DNA from: an uncultured Verrucomicrobiota bacterium
GTDB taxonomy: Bacteria > Verrucomicrobiota > Kiritimatiellia > CAJWTS01
Direction of reading: 5' to 3'
Assembly: GCA_913047795.1 (NCBI GenBank)
Contig: CAJWTS010000010.1
Coordinates: 1 to 64,000, forward strand
DNA: 64,000 nt
Of this stretch, positions 1 through 64,000 are shown piece after piece. The notes under the pieces were generated by a model, which was not told the DNA's origin, made no database searches, and saw nothing but the letters and a program-made list of their open reading frames with translations. The position numbers and the translations under genes were made by a program. Each line of letters opens with the position of its first letter. Within the stretch, counting starts at the first letter, position 1.

Positions 1-3000
1 TCTTCGTCATGGGCGGCCTCGACGTCGGCGATCATCTCGTTGTCGGCCTCGATCAGGGGTTCCGGTATCAGCGCTTCAAGCAGCGGATACTCCTCGGGAT
101 CAATGCCCGCGCGATCGATTTCTTGCCCGAGTCGAAGGGCGACCTCGGCCGCGGTCTCTTCGGCCGCGGCCGCAGCCTCCAGCGCGGCTTCCATCATTTC
201 GGCCGCCGTGGCAAGTTCGGCGGCGACTTGCTTCTGTTCCGACGCCAGTTCCTCGGCGTCCCGGGCAAGCTTCTCCTGGGGCGGCACGGCGACGGCTGCT
301 ATGGCGTTTGCCAGTGCGCGAGCGCTCTCGGCTATGCGCGCCGACTCGGCGCCCGAGATCTCCTCGACCGGCCGCAAATCGTCCGCGCCGGGAGCCTGCG
401 CCAGGATATCAACCGGCAAGCTCTCTGCGACCGCGTTGGTCAGGCCGACAAGTTGAGATAGGATCTTTTGTTGCGGCTCCTCAAGGGCCTCGAGCAGCGA
501 TTCCGCGGCCGCGACCTGCTCGTCCCGGATCTCGGCGGCGCCCACCAGCGCGTCGGCTCGCTCCTCCGCATCGATGACTTCCGCCGCGACGCCTTCCGCG
601 AAGGACTCAAAAGCGTCGGCCAGCTCATCTTGCTCGGTCGCGAACCGTTCCGCTTGTTTGATCGCCGTATCGGTTGTTTCGGCGAGTTGCTCTGCCGCGG
701 CCCATTGCTTTTCGGCGGCATCTAACATTTCCTGCGCATCGCGCAGCGCCGCCCCGCCGGAGGGCGTTGCGTTCTCGACCGCGTCCTGGGCCTGTTGCAT
801 AGCGGCCTCGGCCTCGCGTGAAGCCCTTGCCGGTACGCTTGCCAGCGCTTCCGCATCGCGACCGGCGCGATCCGCCGCTTCCCGCGCATGGCGCGCAGCG
901 TCCTGTGCCTGCGCGATATCGGGCCGACCGGCCGTGTCATCGGACGGCGTCTTTGATCGCTCGGCTTGCATTTCCGCACCGGGTTCGGCGGGTGCGTCGG
1001 CCGCGGTGACGGGTGGCTTTGGTGTTGCAGTCTGCGGCGTGCCGGGCTCAGGTTTAGCGTTACCGGGCGCGGATCCGGAAGGTGGCGGATCCGTTGACGC
1101 GACTGTGCCGGCTTCGGTTTCAGGCCCGCCCGGCGTGCGTTCGCCGGGCGCCTCGCGCGGGTCCGGTGTGTCGAACGAGGGTGGCCGGTAGGCCGTTGGA
1201 GAAAATGCGTCTGCTGCCACGGCTTCGCGCAGCACCGGCTGAGCTTTCACGGCGGCGTCAACCTCGGAAGCCAGTTCAGCCAGTTCTGCCTGTGATTCGA
1301 TCAATTCGTCCATGCGGCGTTCTGCGACGGGCCGGGCCGTGGCGGCCCAGTCGCGCACCTCACCGGCTTCGTGGCGTAACGTGTTCGCCGCCGCGCGTGC
1401 CCGTTCGCGGTTGGCGTCCGTCTCGGCGGCCCGCTCCGCAAGCGCTTCCTGACGTTCGGCAACATGTGCCGCCTTGCCTGCCAGCTCTGCCGCCCGAAGT
1501 GCGTTTGCCAAACGCTGTGCGTGCTGCCCAGCCCGCTCGACGTGTGGCCGCGCCGCGCCTGGGCGCGTGTTCGCAGCGGCTTCCATTGCGCGGCGCAACT
1601 CCGGCGAGGGGTCGTAGAGTCGCATTGCTTCGCGGGCCAGTGGCGAGGCCATGGCAGCCTGCTCGGCCAGTTCTTGAAATTGCTTTGCAAGTTCCACCTG
1701 CGGCGCCATCGCTTTTTCGACGGCAGCGGTTGTCACGCCACTTTCGGCCCCCAACGTTGCCAGAAAATTTTCTGTGGCCTCAGCCTGTGCTGCGGCGAGA
1801 TCAGCGGCTTTCTGCGCGAGATCCGACGTGGCGCTCTGTTCACGATATTGCTGCGCCATATCGTCCAGTTCTGATTCGGCCGCGTCGAGTATCTCGAGCG
1901 CATCGTCCGGGCGTCCGGCCCGGATGTTCTCCGCCGCACCGGCAAGCTTCTGCGCGACCGGACGCGTCAAGGGGTCGTCCATCAGTGATGCGCCCGACCG
2001 CGGCTGCCGCTCGGTAAGGGCCCGCAGTCGCGATTCGGCATTCGCCATCTGATCGAGGCGTTGCGCGTCGGCCAGCATCTCCTTGTGATCCGTCGCGACG
2101 TCCTTGGCTTCGGCCACGAGATCCCTGGCGCGCTCTTGATCGGCCGCCATTTGCGCATGCAAATCCTCGGGCGATTGCTTCAACTTGTTCCCGATCGCGC
2201 GACGCAGAGATGCCTGTTCTTTCTGCCAGGCCTCCGGGTTGCGCAACGCCGCGCCCAGAAGTCGATCGTCCGCCGCCGGCGGCAGCTCATTCCACGTGGC
2301 TGCGGCCGCGGCCAGTTCGGCCTGACGGTCGGCCAGGTCCTGCGTCTCGATTGCATGGCGCAGGATCGACTGCATGCTGTCAAGGTCGCCGAGAACCTCG
2401 TCCACCTGTTGCATGGCGCCGTCGAGAGCGTTCAACGATTCCTGCGCCAGTTCGGCGCGTTCGAGCGGCTCGTCGGTCAACATCACTTTGCCGGACAGGT
2501 CGCGCGCGTGCGCGACGTAGTGGTCGGCGATATCGGCAAGGCGATTCTCCTGGCCCGCGTAGTAGCTCGCCTCCGTGTCCTGGGCGAGGTCGTCGATTCG
2601 TCGTTCGGCTGCTTTCAGCTGCGTGCCGACCGCTTTCAGCTTGTTGCGCGTGGCCGTGCTGATCTCGGGCTCTGCCTGAAGGGGGGCCTGTGTCTGAACG
2701 ATGGCCTGGCGCGCCTTCTGAAGAGCGGTCTTCGTTTGAGCCAGTTCGCGTTTCAGGTTCTTCGTCTGCGTGTCGAGTTGCTGCACGCCGAGGGACGCGG
2801 CCGCATCGTCCAGCTGGATCAGGATGATATCGGAATGGCCAAGTTGTGGGCCGCGCGCGGAACGTGGCAGTGTATCCACCGCGCGAAGCTGCATCGCCAG
2901 GCGGCTCACGCCCTTTAGGTCGAAGTCGGCGAGACGCAACGTGAACCCGTCCTCAATGCGCCGTGGATCGGTGCGTGGCAGGTGCTGCGGAGGAAGCTCG

Positions 3001-4379
3001 TTTGCCCCGGAGGTGAAGACGAGTGCGGCATCGAAGATGCCGAAGTCGTCTTCAATGAGATAGCGCAGCGGAATGCGTCCTGTTCGGCTGAGGCGCAAGA
3101 CGTTCGTTGAGGGTTCAAGGATGCGAACCTGAGGGCGCGCGTCAGCGACGGACGTCAGGGTCAATGTCTCGCGGTCGTTTTGAAAACCGTGTTCGTCGGT
3201 GAGGGATAGCGACCAGGAAGCGGTCAGCCCCGGCGTCAGCGTCACCGCGAACATGCATGTGGTGTCGCCGCCGTCCGTGACCATCGTTCGGAGCGCAATG
3301 TCCTTGGTCGGTTTTCCGTTGAGCGCGATCTGGGCGTTCTCGATCGGTTTGTTGAGCACCGCCGTGACTTCAACACGGGTTCCGGCGACCGCGCGGAGTT
3401 CCGGTCGTGCCAGGCGGACCGCGAGCCGCTCCTTGCCGGTATAGGACGGGTAGGTGTACGTCACGTCGTAGTAACGCACCTTCGGTGGCGGGACGACGGT
3501 GACGTCGTAGAAATGACTGACCGCCTCTCCGGCACGCACGCGGTAGCGAAAGTTGCGCAGCATGGGGCGCGAGGTGTAGACGAATCGTGTGGATTCGGCC
3601 GTTTCAGACGGCACATCGCGCAACTCACCGAACTCTTCAGCCCCGTCGTCCTCGACGATCAGGATCTCGGCTTTCCGTACACCCGTGCGGGAGACGTCGA
3701 CTTCGACATGCAGTCGATCGCCGCGGCGTATCATGGCGGCGCCCGGCGCAACCATGAGATCATCCGCATGTACGTTGGGCAGGTTCAAGAACGGTGCGAC
3801 CGAACGCAGCGCCAGCCGTGGAGCCCGCGCCGGCCAGAGCGCGACAACCGTGGCCAGCAGGAGCATCGCGGCGACCATGCAGAGGATCTGTGGTTGGGCG
3901 ACACGGAGGCTCACCTCTTCACGTTCACGTACGGCGACGGCGTCGTTTTCGGCCTCCGAGACGAGCGCGTTGATCAATGCCGCGGAGCCGCGTGTGGCTG
4001 CGTCATCATCGCTCGCCAGCAATTCCACGGCTGAGCTCAGGCGCTCCTGCATCTCTGGGTGGTGCCGTTCGATCATGCGTGCCACCCCGCGCATTGAGAA
4101 GGCCCGCATCATGGGGCGAACCAGAACCCACGCGGCGACCGCGGCCGTCCCGAGGTAGACGAGGCAGGACACAGCCCAACGCGCCGTGTTGGTATACAGC
4201 GCGAACCCGGCGTCGATCGCCATGGCGAACAGGACCAGTCCGATCCAGGCGCCGAGGGTAATCGCGAGCCCGCGAACAAGGAGCACGAGTCGCATACGGC
4301 GCACGGTACGTTCGATCGCGGCGACAATCGCCGGGGGTACACCTTCGGTTCCGCGCAGAATTTCGCGTAGAGATTTCAT
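1..4379 (-). CDS. DUF4175-like membrane-anchored giant coiled-coil protein (C-terminus beyond the window)
   Basis: The frame is open from an ATG at its right end to the window edge, giving at least 1459 residues; an in-frame stop lies two codons upstream of the ATG, so this start is the first possible one. Three hydrophobic segments (about residues 31-62, 68-88 and 165-183) are followed by beta-rich extracytoplasmic repeats to about residue 520, including the 'DDFGI' motif typical of DUF4175-like proteins. From about residue 560 to the edge it is an almost continuous Ala/Glu/Gln-rich coiled coil with a Pro/Thr-rich break. Its N-terminal plan (two TM helices, a 'HPEMQERLSSAVEL' segment, a third TM) matches the product at 43148-46729. 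It is the last visible gene of the MoxR operon to its right, 58 nt behind the VWA gene. No enzymatic motif seen; a scaffold or periplasm-spanning role is inference. Confidence 0.8.
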   Translation of the reverse strand, partial: MKSLREILRGTEGVPPAIVAAIERTVRRMRLVLLVRGLAITLGAWIGLVLFAMAIDAGFALYTNTARWAVSCLVYLGTAAVAAWVLVRPMMRAFSMRGVARMIERHHPEMQERLSSAVELLASDDDAATRGSAALINALVSEAENDAVAVREREEVSLRVAQPQILCMVAAMLLLATVVALWPARAPRLALRSVAPFLNLPNVHADDLMVAPGAAMIRRGDRLHVEVDVSRTGVRKAEILIVEDDGAEEFGELRDVPSETAESTRFVYTSRPMLRNFRYRVRAGEAVSHFYDVTVVPPPKVRYYDVTYTYPSYTGKERLAVRLARPELRAVAGTRVEVTAVLNKPIENAQIALNGKPTKDIALRTMVTDGGDTTCMFAVTLTPGLTASWSLSLTDEHGFQNDRETLTLTSVADARPQVRILEPSTNVLRLSRTGRIPLRYLIEDDFGIFDAALVFTSGANELPPQHLPRTDPRRIEDGFTLRLADFDLKGVSRLAMQLRAVDTLPRSARGPQLGHSDIILIQLDDAAASLGVQQLDTQTKNLKRELAQTKTALQKARQAIVQTQAPLQAEPEISTATRNKLKAVGTQLKAAERRIDDLAQDTEASYYAGQENRLADIADHYVAHARDLSGKVMLTDEPLERAELAQESLNALDGAMQQVDEVLGDLDSMQSILRHAIETQDLADRQAELAAAAATWNELPPAADDRLLGAALRNPEAWQKEQASLRRAIGNKLKQSPEDLHAQMAADQERARDLVAEAKDVATDHKEMLADAQRLDQMANAESRLRALTERQPRSGASLMDDPLTRPVAQKLAGAAENIRAGRPDDALEILDAAESELDDMAQQYREQSATSDLAQKAADLAAAQAEATENFLATLGAESGVTTAAVEKAMAPQVELAKQFQELAEQAAMASPLAREAMRLYDPSPELRRAMEAAANTRPGAARPHVERAGQHAQRLANALRAAELAGKAAHVAERQEALAERAAETDANRERARAAANTLRHEAGEVRDWAATARPVAERRMDELIESQAELAELASEVDAAVKAQPVLREAVAADAFSPTAYRPPSFDTPDPREAPGERTPGGPETEAGTVASTDPPPSGSAPGNAKPEPGTPQTATPKPPVTAADAPAEPGAEMQAERSKTPSDDTAGRPDIAQAQDAARHAREAADRAGRDAEALASVPARASREAEAAMQQAQDAVENATPSGGAALRDAQEMLDAAEKQWAAAEQLAETTDTAIKQAERFATEQDELADAFESFAEGVAAEVIDAEERADALVGAAEIRDEQVAAAESLLEALEEPQQKILSQLVGLTNAVAESLPVDILAQAPGADDLRPVEEISGAESARIAESARALANAIAAVAVPPQEKLARDAEELASEQKQVAAELATAAEMMEAALEAAAAAEETAAEVALRLGQEIDRAGIDPEEYPLLEALIPEPLIEADNEMIADVEAAHDE

Positions 4380-4437
4380 GGGCTATTGGTCCATTGTGGA
4401 TGGGTGGATGTGGGGCTGGGTGATTTGGGAATTTATC

Positions 4438-7400
4438 TTAAGGCAATCGTTGACGTTTACGGACGATCCATTCTGAGCCGGCGACGCAGACGATCATGGT
4501 TAAAAACGGCCAGGACGCCCAAATGTCGAACTGTTCACGTTCATGTTTTTCAATGACCGGTGGGCCCAGTGTTGCAAGTGTATCCTCAGCCGACGGGGGT
4601 GCAACAACGATGCCGCCGGTAAGGGTTGCCATGCGGGACAAAAGTCCGTGATCGGCGGCCAGTTCGACGCGTTCGGCGTGGGTTCCCGGAGCCACGCTGA
4701 ATTCGCTACGGGCCTGAGCCAGGACGCCGGTCCCGAGGGCCTTTTCGGCCACGCGGGATTCTACGACGGCGTGGTAGGCGCCGTTGGTGAGTTGGCCCAG
4801 CATGGCCTCGTACAGCCCCGGCGAATTTTCCTGGTAGGTGAGACGCTTCGTCAGAACCAGGCGCTCGCCGCTGAAGATCTTGACGGACGCGTGCTTGTCG
4901 ATGATGGGTTCGAAATCCGGCTTCACGAGTTTGACGCGGATGGTGACCGGGTCGTCCGCCGTATACCGGATGCGATCGGACCCGATGCGCGCGAGCGGCG
5001 TGCCGAACGCAAGTTTTTCGTCGGTCGCCCAGCGCATGATCTGACCCCATAAACGATGGTGGTGAACATCACCTGCGCGGTAGCGGAGACGCCAGCTGTG
5101 ATTGAAGCCGAGGTACAGCACGCGGCCATAACCGACGTGGTGGTGAACGATCAGGGCGTGTTGCCGTTCGAAGTCCAGGCGTTGCCGGAACCCGTCTTCG
5201 TCAAGTTGGTCGGCATCCACGTAGGCGGGGGCATCCGGGGGCCGCGCGTAAGCCAGCACCCGGGCGCCGTCCTTCGTTTCGGCGACGGTGTGCCGCCAGT
5301 AGATGTTGGGCAGCGCGTCCCATGTCGCAAGGTTCTCGTCCGGATCGCTGTTGAGACGCATGATCGGGCTGTGTCGCCCTTCGGCCGTGAGCACGATGCG
5401 ATAATAGTCTTCGGGGCCGACCATCAGCGCGCGTTCGGTGGGGGCAACACGTACGGGCAGAAGCTGGGCCAGCGGTCCCGCCATGAACGTATGCGGCATG
5501 TGCTGCGGTCCTGCCACGACAACCAGTGTGCCGCCGCGCTCGTAGACAAACGCTTCGAGTGTCGAAAGGTGTTCTTCAGTCATGTACTCGGCCGAGACGT
5601 CGCCGAGGATGATGACATCGAACTTCATCCACTCCATGCGGTTGGTCGGCAGTGCCGTGGCCTCGATGTCATCACGTTCGCGCGCTGCCGATGCGGGTAT
5701 GACGTCGCGCTCCGGCGCTTCGGCTATCAAGTCGGGCTCCAGCAGGACGTATTGCAGTTGCGTGGATGGGTCGCGACTTGCAAAAAGGTTCTTAATGTAC
5801 CGAAATTCCCAGGAGGGCCGTCCCTCGATGAGTAGCAACTTGATGCGGTCCGTCGCGACATTGACGGCCACGCTGATCTCGTTGTTTGTGGCGATTACTT
5901 CTTCGTCGTATCCCGGAATGGCGACGCGGTAGAGATGCATGCCTTCCTCTTCCGGTTCGTGGGACAGGTCGACGCGTGTTCGCATGGCAACCTCGCTCGT
6001 GACGTCGACGGCCTTTGTATCCACGAGGTCCTCGCCGTCATAAAGATGCACGTCAACCGACTCGTTGGTGAGTCCGTCCAGTTTGACGGTGACGGCGAAA
6101 TGCGCCTTGTCGCCCAAGTACACGATCTCGGCCGTATCGATCTCTGCCACCGCGGCATCGAGGGGCGGGTTGGAGCTGGTGCCGAAAACAACAGACGAGA
6201 GGGCGACGCCTTGCAGCCCGAGCTGCCGCGCGATCGGCTCGACTGGCGTGCGCGAGTTATGCCGTCCGTCGGTCAGCAGGATGACCGCACCCAGTTCTTC
6301 TTCTGGAATATCGCTCATCACGCGTTGCAACGCGTTGCCCAGGTCCGTCTCGTGTCGTCCGCGGGCGAGTTCGGCTTCTTCGGCAAGTTTTGCGCGCCAG
6401 ATATCCGAGATCGCGTCCATCGCGTTCGTGGCATGCGCAACTGCGCCGGTGGGTGCCGTGGCAGTTGTCACCATGTTCGATGGATCATCCGATGCGGAGG
6501 ATTCGTCCTCGTCCTCGTTCATCGCGGCAATGGTATTCGTGTAGCCGTCTGTCCAGATGTCGATATTGAGATCGTCGGCATGCGACGAGAAGCGATAGAC
6601 GCGCACGTGATAGGTGTCCGCGATTCGGCCAAAGAGACTTTTGCCAAGAAGGCTGTCTGGTTTTTGCAGTAAGAGATCGTCAACGATTGTGCTTCGTTTG
6701 CGTGCCGCGATCGCGTCGATGTCCCGGCGGACCGTATGGGTCACGCTGTTGTAGAAGGCCTCATCCAGTTTCCGGCCGAGGGACTCTATCATGGGTGTGT
6801 AGTCGACAATCTTGCGGGACACGGTGCGGATCGTTTCTGTGAGGTAATCGTGAGTCTCTACGAGCGCGACAACATCCGTGCGATTGCTTCCCTTCGCGAA
6901 GCTGGCCTCGAGTTTGTCGATCTCACGCTGTAGTGCCTGTCCTTCGGGTGGAAGGGTAACGGCGACCGCGGCCAGGGACTGAGTCGTCGCGGTAACGATC
7001 TCGTTCGTTCCGGCCGCTGCCGTGTTCGTCGGCACGTTCGGGGCGGTAGCATTTGCGACCATGTTGCTTAACGCCTCGTCCGGATCTTTACCGAACAGGT
7101 GGACGAAGCGTCCGCGGGCTTTTTCGAGGAAGTGCGTTAGCCATTGCAGTGGCGCGCGTTCCGGTGCGGTTTTGTCGGTCAGTTCGGACAGGACGCCGTA
7201 GACGTCGCGAGCCAAATCGGCCTGGAGCTTTTTAACGTCGGCGCCCACTGCCTTGTCCAACGTTTTTGGACTCTCGAGCGGGAGGGCGATGATCTCGAGT
7301 TGCGCTTGCATGGTGTCGCCCGCCTGCTTGAGCAAACGGTGCATGGCTTTGCGCCGATTCTCGAGTTCTGCCTCGCGCGTGGTGTCATCAAACTCCCGGA

Positions 7401-8016
7401 TCGAAGCCAGCCAATCGGCTTGTGCGGATATTTCGTCCCGCAACCCCTCGAGCACTTCGGCCACCTGCTCAAACTTGACCGGGCGTGCTGCTGCCTTCAA
7501 ATTCAGCGTCTCGGCCAGGCGCACCTTTTCTGACGGCGTCATACGTGAATCGACGATGTGCATCGAGGTGCTGTCGTCGATCAGGACGGCCACCGTCTTT
7601 TCAACGGAGGCGTCCCATTCGAAGATTCGTGTTGGCTGAAAGAGCATGAGCAGGACCAGCACGATCAGCGTGATGCGAAGTGCACCAAGCGTGGCGCGCG
7701 CGCGCGGCGTCACGATGCTGCGCTCCAGGCGATAGAGATGTAGCGCTGTCTCGATCGCAATCGCGCCGCCCAGGGCAATGATCAGGATCGACCAGTTCGT
7801 CGCGAGCACGAAGGCCGCTTGCATGACTTGCAGGATCGACAGGATCACGATCCAGCCGATGACGGTGCGCAGGATCGGCATGGCGGACTGCAGCGTGAAG
7901 CGGTCACGATAGACGTGCAGCCCGACCCATACCGTTAGTGCAACCAGCGCGACGGCAGCGACCGCGGGGATCGGTGCGCCGGGCATGATAAGGTCGCGTT
8001 GTACGGTGTCCGTCAT
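4438..8016 (-). CDS. VWA domain protein with glutamine-amidotransferase-like C-terminal region
   Basis: This 1192-residue protein has four N-terminal TM helices (about 15-36, 50-72, 75-95, 107-126). A von Willebrand A domain follows, with the metal-binding MIDAS motif DxSxS at D147, S149, S151; a long helical insertion separates it from the second half of the domain ('AVILLTDGRHNSRTP'). After this come beta-sandwich repeats, then the 'EGRPSWEFRYIKNLF' segment and a class I glutamine-amidotransferase-like fold without an obvious catalytic Cys. One TM helix sits close to the C-terminus ('FLTMIVCVAGSEWIV'). Such proteins are standard members of MoxR/BatA gene clusters in Planctomycetes and Verrucomicrobia. 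It starts 3 nt after the preceding BatA-like gene, so the two are probably translationally coupled. It probably acts at the inner membrane with most of its mass in the periplasm; the exact role is unknown. Confidence 0.85.
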   Translation of the reverse strand: MTDTVQRDLIMPGAPIPAVAAVALVALTVWVGLHVYRDRFTLQSAMPILRTVIGWIVILSILQVMQAAFVLATNWSILIIALGGAIAIETALHLYRLERSIVTPRARATLGALRITLIVLVLLMLFQPTRIFEWDASVEKTVAVLIDDSTSMHIVDSRMTPSEKVRLAETLNLKAAARPVKFEQVAEVLEGLRDEISAQADWLASIREFDDTTREAELENRRKAMHRLLKQAGDTMQAQLEIIALPLESPKTLDKAVGADVKKLQADLARDVYGVLSELTDKTAPERAPLQWLTHFLEKARGRFVHLFGKDPDEALSNMVANATAPNVPTNTAAAGTNEIVTATTQSLAAVAVTLPPEGQALQREIDKLEASFAKGSNRTDVVALVETHDYLTETIRTVSRKIVDYTPMIESLGRKLDEAFYNSVTHTVRRDIDAIAARKRSTIVDDLLLQKPDSLLGKSLFGRIADTYHVRVYRFSSHADDLNIDIWTDGYTNTIAAMNEDEDESSASDDPSNMVTTATAPTGAVAHATNAMDAISDIWRAKLAEEAELARGRHETDLGNALQRVMSDIPEEELGAVILLTDGRHNSRTPVEPIARQLGLQGVALSSVVFGTSSNPPLDAAVAEIDTAEIVYLGDKAHFAVTVKLDGLTNESVDVHLYDGEDLVDTKAVDVTSEVAMRTRVDLSHEPEEEGMHLYRVAIPGYDEEVIATNNEISVAVNVATDRIKLLLIEGRPSWEFRYIKNLFASRDPSTQLQYVLLEPDLIAEAPERDVIPASAARERDDIEATALPTNRMEWMKFDVIILGDVSAEYMTEEHLSTLEAFVYERGGTLVVVAGPQHMPHTFMAGPLAQLLPVRVAPTERALMVGPEDYYRIVLTAEGRHSPIMRLNSDPDENLATWDALPNIYWRHTVAETKDGARVLAYARPPDAPAYVDADQLDEDGFRQRLDFERQHALIVHHHVGYGRVLYLGFNHSWRLRYRAGDVHHHRLWGQIMRWATDEKLAFGTPLARIGSDRIRYTADDPVTIRVKLVKPDFEPIIDKHASVKIFSGERLVLTKRLTYQENSPGLYEAMLGQLTNGAYHAVVESRVAEKALGTGVLAQARSEFSVAPGTHAERVELAADHGLLSRMATLTGGIVVAPPSAEDTLATLGPPVIEKHEREQFDIWASWPFLTMIVCVAGSEWIVRKRQRLP

Positions 8017-8019
8017 CTG

Positions 8020-10683
8020 TTAAACACCCGCGGTTTCCCTCGCAGGCTCCTTCGCGGTTGCCGGTTGACCGTTGCCGCCGCGAGAAGGTGGCGAAATTCC
8101 GAGCAGGACCTCGGCGTGTTGGCGAAAGTCTTCCGCCTCTGATGCCTGGGGCCCGAAACGGATTGTCTGAGGTTCGTGATAGCGACGTTTGATCGAGATC
8201 CAGCGCGACATGGCGAGCTCTCCGAGCAAGCAGATGAGGGCACCGACGACCAGGTACTTCCAGAGTTCCTCGCCTGGTATGTCGTCCGAGACGGCCGTCG
8301 TCAGCTCTTCGAAAGATTCGGCGGTAAAGATATCGACGTAGTCCTTCAGGGCGTGGTAATCGGTTTCGGTGAGCTGCGTAATGAAACTCTCGCTGACATC
8401 GTCGACCACCGTGAACGGCAGATTGGTTGCATACGTGAGATTCGTGACGTAGAGCGGGACAAGGTTCGTTGGCAGCAAAAATTGGTAGAGACCCGGCTCG
8501 TGCGTCGCGGCATAGCGGATGCGCACGCCATCATTTGTTACGATACCGTCGGCGGGCCGGATGCGGCCGGACGGAAGCTCAACCCGTAGTTGGTCGATGC
8601 CAATTTCCTCATCCGTGTCCTTTTCTTCCGGCAGGACGCCCGGGGAGGCGGGATTATCAGCCGCGATTTGAACCCGGAACTCCGTTCCGGGGCGGACGTT
8701 GTATTCGGCCATCATCGGGTCGGCGAGGTGATAGATCAGTTCGTGCAGAAAGGGCAGAAAGCTCTTTAGCGAAGGCAGGTTGGCGTCGCGCCGGTCGAGC
8801 ATGGTTGCGAGCATCACGATGTACCCGTTGCCAAATTCGCGTTCCACGATGAAGGGATCGCCGTTACGTAGCGCTCCGCCGACGCGGACCGCCCTGTCCG
8901 ATTCATCGGCCTCCAGCGACCAGTAAGCGGAGACGAGCGTATCGTCGATATCCGCATGTTCGCGCGTGACCAGAAGTTGGAAGGCGGGATGGCTGAGCGA
9001 TTCCATGTCGAGCAACTGCGGGTCTTTTGGCGTAATCTCGCGGCTGGTGAGCGTGGCGGGCAGGATCAACTCACCGGCCGGTGTTCGCCACTCGTTGTAC
9101 GAATCCGGTTCGGACCGGCTACCGGGGACGACGAGCACGCCACCGCCGGCACGGGTGTAGTCGGCAAGTCGCGTGGTAAACGATTCCGGTAAGCGCGGCA
9201 CGTTGGCCAGGATAATGACGGCATAGCGGTCCAGGTCTTCAATCGAATCGATTTCCTCCGCCGGTACGACCTCGGTCGTTACGAGATTCTTCGCCGTTTC
9301 CGCCTTTTCCTCTTCGTCCGAATCTTTGTCACGGCGCCGCAGGAAGGCGAAGACGCGCTCGGTCATGGTCAGCCTGCGTTCGAAACTCGGATTGAGTGCC
9401 AGTTCGATGAAGGCCGACGCGCCCTTCAGGGATCGTTCCGACGGCGCACCGTCGACGATCAGCACCGGCACGTGATCGAGCACGTGCACGACGCGGTACG
9501 CGCTGTCGTCCCAGATCATGTCGTCTTCCGTCTCCAGAACGGCTTTCACGACATGCACGCCCGGCACACGAAAGTGATGCGAAAACTGCAGCGTCTCTGC
9601 GGATCCTGAAAGAATCTCGGCCGCCATCGTGTCCGTCGCGGCATTGGTGCCGTCGATGAAGAGCTGCACGGTTTTGGGGCGACGGGGTTCGCTGCCCGAA
9701 TTGACGATTTTGACGTCGATCTTTACGGGGCGGTCGACGCCGATGATGCGTCGCGAAAAGGTGACGTCCTGTATGCCGGTATTGTCGATCTGCTCGGGAA
9801 CCGGAAGTTGAAGATAGTAGATCTTGGGTTTGGTCGGTAACGCGTCGAGTGTATCGGAAACGAACTGCCATTGAACGTCGCGGTCGAGTCGCCAGCCGAG
9901 GCTTTGCCCGTCGCCAATGAAGATGATCTTCTTGTTTGCGTTGCGCCCCGTGCGCAGGCTGGCAGCGGCGGCGTTGACGGCTTCGAGGACACCGCAGCTG
10001 CCGCCGACGGGGGCGAGCGTTTCATCGTCGAGTTGTTCGCGGATTTCTTCGTGATCCGCCGTGGGGCGGCCGATGTGCATGACGGGTACCGGGCCGGCGA
10101 GGATCAAGCTGATCGCGTCGCCCGGTCGTGCCGCGTCGACCAGTTTCCGCGCTTCTTCCAACGCGCGTGCGAAATTGGATTCTTCCTCATGGGCCAGTGT
10201 CATGGATCCGGATGCGTCGAGGATCAACGCGATGTCGGTCTCTCCGCCGTCACTGGCCCAGCGTTTGGTCTGCATCCATTTTTCGATGCCGGAGAGCAGC
10301 AGCCCCAGCGCGATCAGGCCGATTGTCAGTCCGAGCATCATCCAGCGCACGCGTCGATAGGCCCACATGGCAGCGGCGATGCCCAATGCGATTGCGGCGC
10401 CGAGCAACGCCGGCAGAACAAAGAGCCAGGGCACGCCTGCCTCGCTCGGCAGAAAGGGCCGCGCCATGGCGAGCACGACCAGGGCGATCAAGAGGCAGCG
10501 CAGGGCCAGTAGAATGACTTCCTCGAGGAGGATTCGCCGCTGCCGGGTCGCGATTGAGGCGGCGAGGAACTGCATAGCGCCCCAGTGCACCGTCTGCGTC
10601 TTGCTGCGGTTTAATAGATGAATGATGACCGGGACGGCGATCGCGGCCAGTCCGGCCAACATGATCGGCACGACGAAGGTCAT
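8020..10683 (-). CDS. BatA-like VWA membrane protein
   Basis: The N-terminus is a clear BatA domain: a hydrophobic start, then 'IIHLLNRSKTQTVHWGAMQFL', then a TM pair around residues 52-76. Additional TM helices lie near 85-107 and 114-133. The VWA MIDAS motif 'DASGS' is at residues 156-160, followed by a complete VWA domain. A long extracytoplasmic section with a second Rossmann-like, GATase-like region follows, and a TM helix ('YLVVGALICLLGELAMSRW') lies about 70 residues from the C-terminus. At 887 residues it is much longer than classical BatA (about 330). Its ATG overlaps the stop of the DUF58 gene as ATGA, a sign of coupling in a moxR-DUF58-batA operon. In other bacteria BatA-type proteins work with MoxR ATPases in envelope stress or protein assembly; that link is known for the family, not shown here. 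Confidence 0.88.
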   Translation of the reverse strand: MTFVVPIMLAGLAAIAVPVIIHLLNRSKTQTVHWGAMQFLAASIATRQRRILLEEVILLALRCLLIALVVLAMARPFLPSEAGVPWLFVLPALLGAAIALGIAAAMWAYRRVRWMMLGLTIGLIALGLLLSGIEKWMQTKRWASDGGETDIALILDASGSMTLAHEEESNFARALEEARKLVDAARPGDAISLILAGPVPVMHIGRPTADHEEIREQLDDETLAPVGGSCGVLEAVNAAAASLRTGRNANKKIIFIGDGQSLGWRLDRDVQWQFVSDTLDALPTKPKIYYLQLPVPEQIDNTGIQDVTFSRRIIGVDRPVKIDVKIVNSGSEPRRPKTVQLFIDGTNAATDTMAAEILSGSAETLQFSHHFRVPGVHVVKAVLETEDDMIWDDSAYRVVHVLDHVPVLIVDGAPSERSLKGASAFIELALNPSFERRLTMTERVFAFLRRRDKDSDEEEKAETAKNLVTTEVVPAEEIDSIEDLDRYAVIILANVPRLPESFTTRLADYTRAGGGVLVVPGSRSEPDSYNEWRTPAGELILPATLTSREITPKDPQLLDMESLSHPAFQLLVTREHADIDDTLVSAYWSLEADESDRAVRVGGALRNGDPFIVEREFGNGYIVMLATMLDRRDANLPSLKSFLPFLHELIYHLADPMMAEYNVRPGTEFRVQIAADNPASPGVLPEEKDTDEEIGIDQLRVELPSGRIRPADGIVTNDGVRIRYAATHEPGLYQFLLPTNLVPLYVTNLTYATNLPFTVVDDVSESFITQLTETDYHALKDYVDIFTAESFEELTTAVSDDIPGEELWKYLVVGALICLLGELAMSRWISIKRRYHEPQTIRFGPQASEAEDFRQHAEVLLGISPPSRGGNGQPATAKEPARETAGV

Positions 10684-11660
10684 GAGGGTCCCGCCGCCCG
10701 CATTCCCGGGCCGCGGCTGATCGCCGTTAGCGCGTGACGTCGCGAGAGGTAGTTCGCCAGGACGACGTCAAAGGGCGTGGCGGTCGTCATTTGAACGTAG
10801 TCGATCACCAGTTGACCGCAGCCGGCGCGGATCTTGTTAATGAAGCCTTCGACCTCGGCGACGTAGGCCGAACGGATGGCGCGCGGGTCGACCTGGATGC
10901 GATTCTCGTCGACTTCGAGATCGAAGAAGGTGCTCCAGCGATCGAAAGGGAAGGTCAGTTCCTCTTCGGCCATGACGTGGAAGACGATGACGTCGTGTTT
11001 ACGATGTCGAAAATGGTGTAGCGCTTCGATGATCGCGTCGGCGTCGCCGAAAAGATCCGACATGATCAGGATCAATCCGCGGCGGGGCACCTTTTCCGCG
11101 ATATCGTGAAAGATTGGGGCGAGGTCCGTTTCTTCACCCGGTTGCGCGTCGTGCATTTCCTGAAGCAGTATGCGCAGGTGGCTGGGGCGGCTGCGCGCCG
11201 GGATGTAGCGTCGAATCGCGGTATCATAGGTTACAAGGCCGACGGCGTCCTGCTGGTTGATCAGGAGGTGCGCCATCAGGGCGGCGGTGCGGCTCGCATA
11301 CTCGTACTTGGTGAGCAGCCGTCCGTCGCGCGGCGCGGCGCGGGTGCCCTGGTAGCGCATCGATCCCGAGGCATCGAGCAGGATTGTCGCGCGCAGGTTC
11401 GTTTCCTCGATGTACTGCTTAATGAAATAGCGGTCACTGCGCCCGAAGACCCGCCAGTCGAGGTTCCGGATGTCATCGCCGGGCGCATATTCGCGGTGTT
11501 CCGCGAATTCGGCGGAGAGCCCCTTATACGGACTGCGGTGATGTCCGGTGATGAAGCCCTCCACGACTCCGCGCGCGGCGAACTCGTGGTGGCCGATGCG
11601 GCCCAGCGCCTCCGCGTCGAGCAGGCGCATGTAGTCGGGAATATTGGCACCGTCAACCAT
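10680..11660 (-). CDS. DUF58 domain (MoxR-associated, VWA-like) protein
   Basis: This soluble 326-residue protein has the DUF58 hallmark 'EFAEHREYAPGDDIRNLDW' followed by 'RVFGRSDRYFIKQY' and, about 20 residues on, a degenerate VWA metal site 'LDASGSMRY'. No signal peptide or membrane segment is visible, so it is cytoplasmic. DUF58 proteins are nearly always coded next to MoxR AAA+ ATPases and are thought to be adaptors between the ATPase and the membrane VWA proteins. A GAGGT ribosome-binding sequence lies about 6 nt before the ATG. It is 65 nt downstream of moxR and overlaps the next gene by 4 nt. A paralogue is present at 51925-52821. Confidence 0.93.
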   Translation of the reverse strand: MVDGANIPDYMRLLDAEALGRIGHHEFAARGVVEGFITGHHRSPYKGLSAEFAEHREYAPGDDIRNLDWRVFGRSDRYFIKQYIEETNLRATILLDASGSMRYQGTRAAPRDGRLLTKYEYASRTAALMAHLLINQQDAVGLVTYDTAIRRYIPARSRPSHLRILLQEMHDAQPGEETDLAPIFHDIAEKVPRRGLILIMSDLFGDADAIIEALHHFRHRKHDVIVFHVMAEEELTFPFDRWSTFFDLEVDENRIQVDPRAIRSAYVAEVEGFINKIRAGCGQLVIDYVQMTTATPFDVVLANYLSRRHALTAISRGPGMRAAGPS

Positions 11661-11725
11661 GGCGCGACCTCATGGTTGTCCATCCGTCCGCGCGGTCAGC
11701 CCAACGCGTGGATCGCCAGGCCGGC

Positions 11726-12781
<1,056 letters not shown>

Positions 12782-13111
12782 TTAAAGCTCCTTGAGTGTG
12801 TCAATTCAATCCCGTTTTGGCTAGCACGGATCGTACCAAATAGATTAATTTCGTTCAGTAGGATCCGGCGACGCCGAATCCGTGACCCTGTGTCTGTCCG
12901 GCGTACGCAAGGCGGGGCCTGTGGTATGCGGTAGAGAGACTGGAAGTAGGCACGCTGGTATACAGGGAGCAGGTCCTTCGTATCGGCTACGCGCTTGACC
13001 GATACATTGTAAGGCCCGTACGGCTCCTAACCAACACGCCGGCCGCGGGGGCCAGGGGAGCTGCGAATCAGTGTCCAAACTCTTTGGCTTGGGAGCCCGC
13101 ATCACGACGTC

Positions 13112-13261
13112 CGCCTCCACCATCAACGGATGCTTCAGCACATCGTGACCGAAACGCTGGCAGCCGGAACAACCCGGCACTTCCTGGAGCAGGAGCATGG
13201 TCGGTTTGCGCGATTCCTGGCACTTCGCCAGCGCAGCTTGTAGATCACGACCCCACTTGAC
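13112..13261 (-). pseudogene. Remnant of a thioredoxin-like protein gene
   Basis: On the minus strand about 50 codons read as a recognisable piece of a thioredoxin-fold protein: a helix 'WGRDLQAALAKCQESRKP', a strand 'TMLLLQ', the redox-like motif 'VPGCSGCQRFGHDVL' and 'KHPLMVEA'. There is no start codon with a ribosome-binding site upstream in this frame. Downstream the frame stays open to 12845, but the sequence becomes Pro/Arg/Cys-rich and no longer looks like the family. A complete protein would have at least 100 further residues. The surrounding 12782-13554 stretch holds no other gene I can support. Confidence 0.5.
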
Positions 13262-13554
13262 GCCACGACTTCGACGCGGGTGAGCAATCGATCAACCGTC
13301 GGCTGCGCGGCGTCTCCGTGGCATGTCGCGCATTAGAGAAAGTGCCGCCGCAAGAAGATGGGTAACAATGTGCCGGTGAAGAATCATGACCAGACAATGA
13401 TACCACGTGCGTCTTCGACCTGCCGGATCTGTCGGCAAGGCGTGCCACGAAGTTCGGACGGCGTGCCGGGGCAGGAAGCATACATACTTGTTGTCTATGT
13501 CCTGGAACGGCCGTAGGTTTCATTCGTTATGCCAACGCACCCTTCGCGCAAAAT
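13262..13554. other. Gap without recognisable gene
   Basis: The remainder of the 773-base gap between moxR and the SGNH hydrolase gene. Short open frames on both strands have no ribosome-binding site, no motif and a codon choice unlike the neighbours. Together with the thioredoxin-like fragment next to it, this looks like decaying sequence plus the upstream region of the next gene. Confidence 0.4.
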
Positions 13555-14817
13555 ATGAGCATCGCGAGGCCTGCCATTTTCCTGGCGGACGGTGCCGCGA
13601 TACTGGCGATCCTGACCACCGCTGTCGTGTGGCTCCTGTCGCCGGTCGAAGGGAGTTTTTTATTTGGAAAATGGAGGGCATTGCTTGTCCTGCTGCCTAC
13701 GGCCTTCTGTGGTTTCCGCCTCGTGCTTGCCGTTCTTTTTTGCCGTAAGCCTGGTGGCAAGGTACCCGGAACGACCAAGGCGACGCTCGGTGCTTGCGTC
13801 TTGTTCGTGCTCCTGTTTGGCGCCGAGCAGGTGCTCGAATTCGCCGGCTACGAAAGACATTTTCCGCCGATACTGATTCGTGGCGAAACAGCCAATGATT
13901 CCGTGGAGGAACGCGCCGGTATCATCGCGGATCCGAGACTGCTCTTTCGCTTCAAGCCGGAGGCAGAGTTTCGAGGACGCAGAGTCAATCGGATTGGATT
14001 TCTGGGGCGCGAACCCGATGATCCCAGGACGGCGGGCGGACGGCGGGTTCTTTGCCTCGGCGACTCCGTCTCAGGGCAAGGCGTGCCACCCTATTCCGGT
14101 TACCTGCACGCGCAACTGACGAACGAGCCGCCGACGCAGGCTCGATGGGAGGCGATTAGCATGGCCGTCCACGGCTATACGACCTCGCAGGGGTTGCGGC
14201 TCTTCGTGGACGAGGGCGCGGCTCTGCGGCCGGACTTTGTCGTCGTTCTGTACGGGTGGAATGACCATTACCTGGCGTCCATCCCGGACAGTAACCGCAT
14301 GGCGCGCCACGTGGACGGCCTGCAGGGCATCCTCTACGCCATTTTGCAACGTAAACGCTTTGGCCAGTTTTTGCTCGCCACGGCCGGACCACTGGAATCT
14401 TTAGGGGTGCGCGAGAACAGGGACGGACTGCGCGTACCGCCCGACGAGTATCGACGCAACCTGGCCAGCCTGGTCGACGAAATACGTGGCACCGATGCCA
14501 TCCCTATTCTGATGACGTCGCCGCGTGCCGCGACCATCTCATCCCTGCTCGTTCGCAACAGACAGATCACCAGTGTCGAGGAAGGCATTCGATTGCATGA
14601 CGAGTACAACGCGACGTTGCGCGACGTCGCCGCGCAAACCGAAACGGTCATGATCGACCTCGCGCAGATATTTGCGGACGACGAACACCAGGCGTTCTTT
14701 TCGCGCGACGGAATTCACTTCACGCCCGACGAAGCGCGTCGTCGCATTGCCGAACACGTTCACGGGGCTGTTACCGATGTTTTGCGTGGCCGATCCGGCG
14801 ACCCCGCTCGTCAATAA
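13555..14817 (+). CDS. Membrane-anchored SGNH/GDSL-type hydrolase
   Basis: A 420-residue protein with three N-terminal hydrophobic segments (about 5-28, 40-62 and 76-95), followed by an SGNH hydrolase domain. Visible catalytic blocks are 'LCLGDSVSGQG' (nucleophile Ser of block I), 'VVVLYGWNDHYL' (block III, GxND-like) and 'SRDGIHFTPDE' near the C-terminus (block V, DxxH). Members of the fold remove acyl groups from sugars, lipids or polymers. The membrane anchor and the envelope-related surroundings suggest a de-O-acylase or esterase acting outside the cytoplasm; the substrate is not predictable. No clear Shine-Dalgarno sequence precedes the ATG. It stands alone between minus-strand and plus-strand units. 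Confidence 0.85.
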   Translation: MSIARPAIFLADGAAILAILTTAVVWLLSPVEGSFLFGKWRALLVLLPTAFCGFRLVLAVLFCRKPGGKVPGTTKATLGACVLFVLLFGAEQVLEFAGYERHFPPILIRGETANDSVEERAGIIADPRLLFRFKPEAEFRGRRVNRIGFLGREPDDPRTAGGRRVLCLGDSVSGQGVPPYSGYLHAQLTNEPPTQARWEAISMAVHGYTTSQGLRLFVDEGAALRPDFVVVLYGWNDHYLASIPDSNRMARHVDGLQGILYAILQRKRFGQFLLATAGPLESLGVRENRDGLRVPPDEYRRNLASLVDEIRGTDAIPILMTSPRAATISSLLVRNRQITSVEEGIRLHDEYNATLRDVAAQTETVMIDLAQIFADDEHQAFFSRDGIHFTPDEARRRIAEHVHGAVTDVLRGRSGDPARQ

Positions 14818-15012
14818 AGCGTGGATTTCGGTATCAGGTCGCGTCCTCCGAGCGGGGTCGCGAGTGTGCTCTTTTCGGTCGTGAGCGCATTTGTCACGGC
14901 GCTAACTTCCTGCGGAAGCCGTTCGCCTCCACGGCGCTTCTCGAAAAATCGGGAGCGTACGCGACACTTAACGCTTGTCTGATGCGCGCGCGGCCCTAGA
15001 GTAACCCACACG

Positions 15013-15750
15013 ATGGGAGCAGCATTCCAGTGGCCCGACGGCATCCGCGGTGCGGTCAGCCTGAGCTTTGACGACAGCCGTGGGGATACCCTTGATAACG
15101 GTATCGAGATCCTGGACCGTCACAACGTCAAGGCGACCTTCTACATTGTGGAATGCAGCTTCGAAAAGCGTGTGCAGGACTGGAAGGATGTCGCTGCATC
15201 AGGACACGAGCTGGGCAATCACTCCGTCTGCCATCCCTGTAGTGGAAACTTCGGGTTTTCCGACGACAATATGCTGGAACGCCACACGGTCGAGCAGATT
15301 GCGGCTGATATCGACGATGCGACGCGCAAAATCGAGGATACGTTCGGGCTCACCCCGCAAACATTCGCCTATCCCTGCGGACAGAAATTTGTTGGGCGTG
15401 GCCGTGGGACGGCCAGCTATGTGCCGGTGATCGCCGAGCGCTTTGTTGTTGGCCGCGGATTTCGCGATGAGTCCACGAATTTGCCGGTGGTGTGTGACCT
15501 CGCGCAGGTCTGCGGCGAAGACTTCGACTGCAAGACTTTCGACCAGGTCAAATCCATCCTGGAGCGCACGGCCGCGGCCGGACGCTGGGTGGTCTTCGTT
15601 GGACACGGTGTCGGCGACGGAGGCGGGCAGGTGGTCCTGCGCAGCATGCTCGATCAGCTTTGCGCGTACGTGAACGATCCCGACAACGGACTCTGGGCGG
15701 ATACGGTTGTCAACGTCGGCACCTACGTGCGTGACCACCAGGATCTATGA
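15013..15750 (+). CDS. Polysaccharide deacetylase family protein
   Basis: A 245-residue NodB-type (carbohydrate esterase 4) domain. Motif 1 is 'AVSLSFDDSRGDTLDNGI', with the catalytic/metal Asp pair. Motif 2 is 'HELGNHSVCHPC', supplying the two metal-binding His residues in an HxxxNHxxxHP arrangement. Later blocks include 'FAYPCGQKF' and 'WVVFVGHGVGD'. The family removes N- or O-acetyl groups from polysaccharides. No signal peptide is seen, so either it acts on a cytoplasmic sugar or the start is further upstream; the preceding 195 bases contain no better start. It is close to the SGNH hydrolase gene on the same strand. Confidence 0.9.
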   Translation: MGAAFQWPDGIRGAVSLSFDDSRGDTLDNGIEILDRHNVKATFYIVECSFEKRVQDWKDVAASGHELGNHSVCHPCSGNFGFSDDNMLERHTVEQIAADIDDATRKIEDTFGLTPQTFAYPCGQKFVGRGRGTASYVPVIAERFVVGRGFRDESTNLPVVCDLAQVCGEDFDCKTFDQVKSILERTAAAGRWVVFVGHGVGDGGGQVVLRSMLDQLCAYVNDPDNGLWADTVVNVGTYVRDHQDL

Positions 15751-15781
15751 TCGTGTTTTGACGCGTGGTCAGTCGGGTCAG

Positions 15782-16045
15782 CTACTTATCTTCCGGTGAG
15801 CGCTTCCCGGAGGAGTCCCTGAAGAGCCGGATGTAGTCCTGTGGACTCGCATCGAACGCGCGTTTGCACTTCTTGCAGCAAACGTAGAAGGTGTTGCCCT
15901 CGTACGCGACGGAGATATTCGTTTTCGCCTGCCGGGCTGTCATCATCGGGCAGACACGACCGTCGTCGAACTCGTTGCATCCGGCGACAAGCGCAAGACC
16001 GGCGAACAGGCTGAGCAGAAGGGCAATTCGCAGGCGCGGGGTCAC
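15782..16045 (-). CDS. Small lipoprotein with YHS/TRASH-like metal-binding cysteines
   Basis: This 87-residue protein starts with GTG and has a typical lipoprotein signal: charged start, hydrophobic core and lipobox 'LVAGC' with the Cys at about residue 23. The mature part carries 'CPMMTARQAK' and 'YEGNTFYVCCKKCKRAFD', a pattern of one Cys followed about 25 residues later by CCxxC and an aromatic/Phe, as in YHS and TRASH metal-binding domains. It probably binds a metal ion, perhaps Cu or Zn, in the periplasm; which metal is unknown. It lies just downstream of the outer-membrane-like gene on the same strand, with a 54-nt gap. Confidence 0.8.
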   Translation of the reverse strand: MTPRLRIALLLSLFAGLALVAGCNEFDDGRVCPMMTARQAKTNISVAYEGNTFYVCCKKCKRAFDASPQDYIRLFRDSSGKRSPEDK

Positions 16046-16099
16046 CTGTCGAGCGATTCGATTCGAGGCTTGAGACTTACCACACGGCGCATGCGGCGA

Positions 16100-16615
16100 T
16101 CAGAGCGCGAAACTGAGCCAGACGCTGAACTCGATGTCATTCCCTTCGAAGTCGCTGATGTCGGACCAGCTTTCGAAGACGTAGTTCGCCATGATCTGGA
16201 GGTCAAAACTGCTCGGGTCGCCCAGGTTAATACCGAACAGGAACTGCCAGTATAGGTCCGTCCACTCGCTGTCTGTATCCGTTTCAACATACGTCTGCAG
16301 GATGCCGAGCCCGGTGCGCCATTGCCGATCGATCGCCAGCAGGTTGAGCTGCGGTGTCAGGGCATAGTCAAGCAGCTCCGACCCGTCTAGTTCGGGCGTG
16401 TATGTCACCGCAAGCTGCCAGATCGCATTCTGATCGCGACCCTCGTATGCGAGTCCGTACGAAATATCATCGTCTACGAACGGAAGCTCGTTGAAGGCGC
16501 TGTGTTCGACGTGCTGCCGCGCGCCGATGCTGATTTTGCCGGCCGATTTTGCGAACGCGGGCGAGACCAGGCAGGCGACCAGAAGCGTCAGGATAATGGT
16601 TGTGTGTCGATTCAT
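16100..16615 (-). CDS. Exported protein, probably a small outer-membrane beta barrel
   Basis: A 171-residue protein with a clear Sec signal peptide (hydrophobic run 'TIILTLLVACLVSPAFA', cleavage after AFA). The mature chain alternates polar and hydrophobic residues with many aromatic girdle residues ('WQLAVTYTPEL', 'LYWQFLFGINL', 'IMANYVF') and ends 'SVWLSFAL'. This fits a transmembrane beta barrel of about eight strands, although the last residue is Leu and not the usual Phe. A GGAGGT-like box is not present. I do not recognise a named family. Confidence 0.75.
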   Translation of the reverse strand: MNRHTTIILTLLVACLVSPAFAKSAGKISIGARQHVEHSAFNELPFVDDDISYGLAYEGRDQNAIWQLAVTYTPELDGSELLDYALTPQLNLLAIDRQWRTGLGILQTYVETDTDSEWTDLYWQFLFGINLGDPSSFDLQIMANYVFESWSDISDFEGNDIEFSVWLSFAL

Positions 16616-16734
16616 GGAGGTATGCTAGCCGGAGCCTATCGCGAAGTCAAACGTCGATACGTTCACCTGCAGGCCATCTGCACCCGCGCGTGGCGGGAGA
16701 TGCGCCGCAGCCTCTTCGTGGTGCACAAGTCCGG

Positions 16735-19700
16735 CTAGTTGGATCGTGTAAGCTTGACGGCGATGTCGCGCGTCATCGGCGGGAGCGGAAGCGGATGAGG
16801 AGTTGTCCCGATCGTAAACGTGGTGCGTTCGGGGTCGGCATTCGACCACGTGTCCCAGAATTCGACCTCGTAATCGCCGGGTTCGAGCTTGAGCGACTGT
16901 AAGTCGACCCGCGCGGACGAGATGGTCCTGAACTGCGCGCCGGGCTCGTCCTCCAATGCGCGGAACCGGCCGGCACGGGCGAAGTAGGCTTCGCGACTGC
17001 GTACATGTCCATCGTTGCTTGTTTGCTTGTAGTAACGGATCACGCTTGCCGGCCCGTAGATCCAGAGGTAGGCCCGGTCGGTGGTCGCGCGCGCGCGGGC
17101 CCGCAGGATGCCGCGATCGCCGCCGACGCGCAGTTGCGGATAGTACCAAGATGTATTACGCAGGTCGATGCCGTCGATGAAGCGTGCGAAACGGGCCTGG
17201 TGTCGGTCGAGGCCCTTTTCGAACGTCAGGTTCCACCACCACGGCATGGGCGTCGCTGCGATCGGGAGCGTCCATCCCAGCCAGGGGCCGTCGTGCAACT
17301 CGTGCGCGAGCCAGGCCATGTCGCCGCCGTCGGAAAAACCGCCGAATTCCTCGATGATCGCCGGCTTGCCGTAACGCGAGAGATTCCACGCAATGCGTTT
17401 CCATGCGCGCGGCATCCCCTCGCCCCAGTTGTAGAGCGGAGCCTGCACGTAGGTGATGCCCGGCAGTCGCCAGATCTCAGGCTCGCCCGTTGACGTTGTG
17501 AACTCGGTTGAGACCAGGTGGTCGCCGCTGTCCACGCTGGCGAGATACGCAATCATGTCTTGGTGCCAGGCGCGAAGCGTCGGCACGTCTTTGTTGACGA
17601 TGTTGGCCTCGATCCAGAGTGTCCATCCGAACAGGGCCGGCAGGGCCCCGTAACGCGCGGCAAGGTAGCGATAGCGATTCTTGAAAACGGCGATCATTGC
17701 CGGGTCGGTGAAGACGTCCTCGGGATTCTCCAGGGGGCCGCCGTTCTCGCTGTTGAACGGATTGATCGCCCACTTCGAGTCGTAGGCCCGCGTGTAGGGG
17801 CCGTGTCCACTCAGTGCGAGTTCGAGACGGACGCCTCTTGTGTGGGCGGCCGCGAGCAGGTGATCAATGCGCCAGGCGTTTTGAAGATTGTAAGCCCCTG
17901 GCCCTTGGTATCCCGGCCAGTCGCGGCGCCATTCGAGCCCGCACCACGACGGCATCAGCCACATGCGACCCATCGTGATGCTGGCGGTCCGCATGCGATC
18001 CAGGAAGCCCTCTATGACGTAGGTGCCGCGTTGCCTGAGTGGTTGCTCGATCGGGCCGAGGTTTAGGATCTTGTCGTCGTCGGGCGAGCGAATGTTGAGC
18101 GCGATGGGATAGAAGAACTCGCCGTTATCGAACTCGAAGTGCCGGCCGTCCCGCGCGGCACGCACGAATCCGCGGCGGGGCGAAGGCGTGGCGGTCAGCG
18201 TATGTTCATCCGTCTGGAACGTGTCGCCGAATACGTCCCGTCCCTCGACGTGCCAGCGATAGGTGCCTGGCCGGCGCGGGCAATACCGCACGGCCCAGTA
18301 GGGCGGGCCGACGGGGTCCAGTCGCTCGGCGGCCTGCAGTAGCCGGCGCGTGTAGTCGCGCGCATAATACGCGGGGACCCGGCGTATGTTTCCATCGGGA
18401 TCCGTGAAAACGCCCCACGCATCGAACTGGGCGGGGTCGAACGGGTTTTCGTACTCGCGTCCCGTCGCGAAGCGAACGGTTGCCGGCTCATATTGCTCGA
18501 CGGCGTCGGGTGCCGACAGGATGCGGGGTGCGAGGGCGACGCGCGCGGCATCGCCCGAGGCGACGACGCCGTGGATCCGCACAAAATCCAGGCGATCCGA
18601 TTCGCCGTACACCTGTACGCCGACGGCGCGTACGCGGCGCAGGCACCACGGACCCCAGGGTAAGTCCTGCTCGACGGCGTTCCAGCCCTCTTGTAGCGGC
18701 AGGCTGATCGACAGTGAAGCCGGCGTGCCGGCAGCCTGGATGCCGTCCACGATGCGTTCGAACCATTCGCCGTCGCCGACTTTGAGAAAAACCCTCAGAC
18801 GCGCGACATTGATACGACGTGTATCTCTGCTCGGCGCCCAGACGGGGAGAACCTCGATGCGCAGGGTTTCGCGCCCGAACCATGATTCATCCAGGGCGAG
18901 CTCTTGCTCGCCCTGCGGGTTCTCCATGCGAATGGCCGCCAACCGGAATCGTCGCGGCAGATCAAGCTGTCGCGGCATGTCCCATGCGGCGTATGCGATC
19001 GCCAGGACGGCGATGAGCAGCAGGGCCGCGCTGATCCATCCGTGCCCGATGCGCGACGACGGCACGGCGCCGTTCGCGGGAGGTATTTCCGGATGACTAC
19101 CGCCTCGATGGGGTGTCTTTTCCCACTTGAACGGGAACGTGAAAAACTGAAACACACCGCGCCATGCACCGAGGCTGACCATGATCCAATAAATTGGCAT
19201 CAGGAGGGCGAGTGGCAGCAGGTCGTAGCGGCGCCGCCGGGCGACGCCGATGATGTGCACGATGACGAAGAAGATATTGAACAAAGCGAAGGCCACGCTG
19301 CCGACCAACAGGCCAGCCGTTGCCGGCACGTAGACACTGTACAACGGCCATCGAAAAATCAGCCATGCCCCTGCAACGATCCAGCAGATCGGGTTGATCA
19401 GCAGGCTCATGACCTGGCCGCCGACGACCACGAGCATGAGCGACCATTTTAAGAGGCCGAGTTGCCGGATACCGGCGCCGGGGTCGCGCGTGTGGTAGAG
19501 ATGGGTTTGCCAGTAGCCCTTCATCCAGCGTGATCGCTGCCGTACCCAGGGGCCGAATTGCTCAACGGCCTCCTCCCACGTCGTCGAATCAAGAATGCGG
19601 GTACGGCCCCCGGAACGCTCGATGCGGATTCCCAGGTCGCAGTCTTCGGTGACGTTGTAGGGATCCCATCCGTGCAGTGCACGTAGCGCCTCGATGCGAA

Positions 19701-20475
19701 AATGATTCGAGGTTCCGCCGAGTGGAATTGGCGCACGCAACGCATGCAGGCCGGGCAGGTAGAGGTCGAACCACGCCGTGTACTCGATCGTGAACCAGCG
19801 TGTCAGGACGTTACGGCGCGAGTTGTAGTAGTTGAGATGCGCTTGCAGGCAGACGACTCCAGGTTCCGCGCGCGCAAAAGCGGCCACCGCCTTGCGGAGC
19901 TGATCGGGCTCGGGACGATCCTCTGCGTCGAATACGACCAGGTAGTCCCCACGTGCATGCGCCAGGCCGGCATTGCACGCGCGGGGTTTCGTCTTCGGCT
20001 CGCCGTGCGGGACGACCACAACTTCTAGCCAGGGTGGCGTATCCAGATTTTCTGCCGCGCGCGCGGTCTCATCGTCATCCGCCTCGATCAATAGCTTCAC
20101 GTCCAGTTTGGACGGCGGGTAATCAAGCGCGTCAATCGCCGCGACGAGCTCGGGGAGCATATCGGCTTCGTGGTACAGGGGAAGCAGCACGGTGTAGACC
20201 GGCAGATCGTTATCGGCGATTGCCATGGTATCGCCTTCGATCGAGTGACGGGCAAGCAGGCCGGTCATGACGGCCAGAACGCGGACGCAGATCACGGACC
20301 CGTAGAGCACAAAGACAGATAGGCTGAACAGCCAGAAGAACGTTTGCAGGTCGATGACGGCGCAGGCGACCATGCCGAGCAAGAGCCCCAGGTAGGCGGC
20401 GCGCTGGGGACCCGACCAGCGTGTCTGCGCACCCGGTCGACTCGTCCCGTTCCAGTATGGATGGCTACTATTCAC
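16735..20475 (-). CDS. Membrane GT2 glycosyltransferase fused to a periplasmic DUF5060/glycoside hydrolase module
   Basis: A 1246-residue fusion. Residues 27-72 form two TM helices. Residues about 90-330 are a processive, cellulose-synthase-like GT2 domain with DDD at 133-135, DAED at 183-186, TED at 277-279 and QRSRW at 313-317. Three to four TM helices follow (343-436). A further TM helix at about 479-498 leads to an exported half: beta domains (510-650), a DUF5060-like module (about 660-765, 'NPFDPAQF', 'PAYYARDY', 'PVGPPYWAVRY') and a TIM-barrel hydrolase-like domain (770-1100). Probable catalytic Glu residues are E956 in 'WTLWIEANI' and E1042 or E1043 in 'PAIIEEFGG'. It thus seems to combine polymer synthesis/export with cleavage or trimming. 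The start is GTG with GGTGAG upstream. It is transcribed alone. The order of domains is directly visible; the substrate is unknown. Confidence 0.9.
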   Translation of the reverse strand: MNSSHPYWNGTSRPGAQTRWSGPQRAAYLGLLLGMVACAVIDLQTFFWLFSLSVFVLYGSVICVRVLAVMTGLLARHSIEGDTMAIADNDLPVYTVLLPLYHEADMLPELVAAIDALDYPPSKLDVKLLIEADDDETARAAENLDTPPWLEVVVVPHGEPKTKPRACNAGLAHARGDYLVVFDAEDRPEPDQLRKAVAAFARAEPGVVCLQAHLNYYNSRRNVLTRWFTIEYTAWFDLYLPGLHALRAPIPLGGTSNHFRIEALRALHGWDPYNVTEDCDLGIRIERSGGRTRILDSTTWEEAVEQFGPWVRQRSRWMKGYWQTHLYHTRDPGAGIRQLGLLKWSLMLVVVGGQVMSLLINPICWIVAGAWLIFRWPLYSVYVPATAGLLVGSVAFALFNIFFVIVHIIGVARRRRYDLLPLALLMPIYWIMVSLGAWRGVFQFFTFPFKWEKTPHRGGSHPEIPPANGAVPSSRIGHGWISAALLLIAVLAIAYAAWDMPRQLDLPRRFRLAAIRMENPQGEQELALDESWFGRETLRIEVLPVWAPSRDTRRINVARLRVFLKVGDGEWFERIVDGIQAAGTPASLSISLPLQEGWNAVEQDLPWGPWCLRRVRAVGVQVYGESDRLDFVRIHGVVASGDAARVALAPRILSAPDAVEQYEPATVRFATGREYENPFDPAQFDAWGVFTDPDGNIRRVPAYYARDYTRRLLQAAERLDPVGPPYWAVRYCPRRPGTYRWHVEGRDVFGDTFQTDEHTLTATPSPRRGFVRAARDGRHFEFDNGEFFYPIALNIRSPDDDKILNLGPIEQPLRQRGTYVIEGFLDRMRTASITMGRMWLMPSWCGLEWRRDWPGYQGPGAYNLQNAWRIDHLLAAAHTRGVRLELALSGHGPYTRAYDSKWAINPFNSENGGPLENPEDVFTDPAMIAVFKNRYRYLAARYGALPALFGWTLWIEANIVNKDVPTLRAWHQDMIAYLASVDSGDHLVSTEFTTSTGEPEIWRLPGITYVQAPLYNWGEGMPRAWKRIAWNLSRYGKPAIIEEFGGFSDGGDMAWLAHELHDGPWLGWTLPIAATPMPWWWNLTFEKGLDRHQARFARFIDGIDLRNTSWYYPQLRVGGDRGILRARARATTDRAYLWIYGPASVIRYYKQTSNDGHVRSREAYFARAGRFRALEDEPGAQFRTISSARVDLQSLKLEPGDYEVEFWDTWSNADPERTTFTIGTTPHPLPLPPMTRDIAVKLTRSN

Positions 20476-20543
20476 ATTCTCACCATGTTCAGTATACGGT
20501 AATCGCGCAGGGACGGGATTCGCAGCGTTTGGACCTGCCGGGG

Positions 20544-20894
20544 CTATCCGCGTTTACTGTCTGGCCATGGGGTGCGTCGGCGAACCCCGCGGATCAGCCT
20601 GCGGTGCGGCGCGTTATGGTGACGCGCTTCGGCACGGCGCAGGGCGCGCATGAGTTTCGGACCCACTTGCATGCGCTGGGCCGCGACGATGTTGTCGTTC
20701 ATCGCGAACCGCTCGTCGTCGTCCCGTGCAACCAGCCGGTTCAGTTTTCTTATGACGTCGTCCTCGGTCACCGGGCCGTTGAAGGTCTTGACGCGATCGA
20801 GCAGCCCTGCAATGGCAAGGCTCGTCAGTGTGCGGACGCATTTTTCGGTCGTGTCATCGCGCTGTTCCGTCTGGATATCGCTGATTTCGTACAC
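20544..20894 (-). CDS. Small hypothetical protein
   Basis: A possible 116-residue protein starting with GTG, seven bases after an AGGAG box. The first 80 residues look protein-like: an acidic start, a helix 'VRTLTSLAIAGLLDRVKTF' and 'TEDDVIRKLNRLVARDDDERF'. The last 35 are strongly Arg-rich. No domain recognised. A similarly long opposite-strand frame exists over the same bases but has a less natural composition. It lies 68 nt upstream of the GT2-GH fusion on the same strand, so the two may be co-transcribed. Confidence 0.4.
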   Translation of the reverse strand: MYEISDIQTEQRDDTTEKCVRTLTSLAIAGLLDRVKTFNGPVTEDDVIRKLNRLVARDDDERFAMNDNIVAAQRMQVGPKLMRALRRAEARHHNAPHRRLIRGVRRRTPWPDSKRG

Positions 20895-21002
20895 GGAGGA
20901 TCTCCTGCCTTGATAGCCCGCTTATCAGGGCCCCGTTAGCGCGTCAACGCTGAACGGCTGAGCCGGGCGAATGGCGTGATCACGACGCCAGTCGATCGCG
21001 CA
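20895..21002. other. Gap with a 10-bp palindrome
   Basis: No gene seen. The perfect palindrome CGTGATCACG at 20975-20984 lies about 30 bases upstream of the promoter described next. It may be an operator half, since a second palindrome of the same length sits in that promoter. Confidence 0.3.
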
Positions 21003-21033
21003 TTGAATCATCGAAGTCGATCGACTATATAAA
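21003..21033 (+). promoter_or_regulatory. Predicted sigma-70-type promoter with palindromic operator
   Basis: TTGAAT at 21003-21008 and TATATA at 21026-21031 are separated by exactly 17 bases; TATAAA at 21028-21033 is an alternative -10. The perfect palindrome GTCGATCGAC occupies 21016-21025, i.e. the spacer right up to the -10, where a bound regulator would block RNA polymerase. Its first eight bases (GTCGATCG) are repeated at 20991-20998. Transcription would start near 21038 and run into the PUA-like gene at 21224. Confidence 0.5.
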
Positions 21034-21037
21034 CATC

Positions 21038-21223
21038 TATCATGTATCACCCGCATAGAGGCAGGACGCATCACCTTGCTTTCCTCCCGGGACCTGACAC
21101 CTTCGAGGTTCTCGGCGGAAAGGAGGACAGCGACGATACCCGAAGGGGTGGATCGTCGGGTCTGGTACGACTAAACGGGCTGCGGAAAGTAAGCGAGCGA
21201 CCCGGTCGCACGGGGACCGTGGG
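21038..21223 (+). promoter_or_regulatory. Hairpin-rich 5' leader, possible cis-regulatory RNA
   Basis: About 185 untranslated bases lie between the predicted promoter and the next ATG. They hold several good inverted repeats: ACCT-tcg-AGGT; a longer stem with CGACGAT (21131-21137) pairing to ATCGTCG (21152-21158), enclosing ACCC-GAAG-GGGT; GCGAC-ccg-GTCGC; and ACGG-gga-CCGT just before the start codon. I do not recognise a named riboswitch class. Confidence 0.3.
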
Positions 21224-21556
21224 ATGAGCGGTGGCATTACAAAAACGGTGCCGGCCGCCGAAGGTCGAGTCGCCATCGACCGGTTGTACGACGGTAGCAT
21301 CGCCGAGTACGAGTTTCACATGGCGGGTAAGCCGAGCCGACTGAACGTCGGGGACTACGTCTATACAATTTTCCAGGACGAACTTGTCGGTCGCATTAAG
21401 ATCAAGGATCTGATCGGCGGTGCCGTCAATCCGAAGTCGGGCAAGCCGCGGACCCTGATCATGGTGTCCACGCCCGGCGAGCGGCTCAAGGTGCCGGTTC
21501 CGCGCAAAGGGCATCGCGGTACGCGCTACTATGACGGCGCGGACTGGCCGGCCTGA
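21224..21556 (+). CDS. Small protein with PUA/ASCH-like beta fold
   Basis: A 110-residue soluble protein. The central part 'LNVGDYVYTIFQDELVGRI' followed by 'KIKDLIGGAVNPKSGKPRTLI' resembles the strand order and the 'GD.V......G.I.I' pattern of ASCH/PUA-type domains, which bind RNA or modified nucleotides. This is a fold guess from pattern, not a confident family assignment. Codon use agrees with surrounding genes. No strong ribosome-binding site, but the leader is structured and has its own promoter. The gene stands alone and converges with the one at 21721. Confidence 0.6.
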   Translation: MSGGITKTVPAAEGRVAIDRLYDGSIAEYEFHMAGKPSRLNVGDYVYTIFQDELVGRIKIKDLIGGAVNPKSGKPRTLIMVSTPGERLKVPVPRKGHRGTRYYDGADWPA

Positions 21557-21570
21557 GCAATTGGGGCGAC

Positions 21571-21690
21571 CCGCCGCGATAATGGCGTACAGATCGCGGC
21601 GGACAGCGAAACCCCGAGATGGGGCCGCTTGTCACCCGGCAGGTGACTGACCGGCACGGCGGTGGCCCTGCTCACATCAGAACGCTGTGA
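21571..21690. terminator. Cluster of inverted repeats between convergent genes, probable bidirectional terminator or structured RNA
   Basis: A perfect 10-bp stem, CCGCCGCGAT at 21571-21580 with ATCGCGGCGG at 21593-21602, is followed by GGGCC (21622-21626) pairing with GGCCC (21664-21668). That pair encloses two further hairpins, GTCACC/GGTGAC (21631-21647) and ACCG/CGGT (21650-21663), to form a three-way junction. TCACA/TGTGA (21672-21690) follows. No U-run is present, so intrinsic termination is not certain. Confidence 0.4.
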
Positions 21691-21720
21691 CGGTTTGGAT
21701 TCATGTTTATGTGGCTGGGC

Positions 21721-22206
21721 TCAATGGCTTTCCTTGAGACGGTCCTGGAGACGCCGTCCCAGGTCTTCCGGTGTCAGCCCGTAGAGAATTTCCACATCAT
21801 TGAGCTTGCGCGCGTCGGCGGCGATACCTTCCGGAGTCAACTCGTCTGCGAAGTCCGCGACGATTGTGGTGAAGACGAGTGGAAGCGAGACGACGACAGG
21901 CGTTGCGCTGTTCGCGGATTCCTCTCCGCGAATGATCTGGATGACGCGCACGAGAATTTGCCAGTAGACCAGGTTCTCGTTGTATTCCGTGCGGGGCAGG
22001 GCACGCGCGAGAAGGTCGATGTCTTCGTCGCCGGAGGCGCGTCCGGGATACACACGCCACACGATGGTGATCAGCGCATGCGCGGTTTCGGTCAGCCCCT
22101 CGAGTCCCTTTGCGGCAGATGCGTACTGGACCAGGTCCTCGCCGCCGATGGCGTCGGTGATTCGCAGGAAGTCAGCGCGTGAATTGATGAGGATACCAAC
22201 GGACAT
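21721..22206 (-). CDS. Hypothetical soluble protein in the cca-gmhB operon
   Basis: A 161-residue, mostly alpha-helical protein without signal peptide, membrane segment or known motif. It contains two Asp/Glu-rich turns ('GRASGDEDIDLLARAL', 'TPEDLGRRLQDRL'). It follows gmhB by 10 nt on the same strand, so it is probably the last gene of a three-gene operon with cca and gmhB. I do not recognise the family. Confidence 0.65.
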   Translation of the reverse strand: MSVGILINSRADFLRITDAIGGEDLVQYASAAKGLEGLTETAHALITIVWRVYPGRASGDEDIDLLARALPRTEYNENLVYWQILVRVIQIIRGEESANSATPVVVSLPLVFTTIVADFADELTPEGIAADARKLNDVEILYGLTPEDLGRRLQDRLKESH

Positions 22207-22216
22207 GCTCTTCGGC

Positions 22217-22843
22217 TCAGAATGGGTTGCCGATCCGGTTCAGGATCAGATCCACGGCTTCGTATAGATCGGCACAAACGGCATCGGGCTCGGCGGCTTG
22301 CGTCGCTGGATCGTCGCCCAGCAGGATGCTGAAACAGCCCGCTGCCTTGCCCGCGATTATATCGCGCGGCATATCTCCGACCATGAAGCTGCGCGCGAGG
22401 TCGATGTCATGTTCGCGTGCGGCATCGAGCAACATGCCGGGTTCCGGTTTGCGTCGTGGGCACTCCTTGCGATACGCGCCCACGCCTTCGGTGGGGTGAT
22501 GCGGGCAATACTGGTAGTCGTCCACGTGCAGGTCGGGCGCGCCGGCTTCCCGCAACGCGTCGAGGTAGGCCTGTGTAAAGGCGTCGAATTCGTCCCGCGA
22601 ACACATGCCGCGGCCGAGGGCGGACTGGTTGGTGACCACAATGATCTTCAGCGCGTCGGCGGGCCACGCGGCGCCGAGCCGGCGCAGAGCCTCAACGGCG
22701 CGCGGAGTGAACACCACGTCCTCCATGCGGCATAGATAGTCGGTGTCCTCGTTGATCACGCCGTCGCGGTCGAGAAACACGGCCCGCAGGCCCTGCTGGT
22801 CCGTTCCCGGTGCGTCGGTAGAGGTCGCAGGCTGGTCAGGCAT
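22217..22843 (-). CDS. gmhB: D-glycero-D-manno-heptose-1,7-bisphosphate 7-phosphatase
   Basis: A HAD-family phosphatase, 208 residues with this start. Motif I is 'AVFLDRDGVINEDTDYL' (nucleophile and acid/base Asp), motif II lies in 'IIVVTNQSALGRG', and motif III/IV include the Lys of 'KPEPGMLLDAA' and 'FMVGDMPRDI'. The zinc-site loop 'CPHHPTEGVGAYRKEC' is typical of GmhB. The enzyme removes the 7-phosphate in ADP-heptose synthesis for the LPS core. The chosen ATG overlaps the stop of the cca gene by 8 nt, with a purine-rich GGGGGA upstream; an ATG 30 nt further upstream would add ten residues inside cca. Confidence 0.92.
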   Translation of the reverse strand: MPDQPATSTDAPGTDQQGLRAVFLDRDGVINEDTDYLCRMEDVVFTPRAVEALRRLGAAWPADALKIIVVTNQSALGRGMCSRDEFDAFTQAYLDALREAGAPDLHVDDYQYCPHHPTEGVGAYRKECPRRKPEPGMLLDAAREHDIDLARSFMVGDMPRDIIAGKAAGCFSILLGDDPATQAAEPDAVCADLYEAVDLILNRIGNPF

Positions 22844-24218
22844 CCTGCATGTCCCCCATCTGTTTTCTGGCAAAAGCGAGGCCTTCGTCGTGGGTCAGGA
22901 ATTCACCGTCGAGCTGCGCTTCGTAGCAGGCGTCGAGGATGGGCGAAAAAGCGGGGCCAGGCGCCATGCCGAGCGCGATCAGGTCACGTCCCATCACGAT
23001 CGGCTTCGGCGCCGAATCCGCAACATCGAGCGCCTCGGCACGTTCGAGCAGCCAGTCGCCGGCCGGGAAATCGAACGGCAGCGGGGGCCGGGCCTGCATG
23101 TCCGCGCGCGCCACGCGCACCAGGCGGTCCACGCGGCCGACCTTACGCGCCAGGCGCCGAATCGCGGAGTCCGACGCCTGGCTGCGGTGCAGCTCGTAGG
23201 GGCGCAGGTGACAGGTCACCAGCGGCACAACCTGCTCGACCAGGTCTTCCTGGTTTGTCATTCGTTCGATGAACGCGCGCGTGGGCGCCGCACCTTCGGG
23301 CTCGTGGCGGGGTGATCGAATCCGTCCCCCCGCCATTTGGGTTGTGGCCGGCTTGCCGAAATCGTGACAGAGCACCGCCAGTCCGACCACAAGATCCTCC
23401 CACTCGTCCCCCACGCGTTCTTTTGCGAAGGCGTCCATCGCGTGGCCGGTATGAACCCAGACGTCGCCTTCCGGATGCCATTCCGGCTCCTGCTCGCACC
23501 CGATCAGCGATTCCAGTTCAGGCGTATAGCGGATCCAGCCGCAGGCTCGCAACAGTTCGAGTCCTGCGGAGATGTTGTGTCCCAGTAGAAGTATCTTTTT
23601 CCATTCTTCCCAGATTCGTTCAGGCGGAAGCGTCTCGGGCTCGATTTTCGCGCAGAGCGCCACGGTCTCGTTCGCGACCTTGAGATCGAAGCGCGCGGTG
23701 AACTGGGCGGCACGCAACACGCGTAGCGGATCCTCGATGAACTTTTCGGATACATGGCGCAGGATGCCGGCTTGCAGGTCGCGCCGTCCGTCGTAGGGAT
23801 CGATCCACTCGTCGGTCAGTGGGTTCCAGGCCACGGCGTTGATTGTAAAGTCGCGCCGCCGCGCCGCTTCCTTGACGGGCAGGTTGGGATCGGCGTCGAT
23901 CGCGAACCCCTTGTGTCCGGCGCCGTCCTTGACCTCGCGGCGTGGAATCGAGACGTCGATCGGCAGGCCATGAATTTTCAATACGCCGAATGCCTTGCCG
24001 ACCAGGCTGACCTCGAAGCGTTCGTCCAGCAACGCCTGCAAGGCGTCCGACTCGACACGCAGGACCTCGATATCGATATCTTTGACCGGCACGCCCATCA
24101 GCATATCGCGAACACAGCCGCCAACGAGATGGGCGGCTCCGCCTGCCTCGGCAACGCGGCGGCAGATCCAGTCCTGCGCGTCATCAAGACGTGGGTCAGA
24201 TATATGCGAAGTCGTCAT
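22836..24218 (-). CDS. cca: CCA-adding enzyme / poly(A) polymerase family nucleotidyltransferase with HD domain
   Basis: A class II tRNA nucleotidyltransferase-type protein of 460 residues. The head domain has 'AHLVGGCVRDMLMG' and the catalytic 'VKDIDIEVL' (DxD). The neck shows 'RRDFTINAVAWNP' and 'DPYDGRRDLQAGILRHV'. 'DPLRVLRAAQFTARF' and a C-terminal HD phosphohydrolase domain with 'VLCHDFGKPATT' follow. The family adds or repairs the 3' CCA of tRNAs; enzymes with an HD domain often do both. Which of CCA addition, A addition or poly(A) synthesis applies cannot be decided by eye. First gene of the cca-gmhB-hypothetical operon. Confidence 0.9.
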   Translation of the reverse strand: MTTSHISDPRLDDAQDWICRRVAEAGGAAHLVGGCVRDMLMGVPVKDIDIEVLRVESDALQALLDERFEVSLVGKAFGVLKIHGLPIDVSIPRREVKDGAGHKGFAIDADPNLPVKEAARRRDFTINAVAWNPLTDEWIDPYDGRRDLQAGILRHVSEKFIEDPLRVLRAAQFTARFDLKVANETVALCAKIEPETLPPERIWEEWKKILLLGHNISAGLELLRACGWIRYTPELESLIGCEQEPEWHPEGDVWVHTGHAMDAFAKERVGDEWEDLVVGLAVLCHDFGKPATTQMAGGRIRSPRHEPEGAAPTRAFIERMTNQEDLVEQVVPLVTCHLRPYELHRSQASDSAIRRLARKVGRVDRLVRVARADMQARPPLPFDFPAGDWLLERAEALDVADSAPKPIVMGRDLIALGMAPGPAFSPILDACYEAQLDGEFLTHDEGLAFARKQMGDMQDA

Positions 24219-24229
24219 GGTGGTTCAAT

Positions 24230-24778
24230 TTCTATGCAACAGCATATTAGCGGTTTTATGGTGCGTTCGAAACCGAGAACTGTGACGGCTTGTGGAGCCG
24301 CGGAATCCATGCTTTCGTGCGATGCTGAGCCCGTGATGAAGTTGCATTCGTTTGTCGTCCCGCTGGGAGTTGTCATCGCCGCGTCGCCAACCGCCGGCAT
24401 TCGATCAGCAGCCTGTCTTGGCGACGGCAGATGGTCGGTCCAGAATTGTCGGAACCATGGTAACGCCGAGGGGCTTCGAGGCGCGCGAAGCGGGGGCAAT
24501 CCCCGACATGCACCAGGCCGTCGTCTGCGATCCGCCGCAGGCGGTGTCGCGCAAGCTAAACGAAGGGGTCAACTACGCCGGGCTATGCGGCGACATCCCT
24601 GGCCGCGGGAACCCGAATGGCGATCGGTGGCGCGCATGTCGACGACCTTCTGCTGCTCGTTCATGGCTTGTCGCGGGACCGTCTCGCGGGCGATGGCGGG
24701 ATCATCGGCACACCGTTCATGAAGACCTTTCGCATGACGATCAGTTATCGCCATTGGGCTCTGTTGCTGGCGCGTTAG
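24230..24778 (+). other. Long gap, possibly holding a frameshifted gene remnant
   Basis: Between cca and the next glycosyltransferase gene are 560 bases without an intact gene. On the plus strand, three consecutive pieces in three different frames look protein-like: a signal-peptide-like 'MKLHSFVVPLGVVIAASPTAG' beginning at 24336 (one residue beyond this quote omitted), then 'TMVTPRGFEAREAGAIPDMH', then 'VDDLLLLVHGLSRDRL' ending in a stop at 24777-24779. This could be an exported-protein gene with two frameshifts, but could also be chance. Confidence 0.2.
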
Positions 24779-25552
24779 CTAAGAATCGTCTTCGCCGTGG
24801 CGGCGGTTCATTTCCCAGAGCTTCACATATTTCGTGAAGGTGCCGTAGGACGATGCCATCGCGATCAAGAGTCCATGGAAACCGTCGGCTATCCCGCGCT
24901 TCAGGATGAAGCACTTGAAGAAGCGGTACATGGGGCGAAAAAGGAGGTCTGACGGGGATGCCTGCCGCTTGCGCTTGAAAAGCTCCTGGGCCGATATCGT
25001 GGAGAACTTGTTGAGCGACTCCATCTGTTCATGGATGTTGCGATACGTATAGTGATAGAGTGGCGCGTGCAGCCGTCGGACGGGACCATCAACCGCCACT
25101 CGGTCATGTGGTTCAATGCCCGCGCATCGTCCCTGCTCTTTCCGAAAAAGACGCAGCTTGATGTCGGGATACCAGTCGCCGTGGCGGATCCATTTTCCCA
25201 GGAAGCGGACCAGGCGCGGAAACTCGTAACCGGACCAGCGACGATATTCACCTGATGAGAATTGCCGTTGAATCTCTTCGCGCAGTTCGGCCGACACCTC
25301 TTCGTCGGCGTCCACAAAGAAGATCCACTCGGAGGTCGCTTTTCCCTGGATGAGGGTTTTTTGACCGATGTAGCCCAGCCACTCGTGCTGGTAGACGCGT
25401 GCCTCGTATTCCTTGCAGATGGTGAGCGTGTTGTCGGTACTGTAGCTGTCCATGATGACGATCTCGTCGGTCCACGTGACGCTCTCGAGACAACGACGAA
25501 TATTATGCTCTTCGTTGAAGCAGATGATGCAGGCTGTGATCGATCCGGCCAT
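24779..25552 (-). CDS. GT2 glycosyltransferase, WaaE/KdtX-like (LPS core)
   Basis: A compact 257-residue GT-A glycosyltransferase. 'ITACIICFNEEHNIRRCLES' is the GT2 start, 'DEIVIMDSYSTDNT' the nucleotide-binding segment and 'EWIFFVDADEEVSAEL' the DxD metal site. The C-terminal part ('PLYHYTYRNIHEQMESLNKF') is typical of the WaaE/KdtX beta-1,4-glucosyltransferase type acting on the LPS inner core. It is coded one base after the stop of the preceding GT2 gene, so the two form a pair. The exact acceptor sugar is an inference. Confidence 0.88.
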   Translation of the reverse strand: MAGSITACIICFNEEHNIRRCLESVTWTDEIVIMDSYSTDNTLTICKEYEARVYQHEWLGYIGQKTLIQGKATSEWIFFVDADEEVSAELREEIQRQFSSGEYRRWSGYEFPRLVRFLGKWIRHGDWYPDIKLRLFRKEQGRCAGIEPHDRVAVDGPVRRLHAPLYHYTYRNIHEQMESLNKFSTISAQELFKRKRQASPSDLLFRPMYRFFKCFILKRGIADGFHGLLIAMASSYGTFTKYVKLWEMNRRHGEDDS

Positions 25553-25553
25553 C

Positions 25554-26303
25554 TTAGAATCCGCGGAAGGTGTCCGTGATGTGCAGGTTCAGGCGCGCCA
25601 GGCGAAATTGGACCGCGATTGTGAGACAGCCAATGCCGTAGATGATGCTGCGCCGCAGGTTGATCGACGACGCCTCGGCGAAGTACTTGGTCGGACAGCT
25701 GATCTCGGCGATCGTCTTGCCGGTCCACACGATCTGGGCGAGCATTTGGTTGTCGAAAACGAAATCATCGGAATTTCGATCGAGCGGCAAGGCCTCCAGT
25801 AGATCGCGTGAGAAGGCGCGGTAGCCGGTATGATATTCGGACAGCTTTGCCCCGATCAGCAGGTTCTCGGCGGCGGTCAAGATGCGGTTTGCGATGTATT
25901 TCCACCACGGCATGCCGCCCTTCATTGCGTAGCCGCCGAGGATGCGCGAGCCCAGAACGCAAGGGTAGAGATCGTTGGCGATCAAGGTGGCCATCGCGGG
26001 GATTAGCTTGGGTGTGTATTGGTAATCGGGGTGAACCATGATCACGATGTCGCCCCCGGCTTCCAGCGCCAGCCGGTAGCAAGACTTCTGGTTTCCGCCG
26101 TATCCGAGGTTCTGTTCATGGATGTGAACCGTCACGTGTTCGAGCTGGCCGGCGATATCGGCGGTTTCGTCCGAGCTCGCGTCATCGACAACGATCACGT
26201 GGTCGACAACACCCTGTTCCATGACCTCGTCGTAGGTCTTGCGCAGCGTCGTGGCGGCATTGTAGGCCGGCATGACTACGATAACTTTTTTGTCTCTGAT
26301 CAT
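25554..26303 (-). CDS. GT2 glycosyltransferase, dolichyl/polyprenyl-phosphate sugar synthase-like
   Basis: A 249-residue GT2 enzyme with 'VIVVMPAYNAATTLRKTYDE', the diphosphate-site 'VIVVDDASSDETADIA' and the metal-site 'GGDIVIMVHPDYQYTPKLI' (HPD in place of the usual DAD/DxD). 'KGGMPWWKYIANRIL' and 'FVFDNQMLAQIVWTGKTIAEI' are typical of the DPM1-like group. No TM anchors are visible. The chosen ATG gives a normal family start; longer frames upstream would add a composition-biased tail and run into the murC promoter region. Likely transfers a sugar to a lipid carrier used by the GT-C proteins of the window (inference). Confidence 0.87.
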   Translation of the reverse strand: MIRDKKVIVVMPAYNAATTLRKTYDEVMEQGVVDHVIVVDDASSDETADIAGQLEHVTVHIHEQNLGYGGNQKSCYRLALEAGGDIVIMVHPDYQYTPKLIPAMATLIANDLYPCVLGSRILGGYAMKGGMPWWKYIANRILTAAENLLIGAKLSEYHTGYRAFSRDLLEALPLDRNSDDFVFDNQMLAQIVWTGKTIAEISCPTKYFAEASSINLRRSIIYGIGCLTIAVQFRLARLNLHITDTFRGF

Positions 26304-26435
26304 GTCGTGTGACAGGAACCCTTTGTTCGGCGCGCGCCGTTGCTGTAGAAAGTGGCCTCGCACCGGCGAAGACGGATGAAAACAGTCAGGCAGGATAAAT
26401 TGCGCACGGGGCTCAGCGCCAGTAAATTCAGAGTG

Positions 26436-26463
26436 TTGACATCGGCGAGACAGGCGATAGATT
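26436..26463 (+). promoter_or_regulatory. Predicted sigma-70-type promoter of the murC-ftsZ cluster
   Basis: A perfect -35 box TTGACA at 26436-26441 is followed after 16 bases by TAGATT at 26458-26463. A start near 26470 would leave a leader of about 25 bases before the murC ATG. It lies in the divergent gap to the GT2 gene. Confidence 0.6.
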
Positions 26464-26493
26464 GCGGATAATGACGCACCGCCGACCCCAGCC

Positions 26494-28809
26494 ATGAAAA
26501 AGTCCGCAACGAAACCGGACTCGCGCCTGGATTTGGCAAAGATCGCGCCCGGTGCACATTTCCACATGGTTGGCATCTGCGGCGTCGGCATGGCCGGCGT
26601 GGCGGCGCTCCTCGCTGCGCGGGGCTACCGCGTAACGGGCTGCGACAGCGCACCGAATCACCTGGCCGACTGGCTCCGCGCGCGTGCGATCGAGGTGCAC
26701 GAGGGGCATGATGCGGCGCATCTTGATCCGCCGGTCGATGTCGTCGTGCGTAGCACGGCGGTGCTTGCGCAGGCGCCGGAGATCGTTGCTGCGGACGGGG
26801 CCGGCGTCCCGGTTTACCAGCGTGGCGAGGTTCTGCCCGCGCTACTCGAGGGGCGGACCTCCATCGTCGTGACCGGGACGCACGGCAAATCGACGACGGC
26901 GGGGTTTGTTGCGCAGATGCTCGATCACGCGGATTGTGCTCCCGACTACTGCCTCGGTTGCGAGGTGCCCGCGCTTGAGGGTGTGGCTGCCGGTCGGGAC
27001 AGCGATGTGATTGTGGCCGAAGGGGACGAGAGCGACGGAACGATTCGACGGTATGCACCCGATATCCTGGTGGTGACCAATGTCGAATTCGACCACATGG
27101 AGCATTTTGACGATGTCGCGGCCTTTGAGGAATGTTTTCGTTGTGTCGCGGCCCGTACACGGCGCTGCGTTGTTTGTTGTGCGGACGATGCACGTGCCGT
27201 TTCCGTCTGTTCCGGTGCGAAAGAGGTGTTGACGTATGCGCTGGATTCCGTTGCTGACGTTCGGGGCATTCGTGTTGAGGGCAGCGAGGAGCTGATTGTG
27301 CAGCGGGGCACGACGCGGCTGGGGGCATTGACTCTGCCGGCGCCCGGACGGCACAACGCGCTGAATGCCCTCGCGGCCGTGACCGCCGGTCTTGCATACG
27401 GGCTCGATTTTGAAGCGATCGCCGCCGGGCTGGCCACCGCCGAGTTGCCGCGGCGACGTTTCGAGACGCTGATCGAAGCCGGCGATCTGCGCGTCGTCTC
27501 CGACTATGCACACCATCCGACCGAGATCCGTGCCTTATTGGATATGACGCAGCACCTGTCGTTTGAACGCCGCCTGGTGGTCTACCAGCCGCATCGCTAC
27601 ACCCGCACCCGCGCGCTGGCCGATGACTTCCCGGCGGCATTCGACGGCGCCGACGAGGTTATTCTGACGCCGGTTTATGCGGCGTGCGAGGAACCGCTGC
27701 GTGGCGGCACTTCGTGGGACCTCTACGCCTGCTTCCGGCGGCTCTCGGGCGTGCGCGTTTCGATGGCCGACTCACTGGAGCAGGCCGAGGCATACGTTCG
27801 GAGGATCTTGAGGCCCGGCGACCTGTTGTTGATCGTAGGGGCGGGAGACGTGGAGACGATTGGACATCATCTCCGCGAAGATCTGGCCGTGCAGGATCCG
27901 CCCGCCCTCAATCCCGTGCCGGGACTGCTCGCCGGCATCCGGCAATTGGCGTTGGCGGACACCGCGATTCGGCAAGACGAGCCCCTGGGGCCGAAAACGA
28001 CGCTCAAGGTGGGCGGGCGGGCCGATATCCTGCTCGATGTCGGCGTCGAGCAGGATATCGCATCTATTCTCGGCTGGGCTCATGCGGGGGACGTACCGGT
28101 CCATATTATGGGGGCGGGCAGCAACGTGCTGGTCTCGGACCTGGGGGTCCGGGGGCTCGTCGTGCGCTTGATCGGGAACCCGTTTCGGGAAATCGAAGGC
28201 GGCACCGACGAAGTCCGGGTTGGGGCCCGTGTTTCGAACCGTGCGCTGCTGTCCTGGGCCGAGAATAATGATTGTCAGGGTTTCGATTTTCTGGAAGGAA
28301 TTCCGGGGACCGTTGGCGGTGCGATGCGAATGAATGCCGGTGCCTGGGGCGGCGAAACGGCGAACCGGGTCAAGTGGGTACGATGCCTCGCCATGGACGG
28401 CAAGGCTTTCACGTTCAATCGCGCGGAACTGGACTTTCAGTATCGTGGGTGCCCTGTCCTGGCCGACAAGATCGTGGTGCAAGTTGGGTTCTCAATGTCG
28501 GGCGCGAACGGAGCCGATGTTGATCGCGAAGAGATCGCGGCTCGGCGCGCATGGTGGAAGCAGATTCGCTCGGCTGGATCGGTGTTTAGGAATCCGGATG
28601 GCGCGGTTGCCGGCGAGTTGATCGAGCGCGCCGGATTGAAGGGATGTACCGTTGGTGGCGCGCGCATATTTGAGACGCACGCCAACGTGATCGCCACGGT
28701 AGACGGCGCGCGGGCGGCGGATGTGCGTGCCTTGATTGAACGGGCGCGCAGAGACGTAAAGGACCAGTTCGATGTGGAGCTTCAGCCGGAGGTGGTGTTC
28801 TTGCAGTGA
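26494..28809 (+). CDS. murC-murB: Fused UDP-MurNAc-L-alanine ligase / UDP-MurNAc dehydrogenase (MurC-MurB)
   Basis: A 771-residue bifunctional peptidoglycan precursor enzyme. The MurC half (about 1-465) has 'HMVGICGVGMAGVAALLAARG', the ATP loop 'VTGTHGKSTTAGF', 'VVAEGDESDGTI', 'VTNVEFDHMEHF' and the C-terminal-domain motif 'YQPHRYTRT'. The MurB half (about 480-771) has the FAD-binding 'NTTLKVGG'-equivalent 'KTTLKVGGRADI', 'HIMGAGSNVLVSD' and 'GIPGTVGGAMRMNAGAWG', with the catalytic Ser696 in 'AGSVFRNP' and the proton-shuttle Glu in 'LQPEVVFLQ' at the end. Both active sites look intact. It makes UDP-MurNAc and adds L-Ala in the cytoplasm. The MurB stop overlaps the ddl start. Confidence 0.95.
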   Translation: MKKSATKPDSRLDLAKIAPGAHFHMVGICGVGMAGVAALLAARGYRVTGCDSAPNHLADWLRARAIEVHEGHDAAHLDPPVDVVVRSTAVLAQAPEIVAADGAGVPVYQRGEVLPALLEGRTSIVVTGTHGKSTTAGFVAQMLDHADCAPDYCLGCEVPALEGVAAGRDSDVIVAEGDESDGTIRRYAPDILVVTNVEFDHMEHFDDVAAFEECFRCVAARTRRCVVCCADDARAVSVCSGAKEVLTYALDSVADVRGIRVEGSEELIVQRGTTRLGALTLPAPGRHNALNALAAVTAGLAYGLDFEAIAAGLATAELPRRRFETLIEAGDLRVVSDYAHHPTEIRALLDMTQHLSFERRLVVYQPHRYTRTRALADDFPAAFDGADEVILTPVYAACEEPLRGGTSWDLYACFRRLSGVRVSMADSLEQAEAYVRRILRPGDLLLIVGAGDVETIGHHLREDLAVQDPPALNPVPGLLAGIRQLALADTAIRQDEPLGPKTTLKVGGRADILLDVGVEQDIASILGWAHAGDVPVHIMGAGSNVLVSDLGVRGLVVRLIGNPFREIEGGTDEVRVGARVSNRALLSWAENNDCQGFDFLEGIPGTVGGAMRMNAGAWGGETANRVKWVRCLAMDGKAFTFNRAELDFQYRGCPVLADKIVVQVGFSMSGANGADVDREEIAARRAWWKQIRSAGSVFRNPDGAVAGELIERAGLKGCTVGGARIFETHANVIATVDGARAADVRALIERARRDVKDQFDVELQPEVVFLQ

Positions 28810-29738
28810 GTGACGAAGCGATCAGACCCTATAAACATGTTGCCGTACTGTACGGTGGCCCCTCTCCCGAGCGTGATGTTTCGCTGGATTCCGGTCGCGC
28901 GGTGGTGCGCGGGCTGTTGGCTTCCGGTTATACGGTGAGCGAGATTGACGTGGTCGGCCGTGATGTCGTTTTCCCGGCGGATGTTGACGCCGCATTCATC
29001 GCCTTGCATGGCGAATTCGGCGAGGATGGAGCCGTGCAGACGATTCTCGAGAGCCGTGGCATGCCTTATACGGGGTCCGGACCCGAGGCCAGTCGGCTCG
29101 CCTTCGACAAACGCGAGAGCAAGGCACGCTTCGAATCGGCCGGGGTCCGCACGCCGGCTTATGAGTGCCTGGCCGGAACGGAAGGGCGGACCCTCGCGTT
29201 GCCCGTGGTGGTGAAGCCCCCCTGCCAGGGCTCCACGATCGGCGTGCACATCGTGCGTGAGGAAGCGGATTGGGTCGCGGCTGTGGAGGATGCGTTGCGT
29301 TACGATACCGAAATTATATGTGAGACGTATATTCCCGGTCGCGAGTTGACGGTTGGAATCCTGGGCCACGACGCGCTACCGGTCGTCGAAATCAAGGCGC
29401 GCGACGGATGGTACGACTATGACGCCAAGTACACGGCCGGATTGACGGAATACGTGGTTCCGGCGCCGCTTTCCGCGGAACAGGCAGACGCCTGTCATGC
29501 CCTCGCGTGCGACGCCTACGATTCGCTGGGCTGCCGGGGCTTCGGCCGCGTGGATCTGCGCGAGGCTCCGGACGGCGCTTTCCATGTTTTGGAAGTGAAT
29601 ACGATCCCCGGTTTCACGGAGACGAGTTTGCTGCCAATGGCGGCTGCCGAATCGGGGATGGATTTTGTCGCCTTGTGTGACACTATCGCCCGAAGTGCCG
29701 GATGCGCCGGCACGATGGAGGTCGAGCATGCCGTTTGA
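28806..29738 (+). CDS. ddl: D-alanine--D-alanine ligase
   Basis: A 310-residue ATP-grasp ligase: 'VAVLYGGPSPERDVSLDSG' at the N-terminus, 'LHGEFGEDGAVQTILESRG', 'PYTGSGPEASRLAFDKRESK', the Lys-containing 'LPVVVKPPCQGSTIGVH' and the Mg/ATP-binding 'VLEVNTIPGFTETSLLP'. All are typical of DdlB. It makes the D-Ala-D-Ala dipeptide for the peptidoglycan stem. The GTG start overlaps the murC-murB stop as GTGA, so translation is coupled. It overlaps ftsQ by 11 nt. Confidence 0.95.
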   Translation: MSDEAIRPYKHVAVLYGGPSPERDVSLDSGRAVVRGLLASGYTVSEIDVVGRDVVFPADVDAAFIALHGEFGEDGAVQTILESRGMPYTGSGPEASRLAFDKRESKARFESAGVRTPAYECLAGTEGRTLALPVVVKPPCQGSTIGVHIVREEADWVAAVEDALRYDTEIICETYIPGRELTVGILGHDALPVVEIKARDGWYDYDAKYTAGLTEYVVPAPLSAEQADACHALACDAYDSLGCRGFGRVDLREAPDGAFHVLEVNTIPGFTETSLLPMAAAESGMDFVALCDTIARSAGCAGTMEVEHAV

Positions 29739-30639
29739 TGATGATGGATTATACCGTGGGCTGTTTCAGCAGAAGCCCGAAAAACGGCCGATCCTGCTCG
29801 TCGAATCCAAGGGAGGCGGCAAGAAGACCGCGCACATGTACCGCGTCGGCGGCATCGTCGTGTCCATCACCGTGGTCCTGATCACCATCATCCTGCTCTG
29901 GTATGGGGTCAGGTATTCCCACAGCTTGATGTTCTCCAACAACGAGATGTTCCGTGTGACGGAGCTGAACATCGAAACCCACGGCCAGGTGGTTACGCGT
30001 CCCTTCGTGCAGCAGTGCATTCCGATCGATGTGGGCACGAATCTCTTTGCCGTCGATATCGGTGCGCTGCAGGAGAATTTTCTGAAGAGGACTCCGAGCG
30101 TGAAGGACATCTACATCTCGAGGCGATTACCGGCGACGATCGATATCGAAGTGTGGGAGCGCGTGCCCGTGGCCTGGCTATCGCGCGAGGCGTTTCTTGC
30201 GATGGATCGCGAGGGCCATGTTTTCCGGTTTCCTTCGCCCAATCGAAGGATGCCGCTCATCACGGGCGCTCCGAACAAGACGTATCGGCCGGGCGAGCGT
30301 GTCGAAGGGCTCTATAGCGATGCGCTGGCTGTTATGGATGCATGTGATGCCGAACGACTCGGCAACGCCGTTGATCTCTCGCGAATCGATTTACGACAAG
30401 AATACGCGGTGCGCCCGAACGCCGTGAAACTAGTGTTGACGGGCGGGGAGATCGTGGACCTGTGGTGGGACCGCAAGAACGGAAGCAGCGCCGAGCGCCT
30501 TTCGGACGTGCGGGGCCGATTGCAGTACCTGGCAAACCTGCTGCGCGATCTTCAGTCGCGGGGGCAACGCGGCGCGACCTTTAATTTGACGCTGGATGAC
30601 TATATGCAGAACAACGCCGTCACGCTGAGGGAGGGTTAG
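29728..30639 (+). CDS. ftsQ: Cell division protein FtsQ
   Basis: A 303-residue bitopic membrane protein: about 45 cytoplasmic residues, one TM helix ('GGIVVSITVVLITIILLWYG'), then a POTRA-like domain ('FRVTELNIETHGQVVTRPFV', 'IDVGTNLFAVDIGALQENF') and the FtsQ beta domain ('SVKDIYISRRLPATIDIEVW', 'VPVAWLSREAFLAMDREGHV'). FtsQ links early and late divisome proteins. The chosen ATG has GGAGG eight bases upstream and lies within the end of ddl. Its place between ddl and ftsA is the canonical one and supports the call, since FtsQ sequences diverge widely. Confidence 0.92.
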   Translation: MPFDDDGLYRGLFQQKPEKRPILLVESKGGGKKTAHMYRVGGIVVSITVVLITIILLWYGVRYSHSLMFSNNEMFRVTELNIETHGQVVTRPFVQQCIPIDVGTNLFAVDIGALQENFLKRTPSVKDIYISRRLPATIDIEVWERVPVAWLSREAFLAMDREGHVFRFPSPNRRMPLITGAPNKTYRPGERVEGLYSDALAVMDACDAERLGNAVDLSRIDLRQEYAVRPNAVKLVLTGGEIVDLWWDRKNGSSAERLSDVRGRLQYLANLLRDLQSRGQRGATFNLTLDDYMQNNAVTLREG

Positions 30640-31844
30640 TGGCGCCGGGGCCGATTGTCGCTGTTGAGATAGGTACATCCAAAGTCGTCGTCCTTGTCGG
30701 GGAGAGACGGGAGGACGATTATCTCATGATCAGCGGCGTTGGGGAGCATCCATCGTCCGGCCTGCGCAAGGCCGAGGTGATCAATCTCGAGAATGCGGCG
30801 AACGCGCTGCGTGAGGCGCTGCATGGCGCCGAAGAGAGCGGCCGTGTGGCCATCCGCGAGGTCCACCTCGTCGTTTCCGGCGGGCATCTTCAGAGCATGG
30901 TCAATCGCGGCAGCGCGCCGGTGGACGATCCCGGGGGCGAGATAACCGAGGACGACGTTGAACGTGTGATGAACGTCGCGAGCGCCATTAACTTGCCCGA
31001 AGAACGCGACGTCCTGCACACGGTCTGTCAGCATTTCTGCATAGATGAACAGGAGCGCGTCATCAAGCCGGACGGCATGGTGGGTGCGCGCCTCTCGGTC
31101 GACATGCTGGTTGTACACGCGCTGCGTAGTTGCATCCGCAATACCGTGAAGGTTGTGACGAGCCTGGGTGTCGAAGTCGCGGACGTCGCATTCGGCGGCC
31201 TTTGCTCGGCGCTGGCGGTGTTGACTTCGGAACAGAGGTCGAGCGGCGTCGTGGTGATTGATCTCGGTGCGGGGTCGACCGATTTTTTTGCGTACGGCGA
31301 AGGTGTCGTCATGACGGGTGGCTGCATCGGCGTCGGCGGCGATCACGTCACCAACGACATTGCCCTTGCGTTTAATATACCCGGTGGCCAGGCGGAGCGG
31401 ATCAAATGCGAATCCGGCGACGCCGTGGGCGATGCCTATAACGGCGACAAGAAGATTTCCCTCCCGCCGGAGGTGGGCTTCCCCGGGCGGACGGTCCATG
31501 TCAAATCACTGCACGCGGTCATGAACGCACGCGTGGCCGAGATATTCGAGATGGTGCGCGATCACCTCGGAAGCCGGGACATGTTGCATCATCTCGCCGC
31601 GGGCGTGGTGCTCATCGGCGGAGGGGCCCACATGAACGGCGTCACGACACTTGCCGAGCAAGTCTTCGGCCTGCCCTGCACGATCGGACGGCCGCGCGAT
31701 GTCAGCGGTCTCGCGGTCGTCACCGAGGGGCCGGAGTACGCCAGTGCGATCGGCATGGTGCAGTACGGGTTCCGCACGGCCGATGTGCCGAATGACGGGT
31801 TCATACCCGCGTGGATTCGAGGAATTTTTGGAGCGGGGGCCTGA
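30639..31844 (+). CDS. ftsA: Cell division protein FtsA
   Basis: A 401-residue actin-fold protein. The phosphate-1 motif is 'IVAVEIGTSKVVVLVGE', the 1C SHS2 subdomain lies around residues 85-170 ('REVHLVVSGGHLQSM'), phosphate-2 is 'GVVVIDLGAGSTDFFAYGE' and the adenosine motif is 'GVVLIGGGAHMNGV'. The C-terminus is a short helix 'GFIPAWIRGIFGAGA' that may be the membrane-targeting amphipathic helix, joined by almost no linker. FtsA tethers FtsZ to the membrane. The GTG start shares one base with the ftsQ stop (TAGTG) and has a GAGGG box in front. Confidence 0.94.
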   Translation: MAPGPIVAVEIGTSKVVVLVGERREDDYLMISGVGEHPSSGLRKAEVINLENAANALREALHGAEESGRVAIREVHLVVSGGHLQSMVNRGSAPVDDPGGEITEDDVERVMNVASAINLPEERDVLHTVCQHFCIDEQERVIKPDGMVGARLSVDMLVVHALRSCIRNTVKVVTSLGVEVADVAFGGLCSALAVLTSEQRSSGVVVIDLGAGSTDFFAYGEGVVMTGGCIGVGGDHVTNDIALAFNIPGGQAERIKCESGDAVGDAYNGDKKISLPPEVGFPGRTVHVKSLHAVMNARVAEIFEMVRDHLGSRDMLHHLAAGVVLIGGGAHMNGVTTLAEQVFGLPCTIGRPRDVSGLAVVTEGPEYASAIGMVQYGFRTADVPNDGFIPAWIRGIFGAGA

Positions 31845-31845
31845 C

Positions 31846-33018
31846 GTGTTTGTTAACGCTGCCGAATCCGAACCGACCCCCGCCGGGCGCATTACGATCG
31901 CCGGCGTCGGTGGTGCGGGCTGCCACATCATCGCCCGAATGGTGGCGGCCATGCCCGAGGGTCCAAAATGTGTAGCGATCGATACCGATACGCGTTGCCT
32001 GGACATCTCCGGCGCGCCGAGCCGACTGCAAATCGGGAAACGCGTCGCGAAGGGCATGGGCGCGGGCGGCGACGTTTCGCTGGGACGTCTGGCCGCTTCC
32101 AACGACGCGGAACTCGTCGAGGCTATGTTGGCCGACACGGACCTGTTGTTGATTGTGGCCGGGTTGGGGGGTGGCGTCGGCACAGGCGCGGTGCCGATGA
32201 TTCTCGAGACGGCGCGCGACGCCGACGTCATGACGTTTTGCTTTCTGACCCTGCCCTTCGCATTTGAAGAAACACCGCGTGAAGAAACCGCGCGCGGTGG
32301 TCTGGCGCGCATCCAGAGCCAGGCGGATGCGGTCATCGCGCTGCCCAACGACGCCCTGAGTGCCTGGTTGGGCGAGAACGTTCGGATCGATAAGGCCTTC
32401 GAGCGCGCCGAGGAAGTGACATGCGAAGCGGTGACGGCGGTCTGGACGCTGTTGGCCAACCCGGGCGTGATCAATCTCGATTTTGCGGACCTGCGGCGCA
32501 TTGTTCAAAACACAGGTGGCGTCTGCGCTTATGGCATCGGCCATGGCCGCGGAAAGCAGCGCGCCGAGGCGGCCGTTAATGCGGCGCTGAATTTCCCTCT
32601 ACTCAAGAATGGACGCAGCCTCGAAGAATCGCCTTCTGTCCTGGTCAACATCTCCGGTGGCGGCGCGACCACGTTGACCGAGATACGGACCGTGATGGAC
32701 AAGGTCAAGGAAGCGGCGCGGGCCGACGCGCGAATTGTGATGGGTACCGCCCTAAAGGAGCGCGCCGATACAAGGCTTTCGGTCATGATCTTGACGGGCG
32801 TGCAACGACCGACCACGATTGTTCACCAGGAGCTGGATGTTGAGCTCGATGGCGAGCGGCCGCCGGACCCGGACAAGGAGGCCGAAGCAACGCAGGTGGA
32901 CCTGCCCCTCGTTGAGCCCGGCCGGGGACGTTTTCAAGATGTGGAACCGACCATATTTAGAGGGGAAGACCTCGATATCCCGAGCTACGTGCGGCGCAAG
33001 ATTACGATTGAGAAATAG
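31846..33018 (+). CDS. ftsZ: Cell division GTPase FtsZ
   Basis: A 390-residue tubulin homologue. It has the nucleotide-binding 'ITIAGVGGAGCHIIARMV', the tubulin signature 'GLGGGVGTGAVPMI', 'CFLTLPFAFE' and the T7/synergy region 'PGVINLDFADLRRIVQNTGG'. The conserved C-terminal peptide 'LDIPSYVRRK' binds FtsA and other partners. The GTG start follows the ftsA stop by one base; a longer reading frame upstream is only overlap with ftsA. The linker between the GTPase core and the C-terminal peptide is short (about 45 residues). Last gene of the murC-ftsZ unit. Confidence 0.96.
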   Translation: MFVNAAESEPTPAGRITIAGVGGAGCHIIARMVAAMPEGPKCVAIDTDTRCLDISGAPSRLQIGKRVAKGMGAGGDVSLGRLAASNDAELVEAMLADTDLLLIVAGLGGGVGTGAVPMILETARDADVMTFCFLTLPFAFEETPREETARGGLARIQSQADAVIALPNDALSAWLGENVRIDKAFERAEEVTCEAVTAVWTLLANPGVINLDFADLRRIVQNTGGVCAYGIGHGRGKQRAEAAVNAALNFPLLKNGRSLEESPSVLVNISGGGATTLTEIRTVMDKVKEAARADARIVMGTALKERADTRLSVMILTGVQRPTTIVHQELDVELDGERPPDPDKEAEATQVDLPLVEPGRGRFQDVEPTIFRGEDLDIPSYVRRKITIEK

Positions 33019-33072
33019 GGTGCGCGGTCCGATCCAAGGACGGTGCGCTAAACGCGAAGCAGGGGTGAGCCG

Positions 33073-34752
33073 ATGCAAATGATGAATATCGGCGCGACAA
33101 TCGCACTCTTTCTTGTTCTTCTCGCGAGTGCGGTGACGGTTGCCGACCCCGCGTACGCCCTCGGCGGCGCCCTGTTCGGGACCGTTCTGGTGCTGGCTCT
33201 TGTCGCAGCCGCGCGGCGCAGGCCGGGCCGCATTCGCCCCGCCGGGCCCCTCGTCAGAACCGGCCGGGCGCTGCTCTTTCGCTCGCCGGAAAAGCTGTGG
33301 CTGGTGCTGGTTGCCGGTTTTGCGGTTGTTTGTGCGAGCGTCATTTCGCATCGCCTCTTCGGTGCGATTCCACACATCGAGGATAGCGTCGCGCAGTATT
33401 TCCACGCCAAGCTGATGGCGCAGGGACAGGTGACGATGCCCAGCCATCCCCTGCCGGAATTCTTCGATGCGCCGACGATCATCAATGACGGCCGTTGGCA
33501 CTCGCAGTATCCGCCGGGGCATATCGCAATCCTTGCGATCGGGCATCTGTTTGGCGTGCCGTGGCTGATCAATCCGTTGCTCGCCGGGCTCGCCGTAATC
33601 GCGGTCTACTACCTCGCGCTGGCGTTACACGGTGCGCGTACCGCACGCGTGGCCTCGCTGCTCGCCGCGCTTTCGCCGTTCATCCTCTTCATGTCGGCGG
33701 AGTACATGAATCACGCGACGGGGCTGTTGTTCACGACGCTGTTTGCGCTGAATTTCGTGAAGGCGGATCGCGAGCGGTCACTCGGCCGCGCCGTCCTCGC
33801 CGGCGCATCGATGGGTATGGTCTTCTTGACGCGACCGTACTCGGCCGCCGTCATCGGTGTGCCCTTCGTGGTGTACGGGCTCTGGCGCTGGCCGCGGGAT
33901 GTGAAGGGATATCTTCGAAGCTATGTCACGATGGGCATTGTGTTCGCCTGTTTCTTCGGTGCGCAGTTGTGGTTCAACCACGCAACCAATGGTGATCCAT
34001 TCGTCTATGGCTACGAACGGCTGCACGGCCCGACGCACCGACCGGGATTCGGCGAGATATCGACCCAGTACGGCATCGAGGTTCACAGTTTCTGTCGCGG
34101 CGTCGAGCAGGCGTGTAGCAACGTTCGCGACCTGAGCCAGATGCTCTTCGAGTGGCCCATCACGTCCCTCGTCTTCATCGTGGTCGCGCTGCTCTGCCTG
34201 CGCGTGTCGGCCTGGCATCTCGTGTTTCTATGCAGCATGGTGGGCCTGGTCTTCGCCTATATCTATCACTATGCACTCGGCATCGCATTTGGGCCGCGTT
34301 TTTATTACGAAGTTGTCGGTCTGCTGATCGTGGTCTCCGCATACGGGGTTATGCAAACGCCGCGCCTCCTCTTGGCGGTGCTTGGATTACCCTGGCGACG
34401 CCGTGCGGTGTTTGCGACGACGGCGGCGCTGATCGGCGTCTTCTTTCTGTATGGCCTGATCGTGAACCTGCCTGCTCGCTGGCGCGGGTACGAATACTAC
34501 TGGGGTGTGCATAGCTTCTTCCTGCACAAGATCGAGAAGCAGTATCAATTCGAGAACGCGCTGGTCTTCGTGAGCGCGACCTACCGCAACGTCTACACCC
34601 GCAATCCGCCGACCGAGGATGCGTCGGTGATCTACGCACGCGATCTCGGCACGCGAAACCAGGCGCTGATGGAGCACTACCCGCAGCGTGACGTATACCA
34701 GCAGCACGGCGGCGAGTTCGTCCTCATCCGCGCGGGCGGATCGCAGGATTAA
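33073..34752 (+). CDS. GT-C (family 39-like) membrane glycosyltransferase
   Basis: A 559-residue polytopic membrane protein with roughly 11 TM helices. The first periplasmic loop contains 'IPHIEDSVAQYFHAKLMAQG', whose acidic pair (E/D) is the expected catalytic position in GT-C enzymes such as ArnT and Pmt, and 'NDGRWHSQYPPGHIAIL'. The C-terminal soluble part ends 'VIYARDLGTRNQALMEHY' plus 'PQRDVYQ', a segment shared with the convergent gene at 34820. It would transfer a sugar from a polyprenyl-phosphate carrier. A GGGGTGAG box precedes the ATG. It follows ftsZ by 54 nt and may be on the same transcript. Confidence 0.8.
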   Translation: MQMMNIGATIALFLVLLASAVTVADPAYALGGALFGTVLVLALVAAARRRPGRIRPAGPLVRTGRALLFRSPEKLWLVLVAGFAVVCASVISHRLFGAIPHIEDSVAQYFHAKLMAQGQVTMPSHPLPEFFDAPTIINDGRWHSQYPPGHIAILAIGHLFGVPWLINPLLAGLAVIAVYYLALALHGARTARVASLLAALSPFILFMSAEYMNHATGLLFTTLFALNFVKADRERSLGRAVLAGASMGMVFLTRPYSAAVIGVPFVVYGLWRWPRDVKGYLRSYVTMGIVFACFFGAQLWFNHATNGDPFVYGYERLHGPTHRPGFGEISTQYGIEVHSFCRGVEQACSNVRDLSQMLFEWPITSLVFIVVALLCLRVSAWHLVFLCSMVGLVFAYIYHYALGIAFGPRFYYEVVGLLIVVSAYGVMQTPRLLLAVLGLPWRRRAVFATTAALIGVFFLYGLIVNLPARWRGYEYYWGVHSFFLHKIEKQYQFENALVFVSATYRNVYTRNPPTEDASVIYARDLGTRNQALMEHYPQRDVYQQHGGEFVLIRAGGSQD

Positions 34753-34819
34753 CCGGTGGCGCCTGGCCGGCTCGCCGTGCCCGCGGCGACGATCGCTTAC
34801 GACTGGAGTGGAACAGCCC

Positions 34820-36451
34820 CTAGGGCCCGTACGGCGTTAGTCGATACGTGCCCGCCGCACCGGGCGGATCGACGATGAGGAGCCAGGCTTCGCGGGATTC
34901 AAAATATTCCAGCAGTGGCGCGTTTGCTTCGGTGCCGAGATCGCGTGCCCAGACGATTGGGGCGGCGTCGATGTCCGGCTCGTTGAAGACCCAATCGTGA
35001 TCCACGCGGTGCCCGGGGCCGTAGTGCACAAACACAAGCTGCGCGCGCGGCTGGGCCTTCAATCGCTCGGTCAGCAGCGCGCGCTGGATATTCCAGTCGT
35101 CCGCCCGGACCCGCGCGATCTCGCGCCAGCGGTAGCGGCGCATCTCGCCCAGCGCGTGCGCGGCCGTGACCAGCAGGACGGCCGCCACAACGATGATGCG
35201 TCCGCAGGGAACGCGTCGCACAGCGGCCGCAAGGGTTCGCGTGCCGACCATGACGAGCAGGATTGCCGCTGCTGCGAACGGCGCGAAATAATGATCCCAG
35301 TACCAGTTGGCCAGCATCACGCCGCAGAGCCCAAGGGCGAACGCCGCAAGTGCCAGTCGCGTGCGGCGGTGCCGTGCGGCCGGAATGATCAGCAGTAGAA
35401 ATACGCCGGCGAACGGCACAAGGAAGCGTGTCGCGATCCGATTCCAGAACAGGAGAACGTCCCCGATAAATGGCCCGATCGTGCCGCGCCCCTCGCGCCA
35501 GGCGTCCCAGCTGTACGAATATTCGACTTCGCGCGTCAAGAGTTCGCGGTGGAACTGCTTGATCACATCGTGCCGAATGTCCTTCTCGATCAGCGGCTCC
35601 CAGAGAAAACGCCCGGTCTCTTCGTATTGCTCGGACCATGCGACGTAGGGCAACGTTGCCGGGTTTCCGGTCACGCGATAGTTGTAGAAGGCCATCAGCC
35701 CGCCGATCACCGCGAGTGCCGCGGCCAGGGGCAGCACAACGCGGCGCAGACGGCGCGGCCATTCCGATCGCGGTGCCCTGAACCACCAGACGACGAGCCC
35801 GATTCCCACGGGCAGGCACGCGATCACACCTTCGAATGGACGGCTGTTGGCGAGCAGGCCGATGCCGACCGCGGTTAGCACGGCGTCGCGTGGGCTACCG
35901 CCGCGCGTCACGCGGCGATAGCCGCCGTAAAGCAGCACGCCGCCAAGCGCGGCAACGTTCCCGCCCCAGTAGGAGACCATCCATCGATCCCATCCGCCGT
36001 GCGTCAGAACGAGGAGCAGGGCGCCCAATAGGGCCCAGCGGGCGGGCATCCATGCGCGCAGCATCCATAGCGCCGCTGCATATAGCAAAGCGCCACTTAA
36101 CCAGATGCCGGCAATCGGTTCACCCGTGAGTCGCAGCCCGAACGCCATGAAAAGCGACTGTGCCGCTGGATACTTCGACATATAGCTGGGTACATGGATG
36201 GTGTGAAACGTTTCGAAGTGTTGCCAGTGCGGGTGCGTCGGGTTGGTCAGTCGTCCCTCGGCGAAGGTACGTGCCGCGAGCAGGTAGCTCTGTTCATCGT
36301 GCGAACGCGGTAGCGGAATGCCATGGAACCAGGTGCTCGACGCGCTAAGGAGAAGGCCGGTCAGCGCCAGTAGCGTGGCGCAGAGCCAGGGACGACGGGC
36401 AAGCGTGTTGATCAAGCGGCTCATATCAGGGTCGCCGATGGATGGCACCAC
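34820..36451 (-). CDS. GT-C (family 39-like) membrane glycosyltransferase, paralogue of the convergent gene
   Basis: A 543-residue protein with about 11 TM helices. The first loop has 'GIPLPRSHDEQSYLLAARTF', with an Asp-Glu pair at the place of the GT-C acidic motif, and later 'VPSYMSKYPAAQSLFMAFG', parallel to the 'HSQYPPGHIA' of the other protein. The periplasmic tail 'IVWARDLGTEANAPLLEY' with 'FESREAW' matches that of the product at 33073-34752. The start could be this GTG (AGGTGG upstream) or the ATG at 36424. The gene sits right downstream of the second MoxR cluster on the same strand (42-nt gap), so it may be its distal part. Confidence 0.78.
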   Translation of the reverse strand: MVPSIGDPDMSRLINTLARRPWLCATLLALTGLLLSASSTWFHGIPLPRSHDEQSYLLAARTFAEGRLTNPTHPHWQHFETFHTIHVPSYMSKYPAAQSLFMAFGLRLTGEPIAGIWLSGALLYAAALWMLRAWMPARWALLGALLLVLTHGGWDRWMVSYWGGNVAALGGVLLYGGYRRVTRGGSPRDAVLTAVGIGLLANSRPFEGVIACLPVGIGLVVWWFRAPRSEWPRRLRRVVLPLAAALAVIGGLMAFYNYRVTGNPATLPYVAWSEQYEETGRFLWEPLIEKDIRHDVIKQFHRELLTREVEYSYSWDAWREGRGTIGPFIGDVLLFWNRIATRFLVPFAGVFLLLIIPAARHRRTRLALAAFALGLCGVMLANWYWDHYFAPFAAAAILLVMVGTRTLAAAVRRVPCGRIIVVAAVLLVTAAHALGEMRRYRWREIARVRADDWNIQRALLTERLKAQPRAQLVFVHYGPGHRVDHDWVFNEPDIDAAPIVWARDLGTEANAPLLEYFESREAWLLIVDPPGAAGTYRLTPYGP

Positions 36452-36493
36452 AACTTACCACCTGCACGTCCGCTCGCAAACACTGTAGCGCAT

Positions 36494-38572
36494 CTACTTC
36501 GACGGACGCGCCGGCGCGCGCGTCCCAAGTTGTTCGATCAACGCATTCACACGCCGCGCCTGGTTTGTCCGGCCGACCGCTTCGAGCCAGGCTGATTCGG
36601 CGAGCAGGAAGTCGTCCTGAACGCGGCTCATAGGGAAGCCCACCTCCCATCGGCCGAGGAGGTACCAGGCGTCCGCTGTCTGCATTTCATCCATGGCACG
36701 GTGAAAGGTGGCGGCGAGTTGCTTGCGCTTGAAACGTCGGCCGTGAACGCTGATATCGGCATGAAACGCTTTACGGGCGAGTGCGTTCGCGTTTTCAAGC
36801 CGCGGCAACGCGCGATTGACGTCAGTGGCATAGAGATCGAGTTCGGCCAATCGCGACAGCGCATGGATGCGCGCCCTCGACGTTTCGTTCTTGTTGCGGA
36901 GGACGTTATCCGCGATCAGACGCGCCGCGCCGGGCTCCTCCAGATCGTGTATCAACATGCGGAGTTGGAGGTCTCCAAGGTCCGCCTGTCGTTCCGGGTC
37001 CGCTTCGTCGCGCCGCAGCAAGACCAGCCAGCGCAACATCTCCTTCGCGTGGCCGGGCGTTCGCAGGGCCAGCCCGATCGCGTCTTCGACCCGGTGTCGG
37101 CGTGGCGTGGGCAGGGCCGCGATATCCGCGCCCGCGCGTCGTCGTAGAAGATCCATCAGTTCGGCGCCACGACCGGGATCAGAGACATCAACCAGGTGTG
37201 TCCACATTTCCGGGGGCCAATGATCCGCGGGCGAGCGGAGTGGCGGGATAGCGCGACACTGCGTCAGGAAGGCGGCACGGAAGCGAGCACGGGTCGCCGG
37301 ATCCTTAACCGACGACGCCGGCGGTACCCGCTTTGGGAAGAAAGTGCGCGTCATGCGCGAGAGGCGCCGGCCCGCCAGCGTCGTGAGCCGCACCTTTCGG
37401 TCGCCGCGCCCGGCAAACAACCAGGTTGTGTTTGTTGCGGTCACGGTTGCGTTTGTACCGAAGGTCCAGAGATACCGCGTGTCCTTTTTTGCCGGCAGCA
37501 GTGGTGCCAGGCGATAGAGGCACAAAATGTTGGTGCCGGTCTGGATATACGCTTCCCAGGACGGTTCGAATAATGCCGGCGAACCGCTGCGGGTTTCGGC
37601 GCCGATGATTGCGGCGCGGCCGCTGTGAACAAACTCATCGGTGCGCATCGGGCGTGTTGCGCCCCGTTTATAACGGCGATCGGAGGGTGGAACCTCGGCC
37701 AGCTCCGGACGGGGCGGTTGCCACCCGAGGTGGACTTCGCGACCGCCTGGATCGAGATGAAAGATGGCGCGGCCATCGATATTGTAGTGAAAGTATTCGA
37801 TGCGATGAATGCCGTGCGTGAGCGTGACCCATTCGCCGTGTTCCCCGGCTTCGCCGCCGCGCTTGTGGCCCTCACCCGGCCAGCTGTGCAGGGTTTCGCC
37901 GTTTACGGCGAAGGCTGATCCGTCCTTGGAAATGCTGTAGAGATATGCCGCGCCGTTCGTTGGACTCGCCAGCCAGCCGCAGTAGTAACTTGAGCCGTTT
38001 CCGTTGCGGCCGACAGGGGGATCCGTCTCATAAATGCGTGGTGCCTGCGCGAACAAGAGATTCGTTCCGATGGCCGCCTGTTTCGAGAGAGCGTGAGCCG
38101 TCTCGAGGCCAGCATTGCCGCGCGTATAGTAGAACAGGAGGCTTGGTTTGAACGTCTCCAGGCGATTCGGCGCGACGGGGTAGGGCACTGCGCTGGGCCG
38201 AACGTAGACATCGAGCAGCGGGTGACCGGTCTCGGTGACGAGCGCAAGCCCCTCGTTCCGGTTGTGCCACAGGCCTTCATGGCGCAGTTGATCACCGGTT
38301 GTCGCGTCCAGCACGATCGGGGTGGCATGTTGCGTCGGCAGGATGCCGCCATCGGGTAAAATTACGATAACGCCCGCGTCGGCGTGTGTCGCGGCCGATG
38401 TAACTGCCAGCTGAAATCGGATCGGTGCTTCAGGAACTTTCCATTCGGCCATGACCGGCGAGGAGCAGGTGGCCGTCATGGCGAGTAGCAGCAGCCCGCG
38501 CGCCACCGGGGCCGTGCATCGAGCGGCGTGGGCCGGCCTCGGATGTCGATCAGGCGGGGGTGGACACGCCAT
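36494..38572 (-). CDS. Secreted PA14-like/PKD-like protein with helical C-terminus, copy A
   Basis: A 692-residue exported protein. The signal peptide is 'VARGLLLLAMTATCSSPVMA', after which the mature chain starts 'EWKVPEAPIRF'. A beta domain of about 130 residues is followed by a PA14-like domain ('YYCGWLASPTNGAAYLYSI', 'DGSAFAVNGETLHSWPGEG', 'WVTLTHGIHRIEYFHY'), a PKD-like domain ('YLWTFGTNATVTATNTTWLF', 'RKVRLTTLAGRRLSRMTRTF') and a long TPR-like helical half ending with 'RWEVGFPMSRVQDDFLLAE'. The ATG at 38572 (AAGGA just before it) is chosen because it gives the signal peptide; it overlaps the FHA-MoxR gene by 23 nt. It is an obvious paralogue of 40866-43118. Probably a ligand- or glycan-binding periplasmic or surface partner of the MoxR system (inference). 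Confidence 0.8.
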   Translation of the reverse strand: MACPPPPDRHPRPAHAARCTAPVARGLLLLAMTATCSSPVMAEWKVPEAPIRFQLAVTSAATHADAGVIVILPDGGILPTQHATPIVLDATTGDQLRHEGLWHNRNEGLALVTETGHPLLDVYVRPSAVPYPVAPNRLETFKPSLLFYYTRGNAGLETAHALSKQAAIGTNLLFAQAPRIYETDPPVGRNGNGSSYYCGWLASPTNGAAYLYSISKDGSAFAVNGETLHSWPGEGHKRGGEAGEHGEWVTLTHGIHRIEYFHYNIDGRAIFHLDPGGREVHLGWQPPRPELAEVPPSDRRYKRGATRPMRTDEFVHSGRAAIIGAETRSGSPALFEPSWEAYIQTGTNILCLYRLAPLLPAKKDTRYLWTFGTNATVTATNTTWLFAGRGDRKVRLTTLAGRRLSRMTRTFFPKRVPPASSVKDPATRARFRAAFLTQCRAIPPLRSPADHWPPEMWTHLVDVSDPGRGAELMDLLRRRAGADIAALPTPRRHRVEDAIGLALRTPGHAKEMLRWLVLLRRDEADPERQADLGDLQLRMLIHDLEEPGAARLIADNVLRNKNETSRARIHALSRLAELDLYATDVNRALPRLENANALARKAFHADISVHGRRFKRKQLAATFHRAMDEMQTADAWYLLGRWEVGFPMSRVQDDFLLAESAWLEAVGRTNQARRVNALIEQLGTRAPARPSK

Positions 38573-40001
38573 AGTCCTTCTCGCTCGGCTCCTCGACCGT
38601 GTCCAGCAGGCGGTTGACGAGATCCATCGAGGACAGACCCTCAGAGTCTGCCGCAAAATTTGTGTAGATGCGGTGTCGCAGGACGGGAATCGCTGCGGAT
38701 CGGATGTCGTTGCAGGCCAGGTGAATACGTCCGTCCATCACCGCACGGGCTTTGGCCGCGAGAATCAAGTACTGCCCGGCGCGCGGTCCGGCTCCGGTCG
38801 AGACGAACTCCTTGATAAAGTCCGGCGCGGACTCGTTGTCGGGTCGCGAGGCGCGGACGAGCCTGATGGCGTACTTCACGACATGTGGCGAGACCGGGAC
38901 TTTGCGCACAACGTCCTGTAGTTGCATCACATCGGCCCGGGTCAGGATCCGATCCGGCTGCGCGTCTTTGCCGGCCGTGGTGGAGGAGACAATCAGCTCT
39001 TCCTCTTCTTCCGAAGGGTAGTCGACCCAGATATTGAACATGAATCGGTCCATCTGCGCCTCGGGCAGCGGATAGGTACCCTCTTGCTCGATTGGATTCT
39101 GCGTGGCCAGCACAAAGAAGGGCGGCTCGAGATCATAGGTGACGTTTCCGGCGGTCACCCTCTTCTCCTGCATGGCCTCCAGGAGCGCCGCCTGCGTCTT
39201 GGGCGGCGTCCGGTTGATTTCGTCGGCAAGCAGCAGGTTGCAGAAAATCGGGCCGCGCAAGAAGCGAAACTCTTTTTCGTTGGTGTCGCGGTTGGTTTCG
39301 AGAATCTCCGTACCCGTAATGTCCGACGGCATCAGGTCCGGCGTAAACTGGATTCGCTTGAATTCCAGGTCGACCACGCGTGCGATCGTGCTGATCATCA
39401 ATGTCTTGGCCAGGCCGGGCAGACCAATCAGAAGCGAGTGTCCACCCGCCAGCATGCACATCATCACCTGGTCGATAACGTCCCGCTGGCCGATGATGAC
39501 CTTTGCAACCTCCTTGCGGATATTATCGGTGATGCCGCTCATGCGTTCGACCAGCGCGACGTCGTCCGCGCTGGCTTCGGGTAGCGGCGGCTGTGGTGCG
39601 GGGTTCACCCGCACGGGTTCGGCTGGCGGGTTGACCGGCGGGGGTTCAACGGTGGGGTTTTCAACAGGTGCGTCGACGGCAGGTTTCTCGGGCGCGGCGC
39701 CGGCGGTCGACTGTCCTTCGGCGCGGAATTGGATCTCGGTGCCGCCGATGACAAACACATCGCCATCGCCGAGAATCGATTCCTTGATCCCTTTGCCGTC
39801 GACCAGCGTGCCATTCGCGCTGTCCAGATCTCGCAGCCACCAGCCGTCGTTGCGGCGCGCAACTTCGGCGTGATGTCCTGAAGTCAGGTCGTCCTCGACG
39901 ATCAGCGTGCAGTCATCCGCGCGACCCATCACGACGTGATCCGTCGAGAGCTCGATCGTGATTCCGGCCTTGGGGCCGTTCAATATTTTCAGACTGCTCA
40001 T
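38550..40001 (-). CDS. MoxR family AAA+ ATPase with N-terminal FHA domain
   Basis: A 483-residue fusion. Residues about 2-90 form a forkhead-associated domain with the phospho-threonine-binding residues in place: Gly26-Arg27, Ser41 and His44, and Asn63-Gly64 in 'LDSANGTLVDG'. A Pro/Val-rich linker (about 95-140) leads to a MoxR ATPase with Walker A 'GLPGLAKT', Walker B '[20 protein letters not shown]' and '[19 protein letters not shown]'. The FHA domain would let phosphorylated proteins recruit or control the ATPase. A GGAGG box nine bases upstream fixes the ATG. It lies between the two secreted PA14 paralogues, downstream of the other genes of the system, while MoxR heads the first system. 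Confidence 0.94.
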   Translation of the reverse strand: MSSLKILNGPKAGITIELSTDHVVMGRADDCTLIVEDDLTSGHHAEVARRNDGWWLRDLDSANGTLVDGKGIKESILGDGDVFVIGGTEIQFRAEGQSTAGAAPEKPAVDAPVENPTVEPPPVNPPAEPVRVNPAPQPPLPEASADDVALVERMSGITDNIRKEVAKVIIGQRDVIDQVMMCMLAGGHSLLIGLPGLAKTLMISTIARVVDLEFKRIQFTPDLMPSDITGTEILETNRDTNEKEFRFLRGPIFCNLLLADEINRTPPKTQAALLEAMQEKRVTAGNVTYDLEPPFFVLATQNPIEQEGTYPLPEAQMDRFMFNIWVDYPSEEEEELIVSSTTAGKDAQPDRILTRADVMQLQDVVRKVPVSPHVVKYAIRLVRASRPDNESAPDFIKEFVSTGAGPRAGQYLILAAKARAVMDGRIHLACNDIRSAAIPVLRHRIYTNFAADSEGLSSMDLVNRLLDTVEEPSEKDYGVSTPA

Positions 40002-40098
40002 GCCGTAATTCCTCCGACCACGTCGCGGGCTCCGTGCGGCCCGAGCAGGCACTATACCGAAGGCGGCACAGCCGACGCAAGGCGACGGATTTGTGGGG

Positions 40099-40869
40099 CT
40101 ATTTACGCAAATTCAATTCGCCAAGGTCCTTGATTCGATCGGACACACGGATTCGACTGAGATTCCGGACGAATCGTCCCTTCAAGACGCCCTTTGGATC
40201 GTCGCCCACGATCTCGTTACGCGTCAGCTCGCGTGTCATCGCAATCTGGAAGCCCGGGCCGACGTCTTCAAAGCGGACCAGGCGGATGCTCCGCAATTGC
40301 CCCGAGAACGTATCGCCTCGAAAACCGGAGGCCATCGTGGTGCCGGTGGTGCCCGTGCGTAGATACGTTACGATGGCGCGCGCGCTGACGAACTCGCCGG
40401 ATGCACCTTCAATCCGGTGAATTTGCTTAACATCGAAAAAGGGCACAGCCCTTTTCAGGGTCTGGTCGATTTTTTCACGTTGTTCACTCGTGAGGACACC
40501 CGCCCGGGAACTGCGGACAAGGGTAATACCTTCGTAGAAAGCGTCCGGATAGAGGATGAAGAGGGCGTACTTATCCGGTGCCATGCCGCGAAACGATATC
40601 TTTTTTCCTGAAACGTTGCCCGCGTAACATCGCTTGCGCGGGTTGTCCGGGGCAACGGCGATCGCGGCCAGTGGCGAGCCGCCGGGCGCGGTGATGACGG
40701 CCACGATCCCGCCGCCGGCCGAGGGGTCGACCGGCGTATAGAGCTTGGTCGACGTTCGGGTGCCGGTGTATTCGCCGGCGTATGCGGTTGCGACGAGGAG
40801 CGTCAATCCGATTACGAGTTCCGCAATCGCTCCGCGCGGGAAGCAGGCCTTGTATCGTCGCGTTCTCAT
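40099..40869 (-). CDS. Exported protein with transthyretin/carboxypeptidase-regulatory-like domain
   Basis: A 256-residue protein with an N-terminal signal ('IAELVIGLTLLVATAYAGEY'). Residues about 50-110 ('GIVAVITAPGGSPLAAIAV' ... 'SFRGMAPDKYALFILYPDAF') look like a transthyretin-like or carboxypeptidase-regulatory-like beta sandwich, with the usual G.P.G.Y pattern replaced by 'MAPDKYAL'. The C-terminal half is beta-rich ('EFVSARAIVTYLRTGTTG', 'QLRSIRLVRFEDVGPGF') without a known domain. Its ATG overlaps the stop of the upstream PA14 gene (ATGA). It is then separated from the FHA-MoxR gene by 97 nt. Function unknown; operon membership points to the second MoxR system. Confidence 0.75.
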   Translation of the reverse strand: MRTRRYKACFPRGAIAELVIGLTLLVATAYAGEYTGTRTSTKLYTPVDPSAGGGIVAVITAPGGSPLAAIAVAPDNPRKRCYAGNVSGKKISFRGMAPDKYALFILYPDAFYEGITLVRSSRAGVLTSEQREKIDQTLKRAVPFFDVKQIHRIEGASGEFVSARAIVTYLRTGTTGTTMASGFRGDTFSGQLRSIRLVRFEDVGPGFQIAMTRELTRNEIVGDDPKGVLKGRFVRNLSRIRVSDRIKDLGELNLRK

Positions 40870-43118
40870 TCGAGGTAGCGTTGCGCTGTCACGGCAACGG
40901 GGAATTCATGGTAGTCCTTGACGATCATCTTCGCGAGTTTCTTCAGCTGTTCCTGGTCGCCGAGGTCGATCAGGCAGTTCAGTTCCATCTCAAGTATGCG
41001 CGGCAGGTGCAAACTCATGCCGACCGCGGCGCGATGCGCTTGCATGATGCGGACCGCGCGCCGCCTGGCGTTGGCGTAGATCCACCACTCGGCGAGTGCC
41101 GACACGTACTCGCCGTCGAACTTACTCATCGGAAATCCGATTTCCCATTTCTCGATCACGCGGCGCGCTTCGTCGTTCTGGCCCTGATCCATGAACGCGC
41201 GGAAGTTGCGGTAGAGCGTGCCTTCGCGCACGGCGTGTGCGCGCCAGTCGCCCGGTCCCCGTTTGCGCGCCGTGGGTCGCGTGCCGGCCGCGCGTGCCGC
41301 TTCGCGTGCGGTTCGTTCGCGCAATCTCCGTGCGGCCACGGACGCGTCGCTATAAAACTTACGTGCGGCCACGTAGTCTCCGCCGAGGAAGTCGACGTCG
41401 CCACGCCGGATGATTCCGCGAATCCATTCGGTCGAATCGGCGCGCCGCTGCTGGAGCAACGACCCGAGGATGCGACGGGCAAGCGCTGGATTGTTCCGTT
41501 CGTACAGTGCATGTGAAGCGCGCGCGACCTTCCAATGCAGGCGGCGCTCCGCATCGGTCGTCGCGCGGGTCAGACGATCCAGCCAGGGGTCGATCAGCTT
41601 GCCGGTTTCGTCATGCGATCGAAGCGCGGTGATCAGCAGGTCCTCGAAGTACATACGCAGCTCGGGGGGCAGCCCCTTTATCGAGGCGTACGATTCCTGG
41701 AACAACGTGTACATTAACGAATGGCCGCGGCCATAGTCCGAGATCGCCCGTAGCGCGACCCACATCGTGGGCGACCAGCTCGTGGCAGTCGGTGCCTTAC
41801 CCTTCGCACGCGCGGCGGCAAGGAAGAACTCGCGGTAGCGGCTTCGATGCGCGGGATTGTTGATCGACATGCGCGTGGGCACGCGACCGGGATAGAAGGT
41901 CCGTGTCGCCCGAGAAACATGGTCGCCGCTACGGAGCGTAAGGCGGACGGTCCGGCGTGTACGCCCGGGGAAGAGCCAATTCACCCGCTTCCCGGACAGC
42001 ATGCTTTGCCCATCGAATACCCATTCATAAGTCGTGCCGGGCGGATGCGACGCGGCATATAGCGGATCGAACCGGAAGCATCCGACAAGGTGTTCACCGG
42101 GTTGGATATAGGAAATCCAGCGCGGGTCAAAAACCGCCAGCGGACCGCCTGGAGTCTCGGCTGCCGTGACGACGGCCGCGCCCGATTGCACGAAGTCCTG
42201 CGGCTGCATCGGTCCGGTGACGGACCGGTTCGGATAGGTCGTCTTATGCGCGACGCCGCCCGCGTCCTTCAGGATCTGGTAGGGCTGTTTGGCGCCGGCC
42301 TGCTGCCAGCCCAGCTGGGCGGCCCGTTGCTGGACGCTGTAGAGGAAGTATTCGATGCGGTGCAGGCCCTCCGTGAGCGTGACCCAGCTTCCCTGTCGAC
42401 CATCACGGCCTTCGTTGCGCTTGTGCCGCCCCGGCCAGCTATGCACGAGCTTGCCGTCGATCGCAATTTCGGAGCCATCTTGCGATCCGGTATAGAAGTA
42501 GGTGCGTCCTGCCGTGCGGCAACGGAACCATCCGGTGTAGTAGCCCGAACTCTTGGCATCTCGGCCTGCCGGTGCCGCGGTGTCATAGACCTGTCGAACG
42601 ACCGCGAACCGGACGTCCGGCCCGGCGGCGGCTGAGCGCGCCAGACGATGTGCGCGCTCCAGTGACGCGGCGCCGTTAACGCCATAGAAAAGCAAGCTGG
42701 GTTTGAACTGCCTCAGCGCCGATGGAGGCACGGGGAAAGGGCGTCGCCCGGCGGCGACGTAAATCGCGACGTGATTGACGCCCGGTCCGGGGTCAAAGAC
42801 GAGTGCAAGGCCGTCCCCGGGGTGTTGCCATAGGCCTTCGGCAGGACAGCGCTTGCCCTGTGGGTCGACCACGATCGGTGTTGGGAAGCGCCGTGGAAGA
42901 ATCCCGCCATCCGGCAGAACGGCAATGACTCCGGCACCGGGAGCGCTCGGTCGGCGCGTGATCTTAACCATGAAGCGCACGTCGGCCTGGGGTATCTGCC
43001 AGGTGGTTTCGGCGCCAATGGTGGTCGCTCCCGCGAGTGCGCCGATCAGCATCAGGCAGAGGCCGGCGCGATATCGTTGCGTTCGTGAGCCAATCCGATC
43101 GTGATGATGGGTCGTCAT
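40866..43118 (-). CDS. Secreted PA14-like/PKD-like protein with helical C-terminus, copy B
   Basis: A 750-residue exported protein: His-rich start, signal peptide ending about residue 36, an N-terminal beta domain ('VIAVLPDGGILPRRFPTPIV'), a PA14-like domain at about 190-275 ('YYTGWFRCRTAGRTYFYTG', 'DGKLVHSWPG', 'WVTLTEGLHRIEYFLYS'), a PKD-like domain at about 355-405 and a helical repeat region from about 450 to the end with 'KWEIGFPMSKFDGEYVSAL'. Each block has a counterpart in copy A, in the same order. The helical half is Arg-rich. It follows the DUF4175-like gene by 29 nt on the same strand. Likely extracytoplasmic partner of the MoxR/VWA machine. Confidence 0.82.
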   Translation of the reverse strand: MTTHHHDRIGSRTQRYRAGLCLMLIGALAGATTIGAETTWQIPQADVRFMVKITRRPSAPGAGVIAVLPDGGILPRRFPTPIVVDPQGKRCPAEGLWQHPGDGLALVFDPGPGVNHVAIYVAAGRRPFPVPPSALRQFKPSLLFYGVNGAASLERAHRLARSAAAGPDVRFAVVRQVYDTAAPAGRDAKSSGYYTGWFRCRTAGRTYFYTGSQDGSEIAIDGKLVHSWPGRHKRNEGRDGRQGSWVTLTEGLHRIEYFLYSVQQRAAQLGWQQAGAKQPYQILKDAGGVAHKTTYPNRSVTGPMQPQDFVQSGAAVVTAAETPGGPLAVFDPRWISYIQPGEHLVGCFRFDPLYAASHPPGTTYEWVFDGQSMLSGKRVNWLFPGRTRRTVRLTLRSGDHVSRATRTFYPGRVPTRMSINNPAHRSRYREFFLAAARAKGKAPTATSWSPTMWVALRAISDYGRGHSLMYTLFQESYASIKGLPPELRMYFEDLLITALRSHDETGKLIDPWLDRLTRATTDAERRLHWKVARASHALYERNNPALARRILGSLLQQRRADSTEWIRGIIRRGDVDFLGGDYVAARKFYSDASVAARRLRERTAREAARAAGTRPTARKRGPGDWRAHAVREGTLYRNFRAFMDQGQNDEARRVIEKWEIGFPMSKFDGEYVSALAEWWIYANARRRAVRIMQAHRAAVGMSLHLPRILEMELNCLIDLGDQEQLKKLAKMIVKDYHEFPVAVTAQRYLE

Positions 43119-43147
43119 GCCTTCGGTTGCTTCGTCGCTGATGATTG

Positions 43148-46100
43148 CTACAGCGGTAGATTGTTCAGCGCCTTGAAATACTCCGACACCTTCTTGCGGT
43201 AGATCGCGGGCGCATCGTCGCTGCCGCCGGCGAGCTGATCGTCGAGTGCCGGCGAGCGCGCGTTGGAGCTTTCGGCGCGGTTGCTGAAGCCGGAAGAGAG
43301 TTCGGTGCGTGTCTTGCGCAGGGCATCTACGACGCGCCTGCGAAGTTCGGCGATCTCGTGGATTGGCGCGCGGCGGTTTAGCGCATCGGCGGCACGTTGC
43401 ATGTCGTCAATCGCCTCGTCCAGCGAACCCGTGCGCACGTGCAACATGCTCGCCTGCGCGTAGAGCTGGTTGGCGCGGCGCTGCATATACATGTCCCAGT
43501 CGCCGGACTCGTTGATATCCGAATCACGGCGCGGACCCTGTCCCGGCATGCCGCGTTCCTTGGCTTTGCCCGACGTCTGCTTGCCGCCGCCGGTGGCAAC
43601 GGCCTCGACATCGTTGGCCTCCTCGACCTTGCCGCCGCCCTGGTTGGGGTCCTGCGTCATGCGCTTGTCGATATTCTTGTCGCCTTCCTCAATGGCGCCC
43701 GACGCGGCGGTGGTCTCCCCGTCGGACATGCCCTGGCGGCCGATGTTGGAACGCCCGTCCTGCTCCTTGTGGTCCGGTGCCTTGTTGCCGGATTTGCCCT
43801 GGGCGCTGAAATTGGACCATTCGCCCTCCTGAATGTCCCAGCCGGGCGCCATGTCCGGCGTGCCCTGATTCGTAGCGGAGTCGTCCGCCTCGCGGGCCTT
43901 GTCCTCGGCCTCTTCGAGCAGTTCGCCGATGATGTCCTCCATGGCGGCGGGCATCGGCATGACGCCCATCTCGCCCTGGTTCTCGAACTCGGCCTGGTCG
44001 AAATCTTCCATCAGGCGCCGCGTCATGTCCTGCTGGTTGAGCCACATCTCCATCTCATCAGAGCGTTGGGCGGCCATCTCCATCATGTCCAGCAGGCCGT
44101 CGTCCTTCATCGTTGCCATCTCCTGGACCTCGCCGCTCCCGTTCGTGGACACCGGGTCGACCTCCATTTCTTCGAAGACCTGCCAAACGTCTTCGACGAG
44201 ATCGTTGCCAACCGGGAGCTTCTGAAAAATGTTCAGGTCGACAGGGATATCGAGCAGGGCCTCTTTCATGTTCTCTCGAACCTCCTCCAGTTCTTCTTCG
44301 AGCTGGTCCTGTTCCTTGTCCATGTTGTCTTCTTGCCGGTCCAACTCGCGCATGGCTTCGGCGATCTTGCCTTGCAGATCGGCCATCTTCTTCATGCGGT
44401 CCTGGAATTCTTCCAATGCATCCAGTAGCGCTTCGCGGTCTTTCTCGAATTCCTCGAACCGCCATTGGTTCAGCATCTTCTGAAGCGCGCGCAGGTTGGC
44501 CAGTACACGTTTCTCAATGTCGGCGGCTTGTTGAATCCGATTCTCGTCGAGTGCTTCCGCGGCCTGAATCATGTCGGCATGAACACGCCGCTTGCCGGCC
44601 TCGGCGGCCACCTTCGAAACGAGTTCGGAAAAATCGGCATCGACCGCCTTCGACTTGCGGGCCTCGCGCTCGCAGGCCTGCACGAATTCGGTCAGGTCGG
44701 ACGCGAGGTCGTCCTGGCTGTCGACGAGGCCCTGCGGTACCGCGTCGACCTTGATCGCGTTGGCGGTGCGCTTCAGCGTCCGCGTCTGGCCGCGTACGAG
44801 TGCGTCCATCATGGCCAGCAGTCCCGATATGCGTTCGCGTCGCGCGGCGGCCTCTTTGCCGCCGTCCACGTGGGTCAGCAGGTGTAGGATCTTGGTTTCG
44901 TGAACGATGGCGCGCTGCACAAGCGACGGTTTGCGCGCGGTGTCCGCGTCGGGAATACGTAGCAGCACGTCGATCGCTTTTGCCATGTCGCCCTCGTAGA
45001 GTCGGCGCACAATATCGGTCAGCCCGCCGAGCGGACGGCGGTTGTCGACCAGCAGACCTCCCGCCAGCCGGCGAATGTCTTTCTGGCGGGCGGCAAGCTC
45101 GGCCCACGACGCCGGTAGCGCACTGTCGAGAGCACTCGCGAGGGTGCGCGTACGGGCCAGATTCGCCTTCTGCCATTCGATCATCTGTTCCAGCGACCGG
45201 CTCGCTTGATGCGCGGCATCCTCGTCTTTCGCCGCCATGCCCGCGACGGTCATGGGTTCGAAGACGATGGGTTCGGACATGCCGATCTGTCCGCCCCAGG
45301 GCCGGTTGTCGACCACGACGAGACGCAGTCGCAGTGGATCGTCGCCCGCGGTTAATCGTTGATCCGACTGCCAATCGATTGCCTGCTCAATGCCGCCCAC
45401 TTCGAAAGTCGCGATCGTTTCCGGCTTCTTGCCGCGCGTCGCCTTGGGTGGCAGGCGCTGCAGGTAGGCCGTGGCGAGGCCGTAGTCATCCGCGACGACG
45501 GCTTCAATGGCCGGTGTCTGGCCGGGTCCGAGAATCGCTTTCCCGGTGGGCATCGTGACTTCAACCGTGGGCGGTTTGTCGGGAAAGCGCTTGAGTCGCA
45601 GGTTCGTATCCATCGTGAAGTTTTCGCTGTCGGCGGCATGCAGCGAGAGCAGCCGTGGGTTGCGGAGTTCAAAGGTGGCGCGCCAGGTGTCGCGGCCGTC
45701 CTTCATGAACGCGACCGCATCGGCACCGGGAAGGACCACTCGGGCGGCCGTTAGAGGAAAGTTGGCCGCGATTGCCAGGGCGATCCCGGCACCGTCCGGA
45801 ACGGTTACCTCCTCGCTCAGTGCGTCGAAGTTGCGCGGGCTGAGCCCCGTGTAGGCGGGTGGCGTGATGCGCGCCGTGAATGTCTCGAGTGCCAGCGGAG
45901 GTCGGGCCACGACCCGGAATTTACGGTGCGGATATCGTCCGGCGCGAAAGCGATAGTCCATGCTGGTCGTGACGCGCGGCAGGCGGTAGGCGAATGCCTG
46001 CACCACGCCGGATTCCTTGATGCGTCCCAACGTGATGGTTTGTTTGCGGTCGTCGTCCGGCCAGAGTTCGAGATGAATATCAACCTCTGCTCGCCCGCGG

Positions 46101-46729
46101 GCCTTGCAGGCCAGTACGAGCGGTGCGCCCTGCAGGACGCGCGTGTCACCCGGCGTCGCTTCGGTAATGATCGCCAACGTCATCGGCGCGCGCGACGAGA
46201 AGGGGTTCAATACCCGCAGCAGAGAATTGGCCCAGCTTGATCCGCTCCATAGCCCCGGTGCCGCGAGCAGCAGGACCGCCGCCATGAGTGCGATGGCTAG
46301 TCGCCGGTGAACATCGCGATCCTTGAGTTCCGTCGTGTCCAGCCCGCCGATTGCGGGGCCACCCTTGCGCACATAAGCCTCCTCCAACACGGAGCGGTCG
46401 CGACGGCGCATGAACTGCACGAAATTGATCAGCTGGTTATTCAGGTCGGGGAAAGCCTTCTCCATCGACGCGGCGACTGCCTCCGGCGTGCGATGTACGG
46501 CAAGGGCATGCCGGATGCGCCACAATTCGACGACCAGCAGGGCGACGAGCACCGACCAGGCCGCGACACGCGCCCAGGTTTCAAAGCGCAGGAAAAGGTC
46601 CGCCAGTGCAAAGGCCCAGAGTGCAGCAATCAGCACGGACGTCCAGAAGAGTGCCTTGCGTTGCGCGTGCCAGCTCGCGATGCGCCGGCCGATGTTGCGC
46701 AGTTCATGATCCAGTGCATTGGGCGACAT
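43148..46729 (-). CDS. DUF4175-like membrane-anchored coiled-coil protein of the second MoxR system
   Basis: A 1193-residue protein with TM helices at about 29-48, 53-72 and 146-165, then DUF4175-type beta repeats ('AVVADDYGLATAYLQRL') to about residue 490. A long coiled coil with several Met/Glu/Asp-rich stretches follows ('RQEDNMDKEQDQLEEELEEV', 'LLDMMEMAAQRSDEMEMWL'). Around residues 985-1040 is a Gly/Ser/acidic, apparently unstructured segment with 'EQDGRSNIGRQGMSDGE' and 'GDKNIDKRMTQDPNQ', which I recall as strongly conserved in proteins of this kind from PVC bacteria. A helical C-terminus follows. No Shine-Dalgarno box is obvious; it lies 14 nt after the CBM-like gene. Function unknown, probably structural. 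Confidence 0.85.
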   Translation of the reverse strand: MSPNALDHELRNIGRRIASWHAQRKALFWTSVLIAALWAFALADLFLRFETWARVAAWSVLVALLVVELWRIRHALAVHRTPEAVAASMEKAFPDLNNQLINFVQFMRRRDRSVLEEAYVRKGGPAIGGLDTTELKDRDVHRRLAIALMAAVLLLAAPGLWSGSSWANSLLRVLNPFSSRAPMTLAIITEATPGDTRVLQGAPLVLACKARGRAEVDIHLELWPDDDRKQTITLGRIKESGVVQAFAYRLPRVTTSMDYRFRAGRYPHRKFRVVARPPLALETFTARITPPAYTGLSPRNFDALSEEVTVPDGAGIALAIAANFPLTAARVVLPGADAVAFMKDGRDTWRATFELRNPRLLSLHAADSENFTMDTNLRLKRFPDKPPTVEVTMPTGKAILGPGQTPAIEAVVADDYGLATAYLQRLPPKATRGKKPETIATFEVGGIEQAIDWQSDQRLTAGDDPLRLRLVVVDNRPWGGQIGMSEPIVFEPMTVAGMAAKDEDAAHQASRSLEQMIEWQKANLARTRTLASALDSALPASWAELAARQKDIRRLAGGLLVDNRRPLGGLTDIVRRLYEGDMAKAIDVLLRIPDADTARKPSLVQRAIVHETKILHLLTHVDGGKEAAARRERISGLLAMMDALVRGQTRTLKRTANAIKVDAVPQGLVDSQDDLASDLTEFVQACEREARKSKAVDADFSELVSKVAAEAGKRRVHADMIQAAEALDENRIQQAADIEKRVLANLRALQKMLNQWRFEEFEKDREALLDALEEFQDRMKKMADLQGKIAEAMRELDRQEDNMDKEQDQLEEELEEVRENMKEALLDIPVDLNIFQKLPVGNDLVEDVWQVFEEMEVDPVSTNGSGEVQEMATMKDDGLLDMMEMAAQRSDEMEMWLNQQDMTRRLMEDFDQAEFENQGEMGVMPMPAAMEDIIGELLEEAEDKAREADDSATNQGTPDMAPGWDIQEGEWSNFSAQGKSGNKAPDHKEQDGRSNIGRQGMSDGETTAASGAIEEGDKNIDKRMTQDPNQGGGKVEEANDVEAVATGGGKQTSGKAKERGMPGQGPRRDSDINESGDWDMYMQRRANQLYAQASMLHVRTGSLDEAIDDMQRAADALNRRAPIHEIAELRRRVVDALRKTRTELSSGFSNRAESSNARSPALDDQLAGGSDDAPAIYRKKVSEYFKALNNLPL

Positions 46730-46743
46730 GGGCTGAAGATTTC

Positions 46744-47421
46744 CTATTTCCGTTTGCGGGTCATCTGCACATCGTCAATGTGGATTTTCCCGGCGCTTCC
46801 CGCGATACCGACAATATGCACGACAATGAATCGTGTCTTTAGGTACGATTTCTTCTGGAGCTTGCGCATCTCCTCGACCGGCTTGCCGGGGTAGCGCAGT
46901 TCCCCTTCCTTCCAGCTCGACGAAATACTGGCCGGTCCTTGCGCAACGGCGCCCCTGGAAAAGACCATGGGCCGGCTCCTGTAGCACCGGCGCAAGTCGC
47001 GCAGGGTCGGTTGTTCATTGGGTCTCACGCCCGGCAGCCAGCCGTATCCTTCGATTCGAACCATGAGGCCCGGACCCTCGCCGCGCGCACGCAGTTTCAG
47101 ACGATACGTGTAGTCAAAATCGTGCGGAATCGCGAAGCTGTCCACCTTGACGCCCTGGTTGTCGGCGATGCCCTGCGGTTCAACCGAGAGCTGGAGCACG
47201 CCGCGGCGCGACCGGACGTTCGGCAGGACGGCCACGCGGCTGTGGTTGCCAAAATAGAAGCTCTGCCCCTGCCAATCGTAGACGTGAAACCAACCGTTCA
47301 GGCCATCATCAAAGCCCCCATTCTGCACGAGATTTTTGTCGGCGGCCCGCGCGTTCAACGGGGCGTCGATGCACAGGGCGGCGATGGCCATGATCGTCAG
47401 GCTGACGATTCGTTTACGCAT
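46744..47421 (-). CDS. Secreted single-domain protein with CBM/galactose-binding-like fold
   Basis: A 225-residue exported protein: signal peptide to about residue 27 ('MAIAALCIDAPLNARAADKN'), then one domain with the usual carbohydrate-binding-module start 'NLVQNGGFDDGLNGWFHV' and end 'KIHIDDVQMTRKRK'. This is the jelly-roll fold of CBM4/9-like modules. It contains no catalytic part. GGGGGA precedes the ATG. It is inserted between the VWA and DUF4175 genes, a position without counterpart in the first MoxR operon. It may bind a glycan or another component of the system outside the cytoplasm. Confidence 0.8.
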   Translation of the reverse strand: MRKRIVSLTIMAIAALCIDAPLNARAADKNLVQNGGFDDGLNGWFHVYDWQGQSFYFGNHSRVAVLPNVRSRRGVLQLSVEPQGIADNQGVKVDSFAIPHDFDYTYRLKLRARGEGPGLMVRIEGYGWLPGVRPNEQPTLRDLRRCYRSRPMVFSRGAVAQGPASISSSWKEGELRYPGKPVEEMRKLQKKSYLKTRFIVVHIVGIAGSAGKIHIDDVQMTRKRK

Positions 47422-47488
47422 GTGGCGTTCCCCCGGCGTTGCCTGTCGGCCCGCGGTCGTTGCAATGGTGGCTGGGCGCCGACATAAC

Positions 47489-49702
47489 TCACGCCATGTT
47501 GCGGACTTTACGTAGAGTCCACTCTAGGGACAGGAACGTCATCAAACAAGTCAATATTAGGTGCGTGTTCCACAGCGTGGCATATGTCACGCGTTCTTCG
47601 TCGATCTGATGCACGGCCAGATTGCTCAGTACGCCGTCCAGTTCCGCGGCTTCGCAAAACCGTCCGCCGCTCGCAGCGGACAATCGCTTGAGAAGATCGA
47701 CATCGGCCGGCCGTGGCTCGGCCTCGGGCGTATAAGGTTTCACGTAAAAAGAAAGCGGTTCGGATTGAAGGGTTCGATCGGCGAAGCGTGCCGTGGCGTA
47801 GACTTCGTGCATGCCCGGCATTTCGGCGGTGATTTCGTTCATGAACCCGGAAAACCGTTCGCCGGTTGCGGTCACAACGTCATCGGCCTGCATCGGAAAC
47901 GGGATTTCGCGCTTGTCCGGCATCTTGAGGACGCATTGCACGACAGCGCCCGCGAGTTCCTCCGGCGTATAGCCGCCGGCCCGTGCGCTGAGGCGAACGG
48001 CATCGCCGAGAAAGATCAGTTCGGTATCGGAAAATATCTGTAGCGTCTCGTCTTCTACCTCGGATTCTTCGGGCAGCATCCAGCTGATCATCTGGTTCCA
48101 GAAACGCTGGTAGGGCTTGCTGTCCACGGGATTGAGTTGCCAGCGCCAGAGTGAGTCCGTCAATACGGCCACGATCTTGCCCGCGCCGTATCGCTGCGAA
48201 ACGAGGACCGGCTGTTTGCCGTGGGGTGTCTCCGCTTCGATCAATGTTGAGGCCCCCGCCTTGATCCGACTGCCAGGAAACACGGACATCACGGCCGGCA
48301 GGGTTTCCCAGGTCTCGTCGTCGGTGAGAAAGGCTTCGTGGCCGGCACCTTCGGGTGTGAGCGTAAGCGGAAAATTTCCTTCGATCGGATCGGCATGCCC
48401 GGGCCGCGCGATCGGAAGGATTTCGTTGAGCGCCGTGCGGACCAGGCCTTCCGCGGACCAGGCGCGATCGCCCCCGAGCACAATCAGGCTGCCACCGGTC
48501 GTGACGAATTGGAGCAGGCTGCGCGCGCGGTCGTCGTTCAACTCCTCGGCCGAGAAATTGCCCAGGATCACGACCTTGAAGGCGTTCAGTTGCGATTCCG
48601 TCATGTCGAGGGTCATGCTTCCGCGTTTTCCGAAAGTGATGAATTTTCCTTCCGGTCCGCGAATGAAGACCAGGGATTGCACGGACCGATTCGCGCGCAG
48701 GACGCGCGTCAGGAACTTGGATTCCCAGCGCGGAGCGCCCTCGGCATACATCAGCCGGTTGCGCGTATCGACAACCTGCACCGAAGCGGTGAGCTGGTTG
48801 TCGTTTGTGTGCGATTCGCCTTCGTAGGGCTGCGCATGCAGCAGGTAGGTGTCGCTGCCCACGGCGTCGTGCGTCAGGCGGAAGAGCACGTCGCGCGACC
48901 CGCCCTCGGCCGGGACAACGACAGCGGTTTCGTCGATCGGACTGCCGTTGCGCAGTAGGCGGACCGTGATGGGTTGACCCTGTGTTCCCTCGGCGGAGAT
49001 GGTTGCGCGCAGATCCGTGTCCCATCCGACCAGGACGCGGCGCGGGGTTGTGATCGTATCGACGTGGATATCCGGCTCCACGTTCCAAAGGCCTTCTTCT
49101 TCAAGGCGTACGGTGTAGATCGGAAACGGCCAGTCGTCCGATGCCCAGTCGGCATACGCTTCACGCGTATCGCGCCCGTCGGTCAGCAGCAGGCACCCCA
49201 CGACTTCCTGGCCGGTGTATCGTTGTCGCAGCCGCGCCAGGTTTTCACGCAGGCGAGTGGTTTCGCCGTTTGCCTCGAGTGTGTTGAGCGTGTCGACGCT
49301 CGTTTTCGCCCCGAGTTCGCCGGCGAACGCGTAGGCATCGATGTCCGCACTGGCCGCCACGACATCCGGCCACGACAGGTCGAGCATGCCGAGCGCCGAA
49401 TCCCAGCGGTTGCTCTGTTGGTCATCGGGTGTCATCAACATGCTGCGCGACCGGTCCAGCGCGACGACAAAACGCGGGCGCCGAACTTCCGTGCGCGTGA
49501 TCTTGCGCTGCGGCAGAAACAGGCACCACAGCAGGAGCAGCAAGAAAACGAGGCGCAGGGCGGCCAGGGCAAGTGTGGTCCACTTGCGGCCCAGGTAGCG
49601 CAGGTAAAGCCAGGCGCAAACGCCAACCGTTGCGATGAACGCTATCCAGATCCATGGCGTCGGCGTGTGGTGCTCGTAAAGGATTGTCATCAGGATGGAC
49701 AT
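47489..49702 (-). CDS. VWA domain protein with glutamine-amidotransferase-like region, second system
   Basis: A 737-residue membrane protein: two N-terminal TM helices ('WIWIAFIATVGVCAWLYL' and 'LALAALRLVFLLLLLWCLFL'), a VWA domain with MIDAS DxSxS in 'VVALDRSRSML' and 'GCLLLTDGRDTREAYADW', then beta repeats and a GATase1-like fold ('RLMYAEGAPRWESKFLTRVL' ... 'GGSLIVLGGDRAWSAEGL'). A final TM helix lies at the end ('LILTCLMTFLSLEWTL'). It corresponds to the 1192-residue protein at 4438-8016 but lacks that protein's helical insertion in the VWA domain and two of its TM helices. The chosen ATG lies 7 nt after the BatA-like stop; a longer frame would overlap that gene by 35 nt. Confidence 0.85.
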   Translation of the reverse strand: MSILMTILYEHHTPTPWIWIAFIATVGVCAWLYLRYLGRKWTTLALAALRLVFLLLLLWCLFLPQRKITRTEVRRPRFVVALDRSRSMLMTPDDQQSNRWDSALGMLDLSWPDVVAASADIDAYAFAGELGAKTSVDTLNTLEANGETTRLRENLARLRQRYTGQEVVGCLLLTDGRDTREAYADWASDDWPFPIYTVRLEEEGLWNVEPDIHVDTITTPRRVLVGWDTDLRATISAEGTQGQPITVRLLRNGSPIDETAVVVPAEGGSRDVLFRLTHDAVGSDTYLLHAQPYEGESHTNDNQLTASVQVVDTRNRLMYAEGAPRWESKFLTRVLRANRSVQSLVFIRGPEGKFITFGKRGSMTLDMTESQLNAFKVVILGNFSAEELNDDRARSLLQFVTTGGSLIVLGGDRAWSAEGLVRTALNEILPIARPGHADPIEGNFPLTLTPEGAGHEAFLTDDETWETLPAVMSVFPGSRIKAGASTLIEAETPHGKQPVLVSQRYGAGKIVAVLTDSLWRWQLNPVDSKPYQRFWNQMISWMLPEESEVEDETLQIFSDTELIFLGDAVRLSARAGGYTPEELAGAVVQCVLKMPDKREIPFPMQADDVVTATGERFSGFMNEITAEMPGMHEVYATARFADRTLQSEPLSFYVKPYTPEAEPRPADVDLLKRLSAASGGRFCEAAELDGVLSNLAVHQIDEERVTYATLWNTHLILTCLMTFLSLEWTLRKVRNMA

Positions 49703-49709
49703 GGCGATT

Positions 49710-51920
49710 TCAGGTTGACGGTGACGACCGGTCCGCGAAGCCACGGACGTTGCCGGCGGCGTCGATGGCGAGTTCGTCGCTGAGGTTCTCCCGTGGTCGG
49801 CTTTTGCGGTTGGATAGGAAAATCTCGAGTATACAGAGCAAGAGAACCAGCCAGAGCAGCGGTTCCACCAGGGAGCGTCCGATGCGATGATCTTCGATGT
49901 GCTTCAGCAGATCGGCTTTGCTCTCGGCCACGAGGCAGATCTTAACCCCGAGCAAGCGGCGGGCATCCAGCGGGTCAATTCGCGTGAGATTCGATTCTTC
50001 GCGCGGCATGTTCACTGCGAGGACGGGCGTGGGTTCGGCGCCGATGACGCTTGTGTAGATGCCCGGCTCCATCAGGTTTTCGGCGATGACGGTCAGGCGG
50101 TTTTCGCCACGAATGGTGCGCAGCGCGATGGTCTGATCGCTCGGCCCGATGAGAACCGAGTCTTCGTCGAGCTGCGGCGCGTGTTGCGTAACGGGAAGTT
50201 CGCGGGAGGTCGACACAAACAGCTCTTCGTTGGCGATCCCCGCGCCAACCCGTACGGCCTGGTGCACGAGCGGAAGGAAGAATGGCGACAAGGGGAAATT
50301 GCTCCAGCGGCGATCCGCGGAGACGGCGTACATCAGCACCTTGCCGCGTCCCACACGGCGTCCAAGCAAGAGTGGTTCGGCGCTGCCGATCGAGAGAATG
50401 ACGTCGGTGCCTTCAGCGAGGCGGTCCCAGCTGAGGTAGCGATCCACCGTCAGGCTCGGCACGGATCCGGGCGCGATGCGCATTGTGCTCAGGAGCGCAT
50501 CGTCGAGCTTGGAGAATTGAAGAATGCGGCGCACGTCGTCCTCCAGAGGTTCACGCACGCCTATCGGCAGCGCGGGTAAGATGCGCCAGTGGCCATAGTC
50601 GGCCGGGGTGGCACGGTCGCCGGGAAAGAGGACCAGCAGTCCGCCGTCGTGAACAAAATTCTCAATCCGCAACAAGGCGTCGCCCGGCATCGGCAGGGCG
50701 TTGCAGAGGAAGACGCAGGAGTAATCCTTCAGCGGATGCGCGCCGAGCTCCGCCGGCGTCATGCGCGTCACGTCTACATCGGACGCGTCGCCGCCGGGAT
50801 TCAGGGCCGTCATGAGGAAGAGCGTATCGTCTTCCGTGCCGACGCAGAGTGTTGGTAGTTGTTCTCGTACCCGGATCAAGAAGTGCAGCTGGTTGTCGAC
50901 GCTCAGGGCATCGTGGTCGGTTTGGAGACGCGCGGCGTGCATGCCGGGCGCGAGTGCCGGGACAACGAAGCGCGCGCGTTGCGGCACACCCGCTTCCAGG
51001 GTCAGGGCCTGGCGTCCGACTTCCTCTCCGTCGATCAGAAAAGCGATACTGCCGTTGCCCGGGTCGCCGCTATGCTGCACGCCGGCGGTTAGCTGCGCGG
51101 TCGTGTTGGACATGATGAGCGGCGGCTCGAGTTCAACGCGATACGGTGTTGTGTTTTCCGGTGAGGTCGGGCCGAGCATCGTTACGAAGAATGCGATGCG
51201 CCGGTCGATGGCGGATGCGTCCCAGGTCCAAATCGATGCGTCGGGTTTGGCTGGCGCGTTGTCGGCCTGCGTTGCGTCCTTCTTGTCCTCGGCATCGAAT
51301 CCGATCCAGGGCAGCGATTGTCCGTCGGTTACGACGTGAACCTCGCGTTCGTTCTCGGATGCCGCAAGGGCCTCCAGCGCGGTAAGCAGGGCGGGCAGCA
51401 GGCGCGAGGACGTTGTGCCGCAGGCTTGGGCATCCACCTGGCTGGTCGCGAGGTCAAGGTCGGGTGAGAGTTGCTCGACCAGCGGCGACACGGTGTCTTC
51501 TGCAAGGTAGATGCAGACCTTGTCGTTTCTTTCGAGGCCGCTGATGATCTCGCGTACCGTCTCGAGGGAACGGGTCCACACGCTCTCGCTGCCTCGCTCG
51601 TAGGCCATGCTGTAGGAGACGTCCCAAACGATGGCAACGTCACGCCGTGCGGCACCGAAGAATCCACCCAGCTTGGTGGTGCGGATGACGGGGCCGGTGA
51701 AAGCCAGCGTGAGCAGCAGGACGAGCAATGTGCGCAGGAGCCAGAGCAGGAAGTTCTCCATGCGAACCTGGCGGGCGGATGATCGTTGCGCCATGCGCAG
51801 GAACCGAACGGTGCTGAAAGGCATGCGCACCGCGCGCTGGCGACGCAGCAGATGCAGCACGAGTGGCACCACGGCGAAAGCCGCACCGGCAAGAAACAGC
51901 GGATTCAGCAAGGTCCACAT
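49710..51920 (-). CDS. BatA-like VWA membrane protein, second system
   Basis: A 736-residue protein with the BatA N-terminus ('LFLAGAAFAVVPLVLHLLRR', 'VRMPFSTVRFLR') and a TM helix at about 57-78, then a VWA domain with MIDAS 'DVSYS' in 'VAIVWDVSYSMAY'. Long periplasmic beta and GATase-like regions follow ('GGLLVLFPGDRATPADYGHW'), and a TM helix near the C-terminus ('LVEPLLWLVLLLCILEIFLS'). Same architecture as the 887-residue protein at 8020-10683. It follows the DUF58 gene by 4 nt and is followed by the VWA gene 7 nt later, so the three are tightly coupled. Confidence 0.88.
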   Translation of the reverse strand: MWTLLNPLFLAGAAFAVVPLVLHLLRRQRAVRMPFSTVRFLRMAQRSSARQVRMENFLLWLLRTLLVLLLTLAFTGPVIRTTKLGGFFGAARRDVAIVWDVSYSMAYERGSESVWTRSLETVREIISGLERNDKVCIYLAEDTVSPLVEQLSPDLDLATSQVDAQACGTTSSRLLPALLTALEALAASENEREVHVVTDGQSLPWIGFDAEDKKDATQADNAPAKPDASIWTWDASAIDRRIAFFVTMLGPTSPENTTPYRVELEPPLIMSNTTAQLTAGVQHSGDPGNGSIAFLIDGEEVGRQALTLEAGVPQRARFVVPALAPGMHAARLQTDHDALSVDNQLHFLIRVREQLPTLCVGTEDDTLFLMTALNPGGDASDVDVTRMTPAELGAHPLKDYSCVFLCNALPMPGDALLRIENFVHDGGLLVLFPGDRATPADYGHWRILPALPIGVREPLEDDVRRILQFSKLDDALLSTMRIAPGSVPSLTVDRYLSWDRLAEGTDVILSIGSAEPLLLGRRVGRGKVLMYAVSADRRWSNFPLSPFFLPLVHQAVRVGAGIANEELFVSTSRELPVTQHAPQLDEDSVLIGPSDQTIALRTIRGENRLTVIAENLMEPGIYTSVIGAEPTPVLAVNMPREESNLTRIDPLDARRLLGVKICLVAESKADLLKHIEDHRIGRSLVEPLLWLVLLLCILEIFLSNRKSRPRENLSDELAIDAAGNVRGFADRSSPST

Positions 51921-51924
51921 GGGT

Positions 51925-52821
51925 TTATGGCTGGCGCAGTCGCTCAGAGAGGTAGCCGCGAACGAAATGGCCGATCGGATTGTTCGTCAGCGCCAGACGG
52001 TAGTCGATTTTCATCTCGCGACAGGCCTGGCGATAGTGATCCAGAAACTCGGCGAAGTGGTCGTGATAGGCGCGCGCAATCTCCTGCGGGTCGCAGGCGA
52101 CGGTGTCGCCGGTCTCCATGTCTTCGAAGCGTGCGGCTTTTGCCACGGTGAGATCCAGTTCGGCGGGATCCAGGACGTGAAAGAGGATGACGTCGTGGTG
52201 CTGCTTGCGGAAATGTGCCAGGGCACGCACGACCGTGGATTCGTCGTCGAGCAGATCGGAAATCACGATGATCATCGCGCGGCGCCGAACGGTTTCGGCG
52301 ATACGGTGCAATGTCGACGCCGTCGCGGTCTTCGACGAGGGTTCGACATCCTGTAAGACGCGCATCATGTTGTTCAGGTGCGCGAAGGAGTTGGCGGCCT
52401 CCATCTGGCGATCGATCTGGTCCGCGTAAAGAAACAGGCCCACGGAATCGCGTGCCTTGAGAACGACGTAACCCAGGGCGGCGGCGAGGCGGCAGGCGAA
52501 TCGATACTTCGTCTGGTCGCCGGAGGCGTAGCCCATGGATCCGCTGCGATCAATGACCAGGTAGACACGCAGATTTGTTTCGTCTTCGTAGCGGCGGACG
52601 AAATAACGATCCGTGCGACCGAGCACCTTCCAGTCAATGTGTTTCGGATCGTCGCCCTGGATGTACTGGCGATGATCCGAAAATTCCGAACTGGTGCCTT
52701 TCTGCAGGCTGCGGTGCGCCCCCGACAGGTTGCCGTCGACGGCGTAGCGCGACTGCAATACGAGTCGCGAGAGTGCATTCATCTCGCTCAGGTTCAGGAA
52801 CTGGCTCAGGCCGTCTGGCAT
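51925..52821 (-). CDS. DUF58 domain protein, second system
   Basis: A 298-residue soluble protein. The DUF58 signature is 'FSDHRQYIQGDDPKHIDWKV' with 'LGRTDRYFVRRYEDETNLRV', and a VWA-like metal site 'VIDRSGSMGYASGD' follows. It is a paralogue of the protein at 10680-11660, with the same motif order. It is the first gene of the second MoxR cluster; no moxR gene precedes it. The divergent 146-base gap on its right side must hold its promoter, but I see no convincing boxes on this strand. Confidence 0.93.
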   Translation of the reverse strand: MPDGLSQFLNLSEMNALSRLVLQSRYAVDGNLSGAHRSLQKGTSSEFSDHRQYIQGDDPKHIDWKVLGRTDRYFVRRYEDETNLRVYLVIDRSGSMGYASGDQTKYRFACRLAAALGYVVLKARDSVGLFLYADQIDRQMEAANSFAHLNNMMRVLQDVEPSSKTATASTLHRIAETVRRRAMIIVISDLLDDESTVVRALAHFRKQHHDVILFHVLDPAELDLTVAKAARFEDMETGDTVACDPQEIARAYHDHFAEFLDHYRQACREMKIDYRLALTNNPIGHFVRGYLSERLRQP

Positions 52822-52918
52822 GGAGTGTCTATGGGTGAATTGTGGCGCGCAGCGTGCGAGCCATTGCCGTGCTTAAGGATACGGGATGGGGGTGCCGGGA
52901 TGCAAGGTGGCGATCCAG

Positions 52919-52951
52919 AAGTCTGGGGTTGTGAATTCAACGCGTCTAGGA
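52919..52951 (+). promoter_or_regulatory. Possible promoter for the membrane protein gene at 52968
   Basis: TTGTGA, 17 bases, then TTAGAT occur just upstream of the GTG start, in the divergent gap to the DUF58 gene. Both boxes match the consensus only partly, and the distance to the start codon is very short. Confidence 0.25.
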
Positions 52952-52967
52952 TTAGATAGATCCAGCC

Positions 52968-53984
52968 GTGGATGCGTCAAACGACAATGCGGGCCCGACC
53001 GTTCTTCCACCCACCGGCGTTGTGCGGGTCCTCTCCGAGTGCGGTTTTTTGATCGCTGTGGCCTGCTTTGCCTGGCATTTCGGAAGGCTGCACGTGGCGC
53101 GCCCGGAATTCTGGCTCGCCTCCTTCGAGCGGGCGGTGGACGGGACGGCCATCACGCCCTATCAATACCGGACGCTTTTTCCCTGGATTGTGAGCTGGAT
53201 CGTCGACCTGGGCATTCATCTTCCGTTCGTTGAAAGCGTGCGGGGCTACGCGCTGATCATCGAGGTCGTCGGCCTGGTTTTGCTCGGCTACACGTTTCGG
53301 TATTATCTCCAACAGTTCTTGGGTCGAACGCCGGCCGCGACATGGCTCAGTTTGACGATTTTCTGGATCTTGCCGTTCAACTACCTGCTGCCCAAATGGG
53401 GGCCCTGGTACTACGTCTACGATATCCCGTCCGTCTTGTTTTTCACGCTGGGGCTGATCTTCCTCAAGCGAGGGTTTTGGCTGGGATTCTATCCGCTGTT
53501 CATCGTCGCCACGTTCAATCGCGAGACGACCTGCTTCCTGACGGTGATCCTGCTCCTGACGGGATGCTGCAAGCTTCCCTGGCGCCGATTGTTGCCGCAT
53601 CTCGTGGCGCAGTTGGTTCTCTGGCTTGCCATCAAGTGGATGATCCAGGAGGCCTACGTCGCGAACAAGGGGGGCACGTTCTTTAACGTCATGGCTGACA
53701 ACTGGGCCGTCTTGAGCGGCAAACCCGCGGCCTATCCGCTTCTGTTCAGCTCGCTGGGATTCACCTGGATTCCCGTGTTGCTGGCGTGGCGCTGGATTCC
53801 CGATACGTTTGCGCGCCGTGCTTGCCTGGTCGCTCCCATCTTCTTCGCGGGCATGATGTGCGTGGGCGTCATTGACGAGATTCGAATCTACGGCGAGTTG
53901 ATCCCCGTGGTGCTGCCGGCGTTCCTGCTGCTTGTGCTGGGCAGGGTGGCCGGCGCACCGGCCGCCCCGACGACCGCTACTTGA
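52968..53984 (+). CDS. Polytopic integral membrane protein of unknown function
   Basis: A 338-residue protein with about eight hydrophobic segments. Features are an aromatic loop 'YQYRTLFPWIVSWIVDLGIH' after the first TM, 'FNRETTCFLTVILLLTGC' and 'GVIDEIRIYGELIPVVLPAF'. The R-x-L-F-P-W and FNRET blocks recall multi-spanning membrane proteins of bacterial glycan gene clusters, but I do not recognise a named family. The GTG start fits the coding frame. The last 8 bases overlap the end of the convergent lipoprotein gene. Confidence 0.75.
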   Translation: MDASNDNAGPTVLPPTGVVRVLSECGFLIAVACFAWHFGRLHVARPEFWLASFERAVDGTAITPYQYRTLFPWIVSWIVDLGIHLPFVESVRGYALIIEVVGLVLLGYTFRYYLQQFLGRTPAATWLSLTIFWILPFNYLLPKWGPWYYVYDIPSVLFFTLGLIFLKRGFWLGFYPLFIVATFNRETTCFLTVILLLTGCCKLPWRRLLPHLVAQLVLWLAIKWMIQEAYVANKGGTFFNVMADNWAVLSGKPAAYPLLFSSLGFTWIPVLLAWRWIPDTFARRACLVAPIFFAGMMCVGVIDEIRIYGELIPVVLPAFLLLVLGRVAGAPAAPTTAT

Positions 53985-54807
53985 TAGCGAAGCGGATGAC
54001 GCCGAGTTCGCCGTAGTCGGCGATGTAGGATCCGGGCCTGGCGGGCAACATACCGCCCAGCGCGCCGGTGATCAGCAGCTGCCCCGCCTTGATGCGATGG
54101 CCCTGTGCGAGAGCCGTATTGACGAGCCATCGTGCGGCTTCCCACTGGCTGCCGAGCGCGTCGGTCGCACGGCCCCGGCTGATGTTCTCACCGTCGCGTG
54201 CAAGCGCAATGCTGACGGCATCCACATCGAGCAGGTCGAGATCCAGCGCCGCGCCGACGAGGAAGTGCGACGCGCAGACGTTTGCCGCGACGATGTCCGG
54301 ACCGGTCAGCCCCTTCATCGTCACGAAGCCGAGGTCCGGAAACTCGATGACCGGCATGACGCTGTCGACATGGTGCCGCAACTCGTCCACATCGCGTAGT
54401 CGGCGCGTAATGGGTTTCGCGATCCGAAATCCGATTTCCGTTTCGATCATTGGCTTCCAGAAGAGCCCTGACTCGATGACCGGCGAGCCCGTAAGTTCAC
54501 CCGACGCGAAGAGCATGCCGGCGACGGGCTGATCAACGTCGAACTGTTTCCGGGCCGCCTGCGATGTCAGGCCTGCCTTGTACCCGGCGGTGGCATCGGA
54601 TTTCAATCGATAACGGGTATAGGCCGCCTGAACCCGGTAGGCGGAAGCAAGGTCCAGCCGTGGATGCGTGCTTGAGAGTACGGGTATCGGACGTTCGCTG
54701 ACGCGGGCGGTGATCAAACGTGACGCCATCAGTTCGACCGGGTCGACGTGTCGGCAAGCCGTCAGCGTGATGGCGGCGACCGCGATAACTGCGAATGGCT
54801 TGGGCAT
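53977..54807 (-). CDS. Lipoprotein related to 2-keto-4-pentenoate hydratase (MhpD/FAH superfamily)
   Basis: A 276-residue protein. After the lipoprotein-type signal 'VIAVAAITLTAC' (Cys at about residue 18) comes a hydratase/FAH-type domain: 'LASAYRVQAAYTRYR', 'AGYKAGLTSQAARKQFDVDQ', 'PVAGMLFA', 'IETEIGFRIAKPI' (metal-binding Glu pair), 'PVIEFPDLGF' and 'ALGSQWEAARWLVNTALAQG' close to the end. MhpD-type enzymes are normally cytoplasmic and act in aromatic meta-cleavage; an exported lipid-anchored form is unusual. The gene has no other catabolic genes beside it. The substrate is unknown. The ATG chosen gives the signal; the frame extends further upstream without protein-like sequence. Confidence 0.8.
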   Translation of the reverse strand: MPKPFAVIAVAAITLTACRHVDPVELMASRLITARVSERPIPVLSSTHPRLDLASAYRVQAAYTRYRLKSDATAGYKAGLTSQAARKQFDVDQPVAGMLFASGELTGSPVIESGLFWKPMIETEIGFRIAKPITRRLRDVDELRHHVDSVMPVIEFPDLGFVTMKGLTGPDIVAANVCASHFLVGAALDLDLLDVDAVSIALARDGENISRGRATDALGSQWEAARWLVNTALAQGHRIKAGQLLITGALGGMLPARPGSYIADYGELGVIRFAIK

Positions 54808-54902
54808 GTGCGAATCATAAGCACGCATCCTGCAATGAGCGCAAGTTGTTCCATTTGTCGCATCATGCCCCGGCAGGGCGCGGCTCCCTGGCCCGACGTC
54901 GA

Positions 54903-56465
54903 TCAGCGATCGCGTCCGATCTCGTGTTCCCGAATGAGTTCCGCGTGTTCCGGTGTGCGCCGGACCAGGATGACGGTGAAGCTGTCCGCGTAAACACTGG
55001 CCCAGTCCGGATGTTGCACGATCCCGCGCACGAATGACTGTGCGGCCGGCGAGCGTTCCGTGGTGCCGAAGAATACAACATTGAAACCGTACTTCTCGCT
55101 TCGTTCGTTCCATCGTTCTTCGTGTGCCAGCATGGGGATATACTCATCGTGGAAGAACGCGACGGGATAGGCCTCCATGCGGTTGTCGATAAAGACGGGC
55201 TCCTCGGGATAGAGGTAATAGATCAGGTATCCACCGAGATCATAGTTGTTGAAGATCGGCCCCTTCAGTTCCTGTTCCTTGAAAAACGCGGCCGCCTTTT
55301 CCTGGCCGGGAAAGAGTCCGGCCCCGCGCTGGCGCCAACGGTTTTTCAGCGACTCCCCGTGCGCGCCCGCTACGACCAGGAAGGCCACGATGCAGACGAT
55401 ATGGGTCGGTCGGCCCTGTCGCGCCCAAGTGGGCGGCAATATCGATCTCAGGTTGATCGCAAAGATCGGCAGCGCGAAGACGGCGAAGAGCGTGAAATTG
55501 CGGACGTGCTGCCAGGCGGCGGCGGTGAACACGACACTGATCAGAAAGAGGGGCAGGGCCGCTCGCGTGGGGCGCGCCAGCAGAAGCAGGACCCAACTCA
55601 GAATGAATATCGCCGCCATGACCTTGAATGTGGCGATGTTCGAGTAATGGAGCCCAAAGGCCGCGATTCCCGGAATGGACATGTTCTCGATGACCGGGAT
55701 GCGCGCGTGCTGGAAGTCGCTAAACGGATAGACCAGGGCCGCCACGCCGAACGGATTGATCAGGCTAGCCACGACAACCCCCGCAAGTAACAGGGCATAG
55801 CGGCGCTGTTCGCCCGAATCCTTGCCAAGCCACCGGAACAGAACGGCTTCGCAGAAGAACGCGCCTACCAGCCCGATCCCGAGCACGAAGTAGATATGCA
55901 GGTTGACCCATAGTACCTGGATGACCGGTAGCGCCCACAGCCAGCCCGATGCGAGGCGCTTCTCGCGCACGGACCACAGGATCCAGAAACTCACAGCTGC
56001 GAATAGATAGGTGAAAACCTCGGGCCGGATCTCGTAGCGGTGGGTCAGGAGCGGCATCAATGCGGCGGCCGCCACCGCAGCGACCGGAAGGCCTGCCGTG
56101 CGCAGCGCGATCCCGAACATAATCAGAAACGCCGCGACGCTCGCCGTCGCATAGAAGACGGAGAGCCCGTTGAAGCCGAAGGCATGATGGACGAGGTAGA
56201 AAACGACCCCGCTGGCCCAGTGGTGATTGGGCATCGGGTATTCGGGGTGCGTGTACGAATACGTATTGGTCGTGTGGATCTGATGTTGCTCGACCCCGAT
56301 CCGGCCGTTCACGAGGTGCCGGCCGAGATCGGCGGACATCAGGTTGATTGGCCGGACGAGAAAGACGAGAAAACAGAAGCAGAGAAGCGCCTGGACCAGG
56401 CGTGCAGGCACCCGCGCGTTCCGGTGATTCGTCTGTTTCGATGCCACGGCCCATTCATACCTCAT
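54903..56465 (-). CDS. Polytopic membrane protein, GT-C glycosyltransferase-like
   Basis: A 520-residue protein with around ten TM helices. The first periplasmic loop has 'INLMSADLGRHLVNGRI' and 'EYPMPNHHWASGVVFYLVHH', the 'D.G.HL..G' pattern and Pro/Trp-rich loop that occur in many uncharacterised PMT-like membrane proteins of Planctomycetes and relatives. The C-terminal soluble domain has 'GPIFNNYDLGGYLIYYLYPE' and 'VFIDNRMEAYPVAFFHDEY'. Sugar transfer is only an inference. I take the ATG at 56465; a TTG 18 nt upstream would also be in frame. No ribosome-binding site is obvious. Confidence 0.75.
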   Translation of the reverse strand: MRYEWAVASKQTNHRNARVPARLVQALLCFCFLVFLVRPINLMSADLGRHLVNGRIGVEQHQIHTTNTYSYTHPEYPMPNHHWASGVVFYLVHHAFGFNGLSVFYATASVAAFLIMFGIALRTAGLPVAAVAAAALMPLLTHRYEIRPEVFTYLFAAVSFWILWSVREKRLASGWLWALPVIQVLWVNLHIYFVLGIGLVGAFFCEAVLFRWLGKDSGEQRRYALLLAGVVVASLINPFGVAALVYPFSDFQHARIPVIENMSIPGIAAFGLHYSNIATFKVMAAIFILSWVLLLLARPTRAALPLFLISVVFTAAAWQHVRNFTLFAVFALPIFAINLRSILPPTWARQGRPTHIVCIVAFLVVAGAHGESLKNRWRQRGAGLFPGQEKAAAFFKEQELKGPIFNNYDLGGYLIYYLYPEEPVFIDNRMEAYPVAFFHDEYIPMLAHEERWNERSEKYGFNVVFFGTTERSPAAQSFVRGIVQHPDWASVYADSFTVILVRRTPEHAELIREHEIGRDR

Positions 56466-56483
56466 GATCAGGTACGGGCGCAA

Positions 56484-57010
56484 TGACCGCCGCGCGGGCC
56501 GAATTTTTTTTTACGCGCAACCGTGTCCGACAGCTCGAAAGGACGAACCTTCAGAGTACAACGGATATGCTCGGGCATGCTACGGCGCTTATCACGACTG
56601 AGAATTTACAAGCCGATCGATTGCGGTTGAAGTGCCGTGATTCCATCCGCCGAGCACGGCGCCCCAGCAGCATCCGGTACGAGATCGACTAAATGCCGAT
56701 GATGGTATGTTTTCTGCTTAATACGAGATGCGAACGCCCACCGCCCCAACGTACACGACGGTGCCGTGGCGACTGATAATTTGCCAATGATTGAATCGAC
56801 GCCCAACCCACACCTAGCCGATACGCTGAGGCCCTTACCATGCCCTCGCTGATCGGCCGCTCGCGGATGAACGCTACTGACTGTGAAGCGTTCGAGTGAT
56901 CCTCTGCGAACGGGTCATGCCCGCTGACCCGTTTCGCTCTCTTTCCCCGCTGCCGATCAACTTCCAATTGACGTCCGCCGCCGTTCTTGGTTTCATGAGG
57001 AGGGAGAACC
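56484..57010. other. Long gap without recognisable gene
   Basis: This 527-base stretch between divergent genes has lower GC than its surroundings and short frames only. A run of nine T (56504-56512, approximately) lies close to the start of the minus-strand gene. No tRNA, repeat array or convincing promoter box found by eye. It presumably carries the two divergent promoters. Confidence 0.4.
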
Positions 57011-58135
57011 ATGCGCGGCGAGACAAAAACCCAATTTCTCTTCGAAAAAACCATCACGATCCTGACGATCGGCGTGCTTGCGATCGCGCTCCCGATTTCC
57101 GCCCTGTCCGCGACGAAAAAAGTGTCATTGGAGTCGTTGCGCAATATTCTCGATCGATCACTTCGCAAAATCGAGAGGGAATATAGTAGTCTCGGACAGC
57201 GTACCGCGTACGATAAATCACTTGTTGCCCGCGCTGAGGAGTTTAAGGCGGAGGGCGATCTGGAGAGTCTGCTGGCGATCAACAAGGAACGCGAGCGTCT
57301 CAAGAACGAACGCACCGTTCCTTCGTTGTCCGAGGAGAACCTCCCGGGGGCTGTTGTAGAGGTTCGCGCTGCTTATCATAAACGGGTCGCCGAGACATCG
57401 CTCGCCAAAAGCCGAAAGGTCGTGAGTCTCGCGAATAACTACGTGAAGCGATTGCGCACGATGCAATCCCGCCTGACCCGCGAGGGGAATTTGGAGGAGG
57501 CGATCAAGGTAAGGACTGAGATCGATCGGGTGCAAGGCAGTTCCGACGTCAGCGCCGCGCGGTTTGTTGTCGACGCTGCGGTTGCAGATGCGGCACCCGT
57601 TGACCAAACTCGCCGGGTGCGCCCGGGCCGGACAACGGAGGTGCCGGTAGACAAGGTCAAGGTCTTGAAGGGACGCAGGAAGGTCCCTGCGAAAGGTGAT
57701 ATCAAGGCCGATTGGACGCGGACCACGATGTTTTTGAAGCCTGGGGACCGGGTGTCGATTAGCGCCAAGGGACAGTGGAAGTTACCCCGTATCACTGCCC
57801 CCTGCGGACCGGAGGGTCGACAAGAAGACGACTATCACCACGGCAACCCTACCCGCTTCGTCCGCAAGTTCCGTAATGGCCGCTATTACACCGAGCGCCA
57901 AGAGCGGAAGGATCCGAACCGAGATCGGCAGGATCCGAAGATTACGTACGGCGCCCTGCTCTACCGGATCGGGCGCAACGGGGAACCGAAACTGGCCGGG
58001 CGCAGCATCAAATTTACGGCCGAAGACACCGGCCCGCTCTTTCTGGATGCCAACATCCTCACCGGACGAAAGCATCGTGGAAAGTGCTCCGGGCACATGA
58101 TGGTCGAGTTCGAGGTCGAGCGCGGCGAGAAGTAG
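57011..58135 (+). CDS. Exported coiled-coil protein with LecA (PA-IL)-like C-terminal domain
   Basis: A 374-residue protein behind a strong AGGAGG box. A signal peptide or anchor ('TIGVLAIALPISALSATKKV') is followed by a helical, coiled-coil region (about 40-180) with two similar helical stretches ('AEEFKAEGDLESLLAINKER' and 'SRLTREGNLEEAIKVRTEID'). A C-terminal beta domain begins near residue 225 ('GDIKADWTRTTMFLKPGDRV', 'ISAKGQW', 'YGALLYRIG', 'GPLFLDANI') and looks like the LecA/PA-IL galactose-binding lectin-type fold seen in many planctomycete proteins. It probably binds sugars or is attached to the envelope. Alone in its transcription unit. Function unknown. Confidence 0.72.
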   Translation: MRGETKTQFLFEKTITILTIGVLAIALPISALSATKKVSLESLRNILDRSLRKIEREYSSLGQRTAYDKSLVARAEEFKAEGDLESLLAINKERERLKNERTVPSLSEENLPGAVVEVRAAYHKRVAETSLAKSRKVVSLANNYVKRLRTMQSRLTREGNLEEAIKVRTEIDRVQGSSDVSAARFVVDAAVADAAPVDQTRRVRPGRTTEVPVDKVKVLKGRRKVPAKGDIKADWTRTTMFLKPGDRVSISAKGQWKLPRITAPCGPEGRQEDDYHHGNPTRFVRKFRNGRYYTERQERKDPNRDRQDPKITYGALLYRIGRNGEPKLAGRSIKFTAEDTGPLFLDANILTGRKHRGKCSGHMMVEFEVERGEK

Positions 58136-58229
58136 GGCTCGCCCCGCGTCCGCCCGCGATGTCGGCTGGCCGATGTAGGGGTATTCGGTGTATCTTTCCC
58201 GACATCGCGCGACCCGCGATCAGAATGAC

Positions 58230-59762
58230 ATGCAACCCACCGAACAGCCGAATAATTGTATCATCACCATTTTTGGTGCATCAGGGGACCTGACACGCCG
58301 TAAGCTGCTGCCCGAATTGTTCAACCTGTTCCGTCGTGAACGCATGCCGGCATCTTTCGCCGTATTCGGCGTCAGCCGCACGCCGCACAGCGATGACGCG
58401 TTTCGCGCGGAGATCCGATCGGCTCTGGACGATGGCGAGGACCCTGTTCCCGCGGAGTTGGCAGAGTCGTTCTGTTCCCATCTCTACTATCAGCCGGGTG
58501 ACGTCACGGATCCGGCGTCTTTCGCGGCGCTCGCCGAGCGTCTGCAGGTAATCGACCGGGAACAGGGCACGGGCGGTAACTACCTTTTCTATCTTTCGAC
58601 GGCCCCCGCACTTTTCGCGGATATCACCGACTCGCTCGCGGCCCACGGCTTGCATGACGGCGGTGATGCGTGGCGGCGCATCATCTACGAGAAACCGTTT
58701 GGCTATGACCTCGCCACCGCGCGGGAGTTGAATGACCGCATCGCAAATGTTTTTCATGAAGATCAGGTGTATCGAATCGATCACTACCTTGGCAAAGAGA
58801 CCGTGCAGAACATGCTGGTCTTCCGTTTTGGCAACGGGATTTTCGAGCCGTTGTGGAACCGCAACTTCATCGACCATGTCGAGATCACGGCGGCTGAGCA
58901 TTACGGTATGGAGGGCCGCGGCAAGACATACGATCGAAGCGGCGCGTTGCGCGACATGTTCCAGAACCACCTGATGCAGGTGCTCGGCATGGTCGCCATG
59001 GAGCCGCCGGCGCGCTTCAACGCGGATGCCCTGCGTAACGAGACCATCAAGGTTTTCCAGGCGTTGCGCGCGATTGATCCGGATGAGATCGAGGATCGCG
59101 TCGTGCGCGGGCAGTACACCGCGGCAACCATCGATGGCGACCCTGTGCCGGCTTATCGTGGCGAGCATGGCATTGCGCCGGATTCGGGGACGGAGACCTA
59201 CGTGGCGGTCAAGGCCTTCATCGACAACTGGCGCTGGGGCGGCGTTCCGTTTTACGTGCGCACGGGGAAACGCCTGCCCACGCGTGTGACCGAGGTTGTC
59301 GTGCATTTCAAACAGACGCCGCACCGCCTGTTCGGCGAGTCGATCTCCGGTGGCGGGCGGAACAACCAGCTCATTATCCGAATCCAGCCCGATGAAGGAA
59401 TCCTGATCAAGTTCAACATGAAGCAACCCGGCGGCGGGTTCGAGATGCGGACCGTGAACATGGATTTTCATTATGGGGACCTTGCGAACCAGTACGTTCC
59501 CAAGGCCTACGAGCGTCTCCTCCTGGACTGCATGCTTGGCGACGCGACGCTTTTCGCGCGCCGCGATGCGCTCGAGGCGTGCTGGGCCTTCGTGGATCCG
59601 ATCTTAACCGCCTGGCAGACGCCGGCGGCGACCAAGTTGCACGGGTACCCGGCCGGGACCTGGGGGCCCATTGCCGCTACCGACCTGATCGAGGGTTCGG
59701 CCGGTGACTGGCGGTATCCCTGCAAGAACCTGACCGATGACGGCGAATATTGTGAGCTATAG
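58230..59762 (+). CDS. zwf: Glucose-6-phosphate 1-dehydrogenase
   Basis: A 510-residue enzyme of the oxidative pentose phosphate pathway: NADP site 'TIFGASGDLTRRKLLPELF', 'RIIYEKPFGYDLATARELN', the active-site signature 'RIDHYLGKETVQNMLVFRFG' with the catalytic His, and 'GRGKTYDRSGALRDMFQNHL'. It oxidises glucose 6-phosphate to 6-phosphogluconolactone. Length is normal for the family. The ATG at 58230 fits the usual start; an upstream in-frame ATG would add a Arg-rich tail. The gene overlaps polX by 26 nt, and gnd follows four genes later. Confidence 0.97.
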   Translation: MQPTEQPNNCIITIFGASGDLTRRKLLPELFNLFRRERMPASFAVFGVSRTPHSDDAFRAEIRSALDDGEDPVPAELAESFCSHLYYQPGDVTDPASFAALAERLQVIDREQGTGGNYLFYLSTAPALFADITDSLAAHGLHDGGDAWRRIIYEKPFGYDLATARELNDRIANVFHEDQVYRIDHYLGKETVQNMLVFRFGNGIFEPLWNRNFIDHVEITAAEHYGMEGRGKTYDRSGALRDMFQNHLMQVLGMVAMEPPARFNADALRNETIKVFQALRAIDPDEIEDRVVRGQYTAATIDGDPVPAYRGEHGIAPDSGTETYVAVKAFIDNWRWGGVPFYVRTGKRLPTRVTEVVVHFKQTPHRLFGESISGGGRNNQLIIRIQPDEGILIKFNMKQPGGGFEMRTVNMDFHYGDLANQYVPKAYERLLLDCMLGDATLFARRDALEACWAFVDPILTAWQTPAATKLHGYPAGTWGPIAATDLIEGSAGDWRYPCKNLTDDGEYCEL

Positions 59763-61479
59763 CAACAAGGATGTAGCCACTGTCTTCGACGCGATTGCCG
59801 ACCTGCTTGAGATCGACGATGCAAACCCGTTTCGTGTGCGCGCGTACCGCAACGCGTCGCGCACCATGGAGAATCTCGACGACGAAGCCTTGAGCATGAT
59901 CGAGCAGGGACGCGATCTGACCGAGGTCCCCGGGATTGGGAAGGAGCTGGCTGCGAAGATTGAGACGATCGTCGCGACCGGCACCGTCAAAGCACTTGAG
60001 GAGTTGCAGCAGAAGATCCCGGCGGGTGTGGTCGAGATGCTGCGCTTGCCCGGTCTCGGCCCCAAGAAGGTCAAGACGCTTTACCAGGACCTGGGTGTCA
60101 CCAGCCTGGAGCAGTTGGATGCCGCCGCTGCCGAGGGCAAGGTGCAGGCATTGCCGGGCATGGGTGCCCGGACCGAGGAGCAGATTCGCAAGGCCGTCGC
60201 CGCGCGCGTCGCGACCGGCGATCGAATCCTGCGTGCAGAGGCGACGCCGACCGTCGAGCGCGTACTCGATGTCCTCAAACAAGCGGAGCCGCGGGCGAAA
60301 CTAACGGTCGCGGGCAGCTATCGCCGCAGTCGGGACACGGTTGGAGACCTCGACATACTTGCCGTTAGCAAAAAGCCTGAAACATTGATGGATGCGTTTG
60401 TTGCCATGGATGGCGTCGCGGACGTGCAGGCCCACGGCAGCACGAAGTCGAGCGTCCGCCTGAACGCCGGCCTGCAGGTCGACCTTCGCGTTGTTGCGCG
60501 CGCGAGTTTCGGCGCCGCGTTGCACTACTTCACGGGCAGCCAGGCGCATAATGTTGCCGTGCGCCGCCGAGCGCAGAAGATGGGCCTCAAGCTGAACGAG
60601 TACGGCCTGTATCGGGGCGAGAAGCAAGTCGCCGGCGCAACCGAAATCGACGTCTTCGAAGCCCTGGAGCTGACCTACGTCGAGCCGGAGTTGCGTGAAG
60701 ACGCCGGCGAAATCGACCAGGCGGAAGAGGGCGGGCTTCCCAAATTGGTCGCGCAGAAGGATATCAAGGGGGACCTGCACGCGCACTCAACCGCAAGCGA
60801 CGGACGCAACAGTATTCGTGAAATGGCCACGGCGGCGCGCGAGCAGGGCTACACGTATCTGGCTATGACGGATCATTCCAAGCGGTTGACCGTTGCGAAT
60901 GGGCTCGATGAAGGGCGAATCGAGGCGCAGATGGAGGAGATCGACGCGATCAATGCCACGCTCGATGACTTCACAATTCTCAAGGGAATCGAGACGGATA
61001 TCATGGACGACGGTTCGCTCGACATCTCCGACGATGTCCTGTCGCGTCTCGACATCGTGGTTGCTTCGGTGCACCACCGCTTCAAGCTCAGTCGGGAAGA
61101 ACAGACCGAGCGGGTTATGCGCGCGATGGACAATCCGTACTTCAACGTGCTGGGTCATCCGACCGGCCGGATTCTTCTTGAGCGGGAGCCTTACGAAATT
61201 GACATTCCGCGCATCATCGCGCACGCCGCCGAACGCGGATGTTGTCTCGAATTAAATGCCAACCCGCTACGCCTGGATCTGCACGAAAAGTATTGTCGCC
61301 AGGCCATGGAGCAGGGCGTCCTGATCAGCGTCAACACGGACGCGCATTCGACGCAGCAATTCGACAATATGGTGCACGGAATCGGCCAGGCCCGCCGTGG
61401 GTGGCTTGAGAAGAAGCACGTCTTGAATACGCGCAGCCTGCCGCAGTTGCGCAAGCTGTTCAAGGCGATGCGTGGATAG
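59737..61479 (+). CDS. polX: DNA polymerase/3'-5' exonuclease PolX
   Basis: A 580-residue family X polymerase with a PHP nuclease domain. The 8-kDa and helix-hairpin-helix part ('EVPGIGKELAAKIETIVATG', 'LPGLGPKKVKTLYQDLG') is followed by the palm ('VAGSYRRSRDTVGDLDILAV' with catalytic Asp residues, 'LQVDLRVVARASFGAALHYF'). The C-terminal PHP domain has the metal ligands of 'GDLHAHSTASDGRNSIREMA', 'YLAMTDHSKRL', 'ILKGIETDIMDDG' and 'SVNTDAHST'. Role: base-excision or gap repair. Its start lies within the end of zwf, so translation is probably coupled; a GTG at 59752 is an alternative start. Confidence 0.95.
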   Translation: MTANIVSYSNKDVATVFDAIADLLEIDDANPFRVRAYRNASRTMENLDDEALSMIEQGRDLTEVPGIGKELAAKIETIVATGTVKALEELQQKIPAGVVEMLRLPGLGPKKVKTLYQDLGVTSLEQLDAAAAEGKVQALPGMGARTEEQIRKAVAARVATGDRILRAEATPTVERVLDVLKQAEPRAKLTVAGSYRRSRDTVGDLDILAVSKKPETLMDAFVAMDGVADVQAHGSTKSSVRLNAGLQVDLRVVARASFGAALHYFTGSQAHNVAVRRRAQKMGLKLNEYGLYRGEKQVAGATEIDVFEALELTYVEPELREDAGEIDQAEEGGLPKLVAQKDIKGDLHAHSTASDGRNSIREMATAAREQGYTYLAMTDHSKRLTVANGLDEGRIEAQMEEIDAINATLDDFTILKGIETDIMDDGSLDISDDVLSRLDIVVASVHHRFKLSREEQTERVMRAMDNPYFNVLGHPTGRILLEREPYEIDIPRIIAHAAERGCCLELNANPLRLDLHEKYCRQAMEQGVLISVNTDAHSTQQFDNMVHGIGQARRGWLEKKHVLNTRSLPQLRKLFKAMRG

Positions 61480-61541
61480 CGTGATCCCTTCCCCGATCTT
61501 GCAAGATCCTTTCCGTGTGCGGTACTATTCAGCGTAGACGC

Positions 61542-62810
61542 ATGACGAACACGGCAACAGCTATCGGAAGCGGATCCGCCACGCGCATACTCGAGCACGA
61601 CGAAATTGCGGGGGTTCTCGACGAAGCGTTCGCGGCCTGGCAGCTTCGGGGCAAGAAGGTCCTGATCCTGATACCGGATGGCACGCGCTCCTGCCCGCTG
61701 GACGTGATGTTTCCCTTGATTTACGAGCGCCTTGCTGAGGACGTCGCGGCCATCGATTTCCTGATCGCGTTGGGGACGCATCTCCCCATGTCGGAGGATC
61801 AGATCTTCGACCGTGTAGGCATCACGCGCGACAGCCATGCGACGCAATTCGAGAAAGCACGCTTCTTCAACCACGCCTGGGAGGACCCCGCGGCACTGAC
61901 GACCGTCGGCACGATATCGGAGCGCGAGATCACGGAGATCAGTGCCGGGTGGTTCAACGAGGAGCTTTCGGTTGTTTGCAACCGTCGCGTGCTGGATTAT
62001 GACGAACTGATTATCTGCGGCCCCGTTTTTCCACACGAGATTGCCGGGTTCTCGGGCGGCAATAAGTACATCTTTCCCGGTATCGCCGGCGCCGACAGCA
62101 TCAATTTTTCTCATTGGCTCGCGGCTCTGGCGACCAACATGGAGACGATCGGGCGCAAAGACACGCCTGCACGCCGGGTCATCGATCGCTGTGCTGCGCT
62201 CGTGCCGATCGAGCGCAAGGCCCTGTGCATGGTGGTCAAGGACGGCGGACTCGCGGGATTGTATGCCGGACCGGTCGAGGAAGCCTGGTCGGCGGCGGCC
62301 GACCTCTCGGCCGAAGTCCACGTGGTCTACCACGAGCAACCCTATGACACGGTCTTGGCCTGTTGTCCCCCGATGTACGATGACCTGTGGACCGGGGCCA
62401 AATGTATGTACAAGACAGAGCCCGCCGTTGCGGACGGCGGACGCGTCATTATTTATGCCCCCCATATCACGACCATCTCCAGGGTTCATGGAGCGACGAT
62501 CGAGCAGGTTGGCTTTCACGTGCGCGATTACTTCGTCAAGCAGTGGGATGAGTTTCGGAAGTACCCGTGGAGCGAGCTGACCTTTGTTACGGTTGTGACC
62601 GGGCAGGGCACATACGAAGACGGCGTCGAGACACGGCGGATCGAGGTCATCCTGGCGACCGGTATTTCTGAGGAAACCTGCCGACGTACCGGCATTGGAT
62701 ATATGGACCCTGCGGATATCGATCCGGCCGACTATCGCGGACGAGAGCGGGACGGAATCCTTCACGTTCCAAAGGCGGGGGAGATTCTGCATCGCATTCG
62801 CGAGGGCTGA
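61542..62810 (+). CDS. LarA-like (nickel-pincer racemase/epimerase family) protein
   Basis: A 422-residue protein of the LarA/DUF2088 family. It has 'LILIPDGTRSCPLDVMFPL', 'FLIALGTHLPMSEDQIF' (His of the active site) and 'FPHEIAGFSGGNKYIFPGI', which retains the His and the Lys that anchors the nickel-pincer nucleotide in lactate racemase. The C-terminal domain includes 'VTVVTGQGTYEDGVETRR'. LarA-type enzymes racemise or epimerise 2-hydroxy acids, including sugar acids. The cofactor genes larB, larC and larE are not in the window. The neighbouring SDR and pentose phosphate genes make a sugar-acid substrate likely (inference). It follows polX by 62 nt. Confidence 0.85.
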   Translation: MTNTATAIGSGSATRILEHDEIAGVLDEAFAAWQLRGKKVLILIPDGTRSCPLDVMFPLIYERLAEDVAAIDFLIALGTHLPMSEDQIFDRVGITRDSHATQFEKARFFNHAWEDPAALTTVGTISEREITEISAGWFNEELSVVCNRRVLDYDELIICGPVFPHEIAGFSGGNKYIFPGIAGADSINFSHWLAALATNMETIGRKDTPARRVIDRCAALVPIERKALCMVVKDGGLAGLYAGPVEEAWSAAADLSAEVHVVYHEQPYDTVLACCPPMYDDLWTGAKCMYKTEPAVADGGRVIIYAPHITTISRVHGATIEQVGFHVRDYFVKQWDEFRKYPWSELTFVTVVTGQGTYEDGVETRRIEVILATGISEETCRRTGIGYMDPADIDPADYRGRERDGILHVPKAGEILHRIREG

Positions 62811-62932
62811 TCCGGGCGTGTCGGGCTGGTGCTGTGCCCACCGCCTGTGGTATGAGGTAGGGATTGGGCGTTGCCCCTGGTAGGGCCCGGTAGCGTATTC
62901 TCAACTGATCGAAAGGAGCGGATTCTTGAACC

Positions 62933-63790
62933 ATGGCGGTACCCTTTAAGGTAGATCTGGGTGGGAAAACGGCCGCCGTCACCGGCGGTAGCGGCGTCTT
63001 ATGCAGTCGCATGGCGGTTGCATTGGCCGAATGTGGCGCGCGGGTGGCGGTGATCAGCCGGCGTCAGGAGGCCGTCGACAGCGTCGCAGAAGAAATTGCG
63101 GCCGCGGGCGGTGAGGCGATCGGCGTGAGCTGTGACGTGCTGGACCGGCAGGCGCTTGCGGCTGCGCGCAGCCGTATTGAAGAATCGTATGGCCCGATCG
63201 ATATCCTGATCAATGGCGCCGGCGGCAATCACCCCGGCGGCACCACATCGTCCGAACACCTGACATTCGATCAGCTTCAGAACGTGGATACCGACGTTCG
63301 CTCGTTTTTCGATCTCGACGACGTCGGTGTTCAGAATGTCTTCAACCTGAATTTTATTGGCACCTTGTTGCCGACCCAGATTCTGGCGCGCAGCATGGTG
63401 GAGAAGGGCGACGGTGTCATCATCAACGTGTCGTCGATGTCTGCCATGCTCCCGCTGACCAAGGTGCCGGCTTACTCGGCGGCCAAGGCCGCCGTCAGTA
63501 ACTTCACGCAGTGGCTCGCGGTCCACATGTCGCAGGTCGGCATCCGCGTCAATGCGATCGCGCCAGGATTCTTTTTGACGGACCAGAATCGCGCGCTGCT
63601 GACCGCTGAGGGCGGCGGACTGTCCGCGCGCGGAGATACGATCGTATCGCAGACGCCGATGGGTCGCTTCGGCCAGCCGGGCGAGCTGGTCGGGACGCTG
63701 CTCTGGTTGGTCTCCGACCAGGCTGCCGGATTTGTTACCGGTACGGTCATCGCGGTTGATGGCGGGTTCGCGGCATTCAGCGGCGTCTAG
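62933..63790 (+). CDS. SDR oxidoreductase of the D-mannonate dehydrogenase (fructuronate reductase) type
   Basis: A 285-residue short-chain dehydrogenase. The nucleotide-binding motif is 'AVTGGSGVLCSRMAVAL', the NNAG-type strand 'DILINGAGGNHPGGTT', the catalytic Ser is in 'IINVSSMSAMLPL', and Tyr/Lys are in 'PAYSAAKAAVSNF'. The 'GAGGNHP' block and the long insertion after it are typical of the UxuB-like/YjmF SDRs that interconvert D-mannonate and D-fructuronate; the specificity is not proven. An AAAGGAG box lies 14 bases upstream of the ATG. It lies between the LarA-like gene and gnd on the same strand, which supports a hexuronate or sugar-acid pathway. Confidence 0.85.
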   Translation: MAVPFKVDLGGKTAAVTGGSGVLCSRMAVALAECGARVAVISRRQEAVDSVAEEIAAAGGEAIGVSCDVLDRQALAAARSRIEESYGPIDILINGAGGNHPGGTTSSEHLTFDQLQNVDTDVRSFFDLDDVGVQNVFNLNFIGTLLPTQILARSMVEKGDGVIINVSSMSAMLPLTKVPAYSAAKAAVSNFTQWLAVHMSQVGIRVNAIAPGFFLTDQNRALLTAEGGGLSARGDTIVSQTPMGRFGQPGELVGTLLWLVSDQAAGFVTGTVIAVDGGFAAFSGV

Positions 63791-63856
63791 CGTACTGCCG
63801 ATAGTATATACGACCGGCAGACAGGCAGGGTCGACAAGCAGGAGTTATAGTAAGAT

Positions 63857-64000
63857 ATGAGTAAGGCGGACATTGGCGTGATCGGGCTCGCGGTTATGGG
63901 CGAAAACCTGATTCTGAACATGGCGAGCAAGGGGTTCACCGTCGCCTGCTACAATCGCACGACGGAGAAGGTGGACGCCTTCGTGGCGGGGCGCGCGGCG
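63857..64000 (+). CDS. gnd: 6-phosphogluconate dehydrogenase (5' part only)
   Basis: The first 48 codons before the window edge give a Rossmann start 'IGVIGLAVMGENLILNMASK' and 'ACYNRTTEKVDAF'. 'GLAVMGxNLILN' and 'NRT..KVD' are signatures of NADP-dependent 6-phosphogluconate dehydrogenase. It would oxidise 6-phosphogluconate to ribulose 5-phosphate, the step after Zwf. An AGGAG box is 12 bases upstream of the ATG. A 6-bp inverted repeat (CTGCCG/CGGCAG, 63795-63820) lies between the SDR stop and this gene. Confidence 0.93.
   Translation, partial: MSKADIGVIGLAVMGENLILNMASKGFTVACYNRTTEKVDAFVAGRAA

Follow-up and report, generated by a model that had tools for sequence, protein, structure and literature searches.

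A processive GT2 synthase and a DUF5060/GH5-type hydrolase joined in one polypeptide of a Kiritimatiellia bacterium

The window, a stretch of 64,000 nucleotides from an uncultured member of the Kiritimatiellia, carries on its minus strand a gene (16735..20475) in which a membrane glycosyltransferase of family GT2 and a predicted glycoside hydrolase share one reading frame of 1,246 codons. The frame starts with GTG at 20475, runs without an internal stop to a TAG at 16735 and encodes a 1,246-aa protein. From the N to the C terminus this consists of a processive GT2 synthase, an extra transmembrane (TM) helix, a β-domain, a DUF5060 domain, a TIM barrel and a C-terminal β-domain. Directly downstream lies the gene for a 171-aa protein with a signal-peptide-like start (16100..16615, minus strand). 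It matches no Pfam family, was not found next to other fusions and, judging by its sequence, is possibly a small outer-membrane barrel. A NodB-like polysaccharide deacetylase (15013..15750; Pfam PF01522) and a GDSL/SGNH acyl-hydrolase (13555..14817; Pfam PF13472) are positional neighbours encoded on the plus strand.

The synthase half, like all parts of the fusion encoded on the minus strand, opens with two TM helices (residues 27-74; 20254..20397) apparent from hydropathy and as AlphaFold helices. They are followed by the processive GT2 catalytic domain (residues about 92-330; 19486..20202), which is delimited by Pfam, invariant alignment columns and a profile match to BcsA. The Pfam GT2 domains fall at residues 179-373 and 94-320 with E values of 1e-24 to 2e-25, above the curated cut-offs; NCBIfam gives sub-threshold matches only, to PgaC, CelA and other processive GT2s. 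The BcsA cellulose synthase family TIGR03030 is not reached (44.6 bits against a curated cut-off of 699.1), and a Foldseek search returns BcsA and hyaluronan synthases. The earlier note had recognized a processive GT2 by the motifs DDD, DAED, TED and QRSRW. These correspond to D133-D134, D183-A-E185-D186, TED276-278 (E277-D278) and QRSRW313-317 (Q313-R-x-R-W317), and the D, DxD, TED and Q(Q/R)xRW motifs are invariant in 20 unfused synthases and in all fused rows that cover them. The assignment thus holds except for D135, the third aspartate of DDD, which is not conserved among the aligned relatives. By hydropathy and in the model, the GT-A domain is flanked on either side by TM helices, the C-terminal set being TM/interface helices at residues 341-446 (19138..19455). 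Close behind is a W-E-K-T-x-H motif (residues 451-456; 19108..19125) that is invariant in 23 aligned synthases and near which the unfused synthases end. It may correspond to the BcsA gating loop, by analogy with which it would be best placed in the cytoplasm. The donor sugar is not fixed by the GT2 sequence; the first part of the synthase half matches PcManGT, deposited as a mannosyltransferase, which may be taken as a faint sign of mannose use.

One more TM segment had been proposed after the synthase, and both hydropathy and AlphaFold place a helix at residues 479-503 (18967..19041). It occurs in fused proteins only and is predicted to lead outside. The β-strand domain that follows in the model (residues about 520-640; 18556..18918) is common to the unfused hydrolases, whose matches to the window protein begin near residues 530-560. 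The DUF5060 domain (residues 659-744; 18244..18501), likewise named beforehand, scores 39.8 bits with Pfam PF16586 against a cut-off of 27.2 (E 5.5e-10). The suspected TIM-barrel-like hydrolase is borne out as a GH5-type barrel (residues about 775-1105; 17161..18153) by its match to ManDH5, the nearest solved structure (E 1.7e-63 by sequence), and by a Foldseek search with the pLDDT-89 model, in which ManDH5 matches the hydrolase half with E 1e-38 and a TM-score of 0.86 over the chain. Sequence identity to ManDH5 is about 25%, so the substrate of the hydrolase may differ. A C-terminal domain with β-strands (residues about 1112-1244; 16744..17142) completes the chain in the model. The AlphaFold model spans residues 26-1225 and drew on an alignment of 49 rows, made up of window and locus proteins; its mean pLDDT is 89.2 and its pTM 0.65. 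The individual domains are good, and the pTM leaves open how the synthase and hydrolase halves, whose mutual placement is uncertain, are oriented relative to each other.

ManDH5 (PDB 9gmj, 9gpa, 9gpc, 9gpe and 9gpg) is deposited as a GH5-family β-D-mannanase of Dictyoglomus thermophilum. It shares with the hydrolase half the succession of DUF5060, GH5-type barrel and C-terminal domain, but it is an enzyme of 568 residues with neither TM helices nor a glycosyltransferase in the solved chain. Its depositors made an E303Q mutant for substrate complexes and solved it with mannotetraose; in the native enzyme, mannobiose was found after co-crystallization with mannopentaose. No informative paper on DUF5060 or its PDB entries was found in a literature search limited to papers outside subscription. 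E956 of the fused protein (17608..17610) aligns with ManDH5 E303, and E1043 (17347..17349), placed by alignment with ManDH5 and relatives, is present in every fused or separate hydrolase row covering that column. The two are predicted from these alignments to be the catalytic pair, with E956 as acid/base and E1043 as nucleophile. The earlier note had left the choice between E1042 and E1043 as partner of E956; E1042 is rejected, because each of the 18 separate hydrolases compared has Thr at that position.

The joining of the two halves is not a chance event of this assembly. Full-length homologues of the same architecture with 46-48% identity are encoded in two Planctomycetota assemblies (L003, 1,252 aa; L004, 1,249 aa), and a third is split over two contigs (L005/L006). 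Wider searches added second copies in the genomes of L003 and L004 (L115 and L116, respectively) as well as L054, L117 and L118/L119. In total there are nine distinct fused genes in seven genomes, the window included, and five of them are complete (window, L003, L004, L115 and L116); L112 is a probable additional copy. The added TM helix is found in all fused proteins long enough to cover the junction, some 20-60 residues past the W-EKT-H motif, and in none of the unfused synthases. A sequencing error joining two genes had been named in advance as the finding that would overturn the fusion. The draft state of the assembly (132 contigs) would allow for an assembly or sequencing error, but such an explanation retains next to no probability in view of the homologues elsewhere and of the third-position G+C, which is high, and codon-position composition, which continues steadily across the GT2/hydrolase junction. 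The fusion is therefore real. Two further long frames were considered and not counted. L070 (1,209 aa) was left out because high GC content seems to have kept its first 740 codons open by accident and a GDSL gene of the operon described below occupies the same stretch in another frame. G348 (1,593 aa) proved on re-reading to be two separate ORFs.

In the class to which the window belongs, the two halves are usually encoded separately, with lengths of about 460-580 aa for the GT2 and about 750-1,040 aa for the hydrolase. Nearly all of these unfused hydrolases begin with a signal-peptide-like segment. In three (L048, L050 and L069) no such segment is seen close to the earliest possible start, the position of which may have been set wrongly. 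Because its unfused relatives carry signal peptides, the hydrolase half of the fusion is strongly inferred to lie outside the cell membrane, with the synthase inside, and the added TM helix would replace the signal peptide of the unfused enzyme. A cytoplasmic hydrolase, which the earlier note had named as a second finding that would overturn its reading, is unlikely on the same grounds. The two activities would then very probably sit on opposite sides of the membrane in one chain, as had been suggested, although the charges around the window's extra helix disagree, there being more Arg after it than before, contrary to the positive-inside rule. Since the TM segment of the fusion stands in the place of the signal peptide of the unfused hydrolase and, in the window protein, ends in AYAA, it might alternatively be a cleaved signal sequence, the mature products being two proteins in equal amounts. 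This is very improbable: the fused proteins share no conserved cleavage motif, and at about 19-25 residues their hydrophobic helix is longer than a typical signal-peptide core.

The window's genome has the fusion on contig C10 and, in addition, an unfused pair of genes 4.2 kb apart on contig C45. The split genes (L016 in the same genome, and L017) represent the same halves, with identities to the fusion of about 45-53% (GT2) and about 30% (hydrolase), but they differ in being two genes, in the signal peptide of the hydrolase and in the placement of the GT2 in a conserved operon. This operon comprises a GDSL/PKD protein, a 495-aa polytopic membrane protein and a coiled-coil protein, often with the hydrolase nearby. 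It recurs across the class (L016:9053-17691 on G000:C45, L017, L046-L052 and others) and is apparently unnamed; in a neighbourhood comparison none of these partners was found beside the fusions. Separate halves lie within 15 kb of each other in 25 of the 84 genomes having both (mostly 1.4-4.8 kb apart), a figure that is a lower bound because many assemblies are fragmented. Two matches were obtained in all but about 10 of the 82 genomes of the phylum with a strong match. The within-family distances of GT2 and hydrolase correlate with r 0.925, which partly reflects shared descent and may mirror species history only. Variants of the separate genes also occur. At L086:920-6531 (G242), the gene of a 1,407-aa DUF5060 hydrolase overlaps a following GT2 gene by four bases, the order being opposite to that of the fusion, and the two are possibly translationally coupled. 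In L053 and L055-L059 the DUF5060 hydrolases have 1,270-1,390 aa and contain, further towards the N terminus, a module resembling a degenerate duplicate.

In phylogenetic trees, the fused synthases form one clade (support 100/98), as do the fused hydrolases (100/97) with the exception of L116. This protein (L116:2984-6775) groups with the other fusions by its synthase half and not clearly so by its hydrolase half. A second, independent fusion could account for the position of the L116 hydrolase outside the fused clade; against it, the test does not reject a grouping of all fused hydrolases as a single clade (p 0.126), and one fusion event remains the simplest reading of the trees.

It is fairly probable, from sequence and model, that the fused protein is a single-chain enzyme that makes, exports and trims a polysaccharide. 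The N-terminal GT2 half would polymerize a nucleotide-sugar in the cytoplasm, and the growing chain would pass through the TM channel of the synthase itself. The extra TM helix would carry the polypeptide across the membrane, so that the DUF5060 domain and the β-mannanase-like GH5-type barrel would sit outside, near the channel. Thus tethered, the barrel would cut the emerging polymer, with E956 as acid/base and E1043 as nucleophile, and so determine how long the chain becomes or release it. That the hydrolase half acts on the product of its own synthase half is inferred only. Alternatively, the hydrolase would target another polymer, environmental mannan or one of the cell's own envelope, and the fusion would serve for membrane anchoring only. 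Several fusion genomes do encode many further DUF5060 hydrolases, and in many genomes the separate halves lie on different contigs. However, the separate halves co-occur and have a conserved neighbourhood, and the only two DUF5060 proteins of the window genome are both linked to a GT2, which makes this alternative unlikely.

The polymer made and trimmed by such an enzyme is probably β-linked. The leading guess, and an indirect one, is that it contains mannose, as β-mannan or glucomannan, because of the likeness to ManDH5, the presence of a GDP-mannose pyrophosphorylase-like gene in the window genome and the finding of no PF00150 GH5 enzyme there in a profile search. The fullest form of the proposal, in which a bacterial β-mannan (or glucomannan) synthase and a mannanase form one self-trimming chain that arose by one fusion of a widespread gene pair, is tentatively put forward as a possibility. 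Retaining barrels of the GH-A type can also transglycosylate, and the outer domain might accordingly be a transglycosidase that re-joins, cyclizes or attaches the emerging chain. This is what has been proposed for the GH17 domain of NdvB, and the NdvB Orphan is a precedent with the same tethering (PMC10237404). ManDH5, the nearest relative with a solved structure, is called a mannanase, and the recovery of mannobiose from mannopentaose is hydrolysis, which argues against transglycosylation and leaves it a low though appreciable probability.

Hydrolases are paired with synthases in other systems as well. BcsA and BcsZ combine a processive GT2 with a TM channel and a glycosidase functionally paired with it, as in the fusion, but are separate proteins. 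In addition, BcsA contains a PilZ domain and exceeds the window synthase in its number of TM helices, and BcsZ belongs to GH8. The earlier note knew of no described enzyme that unites the two activities. One precedent exists in the pseudomonad NdvB or BcsA-like "Orphan", a single polypeptide that holds a periplasmic GH17 and a cytoplasmic GT2 with TM helices between them; the emerging chain is predicted to be processed after synthesis, and cyclic β-glucan is the proposed product (PMC10237404). The principle of a GT2-glycosidase fusion is therefore already known, and both proteins consist of a TIM-barrel glycosidase and a processive GT2 in one polypeptide. Unlike the fusion described here, the Orphan uses GH17 and not DUF5060/GH5, has the glycosidase at its N terminus and the synthase at its C terminus, and comes from another phylum. 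The fused protein itself has no Pfam match to GH17, its glycosidase being C-terminal and of the DUF5060 type. The GT2-then-DUF5060/GH5 arrangement thus differs from the Orphan in family combination, order and lineage. The literature search, with the scope given above, found no description of GT2-GH5 fusions or of bacterial mannan synthases.

Many polysaccharide systems built on a synthase also depend on a hydrolase, the role of which is unclear because synthase and hydrolase are distinct molecules. Covalently fused, and with their split counterparts encoded in the same genome, the two enzymes allow this role to be tested within one protein. The fusion also predicts a joint function for the widespread and unnamed pair of GT2 and DUF5060 hydrolase genes, and it is a candidate for a bacterial pathway to a β-mannan-like polymer. 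Elsewhere in the window a 771-aa polypeptide (26494-28809, plus strand) combines MurC and MurB, and the gene for a D-Ala-D-Ala ligase comes next.
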